In this document: positions 1 through 64,000 of the stretch, piece by piece
Layout of the letters: every line of letters starts with the position of its first letter
How positions within the stretch are numbered: the first letter of the stretch is position 1
Origin: Oceanospirillaceae bacterium
GTDB lineage: Bacteria > Pseudomonadota > Gammaproteobacteria > Pseudomonadales > Balneatricaceae
Assembly (NCBI GenBank): GCA_029938085.1
Contig: JAPYOS010000001.1
Location: 248,143 to 312,142 of the forward strand
Length of the DNA: 64,000 bases
Reading direction: 5' to 3'
Translations under genes and position numbers: made by a program
The notes under the pieces: model-generated
What the model was told of the DNA's origin: nothing
Database searches by the model: none
What the model saw: only the letters and a program-made list of their open reading frames with translations

Positions 1-2
1 CA

Positions 3-872
3 TTTTCTAACATAGGTTTAACCTATGTGGAATGGCATATGCATCACGTTAAGCTTGACTTGCAGCAACCACCGCCTCAGGGGGTCTTTTATAACCGCAT
101 GAGTGCATCATCTCATACGCGCGGCCATCGTAGCGCACCGGAATACACCTTGGCAGTGCTTTATTGGCTGGAAAGTCATCAGCGTAAGGTCGTTAACGGT
201 TCTCGGGCACTAGATCTGGAAATCAGTAAACTGAGGCAATACCAAGCTTTACGAGTAGCAGGAATATTGGTTCCTACAACCCAAGTGGCGCGTACGTCTA
301 CAGAATTACTTCTCCTTGCAAGCCATCAGCAAGAGCCTTTTATCATCAAGCCTAATCGCGGTGGTAAAGGGCTAGGCGTACAGTTGGTAGACAGTATCAC
401 TAGCCTTCGCAACCTCATCAAAAAAGATCAACTACCCCATTCTTTGGACGGGCTTTACCTTGTCCAGCAGTTTATTCATAACCCGCTTGCCTACATTACA
501 CGTTGTGAGTTTATCGGCGGAAATTTTATTTATGCGGTTAAAGTGAATACAGACCGTGGCTTTGAACTCTGCCCTGCAGATTCCTGCAACACGAACCTTC
601 TTAATTGCCCAAGCACGAATAGTAAGGATCAATTCAGCATCATAAAAACCTTTCGAGATGACACCTTGATCCGTCAATACCAATTATTTTTGCAAACCAA
701 CCAAATTGACATTGCTGGTATCGAATTCGTTACCGATGAGCAAGGACAAACCTGGACCTATGACGTGAACACTAACACTAATTACAACAACGCTGCAGAG
801 TCGCTGACTCACTTCTCTGCGACCACTGAAATAGCACATTATTTAGCCTCACTTACAGCGGCCGCGCTATAG
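3..872 (+). CDS. RimK-like ATP-grasp ligase, 5'-truncated by window edge
   Basis: The frame is open to the first base of the window, so the true start lies upstream; the GTG at 27 is only the first possible start inside it. About 290 codons are visible. The ATP-grasp fold is shown by the nucleotide-binding strand and glycine loop FIIKPNRGGKGLG and by the metal-binding end IEFV...YDVNTNTNYN. Proteins of this type (alpha-L-glutamate ligase/RimK-like) join an amino acid to a carboxylate using ATP. The substrate cannot be told from sequence. No partner gene is obvious downstream; the next genes encode small DUF proteins. The family assignment is firm, the exact function open. Confidence 0.75.
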   Translation, partial: FSNIGLTYVEWHMHHVKLDLQQPPPQGVFYNRMSASSHTRGHRSAPEYTLAVLYWLESHQRKVVNGSRALDLEISKLRQYQALRVAGILVPTTQVARTSTELLLLASHQQEPFIIKPNRGGKGLGVQLVDSITSLRNLIKKDQLPHSLDGLYLVQQFIHNPLAYITRCEFIGGNFIYAVKVNTDRGFELCPADSCNTNLLNCPSTNSKDQFSIIKTFRDDTLIRQYQLFLQTNQIDIAGIEFVTDEQGQTWTYDVNTNTNYNNAAESLTHFSATTEIAHYLASLTAAAL

Positions 873-1115
873 CAAAAAACATGCCCCGTTATCAGGAATT
901 TTGATTGCGTTATAACCACAATCGGCCCTATGGTACAGCCATTGAAGCACGCTGAGATTGGGGGTATGCTTGATATAATGCAAGGTAGGGGCAAGCAATT
1001 GCAGATATTGGGTAGGCCTGTCTAGGCGACACGCAGGCGCCTTAAGCGATCACTTGCGGGATAATCTCAACATCAATTTGCTATCATTTAATCACTAAAT
1101 GTGTGGGAGTAAGCT

Positions 1116-1322
1116 ATGAATGAAGATCATTTTAATATGGCAATCAGAACATTTTTGAAACAAATGGGCGTTACATCGCAGCGCGCAATCGAGCAGGCTA
1201 TCACCCAGGCAGCCGCCTCAGGCTCGCTGCATGGTGTTGAAACGTTTGATCTAAAAATGACCCTGGAATCACCCTCAATCGGCCTCAATCATTGCCTTCA
1301 AGGCACCATTTCCATGACATGA
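1116..1322 (+). CDS. Small DUF6494-like protein
   Basis: A 68-residue soluble protein starting MNEDHFNMAIRTFLKQMGVTSQR, behind a good ribosome site (GGGAG, 8 bases before ATG). The opening MNED.FNM..R.FLK..GVTSQR.IE.A matches my memory of the DUF6494 family, whose members are also close to 68 residues. No catalytic residues or membrane segment are visible. Function is unknown. It lies alone between the ATP-grasp gene and another small protein, with about 130 bases on its downstream side, so co-transcription with the cfa pair is uncertain. Confidence 0.7.
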   Translation: MNEDHFNMAIRTFLKQMGVTSQRAIEQAITQAAASGSLHGVETFDLKMTLESPSIGLNHCLQGTISMT

Positions 1323-1455
1323 TTGTTTGTATTAGTAACTGCATACCTTGTGCACATTCTATAGTGGATCGTCTGCTGATCTGGCGCATGGGCAACTATA
1401 ATAAGACCTCTAAGAGAAATAGCGGTTTTTAACCGACAAAAATGACGGGAGAATT

Positions 1456-1686
1456 ATGGAATCACCAATCCATTTGCTGAGAGCCCTATTTGAGCAATTA
1501 GGGCTAGAGGGCACCGAGATAGCGATCAACGACTTTATCAATAGTCACTGCCCCCTAGCTGGCAATATAGAGCTGCATAAGGCCGACTTTTGGAGCGCAT
1601 CTCAGGCATCTTTCTTACAACAAGTAAAAAACGAGGATGCCGATTGGGCTGGAATTGTTGATCAGTTGGATGCCCTGTTGCGTTAA
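1456..1686 (+). CDS. Small DUF2789-like protein
   Basis: A 76-residue acidic, probably helical protein with ribosome site GGGAGAA 5 bases before ATG. The pattern HLLRALFEQLGL, then FINSHCPL, FWSASQASFL and DADWAGIVDQLDALLR is that of the DUF2789 family as I remember it. No signal peptide or membrane segment is seen. It ends 12 bases before cfa on the same strand, so it is likely co-transcribed with cyclopropane synthase. Whether it works with that enzyme is not known. Confidence 0.7.
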   Translation: MESPIHLLRALFEQLGLEGTEIAINDFINSHCPLAGNIELHKADFWSASQASFLQQVKNEDADWAGIVDQLDALLR

Positions 1687-1698
1687 TGGTGCAGCACT

Positions 1699-2817
1699 AT
1701 GTTTGATAGACTGATTAAAGAAAAACTTAACCAACAACTTGCTGTGGCTGGCGTGTGCTTTGATGGGCCTAACATATGGGATCCAAAGGTGCGCAATTTG
1801 CATTTGTATAGCCGCATTATGACACAGGGAACACTGGGTCTAGGAGAAGCTTATATGGAAGGCTGGTGGGAGTGTGAGGCTCTGGACCAGTTTTTCTACC
1901 GGCTATTGCGGTACGGGATTGGCGAACAGTTGAAGTTTCCTTTATCGAACTGGAATAGGTGGGTGGCAAAGCTTATCAATCTGCAAACCTCACGAAGGGC
2001 GTTTATTGTTGGCAAACGCCATTATGATGTGGGCAATGACCTTTATATGCGTATGCTGGACCCATTGCTGATCTATAGCTGCGGATACTGGCAGGCCGCC
2101 GACAACCTTGCCGACGCCCAGATTGCCAAATTGAGACTGGTTTTCGATAAATTAAAGCTAAGTCCAGGTATGCGCGTTCTGGATATTGGTTGTGGTTGGG
2201 GAGGTGCAGCTCGATTTGCTGCTCAGCACTATGGGGTTGAAGTTGTCGGAGTGTCCATATCGCAACAACAGGTGGATTTTGCCAACACCTATAAAGGGGG
2301 ACTGGCAGTTAAGTACAGTTATCAAGATTATCGAGAACTACAAGGCTGCTTTGATCGGGTTTATTCGCTAGGCATGTTTGAGCATGTGGGGCAAAAAAAC
2401 TACCCCACATTTTTGGATAAGGTAACTAGCCTACTTACTGACGAGGGGCTATTTTTGTTACACACCATTGGTGGAAATTCAACTGTTTCTGGTAACGACC
2501 CTTGGGTTGATCGTTATATCTTTCCTAACGGCGCGCTGCCTTCTATCCAGCAGATTGGTAGTGATTGTGAGGGCCGTTTTGTGGTCGAAGATATGCATAA
2601 CTTTGGTTCTGATTACGACACCACATTGCTCGCTTGGCATGCAAACTTTATCCAGGCTTGGCCTCAGCTAACCGATCGCTATGACCCGTCGTTTAAGCGT
2701 ATGTGGGAGTATTATTTACTGTCCTGCGCTGGTGCGTTTAGAGCCCGTAATTTGCAGGTATGGCAATGGGTATTGTCAACTAAAGGCATAGAGTCGGGTT
2801 ATCGATCACCACGCTAG
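1699..2817 (+). CDS. cfa: Cyclopropane-fatty-acyl-phospholipid synthase
   Basis: Transfers a methylene group from S-adenosylmethionine to the double bond of unsaturated acyl chains in membrane phospholipids, a stress and stationary-phase adaptation. The 372 residues run colinear with E. coli Cfa (382). An N-terminal lipid-contacting domain (about 1-100) precedes the methyltransferase domain with the SAM motif VLDIGCGWGG near residue 160, the family signatures GMFEHVG and IFPNGALPS, and the C-terminal YYLLSCAGAFRARNLQ helix. No key residue appears missing. The upstream DUF2789 gene is 12 bases away, suggesting one transcript. After the stop comes a 230-base stretch in which I see no gene. Confidence 0.95.
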   Translation: MFDRLIKEKLNQQLAVAGVCFDGPNIWDPKVRNLHLYSRIMTQGTLGLGEAYMEGWWECEALDQFFYRLLRYGIGEQLKFPLSNWNRWVAKLINLQTSRRAFIVGKRHYDVGNDLYMRMLDPLLIYSCGYWQAADNLADAQIAKLRLVFDKLKLSPGMRVLDIGCGWGGAARFAAQHYGVEVVGVSISQQQVDFANTYKGGLAVKYSYQDYRELQGCFDRVYSLGMFEHVGQKNYPTFLDKVTSLLTDEGLFLLHTIGGNSTVSGNDPWVDRYIFPNGALPSIQQIGSDCEGRFVVEDMHNFGSDYDTTLLAWHANFIQAWPQLTDRYDPSFKRMWEYYLLSCAGAFRARNLQVWQWVLSTKGIESGYRSPR

Positions 2818-3044
2818 ATAAATTCATCCAGTGACCTTTATAACAGGGGTGTGCGTCAGTACATCAGTAAACACCGACTTCAGGTTGTCGAATGTAGGTT
2901 TAAGTCTACTTACCGAAAATTTCTGAGACACTACTTTCTGCTGATCTAGCAAACGGCAAGATTATTCACCGAGGAAATACCGCAAGACACTTTTAAGCAT
3001 GAGTAAAATGGCTAACCGGCATTATGGTCTAGCAGGTGTTTAAG

Positions 3045-3829
3045 ATGGAGTATTACAAGAATACGGTCATGTTTTATTCATCCTTGCAATCATACTCGGC
3101 ATATTTATGGCTTGGGGTGTGGGTGCTAACGATGTGGCCAACGCCATGGGGACCTCTGTTGGCTCCGGTGCCATAACCTTAAAGCAGGCCATCGTGATTG
3201 CCGTAATCTTTGAATTTTGCGGTGCATACTTAGCAGGTGGTGAAGTCACCACCACTATCCGTAAAGGCATTGTTGATCCGCTAGCTCTCCAAGGGACGCC
3301 GGAATACTTAGTGTATGGCATGTTATCGGCTTTACTAGCTGCAGGCACTTGGTTGCTTATCGCTTCCATCATTGGTTGGCCCGTATCCACCACGCATTCT
3401 ATTGTTGGTGCCCTAGTTGGTTTCGCCGCCGTTACCATTTCGATAGATGCTGTACATTGGAACAAAGTGGGAGCGATTGTTGCAAGTTGGCTCATATCAC
3501 CTTTGTTGGCGGGTGCCACTTCTTATCTATTGTTTTGGAGTGTTCAACGCTCAATACTCGACACTGATACACCTTATGAAAATGCTAAGCGATATACCCC
3601 TATATACATGTTTTTAGTTGGTTTTATGATTACCATGGTGACTCTAACCAAAGGTTTAAAGCACGTATTTAAAGATGTAGGCTTTAGCTTAAACTACTTC
3701 GAAATGTGTTTAATTTCAGCATCATTTGGCCTCGCCGTTTCCATGGTTGGCAGCCTAGCGTTGACCAGAGTAAAGAGCAATGGAGGCATATCTGGGGAAA
3801 CAGTAATCGCCTTCAACTTGAGAAAGTAA
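3045..3829 (+). pseudogene. PiT phosphate transporter remnant (pit), frameshifted start and lost C-half
   Basis: The reading frame encodes the first half of a PiT/PHO4 inorganic phosphate permease: the signature GVGANDVANAMGTSVGS, and later VSTTHSIVGALVGF, with about six membrane segments. Family members have roughly 420 residues and a second GSNDVAN repeat; only about 240 residues are present. Homology stops near base 3780 (LTRVKS), where the sequence becomes the reverse strand of an integrase gene. At the other end, the coding frame reaches back to GVLQEYGHVLF with no start codon. The ATG at 3045 is one base out of frame, as if one base had been lost from ATG-GA(N)-GTA. Both lesions point to a dead gene. 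Confidence 0.8.
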
Positions 3830-4675
3830 ACGTCTGGCAGACCATTCTGACATGCCCACAAGAGGAACTATACGCTCACTAGCAGCAGTCTTTAAAGGTC
3901 GCCATTTGTGAGCCCTAATGGTGATGTAAGGTACTCCATTGCTGATAACTATGTCTTCTTTAAGGAGACCAATAGCTTCAGACAACCTAAGTCCACTATC
4001 GCAGATTAGAGCAATCAACCAGCGCAGATCATCATCTATACGAAGACACTCAGACTTAACCATGACCAATGAAGGGTTAGATATAGGAGATCGCCTAACT
4101 GAGTCAGAGCGATCGGGCATATAGACACCACCAAAAGCATTCCTACAAGTTAATCCAAATTCTGAAATAGCCAAATTTACAATCGCCTTAACACTGCTAA
4201 ATGTGCGTTTAACCGAGCTGCCAGACAACCCCTTATTCACCAGCCAATCCCTAAATGCTGAACCATCAGCCGTTGTGTAGAGATCTATCGGCCTATTACG
4301 CAAACACTTCACTACGTATTGAATATGACGTTTGGCTGTTACCTCAAACTGCTTTTGCTTGTTATAGCCTTTGAGCCTTAAATATAGATCAAGTGCCTCA
4401 TTTAAAGTAATGGCTTGAGAAATATCATCAGTAGATCCCACCAGCTTATTAGAAGCAGGAACTTCCATTTCAGACAGTCTCAGCTTAAGCCAGTAATCTT
4501 CAAGCTTCGCTAAAAGAGAACGAGCTGAGAAGCTAGCTTTTGATGCACTGCGTGTATGAAGGCATAGAACCAGACGATTTGTCTGATAATGACTATGTAA
4601 ATCTTTGGGAACGCGCTTACTGAAGTAGTAAACGCCATCTTTAATAAAGGTATAGGTTTTCTTTTGGTCTACCAT
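3755..4675 (-). pseudogene. Tyrosine-type site-specific integrase, C-terminus deleted
   Basis: A phage/island integrase lying directly downstream of a tRNA-Arg gene. The N-terminal SAM-like arm domain (YYFSKRVPKDLHSHY at about 16-30), the core-binding domain and the start of the catalytic domain are present. The first catalytic arginine is in DSGLRLSEAIGLL and the second-sheet lysine region in RAHKWRPLKTAASERIVPL. The frame then ends after CFPRY plus about 11 residues read from pit DNA. The H-x-x-R box and the nucleophilic tyrosine, normally some 100 residues further on, are gone, so it cannot recombine. It seems richer in A+T than its neighbours, consistent with foreign origin. Confidence 0.85.
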
Positions 4676-4685
4676 TTGGTCTACC
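4663..4685. repeat. Two 11-bp direct repeats at the integrase start
   Basis: TTTGGTCTACC occurs at 4663-4673 and again at 4675-4685, a 12-base period that straddles the integrase start codon. On the coding strand the repeat spells GTAGACCAA before and after the ATG. It may be a small in-frame duplication or part of an arm-type recombinase or autoregulator site next to the attachment site. The repeat is exact; its role is conjecture. Confidence 0.5.
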
Positions 4686-4739
4686 CCTCGCTACTGATGG
4701 ACGAAAGGCTATTGAAATCAGATGGTTACATGGGAGTCG

Positions 4740-4816
4740 TGGCGCGCCAGGAGGGAGTCGAACCCCCGACCAACAGGATCGGAACCTGCTACTCTATCCA
4801 GCTGAGCTACTGGCGC
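4740..4816 (-). tRNA. tRNA-Arg (anticodon CCG)
   Basis: On the minus strand the sequence folds as a cloverleaf. The acceptor GCGCCAG pairs with CTGGCGC, and the D-arm is GCTC...GAGT. The anticodon stem GCAGG/CCTGT surrounds the loop TTCCGAT with anticodon CCG, which reads the arginine codon CGG. The T-arm is GGGGG-TTCGACT-CCCTC, and discriminator G and an encoded CCA end the gene. It is read leftwards straight into the integrase gene 65 bases away, the usual arrangement of an element integrated at a tRNA 3' end. The tRNA itself is intact. Confidence 0.95.
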
Positions 4817-4977
4817 TTATTACTCAACCCTTAAAGAAATAAGGGATACTGCGAAGAAGCCGTATGATACGTGGGTTGAACTGCAGGTTCAAGAGATCCC
4901 GGGGTGCTTTTGCGGGTTGTTTGGCCACTCTAGGCGGTAATTTTTCCGATAGATGGCGAGGATTAGGTAATGGGCCT

Positions 4978-5006
4978 TTCACGTTGGGTGGGAATGCCGC
5001 TATAAT
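4978..5006 (+). promoter_or_regulatory. Probable sigma-70 promoter of the cytochrome c5 gene
   Basis: A perfect -10 box TATAAT at 5001-5006 is preceded, 17 bases upstream, by TTCACG (4978-4983), a 4/6 match to the -35 consensus. It would give a leader of about 70 bases before the GTG/ATG region of the cytochrome gene. Confidence 0.55.
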
Positions 5007-5084
5007 GCGACATAATTTCTTGTAAAGTGGCCAACCGCTGTGGTTGTCTCACTTTAATTTTCATATTTTAGAAGAGGCCCTTAC

Positions 5085-5522
5085 GTGAAATCATTTAAGC
5101 CTGCAGCCCTGTTCAGCCTTTTAGCTGGTGTAATTTTGAGCCTTGGCGCACTGACCGTGGTTGCCGACCACGACAGTGACGAAAGCATCGCTGAACGAAT
5201 CAGTGCGGTTGGAAACTTGTGTGTAGAGGGCGAGAAGTGCAAAGCACCTGTAGCCAAGGCCGTTGCCGCACCTACTGGGCCGCGCTCTGGTGCCGACGTT
5301 TACACAGGATCTTGCTCTGCTTGTCACGGCACTGGCGCTGCTGGCGCACCGAAGTTAGGTGATGTGGCCGCTTGGAGCCCACGTGTGGCTAAAGGCCTAG
5401 ACGCTTTAATTGCTAACGCCATGAACGGTATTAATGCCATGCCACCTAAGGGCATGTGTATGGATTGCTCAGATGACGAAATTAAAGATGCCGTCAAACA
5501 TATGGTTGATAACTCAAAGTAG
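5085..5522 (+). CDS. Periplasmic cytochrome c5-type monohaem protein
   Basis: A small soluble c-type cytochrome exported to the periplasm, where it carries electrons between respiratory complexes. Residues 1-27 form a signal peptide ending near VVADHDSD. A linker of about 50 residues with a CVEGEKC pair follows, then a class I cytochrome domain with the haem-binding CSACH and, later, the axial methionine in INAMPPKGM. The CMDCSD pair before the last helix is typical of cytochrome c5, which has a disulphide there. The start codon is GTG, behind GAAGAGG. A strong terminator follows, so the gene is probably monocistronic. The exact redox partner cannot be named. Confidence 0.88.
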   Translation: MKSFKPAALFSLLAGVILSLGALTVVADHDSDESIAERISAVGNLCVEGEKCKAPVAKAVAAPTGPRSGADVYTGSCSACHGTGAAGAPKLGDVAAWSPRVAKGLDALIANAMNGINAMPPKGMCMDCSDDEIKDAVKHMVDNSK

Positions 5523-5539
5523 TTAAGCAACCGAATAAA

Positions 5540-5564
5540 AACCCGGCTTTAGCCGGGTTTTTTG
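5540..5564 (+). terminator. Intrinsic terminator after cytochrome c5
   Basis: Stem AACCCGGC / GCCGGGTT with the loop TTTA (5540-5559), followed by a run of T. It ends the cytochrome transcript 18 bases after its stop codon. Confidence 0.9.
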
Positions 5565-5601
5565 TGCCTGGCTTAAAACTCAAAATAATGGTGTAGCGCA
5601 T

Positions 5602-6459
5602 ATGTCTGATTACTTAAAGGGCCTATTACTCACTACCTTAGGGGTAGTGATTTTGAGTTTTGATGGCCTCCTTATTCGCCTTATTTCTGCTGAGTCTTTT
5701 GATTTGTTGTTTTGGCGCGGGCTGTTACTCAGCCCTGCGGTCATCGTTTTACTTATGTTGCAAAAGTCAAAGGCCTCATGGTGGCCCCACGATGCTGCTG
5801 CCCTTCGATCTTCGGCGTTAATGGCCATCACGACCATCACCTTCATTTTGGCCATCAATTTAAGCTCGGTGGCTAATGTGTTAGTGATCATTAGCTCTCA
5901 ACCGTTGTTTGCGGCTGTGTTTGGCTGGTTACTACTCAAAGAAAAACCCGCCCCTGTAACATGGCTTGCAATAGCGGTTTGTTTATTGGGTATCGGTTGG
6001 GTGCTTTGGGACTCATGGGGAGGCGCCCACTGGATAGGTGATATACTGGCCTTGACTTGTTGCATTACGTTATCGGCAAAGTTTGTCAACGACCGCGCTG
6101 TTAGCCATAGAGACATGACTCCGGCGTTAATATCGGCGGGGTTGGTGGTGGCTTTTATTAGCTATTTTGCTGGCGATCCTATGGCTTTGTCTGGCAGCGA
6201 TTGGGGCTATATGATTGCCTTATGTTTGATCATCAACCCACTGGCGTTCTTCTTGATCACCTTGGGTCCTATGCGCATTCCTGCCGCAGAAGTGGGCATG
6301 TTAATGCTGCTAGAAACAGCCGCAGGGCCATTATGGGTGTGGCTGGTACTAAGCGAGGAGCCAACCTCTGCAGCCCTACAGGGCGGCACGGTTGTGATTG
6401 CCACCCTTTTATTACATAGCATCTACCAATGGCGCAAGAGCAGATTTGAGCTGGCCTAA
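5602..6459 (+). CDS. EamA/DMT-family membrane transporter
   Basis: An integral membrane protein of 285 residues with about ten hydrophobic segments in two tandem EamA repeats (about 1-135 and 150-280), the plan of drug/metabolite exporters of the DMT superfamily. Typical features are the short helix ending FWRGLLLSP in the first repeat and LLLKEKPAPVTWLAIAVCL at the end of it. The substrate cannot be predicted. Its stop codon overlaps the stop of rep on the other strand within the four bases CTAA, so no terminator separates the two. A second, unrelated EamA gene lies at 16.8 kb. Confidence 0.85.
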   Translation: MSDYLKGLLLTTLGVVILSFDGLLIRLISAESFDLLFWRGLLLSPAVIVLLMLQKSKASWWPHDAAALRSSALMAITTITFILAINLSSVANVLVIISSQPLFAAVFGWLLLKEKPAPVTWLAIAVCLLGIGWVLWDSWGGAHWIGDILALTCCITLSAKFVNDRAVSHRDMTPALISAGLVVAFISYFAGDPMALSGSDWGYMIALCLIINPLAFFLITLGPMRIPAAEVGMLMLLETAAGPLWVWLVLSEEPTSAALQGGTVVIATLLLHSIYQWRKSRFELA

Positions 6460-8474
6460 AAGTCTTCGAACATGCCTTTTAAGCCGGCCAATGTGGCCTG
6501 CCCTTGGGCCACATTTTTGCTGGGGTCATCGTCGCCACGTCCTTGCCATTCTAAGTCATCTTCTGGCAATTCATCTAAAAATCGGCTCGGTGTACACTCG
6601 ATGAGCTCGCCATATTGCTTACGCTTGCGGGCCAAAGTGATAGCTAAAGTTCGTTTAGCGCGGGTAATACCTACATAGGCTAAGCGCCGCTCTTCTTCTA
6701 CGTTACCTTCGTCCACCGCATTACGGTGGGGTAATAGTTCTTCTTCCATGCCCATCAAAAACACATGGGAAAACTCCAAACCTTTAGCGGAATGCAGGGT
6801 CATCATTTGCACGCGGTCGGTTTCGTCTTCTTCTTGCTGGCGCTCTAATAAATCCATGAGTACCAAGCGAGCTACGGCATCACCCATGTCGGCGTTGTCG
6901 TTTTTTTCTACGGCTTTTTCTAGGGAGGTTTGCAACGATGAGATTAGGGTTTCTACGTTGGCCATACGTTTTTCGGCCATTGGCGGGCCGCTAGAGGTCT
7001 GTAGCAGCCAGTCTTGATACTCCATATCTCGCACCATTTGGCGCACGCTGGCAATGGGATCTTCGCGCTGGGACTTTTCCGATAAATGTTCTATCCAGGC
7101 ACCAAATTCCTTGACTCGGGCCAGTGCAGCACCACTAATGTACTGCTCTAAGCCCATTTCTTGGCAAGCTCTAATCAGGCTTTCGCCGCGCATATTGGCG
7201 TAGTTAACGAGTTTCTCTAGGGTGGCCGCGCCAATTTCGCGCCGTGGCGTATTCACAATACGCAAAAAGGCGTTATCGTCGGCTGGATTTAGCAAGATTT
7301 TGAGGTAGGCCATAATATCCTTTACCTCGGTGCGAGAGAAAAACGATTGCCCACCACTCATCTTATAAGGCACTTTGTAGGCCTGTAACTTGAGTTCCAT
7401 TAACCGCGCTTGGTGGTTACCACGGTAGAGAATAGCAAAGTCTCTAAATTCGGCTTGGTTTTGTAGCTGGAATTGCAGTATTTCTGTGGCGATGCGTTCT
7501 GCCTCCGCATCTTCGTTACGGCAACTAATCACCCGTATAGGGTCACCAAAGGCCTTGTCACTCCACAAGGCTTTACTAAATTCGTGCGGATTGTTGGCAA
7601 TGAGTTGGTTAGCCACCTTCAGAATACGGCCCGTGGAACGGTAGTTTTGCTCCAACTTAATCACCTTAAGCGACGGGAAATCGGCCTGCAATTCGGCCAA
7701 ATTCTCCGGCCTTGCGCCGCGCCATGCGTAAATGGATTGGTCATCGTCGCCGACCACAGTAAAGTTGCTACGCTGGCCTACCAGTTGTTTGACTAATAAG
7801 TATTGCGAACTGTTGGTGTCTTGGTATTCATCGACTAACAGGTAACGCACTTTGTTTTGCCATTTTTCCAGGATGTCTGGCCGCGCTTTAAATAGCTCTA
7901 CCGGTTGCAGGATCAAGTCATCAAAATCCACGCCGTTATACAGCTTTAAGGTCTTTTGATAGGCTTCGTACACCCTCGCGGCCAGTGCTTGTTCTGGGCC
8001 ATTGGCACCCGCCATGGCGCGGGCCGGGCTAATGAGATCGTTTTTCCAGTTAGATATTTGATGCTGTATCGGTTCGCAGGCGTCTTCAGCGGCTTCAAAC
8101 TCTTTGTGGGTCAAGTCTTTGAGTAATGCCAACACATCTTGCGAATCAAAAATCGAAAACCCAGGTTTATAGCCCAACGCCGTCACTTCTTTGCGGATGA
8201 TGTTAAGGCCCAAGTTATGGAAGGTCGATACCGTCAGCCCGCGACCTTCTTTACCGGTGACCAAGTTACCCACCCGCTCTTTCATCTCTCGAGCCGACTT
8301 GTTGGTAAAGGTTAAGGCTATAATTTGATGGCCTTTGAGGCCGCACTCGCCGATTAAATAGGCGATTTTTTGGGTGATTACGCTGGTTTTGCCTGATCCC
8401 GCGCCAGCCAGTACCAGTACCGGTCCGGTAATGGCTTCTAGGGCTTCTTGTTGACGAGGGTTAAGGCGACTCAC
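6456..8474 (-). CDS. rep: ATP-dependent DNA helicase Rep
   Basis: A 3'-5' superfamily 1 helicase that helps forks restart and clears proteins from DNA ahead of the replisome. The 672 residues match the length of E. coli Rep. Visible motifs are the Q-motif LNPRQQEAL, Walker A GAGSGKTSV near residue 25, motif II LLVDEYQDTN, motif III VVGDDDQSIYAWRGA, motif IV EQNYRST, motif V MTLHSAKGLEF and motif VI VGITRAK. It follows yifB on the same strand after 79 bases. Rep rather than UvrD is favoured by the short C-terminus ending in an acidic stretch. Confidence 0.93.
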   Translation of the reverse strand: MSRLNPRQQEALEAITGPVLVLAGAGSGKTSVITQKIAYLIGECGLKGHQIIALTFTNKSAREMKERVGNLVTGKEGRGLTVSTFHNLGLNIIRKEVTALGYKPGFSIFDSQDVLALLKDLTHKEFEAAEDACEPIQHQISNWKNDLISPARAMAGANGPEQALAARVYEAYQKTLKLYNGVDFDDLILQPVELFKARPDILEKWQNKVRYLLVDEYQDTNSSQYLLVKQLVGQRSNFTVVGDDDQSIYAWRGARPENLAELQADFPSLKVIKLEQNYRSTGRILKVANQLIANNPHEFSKALWSDKAFGDPIRVISCRNEDAEAERIATEILQFQLQNQAEFRDFAILYRGNHQARLMELKLQAYKVPYKMSGGQSFFSRTEVKDIMAYLKILLNPADDNAFLRIVNTPRREIGAATLEKLVNYANMRGESLIRACQEMGLEQYISGAALARVKEFGAWIEHLSEKSQREDPIASVRQMVRDMEYQDWLLQTSSGPPMAEKRMANVETLISSLQTSLEKAVEKNDNADMGDAVARLVLMDLLERQQEEDETDRVQMMTLHSAKGLEFSHVFLMGMEEELLPHRNAVDEGNVEEERRLAYVGITRAKRTLAITLARKRKQYGELIECTPSRFLDELPEDDLEWQGRGDDDPSKNVAQGQATLAGLKGMFEDF

Positions 8475-8553
8475 GGATATAAAGACTCTGGCAGAACATA
8501 ATAAGGCAAAAAATGAGCTGCGAATTATAGGCTTTTTTAGCCCAGGTTGCGCC

Positions 8554-10071
8554 CTATATTTGTTGAGACTCCTGACTCAACACATCTAATCGACGATAAC
8601 TTAATGCTTCTAATAGGTGGTTTTTTTGAATCTTGGCCGAGGCCTCTAGATCGGCAATGGTGCGGGCGACCTTAAGCACTTTATGAATACCTCGCGGTGA
8701 AATATTTAAGTTGGCAATTGCTTGGGCCAACAGCGCAGCCTCAGGGTTACGCAGTGCGGCATGGCGCTCTAGCTCCACCCCAGTGAGGTGCCCATTAAGT
8801 TGCCCCGCCCGTTTTAGTTGGATGGCTTGTGCGTGTAATACTTGCTGTTTGGCCTGCGCCGTTGATATACCGGCTTGAGGTGCCAGCAGGGCCTGAGCTC
8901 TGGGCCGCTGTACAGCCACCTGCAAATCGATACGGTCCAATAACGGCCCCGACAGCCGTTGTAAGTAGTTGGCGACTTTGGTGGGGGTACAACGACAACT
9001 CACTAGGTCATCGCCGTAGTATCCACAGGGGCAAGGGTTAGTGGCGGCGATAAGACGGAAATCGGCTGGCAGTCGGCTTTGATATGCGGCCCTAGACACA
9101 TGCACTTCGCCGCTTTCTAATGGCTGCCTGAGGCCGTCTAAAACATGGCGTGGAAACTCGGCCAGTTCATCTAAGAACAACACGCCATGATGGGCTTGGC
9201 TTATTTCCCCAGCTCGTGGCACTCTGCCTCCACCAACCAAAGATACAGCTGACGCGCTGTGGTGTGGTGCTCGCCATGGCGGTTGACGCCAAGTTGCCGC
9301 ATCAAAGATGCCTAAACTGGAATTAATGGCGCCCAACTCCAAAGCCTGCGCTTCGCTAAGGGGCGCAAGTAACCCTCGTAATCGTTGCGCGAGCATGGTT
9401 TTGCCGGTGCCCGGTGGACCACACATCAGCATATTATGATTGCCTGCGGCGGCGATGATAAGGGCTCTTTTTGCTTGTTCTTGGCCACGCACATCAAGCA
9501 GCTCAAATGCCTGCGCCGGTATAGGCTCAGATGCCGCAACGGTGGGCTGCTGTTGCTGTTCTGGGTAGAGAAGCCACTGGCTCAGTTGATTTAAATTGGC
9601 GGGGCTGATGACCTTACTTTGTTGTGGCATCAGCGCTTCTGCAGCATTAAGTGGTGCCACTACCATCACTCGTTTATCGGTTTGGCAGGCCATGGCGGCA
9701 CTTAGAATGGCAGGGCATGGGCGTAAGTCAGCACTCAAGGCCAATTCTGCCACAAACTCGTATGTCTTCACTTCTTCAATGGGCAATTGGCCACTGGCGG
9801 CTAACAGACCAACGGCAATGGCCAGATCAAAGCGACCGCCTTCTTTGGGCAAGTCTGCTGGTGCTAGGTTAATGGTAATGCGTTTGGTGGGAAATTCGAA
9901 CCCGGCATTGAGTATGGCACTGCGTACACGGTCTTTGCTTTCGCGCACCGCTGTTTCTGGTAAACCGACAATGGTTAAGGCCGGCAAACCGCCACTAAGA
10001 TGAGTTTCTACACTCACCAAAGGCGCTTCAATACCGACATAAGCTCGGCTATAGGTGACTGCATAAGACAT
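8554..10071 (-). CDS. yifB: YifB-family magnesium chelatase-like AAA+ ATPase
   Basis: A 505-residue protein of the ComM/YifB family. In naturally transformable bacteria ComM is a helicase that promotes branch migration during uptake of foreign DNA; whether this cell is competent is unknown. An N-terminal domain (about 1-180) with LPKEGGRFDLAIA, a feature of the family, precedes the AAA+ core with Walker A CGPPGTGKTML near 217 and Walker B GVLFLDELAEF near 300. The zinc-like C-x-C-x6-C-x-C cluster is seen in NPCPCGYYGDDLVSCRC. A Mg-chelatase C-terminal domain ends the protein. The ubiK gene that commonly lies upstream, between yifB and glnK, is absent. Confidence 0.9.
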   Translation of the reverse strand: MSYAVTYSRAYVGIEAPLVSVETHLSGGLPALTIVGLPETAVRESKDRVRSAILNAGFEFPTKRITINLAPADLPKEGGRFDLAIAVGLLAASGQLPIEEVKTYEFVAELALSADLRPCPAILSAAMACQTDKRVMVVAPLNAAEALMPQQSKVISPANLNQLSQWLLYPEQQQQPTVAASEPIPAQAFELLDVRGQEQAKRALIIAAAGNHNMLMCGPPGTGKTMLAQRLRGLLAPLSEAQALELGAINSSLGIFDAATWRQPPWRAPHHSASAVSLVGGGRVPRAGEISQAHHGVLFLDELAEFPRHVLDGLRQPLESGEVHVSRAAYQSRLPADFRLIAATNPCPCGYYGDDLVSCRCTPTKVANYLQRLSGPLLDRIDLQVAVQRPRAQALLAPQAGISTAQAKQQVLHAQAIQLKRAGQLNGHLTGVELERHAALRNPEAALLAQAIANLNISPRGIHKVLKVARTIADLEASAKIQKNHLLEALSYRRLDVLSQESQQI

Positions 10072-10252
10072 TGCCTTTCCTTGGCGAGGGATTCGTATGG
10101 ATTAAGTCTAGCAGTTGATTTACAACACGCATTAGCGCACTCAATCGGTGCGAATTTTGTGCTGGCGCGCTCTTTTGGGGCTGCTTACTCGATTGACAGC
10201 CGCTAAATACTGGTTATTGGGTGTATTTCACCGCATTTACCCCCCTTCAAGT

Positions 10253-10268
10253 TGGCACAATCCATGCA
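10253..10268 (+). promoter_or_regulatory. Sigma-54 promoter of the P-II gene
   Basis: TGGCAC, five bases, then ATGCA: the GG (-24) and GC (-12) pairs are separated by the required ten bases. Only one position (A for the first T of TTGC) departs from the consensus. Transcription would start near 10279, about 50 bases before glnK. Nitrogen-limitation control through NtrC is the usual arrangement, but I could not find a convincing NtrC palindrome. Confidence 0.7.
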
Positions 10269-10303
10269 AACCCCTATGCTATACAATAGTTAGATTTTAT
10301 TAA

Positions 10304-10666
<363 letters not shown>

Positions 10667-10869
10667 ATCTCTAAAACCTCATAAAACACGCTCGTTTTGG
10701 CCTAATTTAGTGCTAAAAAGTATGTAGGGTTTAATGACGACTATTTATCTTGTATATTATGGCAACCTATTTTTATAGCAGAATTAAAAAAGTCTTCTAT
10801 AATTTTTGTTGGAAAGTACATACATAAAAACGTGGTATCAGCCACAATACTAAGAGTTGTCGACAAAAA

Positions 10870-11376
10870 ATGAGATACGCCGGTTTTAGAGGGGAGTTCA
10901 TACTGGGATTGGTCGCGTGCGCGGCCATCCTTTGTATTGCCTTATATATGGAATTTGCCATGGGCCTAGAACCCTGCATGTTATGTATGAGCCAACGCTT
11001 TGTTTACTTAGGCCTAGCCTTTGTATTTATGCTGGGCGCCTTACACAACCCCTATTTCGGCGGCCACAAACGCTATGGCTCATTGCTTTTGTTATTGAGC
11101 TTAGCCGGCCTCGGCCTAGCTAGTCGGCAACTGTATTTACAGAGCTTACCCGCCGACCTCGTCCCTGCTTGCGGCCCTAGTTTTAGCTATATGGTGGACG
11201 CATTTCCGTTTACAGAAGTGTTAATGACCATGATTAAGGGTTCCGGCTCTTGTGCCGAAGTACAGTGGTCATTTTTAGGTTTGTCGATTGCCGGCTGGAG
11301 CTTTGTACTGTTCAGCGGCTTAACCGTCTATAACTTGCGGTTAACCTTGGTGCGCACCAAAATCTTATTAGTTTAA
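10870..11376 (+). CDS. dsbB: Disulfide bond formation protein DsbB
   Basis: Inner-membrane quinone reductase that reoxidises DsbA, feeding electrons from periplasmic disulphide formation into the respiratory chain. The 168 residues contain four membrane helices. The first catalytic pair is Cys36-x-x-Cys39 (EPCMLCMSQR) in periplasmic loop 1; the second is Cys101 and Cys128 in loop 2 (PACGPSF, GSGSCAEV). The quinone-contacting arginine after the CxxC (SQR) is present. The ribosome site is weak: only AAAAAA precedes the ATG. The stop overlaps the stop of pgpA on the opposite strand in TTAA. Confidence 0.92.
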   Translation: MRYAGFRGEFILGLVACAAILCIALYMEFAMGLEPCMLCMSQRFVYLGLAFVFMLGALHNPYFGGHKRYGSLLLLLSLAGLGLASRQLYLQSLPADLVPACGPSFSYMVDAFPFTEVLMTMIKGSGSCAEVQWSFLGLSIAGWSFVLFSGLTVYNLRLTLVRTKILLV

Positions 11377-11849
11377 AAGTACCACGCCAAGCATTGCAGC
11401 ACTGCGGCAGCCATAACACCGGCGATTACATCGTCGAGCATAATACCAAAACCGCCTGCCACTTTTTTGTCGATCCAATTGATAGGCCAGGGCTTGGCAA
11501 TATCAAAAATACGAAACAATACAAAACCCACCAACATCCACACCCAGCCAGCGGGTGCGGCAATCATGGTAATCCAAAAACCTACAAACTCATCCCACAC
11601 AATGCCGCCATGGTCATGCACACCTAGGTCTTCCGCGGTTTTACCACACAGATAAACACCCACCACCGCACTCACCAGGAGCATCAGTAAATACAGGTCT
11701 AAACTGAGGTAAGACAAAGGCACGTATAATGCCACCGCTGCCAATGTCCCAAAGGTACCGGGGGCTTTAGGTGCAGCACCGCTGCCCAAACCAAACGCCA
11801 AAACATGGACAGGGTTACGCCAGTTAGGTTTTACTTTTATATTACTCAC
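11373..11849 (-). CDS. pgpA: Phosphatidylglycerophosphatase A
   Basis: Removes the phosphate from phosphatidylglycerophosphate to give phosphatidylglycerol at the inner membrane. The 158 residues hold about four membrane segments and the PgpA signatures GLGSGAAPKAPGTFGTL near the N-terminus, DHGGIVWDEFVGFW in the middle and IMLDDVIAGV near the end, which provide the metal-binding acidic residues. It is the last gene of the nrdR-rib-nusB-thiL operon, as in many gammaproteobacteria, and starts 14 bases after thiL. Confidence 0.93.
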   Translation of the reverse strand: MSNIKVKPNWRNPVHVLAFGLGSGAAPKAPGTFGTLAAVALYVPLSYLSLDLYLLMLLVSAVVGVYLCGKTAEDLGVHDHGGIVWDEFVGFWITMIAAPAGWVWMLVGFVLFRIFDIAKPWPINWIDKKVAGGFGIMLDDVIAGVMAAAVLQCLAWYF

Positions 11850-11863
11850 GGTTGGAGATCTCC

Positions 11864-12820
11864 TTAAAAGTGTTGATAACCACTTTGAGGTTTATATTCA
11901 GCGCCATCGCTGTGCCAAATTCTACATCCAAGCTCGCTGCCAATGGTGCCAATCTTAGTGATCGGTACGGCGCTGTCTTGGGCGTAGGCTAAGGCACTGG
12001 CCACATGGGTTTGCGGCAAGGTAAAACACAACTCAAAGTCTTCGCCACCGCTAAGGGCATAGTCTTGTGCTTGGGCTTTGGATACTTGTGATAACAAGGC
12101 TGGCGACAAAGGCAATTGGTTGAGCTGTAGGTCTGCGCCACAGTCGCTGGCTTTGAGTATGTGGCCTAGGTCTTGTGCTAACCCGTCGGATATATCAACG
12201 CAGGCGGTGGCTTTTTGACGTAGCCACTGGCCTAAGGACAACCGGGGTGTAGGTTGCCAGTAACGCTCCGCCAGGTAGCCTTGGGCTTGGCGGTTGGTTT
12301 GTATGAGCCGCAAACCGGCTGCCGAGTCACCTAAACTGCCAGACACCAAAATAGCGTCTCCGATTTTGGCACCGTTACGGGTTAAGGCTGCGCCTGTAGG
12401 GGTCCAACCCATGACATGAATACTAATGCTCAAGGGGCCCTTAGTAGTATCACCACCGGCCAAGCTAATGCCACAGGCTTGTGCTTGGCAGGCTAGGCCT
12501 TGGCTAAAGTCAGCCAGCCAATCTGGATCAGCATCCGGCAAGGTTAAACACAGGTTAAACCAGGCGGGCGTAGCCCCCATAGCAGCCAAGTCACTGACGC
12601 TGGCCGCTAAACACCGTTGGGCAATTTGATGAGCTGGCATGTCGGAAAAAAAGTGGGCGCCGGCGAGCAAGGTGTCGCTAGAGACGGCTAATTGGCAGCC
12701 CTGAGGAATGTCTAGCATGGCGCAATCATCACCAATGCCGATCGACATGACCTGCCCAGCTCGAAGTTCTGGGCGGTCAAAATAGCGCTTGATGAGATCA
12801 AATTCGCCCATGGGAATCAC
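11864..12820 (-). CDS. thiL: Thiamine-monophosphate kinase
   Basis: Phosphorylates thiamine monophosphate to the active cofactor thiamine diphosphate. The 318 residues show the AIR-synthase/ThiL fold: N-terminal GEFDLIKRYF, the metal-binding IGIGDDCAMLDIP, SVSDLAAMGATPAW, the nucleotide-site GGDTTKGPLSISIHVMG, and DISDGLAQDLGHI in the C-terminal half. SGGEDFELCFTLP is a further signature. It lies 8 bases after nusB in the conserved operon. No thiamine riboswitch is seen. Confidence 0.94.
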   Translation of the reverse strand: MIPMGEFDLIKRYFDRPELRAGQVMSIGIGDDCAMLDIPQGCQLAVSSDTLLAGAHFFSDMPAHQIAQRCLAASVSDLAAMGATPAWFNLCLTLPDADPDWLADFSQGLACQAQACGISLAGGDTTKGPLSISIHVMGWTPTGAALTRNGAKIGDAILVSGSLGDSAAGLRLIQTNRQAQGYLAERYWQPTPRLSLGQWLRQKATACVDISDGLAQDLGHILKASDCGADLQLNQLPLSPALLSQVSKAQAQDYALSGGEDFELCFTLPQTHVASALAYAQDSAVPITKIGTIGSELGCRIWHSDGAEYKPQSGYQHF

Positions 12821-12828
12821 AGGCTAGG

Positions 12829-13290
12829 TTAACGCGGTGTTGCGCTTTTTTTAGCAGCAATTTCTACCGCTCTGTGCTCAATTGCGAGCTTGTCTAAAAT
12901 GCCATTGACGTACTTGTGGCCATCGGTAGCGCCAAATACTTTACCTAGTTCGATACATTCGTTAATCACCACACGAAAGGGCACGGCGACCGAATCGGTC
13001 AATTCAAACGCACCCAAACGTAAAACGGCAAGCTCAATCGGGTCTAACTCGGTAAGCTTACGGTCTAGGTGTTTCTCAATCATGCCGTCAAGGCTTTCTG
13101 TTTGCGCAGCCACACCACGCAACAATTGGCCAAACATGCGTTTGTCTGCATTTTTAAAGTCTTGATCAGCCAAGAACTGGGCCTGCACTTCAACGGCGCT
13201 AGCGCCGCTCATGTGTAGTTGATACAAAGCCTGTAGCGCCAATTCTCTGGCACCACGACGACGGTCTGGACGACCTTTATTTGCGCTCAT
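12829..13290 (-). CDS. nusB: Transcription antitermination protein NusB
   Basis: All-helical RNA-binding protein that, with ribosomal protein S10 (NusE), loads the antitermination complex on rRNA operons. At 153 residues it is slightly longer than E. coli NusB (139). Signatures are RRGARELALQALYQLHMSG near the N-terminus, RAVLRLGAFEL-type ELAVLRLGAFEL in the middle and VINECIELGKVFGATDGHKYVNGILDK near the end. It abuts ribH with no gap, the order found throughout gammaproteobacteria. Confidence 0.95.
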   Translation of the reverse strand: MSANKGRPDRRRGARELALQALYQLHMSGASAVEVQAQFLADQDFKNADKRMFGQLLRGVAAQTESLDGMIEKHLDRKLTELDPIELAVLRLGAFELTDSVAVPFRVVINECIELGKVFGATDGHKYVNGILDKLAIEHRAVEIAAKKSATPR

Positions 13291-13764
13291 TTATGCCTCT
13301 AGCTGACGAAGTAAGCTAACCATTTCTAAGGCAGACATAGCGGCTTCTTCGCCTTTGTTGCCCGCTTTAGTGCCACTGCGCTCAATCGCTTGCTCAATGG
13401 AATTTACCGTTAATACACCGTTGGCCACCGGAATATTATATTCCAAGCCAACTTTGCTGATGCCCGAAGAGGCTTCGCCAGACACGTATTCAAAGTGCGG
13501 CGTACCACCACGGATCACGGCACCCAAGGTAATGATGGCGTCATCTTTACCTTGTTGCGCAATTTTTTGGACCGCCAAGGGAATTTCAAATGCACCCGGC
13601 ACGCGTACCACACGGATCTTATCCGCATCAACACCGTGGCGCTTAAGCGTATCTAAAGCACCATCCACTAGGCTTTCAACTACAAAAGCGTTAAACCGGC
13701 CCACGACTAGTGTGTAGTGACCGTTGGCGTCGTTAAAACGACCTTCAATATGAGTAACAGACAT
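13291..13764 (-). CDS. ribH: 6,7-dimethyl-8-ribityllumazine synthase
   Basis: Condenses 5-amino-6-ribitylaminouracil with 3,4-dihydroxybutanone phosphate, the step before riboflavin synthase; it forms icosahedral or decameric shells. I start at the ATG at 13764 ([10 protein letters not shown]) because AAGGAAAA lies just before it; a TTG ten codons earlier has no such site. This gives 157 residues, the usual length. Signatures are [41 protein letters not shown] and the basic [16 protein letters not shown]-type tail. The product's next enzyme, riboflavin synthase, is not encoded in this cluster. Confidence 0.95.
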
Positions 13765-13799
13765 AGGTTTTCCTTGTTTTATTGCTGCTGACAACCAAA

Positions 13800-14909
13800 T
13801 TATTGGTTGCAGTCAATATATTCTTCAATTTCTAAATCAAAACCAGAGATGGCATTAAACTTCATCTCCTGGCTTAATAAACGCATTTTTCCCACACCTA
13901 GTTCACGTAAGATTTGTGAACCGGTACCTACATTTAAATAGGCACCCGAACCGTCGGTGTTAAACTGACGTGGTGCGTCGGTTTCAAAAAAGGCATCAAT
14001 ACTGCCTTGTAAGTTACTGTCGTTGCCTTGGCCCAACAACACCAATACCCCACAACCTTCTTGCGCAATACGCTCTAACGACGAATCGATAGTCCACTTA
14101 GGTGTGGCAGGCACTGCGCCCACTAAATCACGCAATACGTCTGCCATGTGCACGCGCACTACCGTAGAGTCTTGGGGCTTAATATCACCCATGGTCAGGG
14201 CCAAATGAGTGCCGCCGTAAATGCTGTCTTGGTAAGTATGTAGGCTAAATTCACCATGACGCGTGGGTAGTGCATGATGACTGACTTTGGTGATGGTCTT
14301 TTCGTTAAGGTTACGAAAATGAATCAAGTCGGCAATGGTGCCAATTTTTAAATCATGTTCGGCGGCAAACTTCATCAAGTCATCACGTCGCGCCATGGTG
14401 CCGTCGTCGTTCATGATTTCCACAATGGTCGCGGCCGGCGTATAGCCAGCAAGGCGAGCTAAGTCACAACCGGCTTCGGTATGGCCAGCGCGGGTTAACA
14501 CACCGCCTTCTTTGGCCATAAGAGGGAACACATGACCCGGCTGAACAATGTCTGAGGGCTTTACGTCTCCTGCAACTGCGGTACGAATGGTATAGGCACG
14601 ATCGGCCGCAGAAATACCAGTAGTTACGCCTTCGGCGGCTTCAATGGAAACGGTAAAATTAGTTTCATAAGCCGTGCCGTTGCTTTGCACCATCAAGGGC
14701 AAATCTAACTTTTCGCAATGTTCACGAGACAAGGTTAAACAAATAAGGCCACGAGCGTGCTTGGCCATAAAGTTGATGTCTTCAGGTCGTACTTGTTCGG
14801 CGACCATCACTAAATCACCTTCATTTTCGCGATCTTCATCATCCATCAGGATGATCATCTTGCCTTGGCGCAAGTCGTCTATCAGCTCGACTGAGGTGTT
14901 CATGTTCAT
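13800..14909 (-). CDS. ribB: 3,4-dihydroxy-2-butanone-4-phosphate synthase with degenerate GTP cyclohydrolase II domain (RibBX type)
   Basis: The N-terminal half (about 1-205) is a complete RibB, making the four-carbon precursor of riboflavin from ribulose 5-phosphate; the acidic loop [16 protein letters not shown] and [13 protein letters not shown] are intact. The C-terminal half (about 210-369) has the fold of GTP cyclohydrolase II (RibA), but its zinc motif C-x10-C-x-C is missing: the segment after VRVH reads [11 protein letters not shown], with no cysteines. It is therefore probably inactive as a cyclohydrolase. Such RibB-plus-dead-RibA fusions are known in proteobacteria (RibBX); a separate ribA is expected elsewhere. 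Confidence 0.9.
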
Positions 14910-15000
14910 GTGCTAATCCATCAATAGTTTGGCAGCCCACACAACACAATGTAACGTGGACAATTTAGCGGGCCATTGTGCCAGATTTCACGGGCAGTGG

Positions 15001-16140
15001 CTAGTTATCAGGGCCCTTGGGGCTTGCTTCAATGCGCCAATCTACACCCACTGGTGTCATGCCATCTATTTTTAGGCCGTAGGCTTGTGACATCTGTTCA
15101 AGGGGCAACTCAAATAGCGGCCTAGCCTTACAACCGAGCAGCTTAGGTGCCATAAAAATAATCAACTGATCTACCAGCGACTGGGTTAAAAATGCACCAC
15201 TTAAACGGGCACCCGCTTCCACTAACACTTGATGACATTGGCGACGGGCCAGCTCTTCTAATAAGGCGGCTAAATCTACACTACCTTGCTGATTTTCGGG
15301 CGCACTCCACACCTCTGCGCCAGCGCTCACTAAGGGCGCAAAAAGAGACTCATCCTGCACACAAGTGGCGATTAATACTGGCCCTGGTTGCTGCAAAAGT
15401 TTGGCGCCTACCGGCGTGCGTAATTGGCTGTCCACCACCACTCTGAGCGGTTGTTTAAGGCATTCAATGGCCGCTGCCGACACACCCGCTGCAGCCAACT
15501 CGTCGGCCCGGCAATTCATGCTCGGGTCGTCGGTTAATACCGAACCAATGCCGGTAATTACGGCACAACTTTGGGCCCGCAACAAATGCACTTGTGCGCG
15601 AGCCTCGGGGCCGGTAATCCACTGGCTTTCGCCCGACTGCATGGCCGTGCGCCCGTCTAGGCTCATGGCCATCTTGTTAATAACTAAAGGTTTTTTAGTG
15701 CGCATATGGGTTAAAAACGCGCGATTACTGGCTTCGCACTCGGTCTGCATTACTGGCCCAAACACCTCGATCCCTGCGGCTTTAAGTTGTGCTAAGCCTT
15801 GGCCTGCGACTTGCGGGTTGGCGTCTTGGCAGCCGTACACTAAACGGCTGATACCCGCTTCGATCAAGCCTAAGCTGCAGGGCGGCGTGCGGCCATAATG
15901 GCTGCACGGTTCCAGTGTTACGTAGGCCGTAGCGCCCACACTCGTAGAGCCTGCCTCTCGCAGCGCCATTACTTCGGCGTGGGGGCCGCCTGCAGGCTGG
16001 GTGAAGCCTTGGCCCACGATGATGCTGTCACGCACTATGACACAACCCACTGCGGGGTTGGGCCGAGCACTCAGTTGCGCCTGCTGCGCCTGCTGCAGTG
16101 CGAGTGCCATATAGTGAGCGTGGGGCTTGGATGCGGGCAT
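15001..16140 (-). CDS. ribD: Bifunctional riboflavin deaminase/reductase RibD
   Basis: Carries out two successive steps of riboflavin synthesis: deamination of the pyrimidine and reduction of the ribosyl side chain. The N-terminal cytidine-deaminase-like domain (about 1-145) has the zinc ligands in GGPHAEVMAL and TLEPCSHYGRTPPC. The C-terminal dihydrofolate-reductase-like domain starts at KPLVINKMAMSLDG and contains SQWITGPEAR and VLVEAGARLSG. With 379 residues the protein is of normal length. Its ATG shares one base with the nrdR stop (TAATG), so the two are translationally coupled. The 91-base gap to ribB downstream is where riboflavin synthase usually sits. Confidence 0.95.
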   Translation of the reverse strand: MPASKPHAHYMALALQQAQQAQLSARPNPAVGCVIVRDSIIVGQGFTQPAGGPHAEVMALREAGSTSVGATAYVTLEPCSHYGRTPPCSLGLIEAGISRLVYGCQDANPQVAGQGLAQLKAAGIEVFGPVMQTECEASNRAFLTHMRTKKPLVINKMAMSLDGRTAMQSGESQWITGPEARAQVHLLRAQSCAVITGIGSVLTDDPSMNCRADELAAAGVSAAAIECLKQPLRVVVDSQLRTPVGAKLLQQPGPVLIATCVQDESLFAPLVSAGAEVWSAPENQQGSVDLAALLEELARRQCHQVLVEAGARLSGAFLTQSLVDQLIIFMAPKLLGCKARPLFELPLEQMSQAYGLKIDGMTPVGVDWRIEASPKGPDN

Positions 16141-16604
16141 TATTTCGCTTGATGCTCTTGTTCAAGTCGTTCGATTTCAACCCTAAATTCGTTCAAATCC
16201 TTAAAACTTCTATAAACCGACGCGAAACGGACATAGGCCACTTCGTCTAACTGGCGTAACTGGGCCATCACTGCCTCGCCCACTAGCTGAGTCCCAACTT
16301 CGCGTTCTCCACTAGCCCTTAAGGCGTGTTTAATACGGTTAATACTCGCTTCAATGTTTTCAATACTCACGGGGCGTTTTTCTAACGAGCGCAATATACC
16401 TGCACGTAACTTGTCTTCATCAAATGGCTGGCGCGTGCCATCTTGTTTGACTACCCGCGGCATCAATAACTCAGCCACTTCAAAGGTAGTAAATCGCTCG
16501 TTACAGGTCAAACACTCGCGCCTGCGTCGAATTTGTTCGCCTTCGCCTACGAGCCTCGAATCAATCACTTTGGTTTCTGGATTACTACAAAAAGGGCAAT
16601 GCAT
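16140..16604 (-). CDS. nrdR: Transcriptional repressor NrdR
   Basis: Represses ribonucleotide reductase genes according to the ATP/dATP balance. The 154 residues comprise an N-terminal zinc ribbon, with MHCPFC and ECLTCNERF supplying four cysteines, and an ATP-cone domain from about residue 48 ([19 protein letters not shown]). It is the first gene of the rib-nusB-thiL-pgpA operon, a linkage seen in most gammaproteobacteria. No target NrdR-box pair was sought beyond the immediate upstream region, where none stood out. Confidence 0.95.
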
Positions 16605-16758
16605 ATCAATCTCTAATATCGGTTTTCAGATAGTCCGCTATAGAGGGCATTATAGCCACATTAATCTTCTCCGTCACAGGCATTACTAGCCACTAGCATT
16701 CTCTCCATTAACTGCTATTCTTGGCTCCTGTTTATACAACGCATGATCAAGGACTGAC

Positions 16759-17664
16759 ATGAGTAATTTACCTGTTGCCGAATTAGCCGCCATGGGGGCT
16801 GCAGTCTGCTGGACCTGTTCTGCTATCTTAACTGCTCCGTTAGTACACCATTTTGGTGCCGTGGCACTCAACCGCTATCGTGTGGTGTTTGCGGGCCTAG
16901 TGTTGATCGCAATGACCAGTGTTATGGGGTTATGGCAAACTCTACCAGACCACTCTACGCTCACTCTCATCGGCTCCAGCTTAATCGGTATCGTCATCGG
17001 TGACACGGCCCTCATGCAAGCACTCAAGCGTATTGGACCACGACGCAACTCGGTGTTATTTGCCACCAGCGCACCCATGGCCGCGGGCCTTGGTTTTATA
17101 TGGTTAGGCGAAACCCTAAGCACCAACATACTACTAGGGTGTGGCTTAATCTTATTTGGCGTAGTCAACGCCGTATGGTGGGGCCGCAAAGCCGATGCGG
17201 GGCACAAACTTGAGCAAGTCACCGGTCACTTAGGCTTAGGTATTGCTTTGGGATTAGTTGCAGCCTTTGGCCAGGCGGCTGGCGCGGTCATGGCCAAACC
17301 GGTGCTACTAGCCGGTGCAGACCCCATTGCTGCCTCGGCCATTCGCGTGGGCTTTGCCGCCCTAGTGTTACTACTTGCTAGAGCCTTACCCTTTGCTTGG
17401 GCGAAGGCCAATGCCGCACCGACGAAAGCCTTTATTTGGCGCACTATGATCAGTTCTACATTAGGTTTGGTATTGGGCATGACCTTGGTGGTTTATGCCC
17501 TAGGGGTAGGCGAGGTGGGCGTTGTTATAACCTTGTCCTCCATTACCCCCGTGCTTATTCTGCCCGTGGTTTGGTTTATCACAGGTCAACGCCCCAGCCG
17601 AGGTGCATGGCTGGGTGCTGCCCTTGTGGTGACGGGCAGCGCAGTGATCTTCCTAAGCAACTAA
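16759..17664 (+). CDS. EamA/DMT-family membrane transporter
   Basis: A 301-residue membrane protein with about ten hydrophobic segments arranged as two EamA repeats (about 8-140 and 155-298), ending in the usual AWLGAALVVTGSAVIFLSN helix. The first repeat includes FNRYRVVFAGL-type LNRYRVVFAG and IGDTALMQALKRIGPRRNSVLF; the second begins LGIALGLVAAFGQAAGAV. This second group, with GD/MQAL, is common in marine bacteria and its substrate is unknown. It converges on gshA with one base between the stops and no visible terminator. Confidence 0.85.
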   Translation: MSNLPVAELAAMGAAVCWTCSAILTAPLVHHFGAVALNRYRVVFAGLVLIAMTSVMGLWQTLPDHSTLTLIGSSLIGIVIGDTALMQALKRIGPRRNSVLFATSAPMAAGLGFIWLGETLSTNILLGCGLILFGVVNAVWWGRKADAGHKLEQVTGHLGLGIALGLVAAFGQAAGAVMAKPVLLAGADPIAASAIRVGFAALVLLLARALPFAWAKANAAPTKAFIWRTMISSTLGLVLGMTLVVYALGVGEVGVVITLSSITPVLILPVVWFITGQRPSRGAWLGAALVVTGSAVIFLSN

Positions 17665-17665
17665 C

Positions 17666-19228
17666 CTATTGCGCAAGGTAGGCCGCCAAAAAGTCATCAA
17701 AACTTTCGGTTTGTTCGGCTTCAATACGTTGCTGGGCGGCGGTGGAATCCTTAGCTTCTTGGTTGAGCTGCTGGCGTCGCTCTAGGGTGAGTGGCTGCTG
17801 CAAATGATAATCTTGGTGTTGCTGGGCTAACTCAAAGGCCAACTCTTGGTGAGAAATGTTTTTGTTGGTCATGGCCGCCAACACTTGGGCCGACGGTGTT
17901 AAAGCCACATCCTCTAGCCGTTTTTCCATGGTCTCTAGCGACGCCATAACAGCCTCCGCATTAGGCATCACGGCCACTATTTGACGTAAATTAGCGACAA
18001 TAGATAGCCCCATAGACTTTAGACTTTGCTCACCTTCACAGGTTTGCAACATAAGATCAGGCTGTCGACCACGACGTACTACCGTCGCCTGATTGTTGGA
18101 TATCATGTCACATTCTTGTTCGTTGATGATTGGGCTTTCAGCAAATAAGCACCACACCAAGAAGGCATTAATAAACTGGCTTTGTTCGGCATCAATGCCT
18201 AATGGCAAAAATGGATTAAGGTCTATATTGCGTACCTCAACATATTCCACGCCACTTTCCTTTAACGCATGCACCGGCTTTTGTCCCGAACGTGCCACCC
18301 GCTTGGGGCGGATATCACTGTAATATTCATTTTCAATTTGTAATAAATTGGTATTCAACTGGCGATATTCACCGTCTACTTTAACACCGAGTTTTTCATA
18401 CTGACTCAGCGACGTGGATATAGCATGCTCCAGCGACTTGGCATAGTTTTCCAAGTCGTTAAAACACAAACTCAATACCGACTGAACCTTGTTACTATAA
18501 CCCAAATCGCTCATACGTAATGAGGTGGCATAAGGGCCGACTAAGCTATCGCCTGGACCTTTTTCGAGATCAATGTCGCGGCCTTTAACAAAACTAGAAT
18601 CGAGTGCGGGTGACGCACCAAACAGGTACAGCAATACCCATGAGTGCCGGCGGAAGTTGCGGATCAGACCAAAATATTGGCTGGAACGAAAATCGCACAG
18701 GCTCTGCTGGTCATCCAATAGCTGCTGGTAGGCGGGCCAAAAGTCGTCGGTTGGGGAGAAGTTGAAATGCAAGCCGGCAATGGATTGCATAATTTTGCCA
18801 TAGCGCCAGGCCAAACCCACGCGATAGGTATGTTTAAGTTGACCAATATTGGAGCTGCCAAACTCGGCAATACGAATATCGGCTTCGCCATCCAAATAAC
18901 ACGGCATACTGGCAGGCCAAACATATTCGCCCACGGTTTGTAGGTGGCTGGCACTATAGCTGTGTAATTGCTGCATGTAATCTAAGGCGGGTTCTGGCGC
19001 CGAAAACACCGGAGTGATGTACTCCAACAAGGCTTCAGAGTAGTCGGTGGTGATGCTACCGTGGGTTAGGGCCGAACCTAAGGTGGCTGGGTGATCGGTG
19101 TGGCTAATGCGCCCGCCTAAGCCCACCCGCAGGCCTTCTTTTTCAATACCGCACTGTAAAGTCGCTAAGGTAGCGGCTACCGGTGATTGCTGGATTTTAA
19201 CTAATCGCTGCTGTAATTGAGTGGGCAT
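17666..19228 (-). CDS. gshA: Glutamate-cysteine ligase
   Basis: Makes gamma-glutamylcysteine, the first and rate-limiting step of glutathione synthesis. Start chosen at MPTQLQQRLVKIQ (520 residues), the normal beginning of type I enzymes; the frame remains open for 11 more codons. Signatures are the substrate and metal-binding CGIEKEGLRV near residue 27, ITTDYSEALLEYITP, LHFNFS and YVEVRNIDLNPF. Length matches E. coli GshA (518). No gshB is nearby. No defect is seen. Confidence 0.94.
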   Translation of the reverse strand: MPTQLQQRLVKIQQSPVAATLATLQCGIEKEGLRVGLGGRISHTDHPATLGSALTHGSITTDYSEALLEYITPVFSAPEPALDYMQQLHSYSASHLQTVGEYVWPASMPCYLDGEADIRIAEFGSSNIGQLKHTYRVGLAWRYGKIMQSIAGLHFNFSPTDDFWPAYQQLLDDQQSLCDFRSSQYFGLIRNFRRHSWVLLYLFGASPALDSSFVKGRDIDLEKGPGDSLVGPYATSLRMSDLGYSNKVQSVLSLCFNDLENYAKSLEHAISTSLSQYEKLGVKVDGEYRQLNTNLLQIENEYYSDIRPKRVARSGQKPVHALKESGVEYVEVRNIDLNPFLPLGIDAEQSQFINAFLVWCLFAESPIINEQECDMISNNQATVVRRGRQPDLMLQTCEGEQSLKSMGLSIVANLRQIVAVMPNAEAVMASLETMEKRLEDVALTPSAQVLAAMTNKNISHQELAFELAQQHQDYHLQQPLTLERRQQLNQEAKDSTAAQQRIEAEQTESFDDFLAAYLAQ

Positions 19229-19331
19229 CTGCCGCTCCAGTTTGTCTGTGTAGATCAACACGAAGTGTAGCCTAATTTTGATTCAATGTGAGACCTTTGC
19301 ACGACCTTTACGTTGCATTAATGCCCCCAAT

Positions 19332-21617
19332 TTAGCCACGCCCTTTAGCCCGTGTTTGAGCTTCTTTGAGCTTTTGCGCCATGCTACCCATGGCCATTTG
19401 TGCTGGTGGTTTAGGCTGCATTTTTTTACTCGGTCTAGCCGGTGTGGGTTGATCGTCTTTGGTGGGCAACTCATCATCCAGCCGCATGCTTAAACCGATG
19501 CGCTTACGCGCCACGTCAACCTGCATTATTTTTACTTTAACAATGTCGCCAGCTTTCACTACCGAGTGCGGGTCTTTTACAAATTGCTTCGATAATGCGG
19601 AAATATGTACCAAACCGTCTTGATGTACGCCTAAATCGACAAATGCGCCAAAATTAGTCACATTACTAATAGTGCCTTCCATGATCGCGCCTAGGGTTAA
19701 ATCTTTGATGCTTTCGACGCCATCGGTGAGTTTTGCCATACGAAATTCTGGCCGCGGATCTCGCCCCGGTTTTTGTAATTCGGCCAATAAATCTTGCACT
19801 GTTTGCTCACCAAAACTCTCGTTTTGTAGCTGGCTTACGCGAATTTGTTTGATTTGATCGCTGCCAATAAGCTGACTGACGTGCAGTTTTAAGTGGCCGG
19901 CTAACTGATCAACCAAGCCATAGGCTTCAGGGTGCACCGAGGTGGCGTCTAGCGGATTGTTGCCGCCACGTATACGTAAAAACCCTGCCGCCTGCTCAAA
20001 TGCCTTGGCACCCAAGCGAGCCACCTTAAGTAGTTGTTTGCGGTTAGCAAAGGCGCCATTAAGCTCTCGATACAACACAATATTTTCGGCCATGGTTTTG
20101 TTGAGGCCCGCCACTCGCTGCAACAAGGGCGCTGATGCCGTATTAAGGTCTACACCCACATTGTTTACACAGTCTTCCACCACGTTATCCAAGCGGCGGG
20201 TAAGCTGTACTTGGCTGACGTCGTGTTGATATTGACCAACACCAATGGCTTTAGGCTCAATTTTAACTAACTCGGCCAACGGATCTTGCAACCGCCGTGC
20301 GATCGACACCGCACCACGGTAACTCACGTCTAGGTCGGGGAATTCTGCTGCAGCAAGGGCCGAGGCCGAGTAAATTGAGGCCCCAGCCTCACTCACAATA
20401 ATGCGCTGTAATGGGTTGTCGCCTAACCGCGCTTGCACTTCTTTGACCAACTTGTCGGTCTCTCGCGAACCGGTGCCATTGCCGATCGCCACCAAGGCAA
20501 TATGGTAGGTATGGCACCAGTGAACTAACAACTCCAAGCCGGCCTGCCACTTTTTGTGGGGCACATGGGGAAAGATCGTTTCGCTAGCCAACAACTTACC
20601 AGTGGTATCAACGACCACTGCTTTAACGCCTGTGCGTAACCCTGGGTCAAGGCCGAGGGTAATCTTGTCACCGGCCGGGGCCGCCAGCAGTAAATCTTTT
20701 AGGTTGTTAGCAAACACTCCAATCGCATTGTCTTCGGAGGCCTCTCTAACGCGCGTGATCAAGGCTGTTTCTAATTGGCTGGCCAACTTGACCCGCCAGG
20801 TCCAGCGCACCACCTCACTGAGCCAGCTATCCGCTGGCCTGCCTTGGTCCTTAATTAACCAATAGGCTGCGACCTTAGATTCAAACGGCAAATGCTCATT
20901 GGCTGACCACACCATAGTGGCTTGCAAAAAGCCTTCGTTGCGGCCTCGCAATATAGCCAAGGCACGGTGCGACGGAATAGTATTAAGCGCTTCTTGAAAG
21001 TCAAAGTAGTCTTGAAACTTAGCCGCTTCTTGCTGCTTGCCTTCAACCACCTGCACCTGCCACTTAGCTTCTTGCCAGCCCATTACTCGCAGCGCTTCTA
21101 ACAAATCTGCCGACAAACTAAAACGCTCCATCAAAATCTGTTTAGCTCCATCCAAAGCATCCTTGATGGTGTTGATAGTAGCTGAGGCGTTGAGAAAGGC
21201 TTGTGCGCTTTCTTCGGGCACTAAATTGGGGTCTTGATAGAGCGCGTCTGCCAATGGTTTTAAGCCCGCTTCAATGGCAATTTGAGCCTTAGTGCGGCGT
21301 TTGGTTTTGTAGGGCAGGTACAAGTCTTCGAGCCTTGTTTTGCTGTCTGCGGCGTTTATCGAAGCCTCTAGCTGCGGGGTGAGTTTTTGCTGCTTAGTGA
21401 TGCTCTCCAATATGCTCTGACGGCGGGCATTAAGCTCACGCAGATAACCTAGGCGATCTTCCAGTGTGCGCAACTGAGTATCATCCAATACACCGGTCAC
21501 TTCTTTGCGGTAACGCGCAATAAAAGGCACGGTAGACCCTTCGTCGAGCAATTTTATGGCGGCGTCCACCTGCCAGTTTTGCACGGCCAGTTCGGTGGCT
21601 ATTTGTTGGGAGATCAC
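19332..21617 (-). CDS. tex: Tex-family RNA-binding S1 protein
   Basis: A 761-residue nucleic-acid-binding protein related to eukaryotic Spt6, thought to act on transcription. Domain order follows known Tex: N-terminal helical domain (1-210), YqgF/RNase-H-like domain around 325-430 with LGLDPGLRTGVKAVVVD, helix-hairpin-helix region near 500-560 (LNTASAPLLQRVAGL), and an S1 domain near 645-715 (IMEGTISNVTNFGAFVDLG). A lysine/proline-rich tail of about 40 residues follows. It stands between gshA and pckA on the same strand with separate gaps, so it is probably its own transcription unit. Confidence 0.94.
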   Translation of the reverse strand: MISQQIATELAVQNWQVDAAIKLLDEGSTVPFIARYRKEVTGVLDDTQLRTLEDRLGYLRELNARRQSILESITKQQKLTPQLEASINAADSKTRLEDLYLPYKTKRRTKAQIAIEAGLKPLADALYQDPNLVPEESAQAFLNASATINTIKDALDGAKQILMERFSLSADLLEALRVMGWQEAKWQVQVVEGKQQEAAKFQDYFDFQEALNTIPSHRALAILRGRNEGFLQATMVWSANEHLPFESKVAAYWLIKDQGRPADSWLSEVVRWTWRVKLASQLETALITRVREASEDNAIGVFANNLKDLLLAAPAGDKITLGLDPGLRTGVKAVVVDTTGKLLASETIFPHVPHKKWQAGLELLVHWCHTYHIALVAIGNGTGSRETDKLVKEVQARLGDNPLQRIIVSEAGASIYSASALAAAEFPDLDVSYRGAVSIARRLQDPLAELVKIEPKAIGVGQYQHDVSQVQLTRRLDNVVEDCVNNVGVDLNTASAPLLQRVAGLNKTMAENIVLYRELNGAFANRKQLLKVARLGAKAFEQAAGFLRIRGGNNPLDATSVHPEAYGLVDQLAGHLKLHVSQLIGSDQIKQIRVSQLQNESFGEQTVQDLLAELQKPGRDPRPEFRMAKLTDGVESIKDLTLGAIMEGTISNVTNFGAFVDLGVHQDGLVHISALSKQFVKDPHSVVKAGDIVKVKIMQVDVARKRIGLSMRLDDELPTKDDQPTPARPSKKMQPKPPAQMAMGSMAQKLKEAQTRAKGRG

Positions 21618-21706
21618 GATTGAGGATTCCTTATTCTTATCAGCAGCTTAGCCTTCTGTTATGGAGCCAAATGCTGTGTTTTAAAGGGTACCTGATACCC
21701 ACATAC

Positions 21707-21736
21707 AAAAAAGGCCCCGTTAGGAGCCTTTTTAAA
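21707..21736 (-). terminator. Intrinsic terminator downstream of pckA
   Basis: On the minus strand AAAAAGGCTCC, loop TAAC, GGGGCCTTTTTT forms a hairpin with a T-run, 24 bases after the pckA stop. The A-run on the other side could also stop rightward transcription. Confidence 0.85.
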
Positions 21737-21759
21737 AGATTTGCTGCAACCCGAGGGGT

Positions 21760-23310
21760 TTAGCTTTGTTGTGGGCCAGCCTTAACGATGTCATCTGAAA
21801 CGCTGAAGCGCTTGAAGTTTTCGTTAAACTTACCGATCAAAATAGCCGCTTCGGCATCGTATGCCGCCTGGTCTTGCCAAGTGTTACGTGGGTTAAGCAA
21901 GTAGCTGTCTACGCCTTCTAGGGTGGTTGGCACGTCTACGTTAAGGCCGTCTAAGTGCTGCGTTGCCGCTTCGGCAATGTTGCCGCTTTGAATGGCTGAA
22001 ATAATGGCACGGGTAGTAGGAATGCTAAAACGTTTGCCAGTACCGTATGCACCACCAGTCCAACCTGTGTTGACTAGGTACACCTTGCTGCCAAACTCTT
22101 CAACACGCTTCATCAATAACTCAGCGTAAACGCCTGCAGGACGGGGGAAGAATGGTGCGCCAAAACAGGTAGAGAAGGTAGAACGAATAGCCGCACTAGA
22201 ACCCATTTCTGTAGAACCAACCAAAGCGGTGTAACCACTTAAAAAGTGATACGCGGCGGCTTCTTTAGACAAGATAGACACAGGCGGTAAAACACCTGTT
22301 AAGTCGCATGTTAAGAAGATGATGGCTTCTGGCTCACCTGCCAAATTTTTCTTGGTACGCTTTTCGATGTGCTCTAAAGGATATGCACAACGACCGTTTT
22401 CGGTGATGTCCGTGTTGTTATAGTCGGCTTCTTTGCTGTCTTCGTCTAACCATACGTTTTCGACGATAGCGCCAAAACGAATCGCATCCCAAATGATAGG
22501 CTCATTTTTCTTGCTTAGGTTAATGGTCTTAGCATAGCAACCGCCTTCAATGTTAAATACCACGCCCTTGCCCCAGCCGTGCTCGTCGTCACCAATGAGG
22601 TAGCGATCTGGGTCTGCAGAAAGGGTGGTTTTGCCGGTGCCAGACAAACCAAAGAACAATGTGGTTTTGCCGTCATCGCCTACGTTTGCAGAGCAGTGCA
22701 TTGGCAGTACGCCTTTAGCAGGCAACAAGAAGTTCTGTACCGAGAACATGGCTTTTTTCATTTCGCCGGCGTAACGCATGCCCGCAAGCATGACTTTACG
22801 CTCGGCAAAGTTAATCATTACACAGCCATCGCTGTTAGTGCCGTCACGTTCTGGCTGACACTCAAAATTGGCGACGTTTAAAATCTGCCATTCATCTTTG
22901 CCCGTTGGGTTATATTCTTTGGGAACGATGAATAGGTTTTGGCCAAACAAGTTCTGCCAAGCCGTTTGTGTGGTCATTTGAATAGGGATGTAATGGTCGC
23001 GGTCTGCACCAACGTGGACGCTAGCTACATATTTGTCTTGGCCTACCAATGAGGCTTCTACACGGTCCCACAAGGCATTAAATACTTCAGGAGCTACTGG
23101 GCGGTTAACTGCACCCCATTCAATGTCGTCTGCAGTGCTTGGCTCTTGTACTACAAAACGGTCTAACGGAGAGCGACCTGTACGCTCACCTGTAATTACG
23201 TTGAGTGCGCCAGTGTTGGCCAAAGTACCTTCGCCGTTAACTATAGCCTTTTGGATCAAGCTAGCAGGAGAAAGTTGGGTAAATGTGGTGCCAGTATCAG
23301 CAGCGTTCAT
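21760..23310 (-). CDS. pckA: Phosphoenolpyruvate carboxykinase (ATP)
   Basis: Decarboxylates and phosphorylates oxaloacetate to phosphoenolpyruvate, opening gluconeogenesis during growth on organic acids. The 516 residues carry the ATP-type signatures: the P-loop [16 protein letters not shown], the metal-site IGDDEHGWG, the arginine-containing [14 protein letters not shown] near the N-terminus, and [14 protein letters not shown]. It fits the dct and mdh genes later in the window, which provide C4 acids. The order pckA-hslO-hslR (read on the minus strand) is conserved in gammaproteobacteria. Confidence 0.96.
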
Positions 23311-23462
23311 GTATCAATACCTTTGAATATCAAAAGCTTCCAGCTAATGTAAATGGAAGCGTCGTCGGGCCTACGCCTTGCGGCGAAAATTGAGGCTGGA
23401 TTATGCCAGAACGGCGATCAAAAAGCCAAAATACGGCCCATTGATTTCACTAATAATACCGT

Positions 23463-24377
23463 CTAATGAATCGCAGGGTTCACTTCTTCAACACTGGGCT
23501 TAGGCTCGAGCAGCAAGTGGCAATCTACCTTATCAAAGCTGTAGTGGCTGTTACAGAAATGACAGTCAATAACAATAGCATCTTGCTCCTGCAATATTAC
23601 TTCTACCTCAGACTTACCCAAACCCATTATTGCCATGCCACAGCGCTCTCGGCTACAGTCGCATTGATGCTCTACAGGCCTGGGGTTGAACACGTTTACT
23701 TGCTGCTCATGATACAACCGGTGCAATACTTGTTCAGCAGGCAATTGGCTCAATTCCTCGGCGGTCAGTGTAGCCGCCAAGGCATGCACTAGCTCCCAAT
23801 CCAAATCGGCCTGGGTTTCGTCGGTGATGGTGTTGGGTAGACGCTGCAGCATAAAACCAGCAATGCCATGAGCGCTACTGGCTAACTGGATGTGGGTTGG
23901 CAATTGCTCCGATTGATAAAAATAGCTCTCTATACAAGCCGCCAAACTCGTCTTGTCCATGGTGACAATGCCTTGATAACGCTGACCTTGCTCGGGCTCT
24001 ATGGTAATGATGAGGCGACCTTGTGCCGCCAAATCTACAAAACTGGCTGTGACGTCAATGGCCTCGTCAAATTGGGCTAACCCTTTCACTCGAAACGGCT
24101 GATCTGCATCATCGCTGGTCTGGCGGCACTCCGCCATCATCATTTTGATAGGGCCTGTGCCACGAATCTGCACATTCAAGCGCCCTCGCAGCTTTAAATT
24201 TGCACTAAGCAAACACGAAACGATGAACATTTCGGTCAATAAGTTGGCGATAGGTGCTGGGTAATTTTGTTGTTGCAACAGGGTGTCTACCCCCTGATCT
24301 AGCCGAAGGTGTACGCCGCGAATATCCATGTCGGTAAACATGAAGCCCTGCATTAAGTCTTTAGTCATGGTGATCAT
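23463..24377 (-). CDS. hslO: Redox-regulated chaperone Hsp33
   Basis: A cytosolic holdase chaperone switched on by oxidative stress: its zinc-binding cysteines form disulphides and the protein unfolds to bind clients. The 304-residue protein has the N-terminal HSP33 domain (about 10-230) and, near the C-terminus, C-D-C (HQCDCSRERC) with C-H-F-C about 30 residues on. This is the required CxC...CxxC zinc centre. An extra cysteine four residues after the first pair is present in some homologues. A second in-frame ATG three codons on could be the start instead. Confidence 0.94.
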   Translation of the reverse strand: MITMTKDLMQGFMFTDMDIRGVHLRLDQGVDTLLQQQNYPAPIANLLTEMFIVSCLLSANLKLRGRLNVQIRGTGPIKMMMAECRQTSDDADQPFRVKGLAQFDEAIDVTASFVDLAAQGRLIITIEPEQGQRYQGIVTMDKTSLAACIESYFYQSEQLPTHIQLASSAHGIAGFMLQRLPNTITDETQADLDWELVHALAATLTAEELSQLPAEQVLHRLYHEQQVNVFNPRPVEHQCDCSRERCGMAIMGLGKSEVEVILQEQDAIVIDCHFCNSHYSFDKVDCHLLLEPKPSVEEVNPAIH

Positions 24378-24434
24378 TGGCCTGGTGTATGGTGTCGTTC
24401 AAAAACGATAATGTGTCGCTAAGCCTATTGTAAG

Positions 24435-24842
24435 CTATAACTGATTTTGCTCAAACCGCGTTTGGTCTCGACGCTGTTTTTTTGTCGGGCGGCCTTCGGA
24501 AATACTGGTTTGACCCATAGCTTTACGGCCGGCTACTAGGTCGGTGCGGGCTTTTTCGCTGGCTGCAGTCTCGGTATACATTAAGGCGGCTTCGGGGGCT
24601 CCGCGGCGACTAGCCGATAACCCTTCAACAACAATTGTTTTTTCCTCAAAACCTTGGCGGATGGTCATTTGCGCATCTAACTCCACCACCCGACTGCACT
24701 TTCCTTTCGCACCTTGATAATGCACCTTGCCGCCCTCTATGGCCTGCTTAGCCAAGGCTCGTGTTCTAAAAAACCGTGCGGCCCATAGCCACTTGTCTAG
24801 CCTAACCTTATCATCACTGGTTTTGCCGAGTTTATTGCCCAT
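24435..24842 (-). CDS. hslR: Heat-shock ribosome-associated protein Hsp15 (S4 domain)
   Basis: Binds free 50S subunits carrying nascent chains and helps rescue stalled ribosomes. An S4 RNA-binding domain covers residues 13-75 (VRLDKWLWAARFFRTRALA), followed by a basic tail with KKQRRDQTRFE. Length (135) matches E. coli Hsp15. Position directly before hslO is the standard order. Confidence 0.93.
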   Translation of the reverse strand: MGNKLGKTSDDKVRLDKWLWAARFFRTRALAKQAIEGGKVHYQGAKGKCSRVVELDAQMTIRQGFEEKTIVVEGLSASRRGAPEAALMYTETAASEKARTDLVAGRKAMGQTSISEGRPTKKQRRDQTRFEQNQL

Positions 24843-24879
24843 GCTGGTTACCCTTTATTTCATCCACAGATGACATAAA

Positions 24880-24907
24880 TTGCCTGCTCTAACACTTGAA
24901 TTATGCT
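24880..24907 (+). promoter_or_regulatory. Possible sigma-70 promoter of trxB
   Basis: TTGCCT (24880-24885), a 16-base spacer and TATGCT (24902-24907) form a moderate sigma-70 promoter about 50 bases before the trxB start. Confidence 0.45.
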
Positions 24908-24909
24908 AA

Positions 24910-25908
<999 letters not shown>

Positions 25909-26008
25909 AAAAACTAGGAATGGCCGTAGCTTTGAATGTACAATGACGGCCATCCACGCGAGGTTATTTTGCCTCGCCTAATAAAAACTCAATTTTGAGA
26001 GGTTTACT

Positions 26009-26635
26009 ATGGATTTACTCGGATTTTTGTTCCGCTGGTCACACCTACTATTCGGCATTGCCTGGATTGGCATGCTGTTCTACTTTAACTTTGTACAAGG
26101 TGGCTACTTTAAGCAAGCCAGTGCAGAAGGCCTAGCAGACGCTAAAGCCAAGCTAGCACCAAGTGCGTTGTGGTGGTTCCGCTGGGGCGCCATGGGCACT
26201 TTCCTAACTGGCGCGATCATGCTCTTCACTGTACCTTCAGCGGTAAGCAACTACATCTGGATCGGTTCTTTGTTCGGCACCTTAATGTTCTTAAACGTTT
26301 GGTTAATCATCTGGCCTAACCAAAAAATTGCCCTAGGCATGGTTGAAGGCGATGGCCCTGCAGCTGGCGCTAAAGCATTGTTGGCTTCACGCCACAACGT
26401 TTTGTTTGCAGCTCCTATGGCATTTTGTATGTTGGCGTCTGGTCACGGCGGCATGGGCGGCTGGGCTGAGGTTGATTGGAGCGCGACTTCAATGATCGTT
26501 ATGCTAGTGCTTATTGCAGCATTAGAAGCTAACGCAATTGTTGGTAAGCAGGGTCCTTTGACTACTGTTAAGGGCGTAATTCACAGCTCTTTAGCCCTTA
26601 CTGCGGTAATGGTATTGGTATTTAACTTCCTATAA
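26009..26635 (+). CDS. PuuD-like urate-oxidase N-terminal membrane protein, without the cytochrome domain
   Basis: A 208-residue membrane protein with about six hydrophobic segments, opening FLFRWSHLLFGIAWIGMLFYFNFVQG. This is the pattern of the membrane domain of PuuD, a urate hydroxylase whose full-length form adds a C-terminal cytochrome c. Here the protein stops after the membrane part and has no CxxCH. Short forms like this are widespread and have been annotated as urate hydroxylase or wrongly as NusG; their reaction is not established. No purine genes lie nearby. Conserved histidines in membrane segments could bind haem, which is my inference. Confidence 0.7.
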   Translation: MDLLGFLFRWSHLLFGIAWIGMLFYFNFVQGGYFKQASAEGLADAKAKLAPSALWWFRWGAMGTFLTGAIMLFTVPSAVSNYIWIGSLFGTLMFLNVWLIIWPNQKIALGMVEGDGPAAGAKALLASRHNVLFAAPMAFCMLASGHGGMGGWAEVDWSATSMIVMLVLIAALEANAIVGKQGPLTTVKGVIHSSLALTAVMVLVFNFL

Positions 26636-26657
26636 ACGGACGTTAAATAGCAGACAT

Positions 26658-26688
26658 AAAAAAGCCCAGTTTTAACTGGGCTTTTTTA
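26658..26688 (+). terminator. Intrinsic terminator after the PuuD-like gene
   Basis: AAGCCCAGTT / AACTGGGCTT stem flanked by A- and T-runs, 23 bases beyond the stop codon. Symmetry of the flanks would allow it to act in both directions. Confidence 0.9.
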
Positions 26689-26891
26689 ATGGTGATCCCA
26701 CCAAATTCGAGGCGTCCATCCTAGACGCTGGTACATCCTGTAGACTCCATGTCCCTCCCTGTCGGCCTAAATAGCAAGCTACTAAGCTAACAACGCTCCT
26801 TCACGTGTAAGATACACGCATAGATCTAGGAAAAATTCTGAATTTTGCCTATTTTTTCACTTATTTTAACGTTTTTGTTAAAAAATCTAGC

Positions 26892-27566
26892 TTATTGACC
26901 GATTTTAATCAGCTCAACTTCAAATATAAGGGCATCGTTGGGCCCAATCATCTGACCTGCACCTTGCGTGCCGTACGCTAAATCTGGGTGGATAAAGAAC
27001 TTAAATTTAGAACCTACGCGCATTAGCTGTACGCCTTCAGTCCAACCTGCGATCACGCCATTCAATGGGAACTGGGCGGGCTCACCACGATCAACTGAGC
27101 TATCAAACACTTGACCGTCCATGGTGGTGCCATGGTAGTGCACAGTAACGGTATCCGTTGCGGCTGGCATTGCGCCATCGCCTTCCGACAAAATTTGGTA
27201 CTGTAAACCAGTCTTGGTGACTTGCACGCCTTCATTTTGAGCATTTTCAGCCAAGTAAGCTTCGCTGTCGTTTAACGCGCCTTCAAACTTAGCAGACGCC
27301 GCTTTTTGCTGGTATGACTGTACTGCAGACACCGCCTCTTGCTGATTGACTAAGGTTTTTTGACCTAAGTAGCTGGCGTTAAAGCCTTCTACAAACGCTT
27401 CTAAGTTAAGGTTGTCAAAATCGTTTGCTAATTGGCCAGCCACTAACGTACCTAAACTGTAGCTGACTTTTTGTTCGGCATTTTCTAAATCAATTTCAGC
27501 GGCGGCTGGGGTGGCGGCTAGGCCAATAGCACTGGTAACAGCCAAACGGCTAATCATGGTTTTCAT
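26892..27566 (-). CDS. FKBP-type peptidyl-prolyl isomerase with signal peptide
   Basis: A periplasmic foldase that isomerises proline bonds, of the Mip/FkpA/FklB type. Residues 1-23 are a signal peptide cut near AAAEID. Residues about 28-115 form the helical FKBP_N dimerisation domain (QKVSYSLGTLVAGQLAND), and about 130-224 the catalytic FKBP domain with VTVHYHGTTMDGQVFDSS, FPLNGVIAGWTEGVQLM and YGTQGAGQMIGPNDALIFEVEL. Active-site aromatic residues are in place. It is transcribed away from the ABC-F gene. The 200-base region downstream holds only short palindromes. Confidence 0.9.
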   Translation of the reverse strand: MKTMISRLAVTSAIGLAATPAAAEIDLENAEQKVSYSLGTLVAGQLANDFDNLNLEAFVEGFNASYLGQKTLVNQQEAVSAVQSYQQKAASAKFEGALNDSEAYLAENAQNEGVQVTKTGLQYQILSEGDGAMPAATDTVTVHYHGTTMDGQVFDSSVDRGEPAQFPLNGVIAGWTEGVQLMRVGSKFKFFIHPDLAYGTQGAGQMIGPNDALIFEVELIKIGQ

Positions 27567-27666
27567 GGGGTTTCCTTAATTGTGGGTTAATGCCAAACGT
27601 TGCTTCTATTTAGCGTGGGGCATAGCATATATAAGACTTATTGACGAAGCAAAAGTATTTCCATTT

Positions 27667-27696
27667 CTTTACCTTTAACTTTAACTTTACCTTTGT
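27667..27696. repeat. Five hexamer repeats upstream of the ABC-F gene
   Basis: CTTTAC, CTTTAA, CTTTAA, CTTTAC, CTTTGT stand head to tail, ending 42 bases before the ABC-F start. The pyrimidine-rich tract may be a slippage-prone microsatellite or an upstream promoter element; I see no direct sign of function. Confidence 0.6.
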
Positions 27697-27738
27697 TTAT
27701 TCCGACGGCCACTGCAGCCTGTGGTATCATCCGCCGCC

Positions 27739-30683
<2,945 letters not shown>

Positions 30684-30707
30684 CCTCCTCCCACTTAGGA
30701 TTTAATC

Positions 30708-32093
30708 ATGGCCAAAGCCAAGACCGCCTATGTATGCAACGAATGTGGCTCAGATTACGCCAAGTGGCAAGGCCAGTGTGGTGATTGTGGCACCTGGAAT
30801 AGCCTGCAGGAAATTCGTATAGCACCCACCGGTGCTCACGTCAGTGCTAGCACTCGGGTCAGTGCCGCCAAAGGCTACGCCGGTGTAGCGGCACAGTTAC
30901 AAGATTTAAGTGACATTGATATTGCCTCAGTACCCCGCATTAGCACCGGCATTGGTGAACTCGACCGCGTTTTAGGTGGTGGTTTGGTGGCAGGTTCAGC
31001 CATTTTAATTGGTGGCCACCCTGGGGCCGGAAAAAGCACTTTGTTATTACAATTAATGTGTAGCTTAGCGCAACAAATGCCAGCGCTTTATGTCACTGGG
31101 GAAGAGTCACTCCAACAAGTGGCCTTGCGCGCCCAACGTCTAGAATTACCTACCGCCAACCTCAAGATGCTCACAGAAACCGACGTCGAGGCTATTTTGG
31201 CCACCTGCGCCCAGCTTCAGCCTAAATTGATTGTAGTGGATTCGATTCAGGTGGTGCAGCTGGCCGACATCAGTTCCGCACCGGGTAGTGTATCGCAGGT
31301 GCGCGAATCTGCTGCGGCGCTCATTCGTTATGCAAAACAATCCAATGCCGTGTTATTACTGGTCGGACATGTGACTAAAGACGGCAGCATTGCTGGGCCT
31401 AAAGTGCTGGAGCACATGATTGATTGTTCGTTGCAGCTGGAAGGTGACAACGATAGCCGCTACCGCACCTTGCGTGGCCATAAAAACCGCTTTGGTGCAG
31501 TCAACGAGCTTGGCGTATTTGCCATGATGGAGAAGGGCCTTAAAGAGGTTAAAAACCCCAGCTCTATATTCCTGTCCCGTGCAGAGGGCAATGCAGCAGG
31601 AAGCTTGGTGATGGTCATTTGGGAAGGCACTCGGCCATTATTGGTGGAGTTACAAGCTTTAGTGGACGATAGCCACATGAACAACCCAAGGCGCGTTGCC
31701 GTGGGCCTAGACCAAAACCGCCTAACTATGTTGCTGGCGGTATTACACCGCCACGGTGGTTTACACACGGGCGATCAAGACGTGTTTGTTAACGTGGTGG
31801 GCGGTGTGCGCGTGTCTGAAACCGGTGCCGATTTAGCCATGTTAATGGCCATTGTGTCTAGCCTGCGTGACCAAGCCTTAGACCAAAACCTCGTGGTATT
31901 TGGTGAAGTGGGTTTGTCGGGCGAAATACGCCCAGTGCCCAGTGGCCAAGAACGCATCCGCGAGGCCGCTAAACATGGCTTTAAGCGCGCCATCGTACCG
32001 ATTGCTAATGTGCCCACGGGTAAATCTAACGATTTAAATGGCATGCAAGTGATTGGTGTAAAAAGCCTGCAAGAAGCCTTAGCTGCACTATAA
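30708..32093 (+). CDS. radA: DNA repair protein RadA
   Basis: A RecA-related branch-migration ATPase working in recombinational repair. Domains in order: N-terminal C4 zinc finger (YVCNECGSDYAKWQGQCGDC), RecA-like ATPase with Walker A GGHPGAGKSTL near residue 105, the RadA-specific GHKNRFG near 262, and a C-terminal Lon-protease-like domain without catalytic residues (about 290-461). Length of 461 is normal. Linkage to the rimJ-like gene 40 bases downstream is probably incidental. Confidence 0.95.
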   Translation: MAKAKTAYVCNECGSDYAKWQGQCGDCGTWNSLQEIRIAPTGAHVSASTRVSAAKGYAGVAAQLQDLSDIDIASVPRISTGIGELDRVLGGGLVAGSAILIGGHPGAGKSTLLLQLMCSLAQQMPALYVTGEESLQQVALRAQRLELPTANLKMLTETDVEAILATCAQLQPKLIVVDSIQVVQLADISSAPGSVSQVRESAAALIRYAKQSNAVLLLVGHVTKDGSIAGPKVLEHMIDCSLQLEGDNDSRYRTLRGHKNRFGAVNELGVFAMMEKGLKEVKNPSSIFLSRAEGNAAGSLVMVIWEGTRPLLVELQALVDDSHMNNPRRVAVGLDQNRLTMLLAVLHRHGGLHTGDQDVFVNVVGGVRVSETGADLAMLMAIVSSLRDQALDQNLVVFGEVGLSGEIRPVPSGQERIREAAKHGFKRAIVPIANVPTGKSNDLNGMQVIGVKSLQEALAAL

Positions 32094-32133
32094 TGAGCTG
32101 TAGACGATAATAATAACAATATGAGTCAACACC

Positions 32134-32688
32134 ATGCCGATCAAACCAGAACTCAACACGCCTAATGGCCTTATTCGCCTTATCAGCAGTAACGACGCAG
32201 CCGAACTGGCCGATTACTATAGCCGCAATCACACTCACTTTGCCCCATGGGAGCCGGTGCGCAGCGCTGATTTTTACCAACACACCTATATGCTTGACCG
32301 TATTTTAGAAGCGGAAGGTGAGTTTCATGCCGACAAACAAGTAAAGCTAGGTGTGTTTTGCCCACACAGCCAACAAATGATCGCCAGCATCGATTTTTCT
32401 CAAATTGTACGCGGGCCTATGCAGGCCTGTTTTGTCGGCTACTCCATTGATGCTCAGCGCCAAGGCCAAGGCCTAATGCAGGAGTTTATGCCGCCCTGTT
32501 TAGCCTATATGTTTAATGTCTTTAATATTCACCGGGTCATGGCAACTTATATGGTCAATAATGTTCGCAGCGAGGCGCTGCTGCAACGGCTGGGTTTTGA
32601 AAAAGAAGGCTATGCCAAGTCCTACCTAAATATTGCCGGCACCTGGGAAGACCATATACTCACGGCGCTGGTGAATCCTAGCCACTAA
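32134..32688 (+). CDS. RimJ/RimL-type GNAT N-acetyltransferase
   Basis: A 184-residue acetyltransferase of the RimJ group. In E. coli, RimJ acetylates the N-terminus of ribosomal protein S5. GNAT signs are GYSIDAQRQGQGLMQEF, supplying the acetyl-CoA pyrophosphate loop (R/Q-x-x-G-x-G), and NVRSEALLQRLGFEKEG near the end. The acidic/aromatic start HFAPWEPVR is typical of RimJ. Convergent with rpmG, from which a terminator separates it. The specific target is assumed by homology. Confidence 0.8.
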   Translation: MPIKPELNTPNGLIRLISSNDAAELADYYSRNHTHFAPWEPVRSADFYQHTYMLDRILEAEGEFHADKQVKLGVFCPHSQQMIASIDFSQIVRGPMQACFVGYSIDAQRQGQGLMQEFMPPCLAYMFNVFNIHRVMATYMVNNVRSEALLQRLGFEKEGYAKSYLNIAGTWEDHILTALVNPSH

Positions 32689-32764
32689 CAGACGGCAGAG
32701 CCGGCCCCGTGACCGCAGAGTGTGCTGTGGGTCAACCCTACATACCGTACATCCTGTACATAAA

Positions 32765-32796
32765 AAAACCGGCGTCTATTGCTAGAGGCCGGCCTT
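32765..32796 (-). terminator. Intrinsic terminator of the rpmB-rpmG operon
   Basis: Read leftwards, CCGGC, CTCTA, loop GCAA, TAGAC, GCCGG then T7: a stem of about nine pairs with one C-C mismatch. It ends transcription shortly after rpmG. Confidence 0.85.
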
Positions 32797-32812
32797 GTAA
32801 AGCAAAAACCAA

Positions 32813-32968
32813 TTACTTGATCTTAGCTTCTTTGTACATAACATGCTTACGGACGCGTGGATCGTACTTCTTCATTTCCATTTTGTCAGGCATGGTACGC
32901 TTGTTCTTTGTAGTGGTGTAGAAGTGACCAGTACCGGCGCTGGAAACCAGCTTAATTTTATCGCGCAT
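32813..32968 (-). CDS. rpmG: 50S ribosomal protein L33
   Basis: A 51-residue basic protein of the large ribosomal subunit, starting [19 protein letters not shown] and ending MYKEAKIK. The pattern [20 protein letters not shown] is characteristic. Only MRDKIK-type gammaproteobacterial residues, and no CxxC zinc pairs, are present, so this is the zinc-free form. It follows rpmB by 11 bases with the ribosome site AAGGAGAAG. Confidence 0.96.
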
Positions 32969-32979
32969 GAGTCTTCTCC

Positions 32980-33216
32980 TTAAACCTTAGTGCCGTTGGC
33001 ACGAACGTCAACAAGTACGGTATCAATACCTTTCTTGTCGATGATACGCATACCTTTAGAAGATACACGAAGGCGAACGAATTTGTTTTCGCTTTCTACC
33101 CAAAAACGATGCCAATGCAAGTTTGGTAAAAAACGACGACGTGTTTTGTTGTGTGCGTGTGACACGTTGTTACCAGCGACAGGGCGCTTTCCGGTAACCA
33201 TACATACTCTGGACAT
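32980..33216 (-). CDS. rpmB: 50S ribosomal protein L28
   Basis: A 78-residue large-subunit protein: [23 protein letters not shown], then [18 protein letters not shown] and [12 protein letters not shown]. This is the classic gammaproteobacterial L28 of the same length as in E. coli. It leads the rpmB-rpmG operon. A clear promoter and two hairpins lie in its 130-base leader (listed separately), suggesting control of the operon through leader RNA. Confidence 0.96.
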
Positions 33217-33240
33217 TTTAACTTCCTCAATTTTAGTCTT

Positions 33241-33289
33241 GATCTAAACATTGTGCCTAGATCTCAGGCGGAGCAGCCCTCCAGAGGGC
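33241..33289 (-). promoter_or_regulatory. Two hairpins in the rpmB leader
   Basis: GCCCTC-CA-GAGGGC (33276-33289) is a perfect inverted repeat, and GATCTA (33241-33246) pairs with TAGATC (33258-33263) nearer the gene. Both lie between promoter and start codon and neither has a T-run, so they are not terminators. A protein-binding leader is possible; it is inference. Confidence 0.4.
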
Positions 33290-33348
33290 CATTATCCGTA
33301 CCAGCCATATCGACACCTGAATTCTGGAGGTGGAAATATGGAGGCCGG

Positions 33349-33377
33349 ACTTTAGCAGATTAAGCAACCACAAGCAA
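33349..33377 (-). promoter_or_regulatory. Sigma-70 promoter of rpmB-rpmG
   Basis: On the minus strand TTGCTT (33377-33372), a 17-base spacer and TAAAGT (33354-33349): a good match at both boxes, about 130 bases before rpmB. Confidence 0.6.
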
Positions 33378-33461
33378 GGTAATTAGACTTACCCAAGGCG
33401 TAATGGCGTGTAATATAGGTTACCTCAGACACTAAAGTGCTTTTTCCATGCGCTGATGAGC

Positions 33462-34136
33462 TCACATAAACCCCCGGTCGGCAAACGATACCCACTCGTT
33501 GCGGCCTACCACCACATGGTCCAAAATGCGGATATCAACTAAGGCGAGGGCATCCACCAAGGCTTGAGTGATTAGGCGATCACTAGCACTGGGTTCGGCT
33601 ACTCCAGAAGGGTGGTTGTGGGCCAAAATGACGGCAGCGGCATTTTTGGCGAGTGCCAACTTAACCACCTCTCTCGGATGCACACTGGCGCTGTCGATAG
33701 TGCCTTGAAACAATTCCACCAGCTCTAACAAACGATGCTGATTGTCTAACAATAGGACACAAAACACTTCCCGCTGGTAGTGGCCAATGTGGCACTGTAA
33801 GTAAGTGCCCACTTTGTTGCTAGTGTCTAAACCGGTTAAGTTTTCAAGTTCTTGTTGCTGCAGCCTTAGGCCCAACTCACGTACCGCCTGTAGCTGCACA
33901 TACTTAGTGGGGCCAATGCCTTGCTGCTGGCAAAACTGTTCCATACCTGCGTCTAGCAGCTGATGTAAGCCGCCAAAGCGACTCAGTAATTGCCGCGCCA
34001 CATCCACCGCCGACAAGCCAATACAGCCTGTGCGAAGAAAAATGGCCACCAGCTCCGCATCGGTTAGGCTTTTGGGCCCATATTTAAGTAGCCTCTCCCT
34101 AGGCCTTTCAGCGTCGGGCCATTGAGTAATCGCCAT
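33462..34136 (-). CDS. radC: RadC-family JAMM protein
   Basis: A 224-residue protein with an N-terminal helix-hairpin-helix region (PRERLLKYGPKSLTDAELVAIFLRTG) and a C-terminal MPN/JAB domain with the metal-binding AHNHPSG followed by an acidic residue in SASD. The name comes from an old radiation mutant that turned out not to lie in this gene; the role is unsettled. Start ATG at 34136 has GGAGG ten bases upstream. It points towards the rpmB promoter with 245 bases between. Confidence 0.92.
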   Translation of the reverse strand: MAITQWPDAERPRERLLKYGPKSLTDAELVAIFLRTGCIGLSAVDVARQLLSRFGGLHQLLDAGMEQFCQQQGIGPTKYVQLQAVRELGLRLQQQELENLTGLDTSNKVGTYLQCHIGHYQREVFCVLLLDNQHRLLELVELFQGTIDSASVHPREVVKLALAKNAAAVILAHNHPSGVAEPSASDRLITQALVDALALVDIRILDHVVVGRNEWVSFADRGFM

Positions 34137-34206
34137 TGCACCCACCCTCCTAATCCTTTAGGTATGACTAAAGCTTAGCAGTGATTGGGGCAAATACTAG
34201 GCGTGA

Positions 34207-34980
34207 TTACAAGGAATTAATCACATGTCCGCCATCGACAGGGAGCACTGCGCCGGTCATGAAAGAGCCGGCGTCACTGGCCAGTAACAACATCGGGCCT
34301 ACCAGTTCATGGGTTTGTCCTAAGCGCCGCATAGGCACCTTTTGAACTACGTGAGCGTGGCCTTTTTCCGTTGCCAGCACGTCTTCATTCATTTCAGTGA
34401 GGAAATAGCCAGGGGCTATGGCGTTGACACGAATCTTGTGGCGCGCTAACTCTAAGGCTAATACCTTGGTCAGATGCACAACGCCTGCCTTGGCGGTTGC
34501 ATAATGGCACAGCTGTGGCGCGCCCCTAAGGCCAAGAATAGAAGCGATGTTGATTATACTGCCCGGCTTTTCGGCGCGAACAAGGCGCCTCGAAACGGCT
34601 TGTGATAGTCGCCAAACTGATTTTAGGTTGGTATCCATCATTTCATCCCACGATTCCTCACTCATATCTAAAAAGGCTTGAGTATGGCCAATACCGGCGT
34701 TGTTAACCAACACATCCACGCAGCCTAACTGGCTCTGAACTGTATCGAGCACGGCCTCAATGTTGGCTTTGTCCGTTACATCGAGTGCCACCGGCATCGC
34801 GCGGCCGCCCTTGTTTTCTATGTCTGCCGCCAATGCCTGCAAACGCTCCATACGCCGCGCGGCAATCACCACGGTGGCTCCCGCTTCTGCCATCGACAAG
34901 GCAAACTGCCTGCCTAGGCCGCTGGAAGCGCCGGTGATGAGCGCAATTTTTCCCGTTAGGGATAGGTGGTTAATCGCCAT
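34207..34980 (-). CDS. Short-chain dehydrogenase/reductase of the acyl-CoA cluster
   Basis: A 257-residue classical SDR. NAD(P) binding is by TGASSGLGRQFA near the N-terminus, with NNAGIGHTQ in the middle. Catalysis uses Ser in SIINIASILG and YATAK (Tyr and Lys). RR after VVIAA (AARRMERL) suggests NADP preference, though this is weak. It is the last gene of a leftward cluster, 12 bases after an acyl-CoA dehydrogenase. A role in oxidising a hydroxyacyl-CoA intermediate is plausible from context, not shown. Confidence 0.85.
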   Translation of the reverse strand: MAINHLSLTGKIALITGASSGLGRQFALSMAEAGATVVIAARRMERLQALAADIENKGGRAMPVALDVTDKANIEAVLDTVQSQLGCVDVLVNNAGIGHTQAFLDMSEESWDEMMDTNLKSVWRLSQAVSRRLVRAEKPGSIINIASILGLRGAPQLCHYATAKAGVVHLTKVLALELARHKIRVNAIAPGYFLTEMNEDVLATEKGHAHVVQKVPMRRLGQTHELVGPMLLLASDAGSFMTGAVLPVDGGHVINSL

Positions 34981-34992
34981 ATTCTTATTCCT

Positions 34993-36228
34993 CTACGTGA
35001 GATAGGCCGCCATGGGGCCAAATTGAGTCTGTGCTTGTTTAATTTCCATGCGTGCTATTGAGCGCAGATGCACTTCGTCTGGACCGTCTGCGAAGCGTAG
35101 CGCCCGGCCCCACGTCCAATGATCGGCCAACGGCGTATCTGGGCTTATCCCCATCGCACCAAACACTTGCATGGCGCGATCGGTCACTGTGGTGTGTAAC
35201 ATGGGCACCAGCGCCTTAATCATAGCGATTTCTTTACGAGCGGCTTTAGCGCCTACCTCGTCAATCATCCAAGCCGTTTTTAGCACCAACAAGCGGGCCT
35301 GCTCAATTTCTATTCGAGACCGAGCGATACCGTCAGACACGGCGCCGTGCTCATACAGGTATTTACCAAAGGATTTTCGCTGTTGCGCGCGTTCAGTCAT
35401 CATCGCTAAAGCTAATTCGGCTGCACCAATGGAGCGCATACAATGATGAATTCGCCCCGGTCCCAAACGTGCCTGAGCCAAAGCAAAACCACTACCTTCT
35501 TCGCCTAATAAGTTGCTGGCAGGTACACGCACGTTACGAAATACAATTTCGCAATGCCCCTCTGGGGAGTGATGGTTCATAATATTGATGTTACGCACCA
35601 CCTCTACGCCTGCGGTATCAATGGGTACGAGGATCATGCTTTGCTGGCGATGGGTTTCGGCCGCGGGGTCGGTTTTACCCATCAGGATCAAAATTTTGCA
35701 ATTGGGGTGCGCGGCATTGGTGATAAACCATTTACGGCCGCTGATAATATAGTCGTCACCATCGCGAGTAATGGACGTCTGTATATTGGTGGCATCCGAG
35801 GAAGCAACATCGGGCTCGGTCATGGCAAAGGCCGAGCGAATACTGCCGTTAAGCAGGGGTTCTAACCATTGCTTGCGTTGAGCGGCTGTGGCACACATGT
35901 GTAACAGCTCCATATTGCCCGTATCCGGCGCATTGCAATTAAACACTTCCGATGCCCAACTGATACTGCCCATAATTTCGGCTAGGGGGGCATATTCCAA
36001 ATTCGACAAGCCCGTACCTGGTTCCCCCGCGTTAAGGTGAGGCAGAAACAAATTCCATAAACCTTCTGATTTTGCCCTCGTTTTTAAGTCTTCCATAAAA
36101 CTGACTGGGTACATGCCAGCGTTCACTTCGTCATGCCATTGGCGTATGCGCGGCACAATATGATGGTCCATAAAACCCTTGAGCTGTTGGCACAGCGCTT
36201 CTACTTTTGGGGAGTAACTAAAATCCAT
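34993..36228 (-). CDS. Acyl-CoA dehydrogenase, ACAD10/11 or LvaC-like
   Basis: An FAD enzyme of 411 residues in the acyl-CoA dehydrogenase family: FAMTEPDVASSDATNI (FAD contact), ISGRKWFITNAAHP, and the C-terminal QVFGAMGISPDTPLADHW segment. Its start overlaps the end of a phosphotransferase gene by 11 bases. In Pseudomonas putida (LvaA/LvaC), and in animals as the fusion ACAD11, a kinase of this type phosphorylates a 4-hydroxyacyl-CoA and the dehydrogenase-like partner eliminates the phosphate. That role is inferred here from the pairing. A plain beta-oxidation enzyme is the alternative. Confidence 0.85.
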   Translation of the reverse strand: MDFSYSPKVEALCQQLKGFMDHHIVPRIRQWHDEVNAGMYPVSFMEDLKTRAKSEGLWNLFLPHLNAGEPGTGLSNLEYAPLAEIMGSISWASEVFNCNAPDTGNMELLHMCATAAQRKQWLEPLLNGSIRSAFAMTEPDVASSDATNIQTSITRDGDDYIISGRKWFITNAAHPNCKILILMGKTDPAAETHRQQSMILVPIDTAGVEVVRNINIMNHHSPEGHCEIVFRNVRVPASNLLGEEGSGFALAQARLGPGRIHHCMRSIGAAELALAMMTERAQQRKSFGKYLYEHGAVSDGIARSRIEIEQARLLVLKTAWMIDEVGAKAARKEIAMIKALVPMLHTTVTDRAMQVFGAMGISPDTPLADHWTWGRALRFADGPDEVHLRSIARMEIKQAQTQFGPMAAYLT

Positions 36229-37282
36229 CGTCGGTGCCTTTTTTTATAGTGTGGGCATTGGCAATGAGCTCGACCGCCATAGTCGCCAATGATGTGGTGA
36301 GTTGACCGACTTCCGTGGCCCTGCCACTGGACGCATTACCGTCTAACGCGCGCTTCATCACCCCTTGGCAAATAGCGGCCAGCCGAAAGAAACTGAAGGC
36401 CAAATAGAAATGCCAGTGGTCAATGCCTTGCAGTTGCCGTAAGTGGCAATACTGTGAAATTATTTGTTGTTCGGTTGGCACCCCTAGTTCCGTGCGATTC
36501 AAACCCGCCAACCCTTTAATGAGGCCGTCGGGCGGCAGGCGTAAGCACATACAGAAATAGGCCAGGTCGGCCAACGGATGCCCTAATGTAGACAATTCCC
36601 AGTCCAATACCGCCAACACCTTGGTGCCCTCTTGTTGGAATATGACATTGTCGAGCCGATAATCACCATGAATCAAACTCACTTGCCCATCATCTGCGGG
36701 TAAATTGCTTGATAACCAGTTAATCAAGGTGTCCATAGGCTCGATGTGCTGAGTTTCTGCGGCACGGTATTGTTTAATCCAGAGCGCTAACTGACGCTCA
36801 AAATAGCCACTCGGGCGGCCGTAGTCCTGCAGACTCACGTCATCCACCTTTATGTTGTGCATCTGTGCCATCACGCGCACCAACTCATCAAACAATGACC
36901 CTCGTTCAGACACCGTAAGTTCGGGTAGCGACGCGTCCCAAAAAATTCGCCCTGGCACAAAATCCATAAGGTAAAACATGCTGCCGATCACAGTATCGTC
37001 TTCACACAGGTGAAACACCCGTGCTACTGGCACATCCGTTGTGGCCAAGGCTTGTTGCACTCGGTACTCGCGGTCAACGGCATGGGCAGATTTGAGTAAC
37101 TGGCCTAGTGGTTTTGCCCGCAATACATAATCGCCGCTGGCTGCGTTTAACAAATAGGTGGGGTTTGATTGACCGTCGGCGAATTTTTTCGCGGTTACAG
37201 GGCCTGTAAAACCTAACACATGAGACTCTAGATAAGGCACCAGCTTGGCCAGATCAAACGTTTGTTTGTGAGTTGTCATCAT
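36218..37282 (-). CDS. Aminoglycoside-phosphotransferase-fold kinase, LvaA/ACAD10-like
   Basis: A 354-residue kinase of the APH family, not an antibiotic-resistance enzyme. Catalytic loop SLIHGDYRLDNVIF has the HGD-x4-N signature; the metal-binding aspartate is in VLDWELSTLGHPLADLAY; DFVPGRIFWDASL is the hinge. Coupling by an 11-base overlap to the acyl-CoA dehydrogenase makes a LvaA/LvaC-like pair, likely phosphorylating a hydroxyacyl-CoA. No LvaB-type small partner gene is present. A histidine phosphatase gene lies 24 bases upstream. Confidence 0.83.
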   Translation of the reverse strand: MMTTHKQTFDLAKLVPYLESHVLGFTGPVTAKKFADGQSNPTYLLNAASGDYVLRAKPLGQLLKSAHAVDREYRVQQALATTDVPVARVFHLCEDDTVIGSMFYLMDFVPGRIFWDASLPELTVSERGSLFDELVRVMAQMHNIKVDDVSLQDYGRPSGYFERQLALWIKQYRAAETQHIEPMDTLINWLSSNLPADDGQVSLIHGDYRLDNVIFQQEGTKVLAVLDWELSTLGHPLADLAYFCMCLRLPPDGLIKGLAGLNRTELGVPTEQQIISQYCHLRQLQGIDHWHFYLAFSFFRLAAICQGVMKRALDGNASSGRATEVGQLTTSLATMAVELIANAHTIKKGTDDGF

Positions 37283-37306
37283 TTACCTTTCATTATTAGC
37301 GCCACA

Positions 37307-37975
37307 TTAACCATACGTGATCGCGCCTGTGCGATCAGGCTGACTTAGGTGCGGTATGTTATTAAAACTGGCTAGCCTAATGGACTCACGGTTGAAGAAA
37401 TAATGGCACAGGCTGGTATTGCGAATTTGCATATTTAATTCAATCGCCGTAGCCGCGGGGCACTCAAGCACCTGATGGGTTAGGGCGGCAATAGGCCCGC
37501 CAGAACTCACTACCAACACCCGTTTGGCGTGTGATTGTTGAATAAACTGCTGAGCATCTGCCACCCTCGTCATAAATGCTTGCCAAGTTTCAGGCACACC
37601 CGTCAACTGGTCCGTAGACCAAAGTGATAGTGCTTGCTTTAAGCGCTTATAAAAAGACCGTTTATCACCCTGCACCGACTGCACAACCTGCGGATATTGA
37701 CGTTCCATAGCGGCAATGATGGCGTAGAAGTCGTACTCGTTGAGCCCAGCATGAGCATCGAACGCCAGCGTTTGACCTAAACCAAGACACAACTGCTCAG
37801 CCGTTTGCCGATGCCGCTGCTGGGTGCCGACGATGATTTTATCAAACGCAATATGGCGCTCGGCAAAGTACTGCCCCAGCCAAAATGCCTGCTGCTCACC
37901 CAAGCTAGACAGCTGATCATAGTCATCTGCACCAAAACTAGCTTGCCCGTGTCGCACCAAAAAAAGTTCTGCCAT
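37307..37975 (-). CDS. Histidine phosphatase (phosphoglycerate-mutase-like)
   Basis: A 222-residue member of the branch 1 histidine phosphatase superfamily. The phosphorylated histidine is in LVRHGQASFG at residues 5-14, the second histidine in VVSSGGPIAAL-preceded region near 165, with an arginine in QQRHRQTAEQL. The usual second catalytic motif GH/GHG is replaced by SSGGPIA, which is common in the subgroup. It leads the leftward operon containing the kinase, dehydrogenase and SDR. Its substrate is unknown; removal of phosphate from a phospho-acyl intermediate is only a thought. Confidence 0.8.
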   Translation of the reverse strand: MAELFLVRHGQASFGADDYDQLSSLGEQQAFWLGQYFAERHIAFDKIIVGTQQRHRQTAEQLCLGLGQTLAFDAHAGLNEYDFYAIIAAMERQYPQVVQSVQGDKRSFYKRLKQALSLWSTDQLTGVPETWQAFMTRVADAQQFIQQSHAKRVLVVSSGGPIAALTHQVLECPAATAIELNMQIRNTSLCHYFFNRESIRLASFNNIPHLSQPDRTGAITYG

Positions 37976-38055
37976 TTGTATAATCCAAGGGCTTAATTAC
38001 ATCAGCCTATCGAACCATTGGACATATTGGAAATTTATTATAGAAATGGTAGCCT

Positions 38056-38070
38056 ATTCATAAGCTGAAT
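38056..38070. promoter_or_regulatory. Probable LysR-regulator binding site (T-N11-A)
   Basis: ATTCA-TAAGC-TGAAT is a 15-base dyad in the 117-base gap between the lysR gene and the divergent acyl-CoA cluster, 22 bases before the lysR start. This is where a LysR regulator would bind to control both directions. Confidence 0.55.
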
Positions 38071-38092
38071 AACCAATCATTGAGAACCTACC

Positions 38093-39025
38093 ATGCGCCT
38101 GAACAAAGTCGATCTGAATTTGTTTATCGTTTTTGATGCCATTTACACTGAGCGCAATTTGACTCGTGCGGCGCAGGTGCTGTGCATTACCCAACCGGCC
38201 GTGAGCAATGCCTTAGCTAGGCTACGCAAAACCTTTAACAACCCACTGTTTGTGCGCACCCCTCAAGCTATGGTGCCAACCCCAGTTGCCGACAATATTA
38301 TCGTGCACGTGCGCGAAGCCCTGCAGCTGTTAAATACCAGTGTACAAGAAGGCGACCAATTCCAACCCTCCACCGCCCAAAAGGCCTTTCGAGTCAGCAT
38401 GAACGACTTACCCGAAGCCCTAATATTGCCCTCCTTACAACAACAGTTACAGCAGATTGCACCTAATATCCAGCTTGCGAGCTACTACTCTAACCGCCAA
38501 GAGGTGCCCAAAGAACTCACCGCAGGGACGCTAGACCTTGCCATCGAAGCACCTGTAATCAATGACTCTCAGCTGTATCACCGGCCTCTGATTAAGGATC
38601 GCTATGTGTGTATGTTACGCAAGGATCATCCCTGCGCTAGGGATCCGCTCACTTTCGAGCGCTATTTAAGCTTGGGACATATTCATATTTCCAGCCGCAA
38701 AACGGGCAGAGGTCATACCGACCTAGCCCTCAGTGCAATGGGCATTACCCGCAACATTCAATTACGTGTACAGCATTACATGGTGGCGCCGTTAGTGGCC
38801 ATGAGAACCGACTTAGCCTTAACCGTACCGCTGCGCCTAGCCCAGCAATATGATGCTAAGATACTGGAGCTACCGTTTGAGTTGGAACAATTGGAATTGC
38901 ACCTCTATTGGCACAAAAGCGCCGATCAAGATCAGGCCAATCGATGGCTACGTGAAAATTTGTCTCGCATAATCACGACAGACCTAGACGCCAAACCCTC
39001 ACCAAATTTACAATGGGCCACATGA
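38093..39025 (+). CDS. LysR-family transcriptional regulator
   Basis: A 310-residue DNA-binding activator/repressor. The winged helix-turn-helix covers about 1-62 (MRLNKVDLNLFIVFDAIY, then TRAAQVLCITQPAVSNALARLR), and a periplasmic-binding-like effector domain about 95-300. The N-terminus with KVDLNLFIVFDAIYTERN resembles the NodD/LeuO group. Divergent from the phosphatase-kinase-dehydrogenase cluster, which it probably controls. Its stop overlaps the start of a sensor kinase gene (ATGA), which is unusual: LysR regulators are rarely coupled to two-component systems. Confidence 0.88.
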   Translation: MRLNKVDLNLFIVFDAIYTERNLTRAAQVLCITQPAVSNALARLRKTFNNPLFVRTPQAMVPTPVADNIIVHVREALQLLNTSVQEGDQFQPSTAQKAFRVSMNDLPEALILPSLQQQLQQIAPNIQLASYYSNRQEVPKELTAGTLDLAIEAPVINDSQLYHRPLIKDRYVCMLRKDHPCARDPLTFERYLSLGHIHISSRKTGRGHTDLALSAMGITRNIQLRVQHYMVAPLVAMRTDLALTVPLRLAQQYDAKILELPFELEQLELHLYWHKSADQDQANRWLRENLSRIITTDLDAKPSPNLQWAT

Positions 39026-40170
39026 CACAACTCACCAACACCAGCGACGATGCCCACGACGGCTTACAGACTCTGTTTAAAAACTTACCGGGCATGGCTT
39101 ATCGCTGCGTCAATTTAGACCATTGGCCCATGAGTTTCGTCAGCGAAGGCTGCGAGGCGCTGTGTGGCTACACCAGCCAGCAGTTAGAAAGCCAGCAAGT
39201 GTTATGGGGCGGTTTTACCCACCGCCATGATGTTGCAGAAGTGGACCGTCAGGTGAAATCTGCGGCCCGTAAGGGGCAGCCATTCGAAGTGGAATACCGT
39301 ATTGTGCCCCGCACCGGCCCACATAAATGGGTGTGGGAACGCGGTCGTGTAGTGGACTGGCTAGACGATGGTACGGCCGTGCTTGAGGGTTTTATCACCG
39401 ACATCACTAGCCTACGCGACGCCCAGCGCACGGTCAGCGATCAACGGGCACAGTTGGCCCATGTGGAGCGGCTTAATACCTTGGGCGAAATGACCGCCGC
39501 CATTGCCCATGAGATCAATCAGCCGCTCACTGCCATTGCCATGTACAGTAAGTCGGCCCAATTATTAGCGCAACAAGGCAACCAAGAACAATTACAAAAG
39601 GTGCTCGAGAAGCTGGCTCAGCAGTCATTACGTGCAGGGGCGGTGATCGAGCGCATGCAAACCATGAGTTATCAGACTAGCCACCAGCAAGATCGCATCG
39701 ATCCAATCAATCTACTTAAAGAAATCAAAGACTTGGCCGAAATTGAGGCACAAGTTCACCGCTATACCATTGAACTACAGTTGCCCCATGTGCTGCCCAG
39801 TATTAGCTGCGATCCGATCCAAATTCAGCAGGTGATTTTAAATTTGCTGCGTAATGGCATGCAGGCGATGCAAGTCAACCAGTGTAGCGCTGGCAGCGCC
39901 ATCGTATTAACTGCCAAAGTGCTCGATGAACAGCTATGGATTTACGTTAGAGATCAGGGCACGGGTATTGAGACAGCCATGGCCGACAAGCTATTTTTGG
40001 CATTTGCATCTAATAAACACACCGACAATGCCGCTGGTATGGGTTTAGGCCTGACCATTGGCAAAGCCATTATTGAAGCCCATGGCGGCCGCCTAAATTA
40101 TTGCAATCTGCGCCCAAATGGCGCCGAATTCAGCTTCAATTTGGCACTACCGAGCCAGCAAGCCCAATGA
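39022..40170 (+). CDS. Soluble PAS-domain sensor histidine kinase
   Basis: A 382-residue cytosolic kinase without membrane segments. A PAS domain with PAC motif spans about 17-135 ([20 protein letters not shown], then [10 protein letters not shown]); the phosphorylation site is [15 protein letters not shown] near residue 163, of the FixL/DctB class; the catalytic domain has [16 protein letters not shown] and [12 protein letters not shown]. It starts within the lysR stop (ATGA) and ends within the start of its regulator (ATGA), so all three are translationally coupled. The ligand of the PAS domain is not predictable; I see no haem-binding histidine by the FixL rule. Confidence 0.88.
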
Positions 40171-40769
40171 ACAGCCAAGAGCCCCAGGTATTGATCGTCG
40201 ATGACGATGAGGCCGTGCGCGACGCCATTAGTTTATGGCTCAACTGCAACGGTTATCATAGCCTTTGTTTTGAGCACGCCGAGGACTTTATAAACCACTA
40301 CTCAAGCGATTTGCAAGGCTGCATTATTGCCGACATTCGTATGCCCGGAATGAATGGTTTAGAACTCCAGTCGCACCTCAATCACTTAGGATGTGCATTG
40401 CCGCTGGTATTTATTACCGGCCATGGCACCGTACCTATGGCGGTGGAGGCCATGCGTCATGGGGCGTTAGATTACTTACGTAAGCCCGTGGACGAGCAGC
40501 AATTATTACGCTTAGTTGAGCAAGCCTTTGCCTTAGATCAGCTCCGCGCAAGCCAAACTCAGCGCTTGGCCAGTCTTACGCCACGGGAGCGCCAGGTGGC
40601 ACAGTTGGTGGTAGACGGGTTGGCCAACAAAGTCATCGCTGCTAACCTCAACATAAGCCAACGCACAGTGGAAGTTCATCGTTCCAATGTGATGGCTAAG
40701 CTGGCGGTAAAAACCCTGCCCGAGTTGGTTAAAGCCTACCTTAGCATCGAGTCTTTACGAACCCAGTGA
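40167..40769 (+). CDS. FixJ-like response regulator
   Basis: A 200-residue regulator. Start ATG at 40167 overlaps the kinase stop. The receiver domain (about 6-118) has the acidic pocket VDDDEA, the phospho-accepting aspartate in [13 protein letters not shown], and the conserved Thr/Lys ([13 protein letters not shown]). The C-terminal LuxR-type helix-turn-helix is [20 protein letters not shown]...[10 protein letters not shown]. The tmm gene begins 166 bases downstream on the same strand and is one possible target; the divergent acyl-CoA cluster is the other. Confidence 0.9.
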
Positions 40770-40935
40770 AGTAATCCTACCCCGAGAGCAATGGATTGCC
40801 GCGTCGCTATACTCCTCGCAAAGACAGTCTGTGAGCGGACTACGGGTATTCCACAATACTCAAGACCCAGCATCTGCGCTAGCCTGTGGTCAATCAACTA
40901 ATTCAGTTGCCAGAGATCAATAAAAAAGGTGTGCT

Positions 40936-42282
40936 ATGAGTAAACAACGTGTTGCTATTATCGGTGCTGGCCCTAGCGGCTTAGCCCAACTACGAGCCTT
41001 CCAATCGGCCCAAGCGAAAGGTGCGGAAATTCCAGAAATTGTGTGTTTTGAAAAACAAGACAACTGGGGCGGGTTATGGAACTACTCTTGGCGCACAGGT
41101 GTAGATCAATACGGCGAACCCGTACATGGCAGCATGTATCGCTACCTCTGGTCTAACGGCCCTAAAGAAGGTTTAGAGTTTGCAGACTACTCGTTTGATG
41201 AACATTTTGGCCGCGAAATTGCGTCTTTTCCACCGCGGGCTGTATTGTTTGACTACATTGAAGGCCGCGTGAAAAAAGCCAATGTGCGGGACTACATTCG
41301 TTTTTCCAACGTTATTCGTAACGTGTTTTACAATGAAAGCACCGATACTTTCACGGTCACGGCGGAAGACTTACCCAACCATAAACAGTATGAAGAAGAG
41401 TTTGACTACGTCATTGTATCTAGCGGCCACTTCTCCACGCCCAACGTTCCCGAGTACCCCGGATTCAATCAGTTTGGTGGGCGCATTCTCCACGCCCACG
41501 ATTTCCGTGACGCACTGGAATTTAAAGACAAGGATGTGCTCATCTTAGGCACCTCTTACTCGGCAGAAGACATTGGTTCGCAGTGTTGGAAGTATGGTTG
41601 TAAGTCCATCACCGTGGCGCATCGTACTGCACCTATGGGTTATGATTGGCCCGACAATTGGAAGGAAGTCCCCGCTCTTGAGCATGTAGATGAAACCACC
41701 GCCTACTTTATTGATGGCACGTCAAAGAAAATTGATGCCATCATTTTGTGCACCGGTTACGTTCATCACTTCCCATTCATGCATGAGTCCCTCAAGCTAA
41801 AAACCAACAACCGTCTCTACCCCGTAGACCTGTACAACGGCGTGGTGTGGCAGCATAACCCTAAGCTACTTTATCTGGGAATGCAGGATCAGTGGTACAC
41901 GTTCAACATGTTTGACGCCCAAGCTTGGTACGCTAGGGATGTAGTGATGGGACGCGTCGCATTACCCACCCAGCCAGAAATGCAAGCCGATATCGACGAT
42001 TGGCGTAGCAAGGAAGATGCCTGTGCAGATGACTACGAAGCCATTGCTTTCCAAGGCCGTTACACCATGGAGTTAATGGCGAAGACCGACTACCCAGCCA
42101 TCGATTTAGAAGACTGTAATCAGGCCTTCTATCAGTGGAAGAAACACAAGAAGTTGGGCATCATGACCTTCCGTAACCATGGCTATAAGTCGGCCTTAAC
42201 CGGCAAAACCGCACCTCCGCACCACACTCCATGGAAAGATGCGTTGGATGACTCCCTAGAGAGCTACCTTGGCGACAGTTAA
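40936..42282 (+). CDS. tmm: Trimethylamine monooxygenase
   Basis: A flavin monooxygenase that oxidises trimethylamine to its N-oxide with NADPH and O2, giving marine bacteria nitrogen and energy from methylamines. The 448 residues are colinear with characterised marine Tmm. FAD binding is by [18 protein letters not shown], followed by [19 protein letters not shown]. The FMO signature is [18 protein letters not shown] binding is by [17 protein letters not shown]. Tmm-typical segments include [19 protein letters not shown] and the ending [14 protein letters not shown]. Ribosome site AAAGGTG, 6 bases before ATG. No tdm or methylamine transporter adjoins it. The stop overlaps that of the next, convergent gene in TTAA. 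Confidence 0.95.
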
Positions 42283-43175
42283 GCCTTTGCTAAGTAGTTA
42301 GTGAGTGGAAGTGTGCCATCGATGGCCACTTCCACTTCATCACCCGGCTCTAAAAAGCGCATGGGATTAAAACCCATACCCACGCCTGCCGGCGTTCCTG
42401 TTGCTATGACGTCACCCACTTCTAAGCTAATACCTGCCGATAATGTTGCTATTAACGTAGGTATGTCAAAAATCATCTGTGCCAAAGTGGCATCTTGCCT
42501 CACTTCACCATTGACCTTGCACGTGAGTCGCGTATCGGCGCTTAATGCTTTGCCGTATGTGGGCGTAATGGCGGGGCCCATAGGCCCGAAGCCATCAAGA
42601 CATTTCCCCAAGTGCCATTGGCCATGGCGTTTTTGAAGGTCCCTTGCCGACACGTCGTTGTAACACGCGTAACCCAATATATGTTGCCACGCATCTTGCT
42701 TGGCAATGTTCACACCCGCTTTGCCAATCACTAGCGCCAACTCACCTTCGTAATCGATTTTTCGAGTCACCCCCTCATGTAAAGGAATGGTATCCAATGG
42801 CCCTATAAGCGTGTTGGTGGCCTTACTAAACACAATAGGGTATTTAGGTAGATCGGCACTAATGCCCATTTTATCGGCGATCTCAGCAGCATGATCGGCG
42901 TAGTTTTTACCAATACAAAATACGTTTCGGCGTAGGTAAGGCAGTGCTGAGGTAACTTTTTGTGGATCATAATCACTGCAAGCGATACGCCCTTGGTGCG
43001 CTAGGTGTGCCAGATTTTCGACGCCTGATTGCGCTTCACTACCGGCATCAATCAGAGCCCACATGTCGGCACATGGCAAAGCAAGCCCCAAGCTGATACT
43101 TGCAGCTTGTAGGTCTATTAAGTCATGGTTGATGACGATACCAAGGCCACCGCCGTTAATTGTTACGTAATGCAT
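42279..43175 (-). CDS. Fumarylacetoacetate hydrolase-family protein
   Basis: A 298-residue FAH-domain enzyme. Members hydrolyse or decarboxylate beta-diketo or acylpyruvate acids (FAHD1-like) using a metal held by acidic residues, seen in [13 protein letters not shown] and the upstream EI..DK. Further signatures are [37 protein letters not shown], and [13 protein letters not shown] near the end. Substrate is unknown. It is transcribed alone, divergent from mdh; oxaloacetate-related chemistry (some FAHD1 proteins decarboxylate oxaloacetate) would fit that neighbour but is conjecture. Confidence 0.87.
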
Positions 43176-43363
43176 CTACTTTGCTCCCGAAATAGTCTGT
43201 ATAAACTGCAATAGGCCTTTGTCGCATACCGAAGCTAAACATTATTAGGTATAATGCCGCTTCATTTAAGACCTTGGCGCGTATCAATGCGACACTTGGT
43301 CTATTTCTACGCCTTTTGTCCTCGTTTTTTGTCGCTCAAAGGGTTCACGCTACGGAGTATCTT

Positions 43364-44341
43364 ATGAAGAGCCCAGTAAACGTCGTTATCACCGGTGCCG
43401 CCGGTCAGATTTCTTATTCCCTTATTTTTCGTATTGCTAAAGGCGAGATGCTAGGTAGCGACCAACCAATTAACCTAAAACTGTTGGAAATCACTCCAGC
43501 CCTTGGCGCCCTTAATGGCGTAGTTATGGAAATTGAAGATTGTGCCTTCCCCTTGGTTAACTCTATCACGCCAACCGATGACGCGGCAGTGGCGTTTGAT
43601 GATGCCCACTATTGTTTGCTTGTAGGTGCACGTCCTCGTGGCCCAGGCATGGAGCGTAAAGACTTATTGGAAGCTAACGCCAACATCTTTACGGCACAGG
43701 GCAAGGCCATTAACGACAACGCTAACCGCGACGTTAAAGTACTTGTAGTAGGCAACCCAGCCAACACTAACGCTTACATTGCTATGAAGAGCGCCCCTAG
43801 CCTTAAACCAACACAGTTTACGGCCATGACCCGCTTGGATCACAACCGCGCCTTAACTCAGCTTGCCAACCAAACCAACGCTGGCGTAAGCGACATTAAG
43901 AACCTATGTATTTGGGGCAATCATTCTGCAACCATGTATGCTGACGTGACCAACGCTACAGTCAAGGGTCAAGCAGCAACCGACCTAGTGGACCAAAACT
44001 GGATCGACACCGACTTTATTCCCGTTATCGCCCAACGTGGTGCTTCAATCATTAAGGCTCGTGGCGCGTCTTCTGCAGCCTCTGCAGCCAACGCCGCCAT
44101 TGATCACATGCGCATTTGGGCCGCTGGCACAGAAAATGGCGATTGGACTAGCATGGGCATTCCTAGTGATGGCAGCTACGGCATCCCTAAGGACCTTATG
44201 TTCTCTTTCCCTGTCACTTGCCAGAATGGCGAGTACAGCATTGTTCAAGGCCTTTCTATTGATGCAGCAAGCCAAACTTACATCGACAAGACTCGCCAAG
44301 AGCTAGAAGAAGAGCGCGACGCCATTGCTCATTTGGTTTAA
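43364..44341 (+). CDS. mdh: Malate dehydrogenase (cytosolic type)
   Basis: Interconverts malate and oxaloacetate with NAD in the citric acid cycle. Start ATG at 43364 ([15 protein letters not shown]), preceded by ACGGAG; the frame is open for 30 codons upstream but has no other ribosome site. The 325-residue protein is of the MdhA type of many proteobacteria and eukaryotic cytosol. NAD loop [12 protein letters not shown] (Ser in place of the third glycine; Ala or Gly are usual), substrate loop [30 protein letters not shown] and the catalytic histidine in [20 protein letters not shown] at 43250-43255 is a likely -10 box. Confidence 0.94.
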
Positions 44342-44366
44342 TCCCCTAGGGTTTTAAACTAAAATA

Positions 44367-44393
44367 AAAAAACCGCCAATTGGCGGTTTTTTT
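44367..44393. terminator. Bidirectional intrinsic terminator between mdh and the amt cluster
   Basis: AAAAACCGCC-AATT-GGCGGTTTTTTT is almost perfectly symmetric, with A-run before and T-run after, 25 bases beyond the mdh stop and 37 bases beyond the stop of the opposing small gene. It can end both transcripts. Confidence 0.9.
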
Positions 44394-44429
44394 AGGTCTA
44401 GACTTTGAGCCTAGTCACAGAGACATCAA

Positions 44430-44600
44430 TTACTGATGTTCAACCTCTGCTTTTTCTTCTGCGTTATAGGACACTATTAGTGGCACTATTAGCATGGCTG
44501 TCATAACCCAAAAGCATACCGCCATACCCATAGGGCTGTCGGCGAAGGTGAAAATAGCTTCTGCACCTTCCCAGCTAGTAATTGGTGATGAATTAATCAT
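44430..44600 (-). CDS. Undescribed 56-residue membrane protein paired with Amt
   Basis: A small gene not previously obvious because of its size. It begins MINSSPITSWEGAEAIFTF with a strong ribosome site (AGAGGA, 7 bases before the ATG) and ends AEEKAEVEHQ. One membrane segment is clear at about 22-44 (MGMAVCFWVMTAMLIVPLIV), followed by an acidic tail. The helix and a ribosome site followed by an uninterrupted frame to a terminator argue for a real gene. It starts 77 bases after the ammonium transporter stop on the same strand, so the two are probably one operon. I do not recognise the family. A small accessory subunit of the transporter is a reasonable guess. Confidence 0.65.
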   Translation of the reverse strand: MINSSPITSWEGAEAIFTFADSPMGMAVCFWVMTAMLIVPLIVSYNAEEKAEVEHQ

Positions 44601-44677
44601 TATACAATCCTCTTGTTGTTATAGGTTTCAAGCCAAGCCTTAACCCGCAAAGGCAAGGCTTAGCTTGAACATACCCC

Positions 44678-45991
44678 TTACTGAGAGCGAATCTCTTCTG
44701 GGTAAGCAATGCCTTCCAGCTCGTGATCCATGCCGTCACGTTGCACACCGTCACCAGCGCGCAGGATGCCCATCTTATTAAACAACCAAGACAAGCCATA
44801 ACCAGGAATGAAGCCAGTAGCAATCATCACTGCCGCGCCAACAAGTTGGCCCGTCATGTTGATGGAGGGGATGTCATAACCGTCCCAAGAACTAAAGCCT
44901 GGGTAACCGCCAAGGAAGATACCTACGGCCAATAAGCCCCAAACACCACACACACCGTGCACAGCAACTGCGCCTACGGCGTCGTCGATGCCCATCTTTT
45001 CGATTTGCTTAGCCGCCCAAGGGCCTAAATAACCACCTGCGAAACCGATAGCAAAGGCCAGTGGTGGATACCACAAGTCAAGGCCAGCAGCGGCAGAGAT
45101 AATGCCACACAAGGCACCAGACATCATCCAGAAAGGATCACGAGTACAAGCGTAACAACCGATGATACCACCAGCGACCGACATTAAGGTGTTAAACGAA
45201 TAAGCCGAAAGGGTTGTTGGGCCACCGTAGATGTTCACCCAACCGCCATTAACGCCGTAATTGTACAACACACATGCGCCGATGAAGCCGAAGAAGCCTA
45301 CTACGATCAGCATTAAACCAGTAATGGTCATTGGTAAACTGTGGCCACGAATGATATTAGCACTGCCATCGGCATTGAACTTGCCAATACGTGGACCAAG
45401 GTTAATCAATACACCTAAGGCAAAGAAACCAGAGATGGTATGTACCACACCAGAAGCTACCGCATCATGATAACCCCATTCAGTTACCAACCAACCGGCT
45501 GGATGCCAACCCCATGATGCTGCCAAGTTCCATACTACTGAACCCAAGATCACCGCCAACACCACGAAGGACGCCATGCGAATACGTTCGATCACTGCAC
45601 CGGACATGATTGAAGCCGTAGTACAGGCAAACAGAGTGAAAGCACCCCAGAATACGCCTGTGGCCTGGTCAGCCATGTTGGGCCCCATGATGGCCGACAT
45701 AGGCAAACCAAACTCGCCCCAAACTGGGTCGTAGGTAAAGCCCTGCCAGAAGCCTAAGTAAATGAGCCAACCAAACATATAGAAAGTTGGAATCATAAAC
45801 GCAAAAGCCAGAATGTTTTTAGTACCAGAGGCCAATGAGTGTTTAACTCGCGAGGCGCCCATCTCATACATGAGAAAGCCCGCGTGAATCAAAATCATGA
45901 TACCGGTACACCAATAATAAAAAATCTCCATGTTGGTCGAGCTAAGCCCTTGCAACGCTTCAATTGCTGCCTGCATTTCTTCAGGAGTCAT
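44678..45991 (-). CDS. Ammonium transporter family protein (divergent Amt)
   Basis: An 11-helix channel-like transporter of 437 residues. The pore landmarks of E. coli AmtB are mostly kept: twin histidines (GVVHTISG and VAVHGVCGVWG), the aspartate eight residues before the first, and the phenylalanines in LFACTTASIMSGA and FFGFIGA. However, the signature WFGFNAGS reads FFGFIGAC, changing the residue at the position of Ser219 in the recruitment site to cysteine. The opening IFYYWCTGIMILIHAGFLMYEMGASR also departs from the usual GLAFFYGG. No signal peptide is seen. No glnK adjoins. Ammonium or methylated-amine substrate is possible given tmm 2.4 kb away. Confidence 0.85.
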   Translation of the reverse strand: MTPEEMQAAIEALQGLSSTNMEIFYYWCTGIMILIHAGFLMYEMGASRVKHSLASGTKNILAFAFMIPTFYMFGWLIYLGFWQGFTYDPVWGEFGLPMSAIMGPNMADQATGVFWGAFTLFACTTASIMSGAVIERIRMASFVVLAVILGSVVWNLAASWGWHPAGWLVTEWGYHDAVASGVVHTISGFFALGVLINLGPRIGKFNADGSANIIRGHSLPMTITGLMLIVVGFFGFIGACVLYNYGVNGGWVNIYGGPTTLSAYSFNTLMSVAGGIIGCYACTRDPFWMMSGALCGIISAAAGLDLWYPPLAFAIGFAGGYLGPWAAKQIEKMGIDDAVGAVAVHGVCGVWGLLAVGIFLGGYPGFSSWDGYDIPSINMTGQLVGAAVMIATGFIPGYGLSWLFNKMGILRAGDGVQRDGMDHELEGIAYPEEIRSQ

Positions 45992-46216
45992 TGTCTCCCT
46001 CCAGTTTGTTGTTATTATTTAAGATCACTAGCGCATCAACTATGCGATGGGAGATATGAATATATTCACACAAATAATATACTTATTTCTCACACCCTTC
46101 ATATTAACCATGAAGTTACATAAGCGTCAAACAAAAATCCGCCATGTTTTTACTCGTTAAAGCCATGGAAACTATGCCCTAGGGCCTATATACCTTATCC
46201 AAATGGACTATTTACC

Positions 46217-48049
46217 ATGTCAGACAAAAACGACATTCAATACAAGGAACGCTCTTGGCTGCAAAATAATGTTAAAACTATTTACATGGCTGCACTATTG
46301 ATCACTTTACCTAGCTGGGGCTGGATGAGCTGGATCACTTTGACCCAAACCAGTGAACAGCAATTACAGCAACAGGTTTACAGCGATATCCAACTGTTTG
46401 CCGACAGCCTCAATAGCGAGTTAGAAAAATATCGCTTTGTGCCCAAAATGCTCATGCTCGACGCTGGGCTGGTCGAACGTACCACCCGGGCGACAAGCGA
46501 CCATTCAGGCATCTTGGCCAACCCATATTTGCAGCACATACGCCAAGCCACCAACGCTGACGAAATCTTCATAGTGGATCCGCAAGGCACCACCATCGCC
46601 TCGACTAAAACTAGCAACATCGGTATCGGTTATCGGCACAGTCCATTTTTTATTGCAGCTAAAGCCGGTAATTCTGGTGGTTTCTTCACTCTCGGTCTAC
46701 ATGCAGGTATTCGCGGGTATTACTTTAGCGAACCTTTGTTTGACCCCACCACAGACGAGGTGGCCGGCGTTATTGTAGTTAAAGTCAATATGGCCCGCTT
46801 GGAGCGAGGCTGGCTCAATAAAGCCACCCCAATGCTGATCACAGACAACTACGGGGTCATTATTGCCTCCAGCACCCCCAGTTGGTTATTTACCAGCCTC
46901 AGCCCCTTGTCAGCTGAAAACAAGCAACAAATACGCCACAGTCGTAAATATCCGATGGTTTCGTTTCCATTACTGCAGACCACTACTCATAAACAAATTG
47001 AGGGTGGCCAAGTGGTTAGCTTACCGAGAGCAGGGTTTAAAAAAGTGCTGGAGGTCAATAAGTTCATGCCAAACTTAGGTTGGACCATCTATGGCCATGG
47101 TAACTTGGCAGCCGCCAAACAAAGCGTGCAGCAAGGTGTAGCCATCTCTTCACTCTTATGGGTACTGCTATTAAGCTTAGCTTATGTGGTCACTCAACGG
47201 CGCTTACAATTCTTGGAAACGCTGCACCGACGCGAAGTCAACCAAGCACGCTTGCAGCAAGCCAAAGACCAACTGGAAACACGAGTGGCCGAACGCACAC
47301 ACGAACTACAGGAGAGCAACCTAGAACTCAAGCAAACTCAACAAGAGCTTATCCACTCGGCCAAGCTCGCGACCCTTGGACAGCTAGCGACTAGTGTGAC
47401 CCATGAAATCAACCAGCCGCTGACGGCTATTTTAACCTCCGCAGACAATGCCGAGCAGTGGTTAGGGCGTGGCCAAGTTGACAAGGCGCGAGACAAATTG
47501 GCACAAATTAAAACCTTGGCCCAAAAAATGGGTCTCATCACCTCCCACTTAAAAACCTTTGGCCGCAAGACCGATGATAAAAATGACTGGATTTGCCCGC
47601 AAGTTGCATTAGACAACGCCTTCGCCTTATTGCAACCAAGAATCAACCAAGAACAAGTGGAAACGGTGATCGAAGACTTATCGAGTTTTCAGGTATTGGC
47701 CAACGACGTACGTTTAGAGCAAGTCTTTATTAATTTGATTAGCAATGCCCTAGATGCAATGCAACTGAGCCAATACAGGCGTCTAACGGTATATTGTCAA
47801 ACAAACGCTACCGCGGTGGAGATTCATTTTTCCGATACCGGCAGTGGCATCGATAATGATCACCTGCTGCAATTATTTGATCCATTTTTTAGCACGAAAG
47901 ATGTTGGCGTAGGGCTTGGTTTAGGCCTTACAATATCCTACAGTATCATTAAAACCATGGGCGGCGATTTGAGCGCCCGCAACTCTGCCACCGGCGCGGT
48001 GTTTAGCATCCGCCTACGCGCCGCCAGCAAAAGCGACAGGAATCTATGA
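46217..48049 (+). CDS. dctB: C4-dicarboxylate sensor histidine kinase DctB
   Basis: Membrane sensor of external C4-dicarboxylates. It has 610 residues: a first membrane helix at about 20-42, a periplasmic double-Cache domain to about 300, a second helix at about 308-328, and a coiled coil (KDQLETRVAERTHELQESN). The histidine kinase core follows: [16 protein letters not shown] is the H-box; NLISNALDAM, DTGSGI and GLGLGLTISYSI form the catalytic domain. It overlaps dctD by ATGA and sits directly upstream of the transporter it would control. Confidence 0.9.
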   Translation: MSDKNDIQYKERSWLQNNVKTIYMAALLITLPSWGWMSWITLTQTSEQQLQQQVYSDIQLFADSLNSELEKYRFVPKMLMLDAGLVERTTRATSDHSGILANPYLQHIRQATNADEIFIVDPQGTTIASTKTSNIGIGYRHSPFFIAAKAGNSGGFFTLGLHAGIRGYYFSEPLFDPTTDEVAGVIVVKVNMARLERGWLNKATPMLITDNYGVIIASSTPSWLFTSLSPLSAENKQQIRHSRKYPMVSFPLLQTTTHKQIEGGQVVSLPRAGFKKVLEVNKFMPNLGWTIYGHGNLAAAKQSVQQGVAISSLLWVLLLSLAYVVTQRRLQFLETLHRREVNQARLQQAKDQLETRVAERTHELQESNLELKQTQQELIHSAKLATLGQLATSVTHEINQPLTAILTSADNAEQWLGRGQVDKARDKLAQIKTLAQKMGLITSHLKTFGRKTDDKNDWICPQVALDNAFALLQPRINQEQVETVIEDLSSFQVLANDVRLEQVFINLISNALDAMQLSQYRRLTVYCQTNATAVEIHFSDTGSGIDNDHLLQLFDPFFSTKDVGVGLGLGLTISYSIIKTMGGDLSARNSATGAVFSIRLRAASKSDRNL

Positions 48050-49392
48050 CCTTACCCACCATTTGTGTAGTCGATGACCATGAAGAAATCCGCAATTCAT
48101 TGGTAGAAATGCTCGAATTGGCGGATTACCAGGTCACGGCCTACGCCAGTGCAGAAGCCGCTTTGCCTCATTTATTGGAGACCTGGCCCGGCATTGTCAT
48201 CAGTGATATTCGTATGCCTAACATGGACGGCTTTGCGTTTTTGGCAGCCTTACAGAAAACAGATACCGATTTACCCGTGATATTAATCACTGGCCATGGC
48301 GATATCCAGATGGCGTTAGGCGCAATTCGCAGCGGGGCTTACGACTTTATCGAAAAACCCTTTCGCCGCGAGCATTTGCTTGAAGTTGTTAAGCGCGCCT
48401 TAGACAAGCGTCAACTGGTGATGGAAAACCGGCATCTAAAAGCCGCCATCGCGGCCCAAGATAATGAGCCCATTATCGGTCAATCAAGCGCCATTAACTT
48501 ACTCAAGCAAAAGATTAGCCGCTTAGCGCAAGCCGATGTTAATACCCTAATCTGTGGCGAAACCGGTACTGGCAAAGAACTGGCGGCCCGGCGCCTGCAC
48601 GAACAAAGCGCCCGTAGTACCGGACCTTTTGTAGCCATCAACTGCGCCGCTTTACCCGAATCGATGATGGAGGCAGAACTGTTTGGCCATGAGGCTGGCG
48701 CCTTTACCGATGCAAAAAAAGCCCGTATTGGTAAATTCGAATACGCCCACAAAGGCACCATATTTTTGGACGAAGTCGAGAGCATCCCACTGTCGCTGGC
48801 AGTCAAAATATTACGTGTACTACAGGAACGTAAAGTCGAGCGCCTCGGTGCAAACCACTCTATCGACATCGATATCCGCGTGGTAGCGGCAACCAAAGCT
48901 GATCTTAAGGCGCTGGCCCAAGAAGGCAAGTTTAGAGAAGACCTTTATTACCGGCTCAACGTGGTTGAATTACATTTACCGCCGTTACGCCAGCGCGATG
49001 ACGACATAATACACCTGTTTCGCTATTTTACCGCCCAAGCCAGCGAAAAATTCAACCTGCCCGAGCCAACACTGTCGCTGCATGTCATTGATACCTTAAT
49101 GCAGCACCCATGGCCTGGTAACGTACGGGAACTGATTAACGTCGCCGAACGTTTTGTACTCACCGATACCTTAATAGACCAAAATACCCTCGCCACCTGG
49201 CAGACGGAAACCGGCAACACCAGCTTACCTGAACGCATGGAGCGCTATGAGAAGCGGCTGATCGAAGAAGCTTTGTCTCAAGCACAAGGGTCTATTAAGC
49301 GCACCTACGAAGGGTTAGGCATCGCCCGCAAAACCCTATATGACAAACTGGCAAAATATAACCTCGACCGCCATCGATTCTTAGATGATTAG
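48046..49392 (+). CDS. dctD: Sigma-54-dependent response regulator DctD
   Basis: Activates dctPQM transcription through sigma-54 when phosphorylated by DctB. The 448 residues comprise a receiver (about 5-120; phospho-aspartate in VISDIRMPNMDGF), an AAA+ domain (about 140-370; Walker A CGETGTGKEL, Walker B GTIFLDEVESI), and a Fis-type helix-turn-helix at the end (IKRTYEGLGIARKTLYDKL). The sigma-54-contact loop, normally GAFTGA, reads GAFTDA. A DctD-like palindrome begins 3 bases after its stop and a consensus sigma-54 promoter 103 bases after it, which supports function despite the substitution. Confidence 0.9.
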   Translation: MTLPTICVVDDHEEIRNSLVEMLELADYQVTAYASAEAALPHLLETWPGIVISDIRMPNMDGFAFLAALQKTDTDLPVILITGHGDIQMALGAIRSGAYDFIEKPFRREHLLEVVKRALDKRQLVMENRHLKAAIAAQDNEPIIGQSSAINLLKQKISRLAQADVNTLICGETGTGKELAARRLHEQSARSTGPFVAINCAALPESMMEAELFGHEAGAFTDAKKARIGKFEYAHKGTIFLDEVESIPLSLAVKILRVLQERKVERLGANHSIDIDIRVVAATKADLKALAQEGKFREDLYYRLNVVELHLPPLRQRDDDIIHLFRYFTAQASEKFNLPEPTLSLHVIDTLMQHPWPGNVRELINVAERFVLTDTLIDQNTLATWQTETGNTSLPERMERYEKRLIEEALSQAQGSIKRTYEGLGIARKTLYDKLAKYNLDRHRFLDD

Positions 49393-49394
49393 GG

Positions 49395-49412
49395 TGTGTG
49401 GATTTCCGCACA
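49395..49412. promoter_or_regulatory. Upstream activator palindrome for DctD
   Basis: TGTGTGGA-TT-TCCGCACA: eight-base arms with one mismatch, 83 bases upstream of the -24 box of the dctP promoter. Position and symmetry suit an enhancer-binding protein. Assignment to DctD is inferred from context. Confidence 0.6.
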
Positions 49413-49495
49413 CTTAGCCATAAATGTGTATAGATCACCTTACATAATCAAACCGAAAAAAATAATATATTGTTGTTTATCAACTAGTTATGTTT

Positions 49496-49511
49496 TGGCA
49501 CGCAAGTTGCT
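49496..49511 (+). promoter_or_regulatory. Sigma-54 promoter of dctPQM
   Basis: TGGCACG, CAAG, TTGCT matches the sigma-54 consensus at every conserved position with correct spacing. Transcription would begin near 49522, about 50 bases before dctP. Confidence 0.9.
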
Positions 49512-49573
49512 TTATGAACCACAGTAGTTCAACTACGCGAATGCTAATAATTGTAATAATAAAGAGGTTCACT

Positions 49574-50587
49574 ATGAAATTATATTTAAAAACAGCTCTA
49601 GCTAGCGCCATGGCGGTGGCTTTAACTGCCACCCCCGCGCAGGCGAGCGACGTGTGTCAAGATGGCGAAATCGTCATCAAATTTAGCCACGTTACTAACA
49701 CCGACAAGCACCCCAAAGGCATTGCCGCCACGGCCTTTGCCGAGCGCGTTAACAGCGAAATGGACGGTAAGGTGTGTTTAGAAGTTTACCCAAACTCAAC
49801 CTTATACGGTGACGGCAAAGTGCTTGAAGCCATGTTGATGGGCGACGTTCAAATGGCCGCGCCTTCTTTATCCAAGTTTGAAAAATACACCAAACAATAC
49901 CGCTTGTTTGACCTGCCATTTATGTTTAAGAACATGGATGCGATTGATGCCTTCCAGTCGTCTGAAACCGGTCAGGACATGAAAAATGCCATGGTTAAGC
50001 GCGGCATACGTGGCCTTGAGTTTTGGCACAACGGCCTAAAGCAATTGTCTGCAACTAAGCCATTGATTGAACCTTCTGATGCAGCGGGCATGAAGTTCCG
50101 TGTCATGGCATCTGACGTGTTAGTAGCACAGTTTAAAGCCCTTGACGCAGTGCCACAGAAAATGGCCTTTAGCGAAGTGTACCAAGGCCTACAGTCTGGC
50201 ACCATTCAAGGTCAAGAAAACACTTACTCCAACATCTACGGCAAAAAGTTCTTCGAAGTCCAAGACAGTATAACCGAGTCTAACCACGGTATCTTAGATT
50301 ATATGGTAGTGACCTCGACTGCATTTTGGGACGAGTTACCCAGCGACATTCGTAATCAGTTAGAAACCATTTTACGTGAAGTGACCGTGTCTCGTAATGC
50401 GCAATCGTTTGCTGTTAACGAAGCCAACAAAGAGGCTATCCTAGCCACTGGCAAGACCATCCATACCCTAACCGACGCCCAACGGGCCGCCTGGAAAGCT
50501 GCCATGCTACCAGTATGGGACCAGTTTAAGGATGACGTAGGCCAAGCCAACATCGACGCGGCGCAAGCCATTAACGCACAATATTAA
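49574..50587 (+). CDS. dctP: TRAP dicarboxylate transporter, periplasmic binding protein DctP
   Basis: Captures C4-dicarboxylates such as malate, succinate and fumarate in the periplasm for the DctQM permease. Start ATG at 49574, behind AAAGAGG; the 337-residue product opens with a signal peptide cut near AQASDV. TRAP signatures are IKFSHVTNTDKHPKG at the mature N-terminus, EVYPNSTLYGD, the substrate-salt-bridge arginine in MKFRVMAS, and IQGQENTYSNIY. Expression should be high under sigma-54 control; a stable hairpin follows the stop. Confidence 0.94.
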   Translation: MKLYLKTALASAMAVALTATPAQASDVCQDGEIVIKFSHVTNTDKHPKGIAATAFAERVNSEMDGKVCLEVYPNSTLYGDGKVLEAMLMGDVQMAAPSLSKFEKYTKQYRLFDLPFMFKNMDAIDAFQSSETGQDMKNAMVKRGIRGLEFWHNGLKQLSATKPLIEPSDAAGMKFRVMASDVLVAQFKALDAVPQKMAFSEVYQGLQSGTIQGQENTYSNIYGKKFFEVQDSITESNHGILDYMVVTSTAFWDELPSDIRNQLETILREVTVSRNAQSFAVNEANKEAILATGKTIHTLTDAQRAAWKAAMLPVWDQFKDDVGQANIDAAQAINAQY

Positions 50588-50610
50588 TTATTGTTGTTAA
50601 CCCGTCTGCC

Positions 50611-50630
50611 GCCCCCAGTTTACTGGGGGC
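50611..50630 (+). other. Strong intercistronic hairpin between dctP and dctQ
   Basis: GCCCCCAG-TTTA-CTGGGGGC is a perfect eight-pair stem with no following T-run, so it is not a classic terminator. Such hairpins commonly protect an upstream mRNA segment from 3' exonucleases, giving more binding protein than permease. That role is inferred. Confidence 0.65.
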
Positions 50631-50657
50631 ACCTCTATTACGTATTAGGTGGTATGT

Positions 50658-51383
50658 ATGTCCACTCCCGCATTAACCAAACTTAGTATTGCCGAACGCC
50701 TTGAGCGCAATTTTCTTGCCGGTTTACTGGGTTTGATGACCATGATCACCTTTGCCAATGTGGTGATAAGAAAGCTACAAGAAATGGATTTTTGGCGCAG
50801 CGACTGGTTTGCACCATGGGCTGATCCTTTGTCTACCTTTGGTTTGCAGTCCTTAGAAACCACCGTGTTTTTGTTTGCCTGGATGGGCATCATTGGCACT
50901 GCCTATATGGTGCGTATCAAAGCCCAATTGGGTGTTGATGTGGCACTCAACTATATGTCGCCCGGTTGGCGCAAGGCATCAGCCTTGTTCGCCGTAAGCG
51001 CTTGTTTGCTCTATACCTTATTATTACTTAAGGGCAGCTGGGACTATTGGGCCCCATTTGCCAACTTACCACCCACTGAGGGCCGTATTTGGCCTGAGGG
51101 TTTTAAATCTCGCTATTTGAGCCAAGGCTATTACGAAGTCAACGACATTGTAATGCCAGACTGGGCTCAGTTTATGGGCGACTGGTTTAACGAGGGCGAT
51201 GAGTACGAAAAGATTCCCCGTTTTATCCCTTATTTTGCCTTGCCGTTTGGCATGGCCTTATTGTTATGGCGCTATCTAAGGGTAGCCGTAGATGTGATGC
51301 AAGGCAAAGCCAATATGATTATTGCCAGCCACGAAGCCGAAGACTTGGTTGATCAAGCCGCTGCCGCTGCAGACAAGGATTAA
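50658..51383 (+). CDS. dctQ: TRAP transporter small permease DctQ
   Basis: The small membrane subunit of the TRAP transporter: 241 residues from ATG 50658 (MSTPALTKLSIAERL). About four membrane helices are seen (near 20-40, 70-90, 110-130 and 195-215). Between the third and fourth lies an aromatic, acidic loop of some 65 residues (GRIWPEGFKSRYL...NEGDEYEKIP), larger than in most DctQ proteins of 160-200 residues. It ends 4 bases before dctM. Confidence 0.88.
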   Translation: MSTPALTKLSIAERLERNFLAGLLGLMTMITFANVVIRKLQEMDFWRSDWFAPWADPLSTFGLQSLETTVFLFAWMGIIGTAYMVRIKAQLGVDVALNYMSPGWRKASALFAVSACLLYTLLLLKGSWDYWAPFANLPPTEGRIWPEGFKSRYLSQGYYEVNDIVMPDWAQFMGDWFNEGDEYEKIPRFIPYFALPFGMALLLWRYLRVAVDVMQGKANMIIASHEAEDLVDQAAAAADKD

Positions 51384-51387
51384 CCCC

Positions 51388-52764
51388 ATGGAAGCCCTGT
51401 ATTTATTTATCTTGGTTATTTTATTGCTCTTGGTAGGTGTACCTATCGCCGTATCCCTTGGCCTGAGCTCTATTTTGTTTTTGTTAGTGTATTCCGACAG
51501 TTCCCTCGCATCGGTTGCGCAAACCTTATTTTCGGCCTTCGAAGGCCACTACACGTTATTGGCCATCCCCTTCTTTATCTTGGCCTCCAGCTTTATGTCT
51601 ACCGGTGGCGTAGCGAAGCGTATTATCCGTTTTTCTATTGCCTGTGTAGGCCATTTTCACGGTGGCTTAGCCATTGCGGGTGTGTTTGCTTGCATGATGT
51701 TTGCTGCCCTGTCTGGCTCGTCGCCAGCCACTGTGGTCGCTATTGGATCAATTGTCATCGCCGCCATGCGCAAAGTCGGCTACAGCAAAGACTTTGCCGC
51801 TGGCGTCATTTGTAATGCTGGCACATTGGGAATCTTAATTCCACCTTCCATCGTTATGGTGGTTTATGCCGCCGCTACGGATGTATCGGTGGGGCGTATG
51901 TTCTTAGCAGGCGTCATACCGGGTTTGTTGGCCGGCACTATGCTCATGGTGGCGATTTATTTTTATGCGCGCTACAAAGGCATGCCTAAAGGTGAATGGG
52001 CTGGCTGGACCGAAGTATTGGGCGCAGCCCGTGCCGCCAGCTGGGGTTTGTTCTTAGTGGTGATTATTCTTGGCGGGATTTATGGGGGTTATTTCACCCC
52101 TACAGAGGCCGCTGCAGTGGCGTCCGTTTACGCCTTCATCGTGTCGATGTATATCTACCGAGACATGGGGCCATTAAAAGGCACCGCAGGCGGGGCACCC
52201 TTGTCGCTCGCCAAACACCCACAAGCCTTGTTTACCGCTTGGTTTCATAAAGACACGCGGCAAACCTTGTTTGATGCGGGCCGTTTGTCGGTCACTTTGT
52301 TGTTCATCATTGCCAACGCCCTCATTCTAAAACACGTACTGACCGACGAACAGATTCCCCAAACCATCGCCACAGCGATGCTTGCGGCAGGCCTTGGGCC
52401 GATTATGTTCTTGGTCATGGTGAACGTGATCTTACTAATTGGAGGCCAATTTATGGAGCCGTCTGGCCTCATCGTTATTGTGGCACCGCTGGTATTTCCT
52501 ATTGCCATTGAGTTGGGTATCGACCCTATTCACCTAGGCATAATTATGGTCGTCAACATGGAAATAGGCATGATCACACCACCGGTGGGCCTCAACCTGT
52601 TTGTCACTTCGGGAGTGGCCGGTATGTCGGTGATGCGGGTCGTGAAAGCCGCCACACCGTGGCTAGCCATTTTGTTTGTATTCCTTATTATGGTGACTTA
52701 CATTCCGGCACTATCAACCTTCTTACCCACCTACTTCATGGGTCCAGAAATCATCACCAGATAA
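51388..52764 (+). CDS. dctM: TRAP transporter large permease DctM
   Basis: The sodium-driven transport subunit, 458 residues with about 12 membrane helices, of the ion-transporter superfamily. Start ATG at 51388, four bases after the dctQ stop. Signatures: AIPFFILASSFMSTGGVAKR, ALSGSSPATVVAIGSI, GTLGILIPPSIVMVVYA and, near the end, GMITPPVGLNLFV. It converges on a chemoreceptor gene 6 bases away with no evident terminator. Confidence 0.94.
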   Translation: MEALYLFILVILLLLVGVPIAVSLGLSSILFLLVYSDSSLASVAQTLFSAFEGHYTLLAIPFFILASSFMSTGGVAKRIIRFSIACVGHFHGGLAIAGVFACMMFAALSGSSPATVVAIGSIVIAAMRKVGYSKDFAAGVICNAGTLGILIPPSIVMVVYAAATDVSVGRMFLAGVIPGLLAGTMLMVAIYFYARYKGMPKGEWAGWTEVLGAARAASWGLFLVVIILGGIYGGYFTPTEAAAVASVYAFIVSMYIYRDMGPLKGTAGGAPLSLAKHPQALFTAWFHKDTRQTLFDAGRLSVTLLFIIANALILKHVLTDEQIPQTIATAMLAAGLGPIMFLVMVNVILLIGGQFMEPSGLIVIVAPLVFPIAIELGIDPIHLGIIMVVNMEIGMITPPVGLNLFVTSGVAGMSVMRVVKAATPWLAILFVFLIMVTYIPALSTFLPTYFMGPEIITR

Positions 52765-52770
52765 ACACCC

Positions 52771-55287
52771 CTAACGTAAGTCAGACACCAAGTGTTTAAT
52801 GTCTTGGTGCTCTGGCATGGGTTTGGGTTTGGCTTGGGCTAACGCTGGGCTTGGGTGTTGTTCTTCTAGTTTAAAGAACTGCATTAACTCGTTCAATTCT
52901 GCGGCTTGATCTGTTAACGCTCCCGCTGCGGCCGCAGACTCTTCGACTAGGGCCGAGTTCTGTTGGTTAAGCGAATCCAACTGTGCCACCGCATGGTTAA
53001 CCTGCTCAATACCTGACGCTTGTTCATTACTGGCACTGGCAATTTCGCTAACGGTAAATGCCACCATGTCTAAGGATTGGCGGATCTTATCAAGCGCTTC
53101 ACCGGTTTGCTTGACCAAATGGCTGCCTTGCTCAACCCGTGCACCGCTATCGTTAATGAGGCCGGTAATGTCTTTAGCGGCATCTGCTGCGCGTTGCGCC
53201 AAGGAACGTACTTCGCCTGCCACTACCGCAAATCCACGGCCGTGCTCGCCGGCTCTTGCGGCTTCAACCGAGGCGTTAAGGGCCAACAGGTTAGTTTGAA
53301 AAGCAATGCCATCGATCAAGCTAATAATGTCGGCAATTTTGCGGCTCGACTGGGCAATTTCGCCCATTGATTCAACCGCTTGGGCAACCACAGTACCACT
53401 GGCCTGAGCTTGTTCCATGGAGTCGCGCATCAAGTTGTTGGCTTTCTCTGAATTGTCTGCATTGAGGCGTACCGAACTGGCCATTTGCTCCATGCTGGCT
53501 GCCGTCTCTTCTAACGATGAGGCTTGCGTGGCCGTACGGTTCGTCAGGTCTTCGCCACCACGCGCGATTTCGTCGGCGCCGCGGTGCACTTCTTGGCCCA
53601 TAGCGCGTACATCGGCGACGATGCCTGCCACGCTGGAGCTGGTGCCATTGAGAGCAATCGCAATGTTATTGAGTTCGCCTTCGTAGTTATCGCTCATGGT
53701 TTGGCTCAGGTCACCCTCACTGATGGCAGACGCCACTCGAGTAACGTCTTCAACAGCTTGCTCTAGGGCGTCCATGGAATGGTTAATGTCTTGCTTGAGG
53801 CGATTTAAATCGCCCTCTAAGTCGACCTTGATACGGCGGCTAAATTGGCCTTGAGCGAGGTCCTGCATCACCTCACCAATCTCTCCCAGTGCGGTTTCCA
53901 TGGTGGCCATGGCATGGTCCACTTGCTGCCGAAAACCGCCTTCAATATCGCCCTGCACACGCGCACTAAAGTCGCCAGAAGCCAAGCTAGCCATGACTTG
54001 CTCTAACGACTTCATCGTGGTTTCTACGCTGTCGGCTGAATTATTAGTGGCATCCTTAAGGCTGCTAAAGTTACCCACTAAAGGCAGGTCTACTCGGTGG
54101 CTAAAATCACCCGTTGCCACGGCACCCATCACCTTATTAATTTGGCCAATGGCGCTTTCCTGGCGTTGCAGTAGGCTATTTAATGCTAAACCAGCTTGGC
54201 CGGTTTCATCTTTACTGGGGTTTCTATAACGAATCGATAAGTCGCCCGTTTGCTCTACTTCACCAATCACGTGGGCCAGCACCAGCATCGGTTTGGCAAT
54301 GATACCGGCAAACATAAAGGCCAAAACAACCACCAACGCTGCACCTACTGCGGCGATGATCAACATGGTATTTTGTAACTGCGCAATAGGCGCAAACGCT
54401 TCGGCCTCATCAATTTCGGCTAAAATATTCCACACCACACTATCAGTCAGGGGTAACGGGGCGTAGGCTGACAACACTGGGTTACCGTTGTAGTCAATGA
54501 CAATTTGGCTGCCGGTAATACCGGCTAACGATTGGCGACTGGCCAGCGTGTCGACCTTACCTAACTCAGGATTTGCGAACGAGGCATTCACACTGTGATT
54601 AATAGGGTCTAAGAATGAGTCGGAGCGCATCAATAAATCCGCACCCACTAAGTAGCTTTCGCCGGTTGCACCCATACCAGTACGCTCGGCCATAATGTGG
54701 TCAATACCCGCGATAGAAACTTGCATGGCCAACACCATCACCGTTTCGCCTTTAACTTTAACGGGTGCCGCGATAAACGCTGCCGGGTCGCCATTACTAG
54801 GCGCATAGGGCGCAAGATCCGACATATGGTATTGTTGGTCCGCTATAACGCTTCGCACCACTTGGCCTAGGCCGGAATCTTTGTACACCCCCGACACCAA
54901 ATTAGTTTGGTAGTCGGCTTCTTGAGTGACGCTGTAGAAACAGTAGCCCTCTAGGTCGAGTAAGAACAGGTCGTAGTAGTCGTTACGTTTGATGTAACGA
55001 CTGAACATGGATTGACCATCTTCGTCTAATTCAACGATAGCGGTTTCTAAACCCTGCTTCTCGATCACTAAGGCTAGGTTGTCAGCTAGGGTTTCGATGC
55101 CGTTTTGGGCATCTTGGAAGTGCTGCTGAATTTGATTGGCTTTAATGGTCCGCTGCGCCTGTAACTGTTCGAACGCTTGGGTTTCTAGGGCTGCTCGGCT
55201 ATTTTGTAGGCTCACCAAACCAATCACTAAGGCGGGTACAATGCCAACTATTAAGATCAAGGCAATGAGTTTTTGCTTTAAGTTCAT
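52771..55287 (-). CDS. Methyl-accepting chemotaxis protein with stacked HAMP units
   Basis: A chemoreceptor of 838 residues. Membrane helix 1 (about 5-28), a periplasmic double-Cache-like domain to about 300, and helix 2 (about 307-330) lead into a long cytosolic part. After the membrane HAMP come at least four further HAMP-like repeats, recognised by [36 protein letters not shown] and [12 protein letters not shown]. The signalling hairpin tip, with [20 protein letters not shown], lies near 665. No C-terminal CheR-tethering pentapeptide is seen. Ligand unknown; being beside dct, a dicarboxylate receptor is possible. Confidence 0.9.
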
Positions 55288-55365
55288 GTGTGTCCTTACT
55301 TTGCCACAAGTTATAGTGAGTTAACCAATACTAACATTTGCACTCTAGCCGTGTAAAAAAGCGGC

Positions 55366-56106
55366 TCAAAACTGATAGGGAAATTCTGCTTGTTGCTCAA
55401 TAGCTTGTAATAAATCAGCGTCAGCCCCCGCGCCCCATTGATTAGTATAGACCAAATCCCCTAAAAGCAAACGCTGGCGCCAACCTTTGTTAGCTAATTC
55501 TGGGGTGGCCAAAAAGTGATCCACATACCCTACACATAGATAGGCAATGGGCACGATAGCATCAGGAATACCCAAAACCTTCTTCAGTTCATGGGGATCC
55601 ATAATACTCACCCAGCCCACACCCAAGCCTTCTGCTCGCGCGGCGAGCCACAAGTTTTGTACGGCACACACGCTACTAAACAAGTCCATTTCTGGCATTT
55701 GTTGGCGCCCTAAAACCACGGGGCCAGCCCGCTCTCTGTCGCAGGTAATACATATGTTTAGTGGGGCATCGAGAATGCCAGCCAGTTTGAGTTGCCGGTA
55801 TTGCTGCTGCCGCTCATCTTCAAACTCATTGGCCGCCGCCTCATTGGCATGTTGATAGAGCCCGTGGACTTGCTGCTTTACCGCTTCATCTTTAACCAAG
55901 GTAAAGTTCCAGGGCTGCATAAAACCCACGGAAGGCGCATGGTGCGCGGCGTACAAAACCCGCGCCAATACATCATCGGGTACCGGATCTGGCTTAAACT
56001 GGCTGCGTACGTCACGGCGGTTAAATAAGGTTTTATAAAGCCCGTGTCTATCTTCTTCGGCAAACGCCAAGTCTTGTTGATGGGCATCGGTGGGGGTAAC
56101 AAACAT
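55366..56106 (-). CDS. bluB: 5,6-dimethylbenzimidazole synthase BluB
   Basis: Breaks up reduced FMN with oxygen to form the lower ligand of vitamin B12. The 246 residues have the nitroreductase-like fold with BluB signatures: FNRRDVRSQFKPDPV (FMN contact), LYAAHHAPSVGFMQPWNF, QNLWLAARAEGLGVGWVSI, and YLCVGYVDHF. It stands alone, with no other cobalamin gene and no B12 riboswitch that I could recognise upstream. The enzyme would serve B12 synthesis or remodelling of salvaged precursors. Confidence 0.9.
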   Translation of the reverse strand: MFVTPTDAHQQDLAFAEEDRHGLYKTLFNRRDVRSQFKPDPVPDDVLARVLYAAHHAPSVGFMQPWNFTLVKDEAVKQQVHGLYQHANEAAANEFEDERQQQYRQLKLAGILDAPLNICITCDRERAGPVVLGRQQMPEMDLFSSVCAVQNLWLAARAEGLGVGWVSIMDPHELKKVLGIPDAIVPIAYLCVGYVDHFLATPELANKGWRQRLLLGDLVYTNQWGAGADADLLQAIEQQAEFPYQF

Positions 56107-56324
56107 GAGTCATTCCTAGAGTAAACGAAGTGTAGGGCCGAAGCTCTTTATAAAGGCCTAAGTGGCTGGGGTCAAGGCACATGGCGGATGTACATATAAA
56201 GACGACGATTATGGAAATGTGATGGAGATTGCAGCCCCTTGCTGCGATACGTTAGCGCGCCCCAGTCGCCTGTGCTAACTTAGTTGGCTTATAGAGTGGG
56301 TGCCAACACCCTTGGAAATTTGTC

Positions 56325-57023
56325 ATGACTGCTAACGCCTTAGTCGCTATTGTCGAAGACGACACGGATCAGCGTGTCAATTATTGTACCGCATTGGAAA
56401 AGCGCTTTATCAAAGTACAGTCCTTTGCCACCAAACAAGCAGCCCTCGACGGTTTGAGCCGAACTCGCCCAGACTTATTAGTCTTAGATATCATTCTGGA
56501 TCAAGAATACGATGCTGGTTTTGACCTGTACAGCCAGCTGTGCCACCTGCACCCAGACTTGCCAGTATTATTTTTGACCGAACGCATAGGCGATATTGAT
56601 ACCGTATCCGGCCTACGTATGGGCGCATGGGACTACCAACCTAAACCCATCAGTATTGACTACTTTGTGGCTAAGGTTGAATCCTTGTTGCGTTTGACCA
56701 AGCATAACCCTAAGTTCGCAGCCGAAAAAGTGGTGACGCGTGGCCAATTATGCATCGACATCCAGCGGCACACCGTACACTGGTGTGGCCAACAGGTGGC
56801 CGACATTACGGTGACCGAATTCAAACTGCTGGAAGCCTTGAGTCAATACCCCAACACCATCAATACCTACCAAGGCTTGGCTGCCGCCACATTAGGCGGG
56901 GTGGTGGCCAATAATACCGTAAGTACCCATATTAGTAACATTAAGCGCAAGTTCATTCGCGTAGACCCAAGCTTTGCCGCCATTAGGGCTGAGTATGGTC
57001 AAGGTTATCGCTGGCGTGAATAA
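56325..57023 (+). CDS. Response regulator resembling the proteobacterial dedicated sortase regulator PdsR
   Basis: A 232-residue OmpR-type regulator: receiver domain (about 8-122) with acidic pair VEDDTDQR and phospho-aspartate in LLVLDIILDQEYDAGFDLY, then a winged-helix DNA-binding domain ending AEYGQGYRWRE. The insertion after the phospho-aspartate (DQEYDAGFDLY) and DTVSGLRMGAWDY closely recall PdsR of the sortase-linked two-component system. The conserved threonine-region reads LTERIGD and the lysine is in YQPKPIS. It overlaps the next kinase gene, so they form one pair. Confidence 0.8.
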   Translation: MTANALVAIVEDDTDQRVNYCTALEKRFIKVQSFATKQAALDGLSRTRPDLLVLDIILDQEYDAGFDLYSQLCHLHPDLPVLFLTERIGDIDTVSGLRMGAWDYQPKPISIDYFVAKVESLLRLTKHNPKFAAEKVVTRGQLCIDIQRHTVHWCGQQVADITVTEFKLLEALSQYPNTINTYQGLAAATLGGVVANNTVSTHISNIKRKFIRVDPSFAAIRAEYGQGYRWRE

Positions 57024-59139
57024 GTTTTTTCGAGTGGGTTTACGGGCCCAAATGAGCCTGTTTGTGGTGGTGCTGCTGAGCATACCTTATATGGGTTACC
57101 GCTTTGTGGAAGAAACGCGCGGTTTCTTTAGGCACAGCCAAGTGGTCGCCCAAGAACAAATTGCCCAAAGTGTGAGCAACCTTTTTGCCGGCCAACATCA
57201 GTTGCTCAAGCAAATACCGGAATTGAGCCAGCGCCAAGCCCTGCTAACTAAATATCAGCTTGAGCAAGCACCTCTTATCGATGGCAATATCCAAGATTGG
57301 GGTGCCACCTTAAACTTTGCCTCCGATTATCACGCCAGAAGTAAAGGCAGGGCATTGGCCGACCCGCCGTCCATGACGTTTGTATTGGCAGAATACGGTG
57401 AACACTTGTTCGGCGCCATACAGGTGAAAGACCAACATCTTGTTGCCCGCAATAACACCAGCAATAAAACCGCTTACGATCATATTGAATTAAGTTACAT
57501 CAACCAGTCTCAGCAGACGGTCGCCTTACAATTGTTAGTGCAAGATGCTGGTCCCATGACCGTGGAACTTGTGGCTGAGGGCTCTACCATACACGAAAGC
57601 TTATTTACTCCTGCCGTTAACGCCTACCTGTACCATACGGCCACGGGTTATCAGGTTGAATTCGCCTTACCCTCGGCCCTATTGGGACCCAAACAGCAAA
57701 TTTACATTGGTTTAACAGATGCCGACCGAAATCCACAGACCGACACCATAGACCTACAACGTATTGTTCTGGATGGCCCAGAAAAAGGCGGCTTTAGCTC
57801 ACTCAATACCCAATCTAACTTAGCCATGCAGTTACTCTCGGGGCATGCCAACGCTGGCGTGGAGATTGCACTATACGACCGTCACCTTAACCGTTTGGCC
57901 AAGGTGGGCTCTAGTATTGCGATGTATCACCTGCCGTGGCAGTGGTCAGTGGATGGTCTTTTTGAAGGCCTAGTCGACCTCGCGTTTACCCAACTATTAC
58001 AGCTTGATCAGCCACCTACGGCCGATTCTGGCCGTGCCCAAGCCGCCTTGCTTAACCTTGCGGTGAGTGGAGTTACGGTCAATAATCAATGGGCCAGCCA
58101 CAATAGCTTGCCCATTCAAGCCACCGCTCAACCCATCTTCGATACCAACGGTCGTGTGCTGGGCCTTGTCTTAGTGCAGCAATCCACCGCCCAATTGCTG
58201 GCCTGGCAGCGTCAAGCCATGCAAAAAATTGCCAGTCTAAGTTTAGGTAGCATGCTGCTGATATTGTTATTGCTGTTTTTGGTATTTTGGCGTTTGGCCT
58301 TTCGAATCCGTAGACTAGGCCAAGAAGCCAAGCAGCTGGTCGATCCACAAGGGAGACTACAAACCGACACCATCGTGCACGAAACAACCCAGGCCGATGA
58401 ACTCGGCGACCTGGCCCGCAGCCTCAACCAAGTGGTGTCGCAGCTACACCAACACCAGGCCTTTCTTTCTCAAATGCCGCGCACGCTGAGCCATGAAATT
58501 AACAATCCCCTCAATGCCATAGCCACCTCTTTAGGGAACATGGCCCAAGTGCCCCTATCGGCTGAAGTGAAGACTTATCTAGCCATGGCCCAGCGGGGTA
58601 TTCATCGTATTGATGGCATCCTTTCTAACCTGGCCGATGCGGCTAATTTAGAGCAAGCCCTCACTCAAGATATCAAAGAACCCGTTGATGTTGCCCACCT
58701 AGTGTCGAGCTATTGCGCCTATCAAGACCAAATAGACGGCGGTTTAGTGGATTATAAAGGGCCAACCCAAGGCATCATGATTGATGCTGTCGACTACAGA
58801 ATAGAACAGCTATTAGACAAGCTGCTGGACAATGCCCGAGACTTTCGCCACCCGAACACACACACCCAAGTGGCGCTGAAGGTTAGTCTAGGCTGGGTAG
58901 AGATCAAGGTGTCTAACTTTGGCCCGCCCATTGATGCCGACTACCAACGGCAACTTTTCAATTCCATGGTGAGCCATAGAACCAAAGCCAGCCCCACCAA
59001 CGAGAGCCACTTTGGTTTGGGTTTGTTTGTGGTGAGCAGCATTGTGCGCTTTCACCAAGGCCAAATAAGCCACCATAACTTGGCTAACGACGGTGGGGTA
59101 TGTTTTACCATCACCTTGCCGGCCCGTGGCTTAAGCTAA
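56995..59139 (+). CDS. Membrane sensor histidine kinase resembling PdsS, with CBM9-like periplasmic domain
   Basis: A 714-residue kinase. I take the ATG at 56995 (AGGG before it); a GTG at 57016 is an alternative, nearer to where homologues begin. A first membrane helix (about 20-40) leads to a periplasmic region of about 400 residues with the carbohydrate-binding-module-9-like strand pattern PLIDGNIQDWGATLNF and later VEFALPSALLG...YIGLTDADRN. A second helix (about 415-435), a HAMP-like linker and the kinase core follow: TLSHEINNPLNAIA, LLDNARDF and FGLGLFVVSSI. No sortase or its target lies in the window. Confidence 0.78.
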   Translation: MVKVIAGVNKFFRVGLRAQMSLFVVVLLSIPYMGYRFVEETRGFFRHSQVVAQEQIAQSVSNLFAGQHQLLKQIPELSQRQALLTKYQLEQAPLIDGNIQDWGATLNFASDYHARSKGRALADPPSMTFVLAEYGEHLFGAIQVKDQHLVARNNTSNKTAYDHIELSYINQSQQTVALQLLVQDAGPMTVELVAEGSTIHESLFTPAVNAYLYHTATGYQVEFALPSALLGPKQQIYIGLTDADRNPQTDTIDLQRIVLDGPEKGGFSSLNTQSNLAMQLLSGHANAGVEIALYDRHLNRLAKVGSSIAMYHLPWQWSVDGLFEGLVDLAFTQLLQLDQPPTADSGRAQAALLNLAVSGVTVNNQWASHNSLPIQATAQPIFDTNGRVLGLVLVQQSTAQLLAWQRQAMQKIASLSLGSMLLILLLLFLVFWRLAFRIRRLGQEAKQLVDPQGRLQTDTIVHETTQADELGDLARSLNQVVSQLHQHQAFLSQMPRTLSHEINNPLNAIATSLGNMAQVPLSAEVKTYLAMAQRGIHRIDGILSNLADAANLEQALTQDIKEPVDVAHLVSSYCAYQDQIDGGLVDYKGPTQGIMIDAVDYRIEQLLDKLLDNARDFRHPNTHTQVALKVSLGWVEIKVSNFGPPIDADYQRQLFNSMVSHRTKASPTNESHFGLGLFVVSSIVRFHQGQISHHNLANDGGVCFTITLPARGLS

Positions 59140-59149
59140 AGCATTAACA

Positions 59150-59977
59150 TCAGCTTTCGGAAATTTTCACCGCCCTTATTCCTTCTCGCCGAGCAATCCA
59201 CCAAGCCACCAATACCGCGATCGATGCTAGGCCTATGATAATTGTTGCTAGTGCGTTGATCTGGGGGCTGATACCCATACGCACACTCGAGAACACTTGC
59301 ATCGGTAAAGTGGTGGCCCCAGGGCCAGATACAAAGCTGGCGATAACCAAGTCATCAAGAGATAAGGTAAAAGCGAGCAACCAACCAGACATCAATGCTG
59401 GAGCAATAATAGGCAAAGTCACCAAAAAGAACACCTTCCATGGAGGTGCTCCTAAGTCTTGAGCAGCTTCTTCTATGGATTCGTCTAGTTCTTGCAAACG
59501 TGAGCTAACCACCACCGCGACAAAGGCAGTACAAAAAGTGACGTGAGCAATCCATATGGTCAACATGCCGCGCTGGCCCGGCCAACCTAATGTTTGCCCC
59601 ATGGCCACAAACAAGAGTAGCAAAGACAAGCCGGTGATCACTTCTGGCATCACCAAAGGTGCTGTAATCATGCTGGTAAAGGCGGTTTTGCCTTTGAAAG
59701 CACCCATACGCACCATTACTATGGAGGCCATGGTGCCTAATACCACGGCAGCGGATGCGGCTAGTACGGCAATCTTAAGGCTAATCCAAGCAGCGCCCAG
59801 CATTTGCGGGTCGCGGAACAGCTCGCCATACCATCTGAACGAGAAACCAGCCCACACGGTCACCAGCTCTGACTTGTTGAAAGAGAAGATCACCAAAATA
59901 ATGATGGGTGCATAAAGGAAAAAGAAGCCTAAACTCAAAAACCACTTAGACCAGTTAGACAGTTTACCTGTTTGCAT
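59150..59977 (-). CDS. potI: Polyamine ABC transporter permease PotI
   Basis: One of two inner-membrane subunits of a putrescine/spermidine importer. Start ATG at 59977 (MQTGKLSNWSKW), three bases after potH; the frame is open further upstream inside potH. The 275 residues have six membrane helices and the ABC permease EAA loop EEAAQDLGAPPWKVFFLVTLP. It ends 11 bases from the convergent kinase gene. Gene order potF-potG-potH-potI matches E. coli and the spu operon of Pseudomonas. Confidence 0.93.
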   Translation of the reverse strand: MQTGKLSNWSKWFLSLGFFFLYAPIIILVIFSFNKSELVTVWAGFSFRWYGELFRDPQMLGAAWISLKIAVLAASAAVVLGTMASIVMVRMGAFKGKTAFTSMITAPLVMPEVITGLSLLLLFVAMGQTLGWPGQRGMLTIWIAHVTFCTAFVAVVVSSRLQELDESIEEAAQDLGAPPWKVFFLVTLPIIAPALMSGWLLAFTLSLDDLVIASFVSGPGATTLPMQVFSSVRMGISPQINALATIIIGLASIAVLVAWWIARREGIRAVKISES

Positions 59978-59979
59978 GT

Positions 59980-60858
59980 CTAGGACTCCAGTTCGCGGGC
60001 TTGATAGCGGTGGAAAAAGGTAATCGGCACCAGCAACAATAACAACATCACAATGGCCACAGCGGACGCCACCGGCCAATCTCTGTTATTAAAGAACTCT
60101 TGCCACAACACCTTGCCTATCATCAGCGTTTCTGCACCACCCAGCATTTCAGGAATGACAAACTCGCCTACGGAAGGAATAAAGACCAACATACAGCCTG
60201 CGATAATACCCGCTTTGGACAGCGGTAAGGTGACAGTCAGAAAGGTTTTCCATGGCGGGCAGCCGAGGTCTGCAGACGCTTCGAGCAGAGAATTATCCAG
60301 CTTCACTAAGTTGGTATAGATGGGCAGCACCATAAACGGCAGGTAGGCGTACACAATGCCTAAATAAACCGCAAATTCTGTATTGAGCATGGCAATAGGT
60401 TCATCAATGATACCGATACCTATTAACCCATTGTTGATCAGTCCGTTATTTTTTAGGATTCCTACCCAAGCGTATATCCGAATCAAAAACGAGGTCCATG
60501 ATGGTAACATCACTAGCATTAACAGGGCGTTACGGGTTGCCGTATCGGCACGCGCAATGGCATACGCAATAGGATAGCCAATCAACAAAGCACACACCGT
60601 GGCAAAAAAAGCGATACGTACTGAACTCATGTAAGCCCGAATATACAGGTCATCATTAATTAGGTAGGCATAGGTACCTAAATTAAGATTAATGGTCAGC
60701 ACTTCATCAGCCCAGGTCACCAAATCCGTGTAGGGTGGAATGGCGTACTGCATTTCCGAAAAACTTATTTTAAACACAATAAGAAAAGGCACAAGAAAGA
60801 ACATCAGTAACCATATGTAGGGTACCGCTATGACGCTCCTAACCCCTAATTTGCTCAT
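59980..60858 (-). CDS. potH: Polyamine ABC transporter permease PotH
   Basis: The partner permease of PotI, 292 residues with six membrane helices. The EAA loop is LEASADLGCPPWKTFLTVTLP; the start SKLGVRSVIAVPYIWLLMFF is the first helix. It overlaps potG by four bases, indicating coupled translation. Two permeases make the translocation pathway fed by PotF and powered by PotG. Confidence 0.93.
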   Translation of the reverse strand: MSKLGVRSVIAVPYIWLLMFFLVPFLIVFKISFSEMQYAIPPYTDLVTWADEVLTINLNLGTYAYLINDDLYIRAYMSSVRIAFFATVCALLIGYPIAYAIARADTATRNALLMLVMLPSWTSFLIRIYAWVGILKNNGLINNGLIGIGIIDEPIAMLNTEFAVYLGIVYAYLPFMVLPIYTNLVKLDNSLLEASADLGCPPWKTFLTVTLPLSKAGIIAGCMLVFIPSVGEFVIPEMLGGAETLMIGKVLWQEFFNNRDWPVASAVAIVMLLLLLVPITFFHRYQARELES

Positions 60859-61955
60859 TGATACAACACCACGGCGCTGGACGCCGACCAGTATAAATAC
60901 ACCTCGTCTTTCCAGGTCAGTCGTTGCTCATGGCGGTCCATATTGGTGGTGGTTGCCATCACTACTTTGCCAGAGTCCAACTCTACGTGATACACAGAAT
61001 GGCCACCTAAATAGGCAATATCCAGCACCTCGCCTTTGACCCAATTGTTAGCCTGTTGTGGCTGCCCGCGTGACATCAGTATCTTTTCTGGGCGAACGGC
61101 CACACCCAACTGGGCCCCTTCTACGGCGTTAGTTCCGCCTTCTACACTGAGTGTGCAGGCTAAATCTGGGCAGCTAAACTGACTCAGTTGCGGGCTCACG
61201 TGTTGCACAGCGGCATCAAAAATATTTATCGAACCGATAAATTCGGCCGTGTGGCGACTGTTGGGAAACTCATATATTTCGCTAGGACTGCCGATTTGCA
61301 TGATTTCACCATCATGCATGATACTGACTCTATCCGCCATGGTCATGGCTTCTTCTTGGTCGTGGGTTACCATAACGCAGGTAACACCAACAGACTCTAT
61401 AATATCGACCACTTCGAGCTGCATCTGGCTACGAAGTTTCTTATCTAAGGCCCCCATGGGCTCATCTAACAACAATACTTTTGGCTTTTTAGCCAACGAG
61501 CGGGCTAGGGCAACGCGCTGGCGTTGGCCGCCAGACAATTGATTTGGTTTGCGCTTAGCAAATTCGTTCATGTGCACAAGTCCTAACATTTTATGGACTT
61601 GAGCTTCAATTTCGGCTTTGGGAAGTTTATCTTGCTTTAGTCCAAACGCTACATTCTGCTCCACCGTGAGGTGTGGGAACAAGGCGTAGGATTGAAACAT
61701 CATGTTAACCGGCCGCTTGTAGGACGGGACGTTTGAGACGTCTTGGCCATCAATTAACACCGCACCTTCGGTTGGCGTTTCGAAGCCAGCCATCATGCGT
61801 AACAAGGTGGTTTTTCCACATCCAGAGCCACCTAACAAAGCAAAGATCTCGCCCTTATTGATAGCCAAATTAACATCTTTAACTGCACTAAGTTGGCCAA
61901 AGCGCTTGGTTACATGACGTATTTCCAGCATCGGGCTAGACGCAGCATCGGTCAT
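60855..61955 (-). CDS. potG: Polyamine ABC transporter ATPase PotG
   Basis: The ATP-hydrolysing subunit of the importer, 366 residues. Walker A LLGGSGCGKTTLL near 38, Q-loop MFQSYALFPHLTVEQN, signature LSGGQRQRVALARS, Walker B VLLLDEPMGALDKK, and H-loop VTHDQEEAMTMAD. A C-terminal TOBE domain (about 280-360) is typical of polyamine and sugar importers. It follows potF after 96 bases. Confidence 0.94.
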   Translation of the reverse strand: MTDAASSPMLEIRHVTKRFGQLSAVKDVNLAINKGEIFALLGGSGCGKTTLLRMMAGFETPTEGAVLIDGQDVSNVPSYKRPVNMMFQSYALFPHLTVEQNVAFGLKQDKLPKAEIEAQVHKMLGLVHMNEFAKRKPNQLSGGQRQRVALARSLAKKPKVLLLDEPMGALDKKLRSQMQLEVVDIIESVGVTCVMVTHDQEEAMTMADRVSIMHDGEIMQIGSPSEIYEFPNSRHTAEFIGSINIFDAAVQHVSPQLSQFSCPDLACTLSVEGGTNAVEGAQLGVAVRPEKILMSRGQPQQANNWVKGEVLDIAYLGGHSVYHVELDSGKVVMATTTNMDRHEQRLTWKDEVYLYWSASSAVVLYQ

Positions 61956-62051
61956 AGCAAAACTCCGAATTGATAATAAATTGAGGTTACAAAAAACTAA
62001 TATCCAGCCAGCACCAAACTAAGGTACTGGCTGGTTTATGCTCACAGTGGC

Positions 62052-63161
62052 TTAGTTGCCAGTACGAACGTCAGTCCATGCGCGGTTGGCGGCACGGGTA
62101 ACCTTAGGCGGCAAGATATCGAATGTAAACAACCCAGCCTTAGCAGCAGCGGTAGGGTAAATACCTGGGTGGTCCAGAATTTCCTGGTCAATGTGAGCAG
62201 AAGCAGCAGAGTTAGCATTGGCATACCAAACATAGTTGGTGATGGCTGCGGTCACTTCAGGTCGCATTAGGTAATCAAGAAACTTGTGCGCATTTTCAAC
62301 ATTCTTAGCATCTGCAGGGATACCCATCATGTCGATCCATAGAGGCGCACCTTCAGCAGGGATGACGTACTCTACAACCACTCCATTATCAGCTTCGGCA
62401 GCCGCATCACCCGCCATCAATACATCGCCAGACCAACCTACGGCTACACAGATGTCGCCATTGGCAAGGCCATCAATGTAGTTCGAAGAATGGAACTTAG
62501 TGACACTATCACGTACGCCTTTTACTACTTCAGCGCCAGCCACCCAATCCGCTTTGTTAGCGCTGTTTGGATCTAGACCAATGTAGTTCATTGCGATAGG
62601 CAATATTTCATCAGCCGAGTCCAGCATATGCACGCCACAGCTGGCTAGCTTAGCCATATTTTCTGGTTTAAGAACCAAGTCCCAGCTGCCTACAGGCGCG
62701 TCGGCACCAAGGGCCTTCTCAACCATTGCTGGGTTATAGCCAATACCGGTGGTGCCCCACATGTAAGGGATACCATAAGTGTTGCCTGGGTCGATACCAG
62801 CGATGGTGGCCATCATTTCGGCATCCATGTTGGCTAGGTTGGGTAGCTGGGCCTTATCTAGTGGCTGAAATACACCGGCCATAATCTGGCGACCCATGAA
62901 TGACGAACTAGGTACCACCAAATCATACCCAGAGTTGCCGGTGAGTAGTTTGGCTTCGAGCACGTCATTACTGTCAAACATGTCATACACCACTTTGATG
63001 CCTGTTTCAGCTTCAAAGTTGGCAATCGTGTCGTCGGCAATGTAATCGGACCAGTTAAAAATATTCAGTACTTCATCCGCCTGAGCGGCACTCGCCATTA
63101 GGCCAGTGGCTAACGCCAAAGAGGTGAGCGTAGTGGTTAAGGTTAATTTACGTTTTAGCAT
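62052..63161 (-). CDS. potF: Putrescine-binding periplasmic protein PotF
   Basis: Periplasmic receptor of the polyamine importer. The 369 residues begin with a signal peptide (MLKRKLTLTTTLTSLALATG, cut near AAQADE). The mature protein opens with LNIFNWSDYIADDTIANF and contains MFDSNDVLEAKLLTGNSG, the SSSFMGRQIMAGVFQPLDK segment and YMWGTTGIGYN, close to PotF of E. coli and SpuD/SpuE of Pseudomonas. A single receptor gene is present, where the spu operon has two. The aminotransferase gene is 42 bases upstream on the same strand. Confidence 0.93.
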   Translation of the reverse strand: MLKRKLTLTTTLTSLALATGLMASAAQADEVLNIFNWSDYIADDTIANFEAETGIKVVYDMFDSNDVLEAKLLTGNSGYDLVVPSSSFMGRQIMAGVFQPLDKAQLPNLANMDAEMMATIAGIDPGNTYGIPYMWGTTGIGYNPAMVEKALGADAPVGSWDLVLKPENMAKLASCGVHMLDSADEILPIAMNYIGLDPNSANKADWVAGAEVVKGVRDSVTKFHSSNYIDGLANGDICVAVGWSGDVLMAGDAAAEADNGVVVEYVIPAEGAPLWIDMMGIPADAKNVENAHKFLDYLMRPEVTAAITNYVWYANANSAASAHIDQEILDHPGIYPTAAAKAGLFTFDILPPKVTRAANRAWTDVRTGN

Positions 63162-63203
63162 TAAAAGGCTCCATTATTGTTTTAGTGAGTCGCTATTTAT
63201 AAG

Positions 63204-64000
63204 CTAGCCCGCAACTTGGGCTAGGGTTTGATCGAGGGATCGTTTGGTAATATCCATCAATTCATCGATTTCTGCTTTGCTGATAACCAGTGGCGGGCAC
63301 ATAATCATACTGTCGCCTACGGCACGCATGACCAAACCGTTAGCCAACGCGTAATCGCGGCAAATGCCACCAATTGCCAAGTCTTTAGGGTAATTAGTGT
63401 GGTTTTCTTTATCTTGTACCAATTCAATGGCAGCCATTAAACCCACACCACGTACTTGTCCTACTAACGGGTGGTCTAACAGCTCGGCTAGGCGTTGTTG
63501 CAGGTAGGGTCCGGTAACATCACGCACTTGTTCTACCATGCCTTCATTTTCAATAATGCTAACGTTAGCAGACGCAACTGCTGCGGCAACGGGGTGACCC
63601 GAATAGGTATAACCATGGGCAAATTCACCACCGTCAATTACGACTTTGGCGACTCGCTCGCTGATTAACACGCCGCCAATAGGCATATAGCCCGATGACA
63701 AGCCTTTGGCGATAGGCATTAAATCGGCTTCGATGCCGTAAGTTTCGCAAGCAAACCAATTGCCAGTGCGGCCAAAACCGGTAATCACTTCGTCGGCAAT
63801 CAACAATAAGTCGTACTTTTTACAAATACGCTGAATTTCTGGCCAGTAGGTGGCTGGCGGTACAATCACCGCGCCTGCGCCTTGCACCGGCTCACCAATA
63901 AAGGCACCTACGTTTTCTGCACCCAGCTCTAATATTTTAGTTTCCAAAGCCTGGGCTGCACGTAAACCCAACTCATCTTCGGTTTCACCGGCCAATGCTT
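63204..64000 (-). CDS. spuC: Putrescine-pyruvate-type aminotransferase, N-terminus beyond the window
   Basis: A class III PLP-dependent aminotransferase; the visible 265 residues are the C-terminal 60 percent. The frame runs off the right edge. Seen are the PLP-contacting DLLLIADEVITGFGRTG, the catalytic lysine in PIAKGLSSGYMPIGGV, and HGYTYSGHPVAAA. The sequence resembles SpuC, which converts putrescine and pyruvate to 4-aminobutanal and alanine, and its position before the polyamine importer fits this. Other omega-aminotransferases (beta-alanine-pyruvate) are close relatives. Confidence 0.85.
   Translation of the reverse strand, partial: ALAGETEDELGLRAAQALETKILELGAENVGAFIGEPVQGAGAVIVPPATYWPEIQRICKKYDLLLIADEVITGFGRTGNWFACETYGIEADLMPIAKGLSSGYMPIGGVLISERVAKVVIDGGEFAHGYTYSGHPVAAAVASANVSIIENEGMVEQVRDVTGPYLQQRLAELLDHPLVGQVRGVGLMAAIELVQDKENHTNYPKDLAIGGICRDYALANGLVMRAVGDSMIMCPPLVISKAEIDELMDITKRSLDQTLAQVAG

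Follow-up and report, generated by a model that had tools for sequence, protein, structure and literature searches.

For three decades, research on the Amt/Mep/Rh superfamily has treated its transporters as stand-alone homotrimers controlled mainly by P-II proteins. In the 64,000-nucleotide stretch of Oceanospirillaceae DNA analysed here (the window), an Amt gene is followed by a very short open reading frame, which raises the question of whether this frame is a gene at all and, if so, what its product does beside the transporter. The original prediction had described a frame of 56 residues lying 77 bases after the transporter and just before a terminator, with a strong ribosome site and one clear membrane helix, and each of these elements was borne out, including both coordinates (Table 1).

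Table 1. Coordinates of the features discussed for the amt region of the window
Feature	Position	Strand	Properties	Evidence
Trimethylamine monooxygenase (Tmm)	40936..42282	+		PDB 2xve/2vq7, 5gsn, 6kbw, E 1e-176 or better
Intrinsic terminator	44365..44394	-	13-pair hairpin and T-run; ends the amt-small unit	
Small single-helix membrane protein gene	44430..44600	-	56 aa, stop codon included in the coordinates, ATG start	ORF, homologs, purifying selection
Shine-Dalgarno-like AAGAGGA	44608..44614	-	7 nt before the ATG of the small gene	
mRNA stem-loop, amt-small spacer	44626..44669	-	15 pairs	
Amt of the paired clade	44678..45991	-	437 aa	PF00909, E 1.2e-58

The frame, whose translation is MINSSPITSWEGAEAIFTFADSPMGMAVCFWVMTAMLIVPLIVSYNAEEKAEVEHQ, encodes a real protein under strong purifying selection. 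Homologs occur at 82-95% identity in seven congeneric genomes, dN/dS within the genus (NG86; 28 pairs among eight distinct sequences) ranges from 0.014 to 0.106, and the variable sites of the eight genus sequences are distributed over codon positions 1/2/3 as 9/8/39. That the frame arose by chance, or goes untranslated, in the 3' part of the amt transcript is a reading which the small size and the missing database family might suggest. It was rejected on dN/dS and on the codon-position bias of the variable sites; given synonymous-biased change, a motif kept over two classes of bacteria and a conserved ribosome site, the probability of such a frame is practically negligible. Pfam and NCBIfam scans with both variants of the small protein returned no family (no Pfam match at E <= 10), a profile search of the PDB retrieved only cornichon at chance level (E 0.1-0.7), and no relatives of the small protein were found in viral contigs or phages.

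Hydropathy analysis reveals a single hydrophobic core, with its centre at residues 27-43 (mean KD 2.5), and the AF2 model places a helix at residues 23-55; modelled alone, the protein reaches a pLDDT of 67-68 at its N-terminal motif. Across the family, the small proteins measure 54-106 residues; conserved in them are the N-terminal motif W...F/YxF, a single membrane helix and, after the helix, a glutamate that never varies (E48). This glutamate is what stands, family-wide, of the acidic tail that had been proposed earlier: the tail AEEKAEVEHQ is of mixed charge, and acidity is not general among the relatives. Lysine and arginine are nearly confined to the part after the helix (on average 0.16 before the helix core vs 3.30 after it, in 67 small proteins). 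The N-terminal aromatic segment is therefore predicted to lie on the periplasmic side, where the Amt vestibule is, and the tail on the cytoplasmic side (N-out/C-in topology).

The gene also appears to be equipped for translation from the amt transcript. Its ribosome site reads AAGAGGA in seven of the eight aligned congeneric sequences and AAGAGAG in the remaining one. Upstream, the stem-loop in the spacer has an energy of -32.4 kcal/mol in the window (z -5.2), with z-scores of -3.3 to -6.2 when six genus spacers were folded singly, and compensatory changes affect eight of its 15 pairs among the eight congeneric sequences. Because no T-run stands behind it, this stem-loop is read as an mRNA element, possibly acting in mRNA stability or translation coupling and perhaps fixing the proportion in which the two products are made. 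The terminator is common to the amt-small unit and the convergent malate dehydrogenase gene.

The association of the small gene with the transporter is strict. All 91 sampled Amt loci of one clade, from Gamma- and Alphaproteobacteria, carry the small gene (a total that allows for one locus drawn twice), and across the family it lies 2-113 bp behind Amt on the same strand. Among 116 genomes of the window's family, a small-protein profile (A1) built from the first 13 relatives marked 41 strong places in 40 genomes, and an Amt search of the same 116 genomes returned 41 genes of at least 484 bits, one of 312 bits and others of 130 bits or less. The strong Amts and the small genes, 41 of each, lie at adjoining coordinates in the same 40 genomes, amounting to a co-occurrence of 40/40 vs 0/76 genomes (Fisher p 4.5e-32), and the 312-bit Amt (G014) is paired with a small gene of a second type. 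Sampling across the class gave 19 Amts of at least 43% identity, each followed by a small membrane ORF, of the first type in six cases and of the second in 13. The second type follows the pattern MSTxxxxxWAxDxAExGAIYPFxGxE...WxGWHxxQ...E and shares the tryptophan and the glutamate with the first, although the profile comparison of the two (hhalign E 2e-4, probability 47%) suggests their relatedness without strongly establishing it. The small gene likewise accompanied five of five clade Amts in a phylum sample and 26 of 26 clade Amt genes, in 24 of 120 genomes, in a Roseobacter-family sample, two of whose loci were scored by an adjoining profile hit instead of the hydropathy filter. The idea that any Amt has such a neighbour was ruled out by 18 control loci with a different Amt gene from these genomes, none of which carries such a small ORF.

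Conservation beside Amt genes, which the original prediction had set as its test, was thus seen in every case, and elsewhere the small gene occurs only with an Amt remnant in one genome (G724); alone among the small genes of the genome samples, this one lacks a complete Amt. At that locus (L205, 6486-6918) the Amt is cut to its last ~76 residues, while the adjacent small gene and MgsABC/GmaS are intact. In Parasedimentitalea marina pW43C (L122), the Amt before an intact small gene lacks a CDS annotation and gives a partial match only, which suggests that this Amt gene is broken. No natural Amt-small fusions were found among the loci checked; long open frames resembling them turned out to be upstream read-through. 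Independent annotation is in line with this pairing: in RefSeq/GenBank, plasmids from Ruegeria, Ponticoccus, Thioclava and Pseudomonas aeruginosa RW109 list an "ammonium transporter" or "ammonia channel" with a "hypothetical protein" immediately after it.

The paired transporters themselves form a distinctive group. The window's Amt scores 199 bits against PF00909 (cut-off 23), placing it in the Amt/Mep/Rh superfamily, and 167 bits against TIGR03644 (probable ammonium transporter, marine subtype), an Amt subgroup of marine bacteria whose curated cut-off of 514 it does not reach. In a quick tree, which came with a long-branch warning, 72 paired Amts are separated from 22 others by a branch of support 100. 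In E. coli AmtB numbering, S219C and W212F are present in all 73 clade Amts vs none of 21 others, and N216 is L, I or Y in the same 73 (I in the window); S219, W212 and N216 are retained in all 21 others. The twin-His pore H168/H318, the Phe gate F107/F215, D160 and W148 are kept in 73/73 clade Amts, and most also have a C-terminal tail RVPxxxExxGLD like that of E. coli AmtB. The changes represent a clade difference and not an exclusion from the superfamily. In AmtB, S219/W148/F107 constitute site S1 and F215/W212/H168 site S2, and the substitution S219A in the E. coli protein increases methylammonium uptake (PMC10433425). The substrate-site changes could also be clade drift rather than the mark of a changed substrate. 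Residues 1-25 of the paired Amts form an N-terminal extension predicted as a helix that runs on into TM1 (residues 3-46 in an AF2 read-through model), which is a candidate contact for the small protein.

The gene content around the pair indicates that it is usually located near genes for methylated-amine or ethanolamine catabolism. Tmm lies ~2.4-2.6 kb from the pair in all eight congeneric pair genomes (~2.4 kb in the window). Within the window's family, Tmm (at least 60% identity) is present in 37 of 40 pair genomes vs six of 76 others (p 1.7e-20) and within 15 kb of the pair at 29 of 41 loci; for EutB the corresponding figures are 29/40 vs 3/76 and 21 of 41 loci. DUF1989-GcvT proteins near the pair are, by their domains, probably Tdm, and in the genus a long DUF1989 frame is found in eight of nine genomes with a paired Amt vs none of six without. 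At least one ethanolamine locus (L012, identified by eye) has its own permease, which weighs against the explanation favoured below. Also in the window, divergent from amt, a dCache-domain histidine kinase and a sigma-54 response regulator (46217-49392, plus strand) adjoin a probable TRAP-type transporter; this system could sense an amine or a dicarboxylate. At six further loci (L155-L157, L165, L173 and L174), a second Amt clade stands without a small gene beside MgsABC/GmaS of the N-methylglutamate pathway, in the same genomes, implying that two different Amts serve methylamine clusters.

A rival view is that the small protein is a co-regulated neighbour acting elsewhere in the membrane, for example on an amine-oxidising enzyme or the envelope, and making no contact with Amt. 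It agrees with this view that AF2 showed no predicted contact: in the natural in-frame read-through (Amt, spacer and small ORF) the Amt fold was confirmed, and the small-protein motif had a pLDDT of 39-49 and no docking signal, in what was a poor test, the model being a monomer with its linker on the wrong face. The surroundings themselves argue otherwise, as the neighbours vary between Tmm, Tdm, DmmABCD, MgsABC/GmaS, EutBC and none of these, whereas the Amt is constant. The small gene tracks the Amt and not any one enzyme, and Mgs/GmaS loci with other Amts have none, making a mere neighbour very improbable.

On published maps, amtB is placed in the methylated-amine cluster of Ruegeria pomeroyi (PMC5520151), and amt recurs in clusters for TMA, DMA and MMA (PMC7574528). 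R. conchae and Ponticoccus both have a clade Amt, with the small gene behind it, between DmmD and MgsABC/GmaS, and the amtB of the R. pomeroyi cluster very probably belongs to the same clade. The small gene was not found mentioned in papers on that cluster, where amtB alone is named (PMC5520151). The numbering from gmaS (SPO1573) to dmmD (SPO1579) leaves space for one gene besides MgsABC and amtB; from the locus numbers, we infer this to be the small gene.

That neither the partner nor the gene order varies, and that the vestibule is altered, points to an auxiliary subunit which stabilises Amt or shapes its substrate site. The small protein is probably an obligate auxiliary subunit of one amine-associated Amt clade; we infer that it binds the Amt and that the substrate is NH4+ or alkylammonium. 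The proposal of a new regulatory or stabilising subunit, made before any comparison, thereby gains the support of the pairing, as far as sequence can tell. The protein would be made from the amt transcript, in a ratio set by the conserved hairpin of the spacer and by a strong ribosome site of its own, and would insert with its N-terminus outside and its C-terminus inside. Its helix would pack against the Amt trimer, bringing the aromatic periplasmic segment (W10, F17, ADSP) to or near the vestibule, where this segment, together with S219C, W212F and N216L/I/Y, may stabilise the carrier or tune its substrate preference. The likely duty would be to move small ammonium-type cations in amine catabolism. 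Two duties fit, namely alkylammonium uptake as food or recapture of the NH4+ freed by amine breakdown; the choice is not firm, with the substrate-site changes leaning to alkylammonium uptake and the EutBC loci fitting either. The more specific proposal of a two-component permease for alkylammonium rather than ammonium, carrying mono- or dimethylammonium and perhaps trimethylammonium or ethanolammonium, is tentative and somewhat doubtful.

A close precedent for a gene adjoining Amt whose product binds the transporter is GlnK-AmtB of E. coli (PDB 2nuu/2ns1), in which the two trimers match. GlnK, however, is a soluble P-II regulator that plugs the cytoplasmic face, whereas the small protein has a single membrane helix instead of a soluble ferredoxin-like fold, an unrelated sequence and no match to PF00543 (Pfam, E <= 10). 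Unlike GlnK-AmtB, its Amts mostly lack a linked glnK: GlnK is near only one of 19 pair loci, which also holds a second, GlnK-linked Amt, vs about half of the other-Amt control loci. This scarcity would suit a regulator that stands in for GlnK, inhibiting or gating Amt according to nitrogen status, and small proteins can mediate Amt inhibition, as sP36 exemplifies (PMC10714827). Such a role is nevertheless unlikely, considering that strict one-to-one pairing and adjacency suit a subunit better than a switch, that a P-II gene is still in the genome (10328-10666 in the window), and that most clade Amts retain the AmtB-like C-terminal tail.

The comparison with sP36 of Methanosarcina mazei deserves attention, because the original prediction knew of no small accessory subunit for Amt. 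As regards membrane subunits this holds, none having been found; small proteins that act on an Amt are not entirely unprecedented, since sP36, the only such case met in the literature, binds AmtB1 (PMC10714827). This archaeal 61-residue protein binds AmtB1 and GlnK1 as a hexamer, is cytoplasmic under nitrogen limitation, moves to the membrane on ammonium upshift, acts through GlnK1 and is tied to the absence of glnD (PMC10714827). Both proteins are small and sP36 acts on an Amt; they are set apart by description only, sP36 not being a membrane-helix partner encoded with one Amt clade, unlike the small protein with its predicted helix.

In outline, the small protein resembles known transporter subunits. 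KdpF with KdpABC and MetS with NSS transporters are small single-helix proteins dedicated to one transporter, whose stability or specificity they serve. AcrZ/AcrB, MgtS/MgtA and MgtU/MgtB likewise combine a transporter with a small single-helix protein that stabilises it or tunes its specificity (PMC10710835). The small protein differs from all of these in having an Amt as its partner, no match to any Pfam or NCBIfam model (and none to the curated families of MetS, AcrZ and KdpF at E <= 10) and a conserved extracytoplasmic aromatic segment before the helix. Searches of two reviews revealed no membrane subunit for Amt/Mep/Rh (PMC10433425, PMC10710835), nor was one for Amt found in the literature, in a search thin on subscription journals. 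Small subunits have precedents among other transporters, whereas one that serves the Amt superfamily, linked to a single clade and to the breakdown of amines, is new as far as we could find.

The strict pairing with a clade of altered substrate site offers a testable handle on how the selectivity and stability of Amt are tuned. In marine bacteria the pair accompanies Tmm, Tdm, Dmm, GmaS and EutBC, and it therefore also bears on the entry of methylated amines, a climate-relevant nitrogen pool, or on nitrogen retention. Annotated as a "hypothetical protein" at most, the small gene is likely to be missed by pathway studies. Were the clade an alkylammonium permease, it would supply a way, so far missing and perhaps one of several, for methylated amines to enter marine bacteria, and as a two-component permease it would be the first member of Amt/Mep/Rh to have a membrane subunit of its own.
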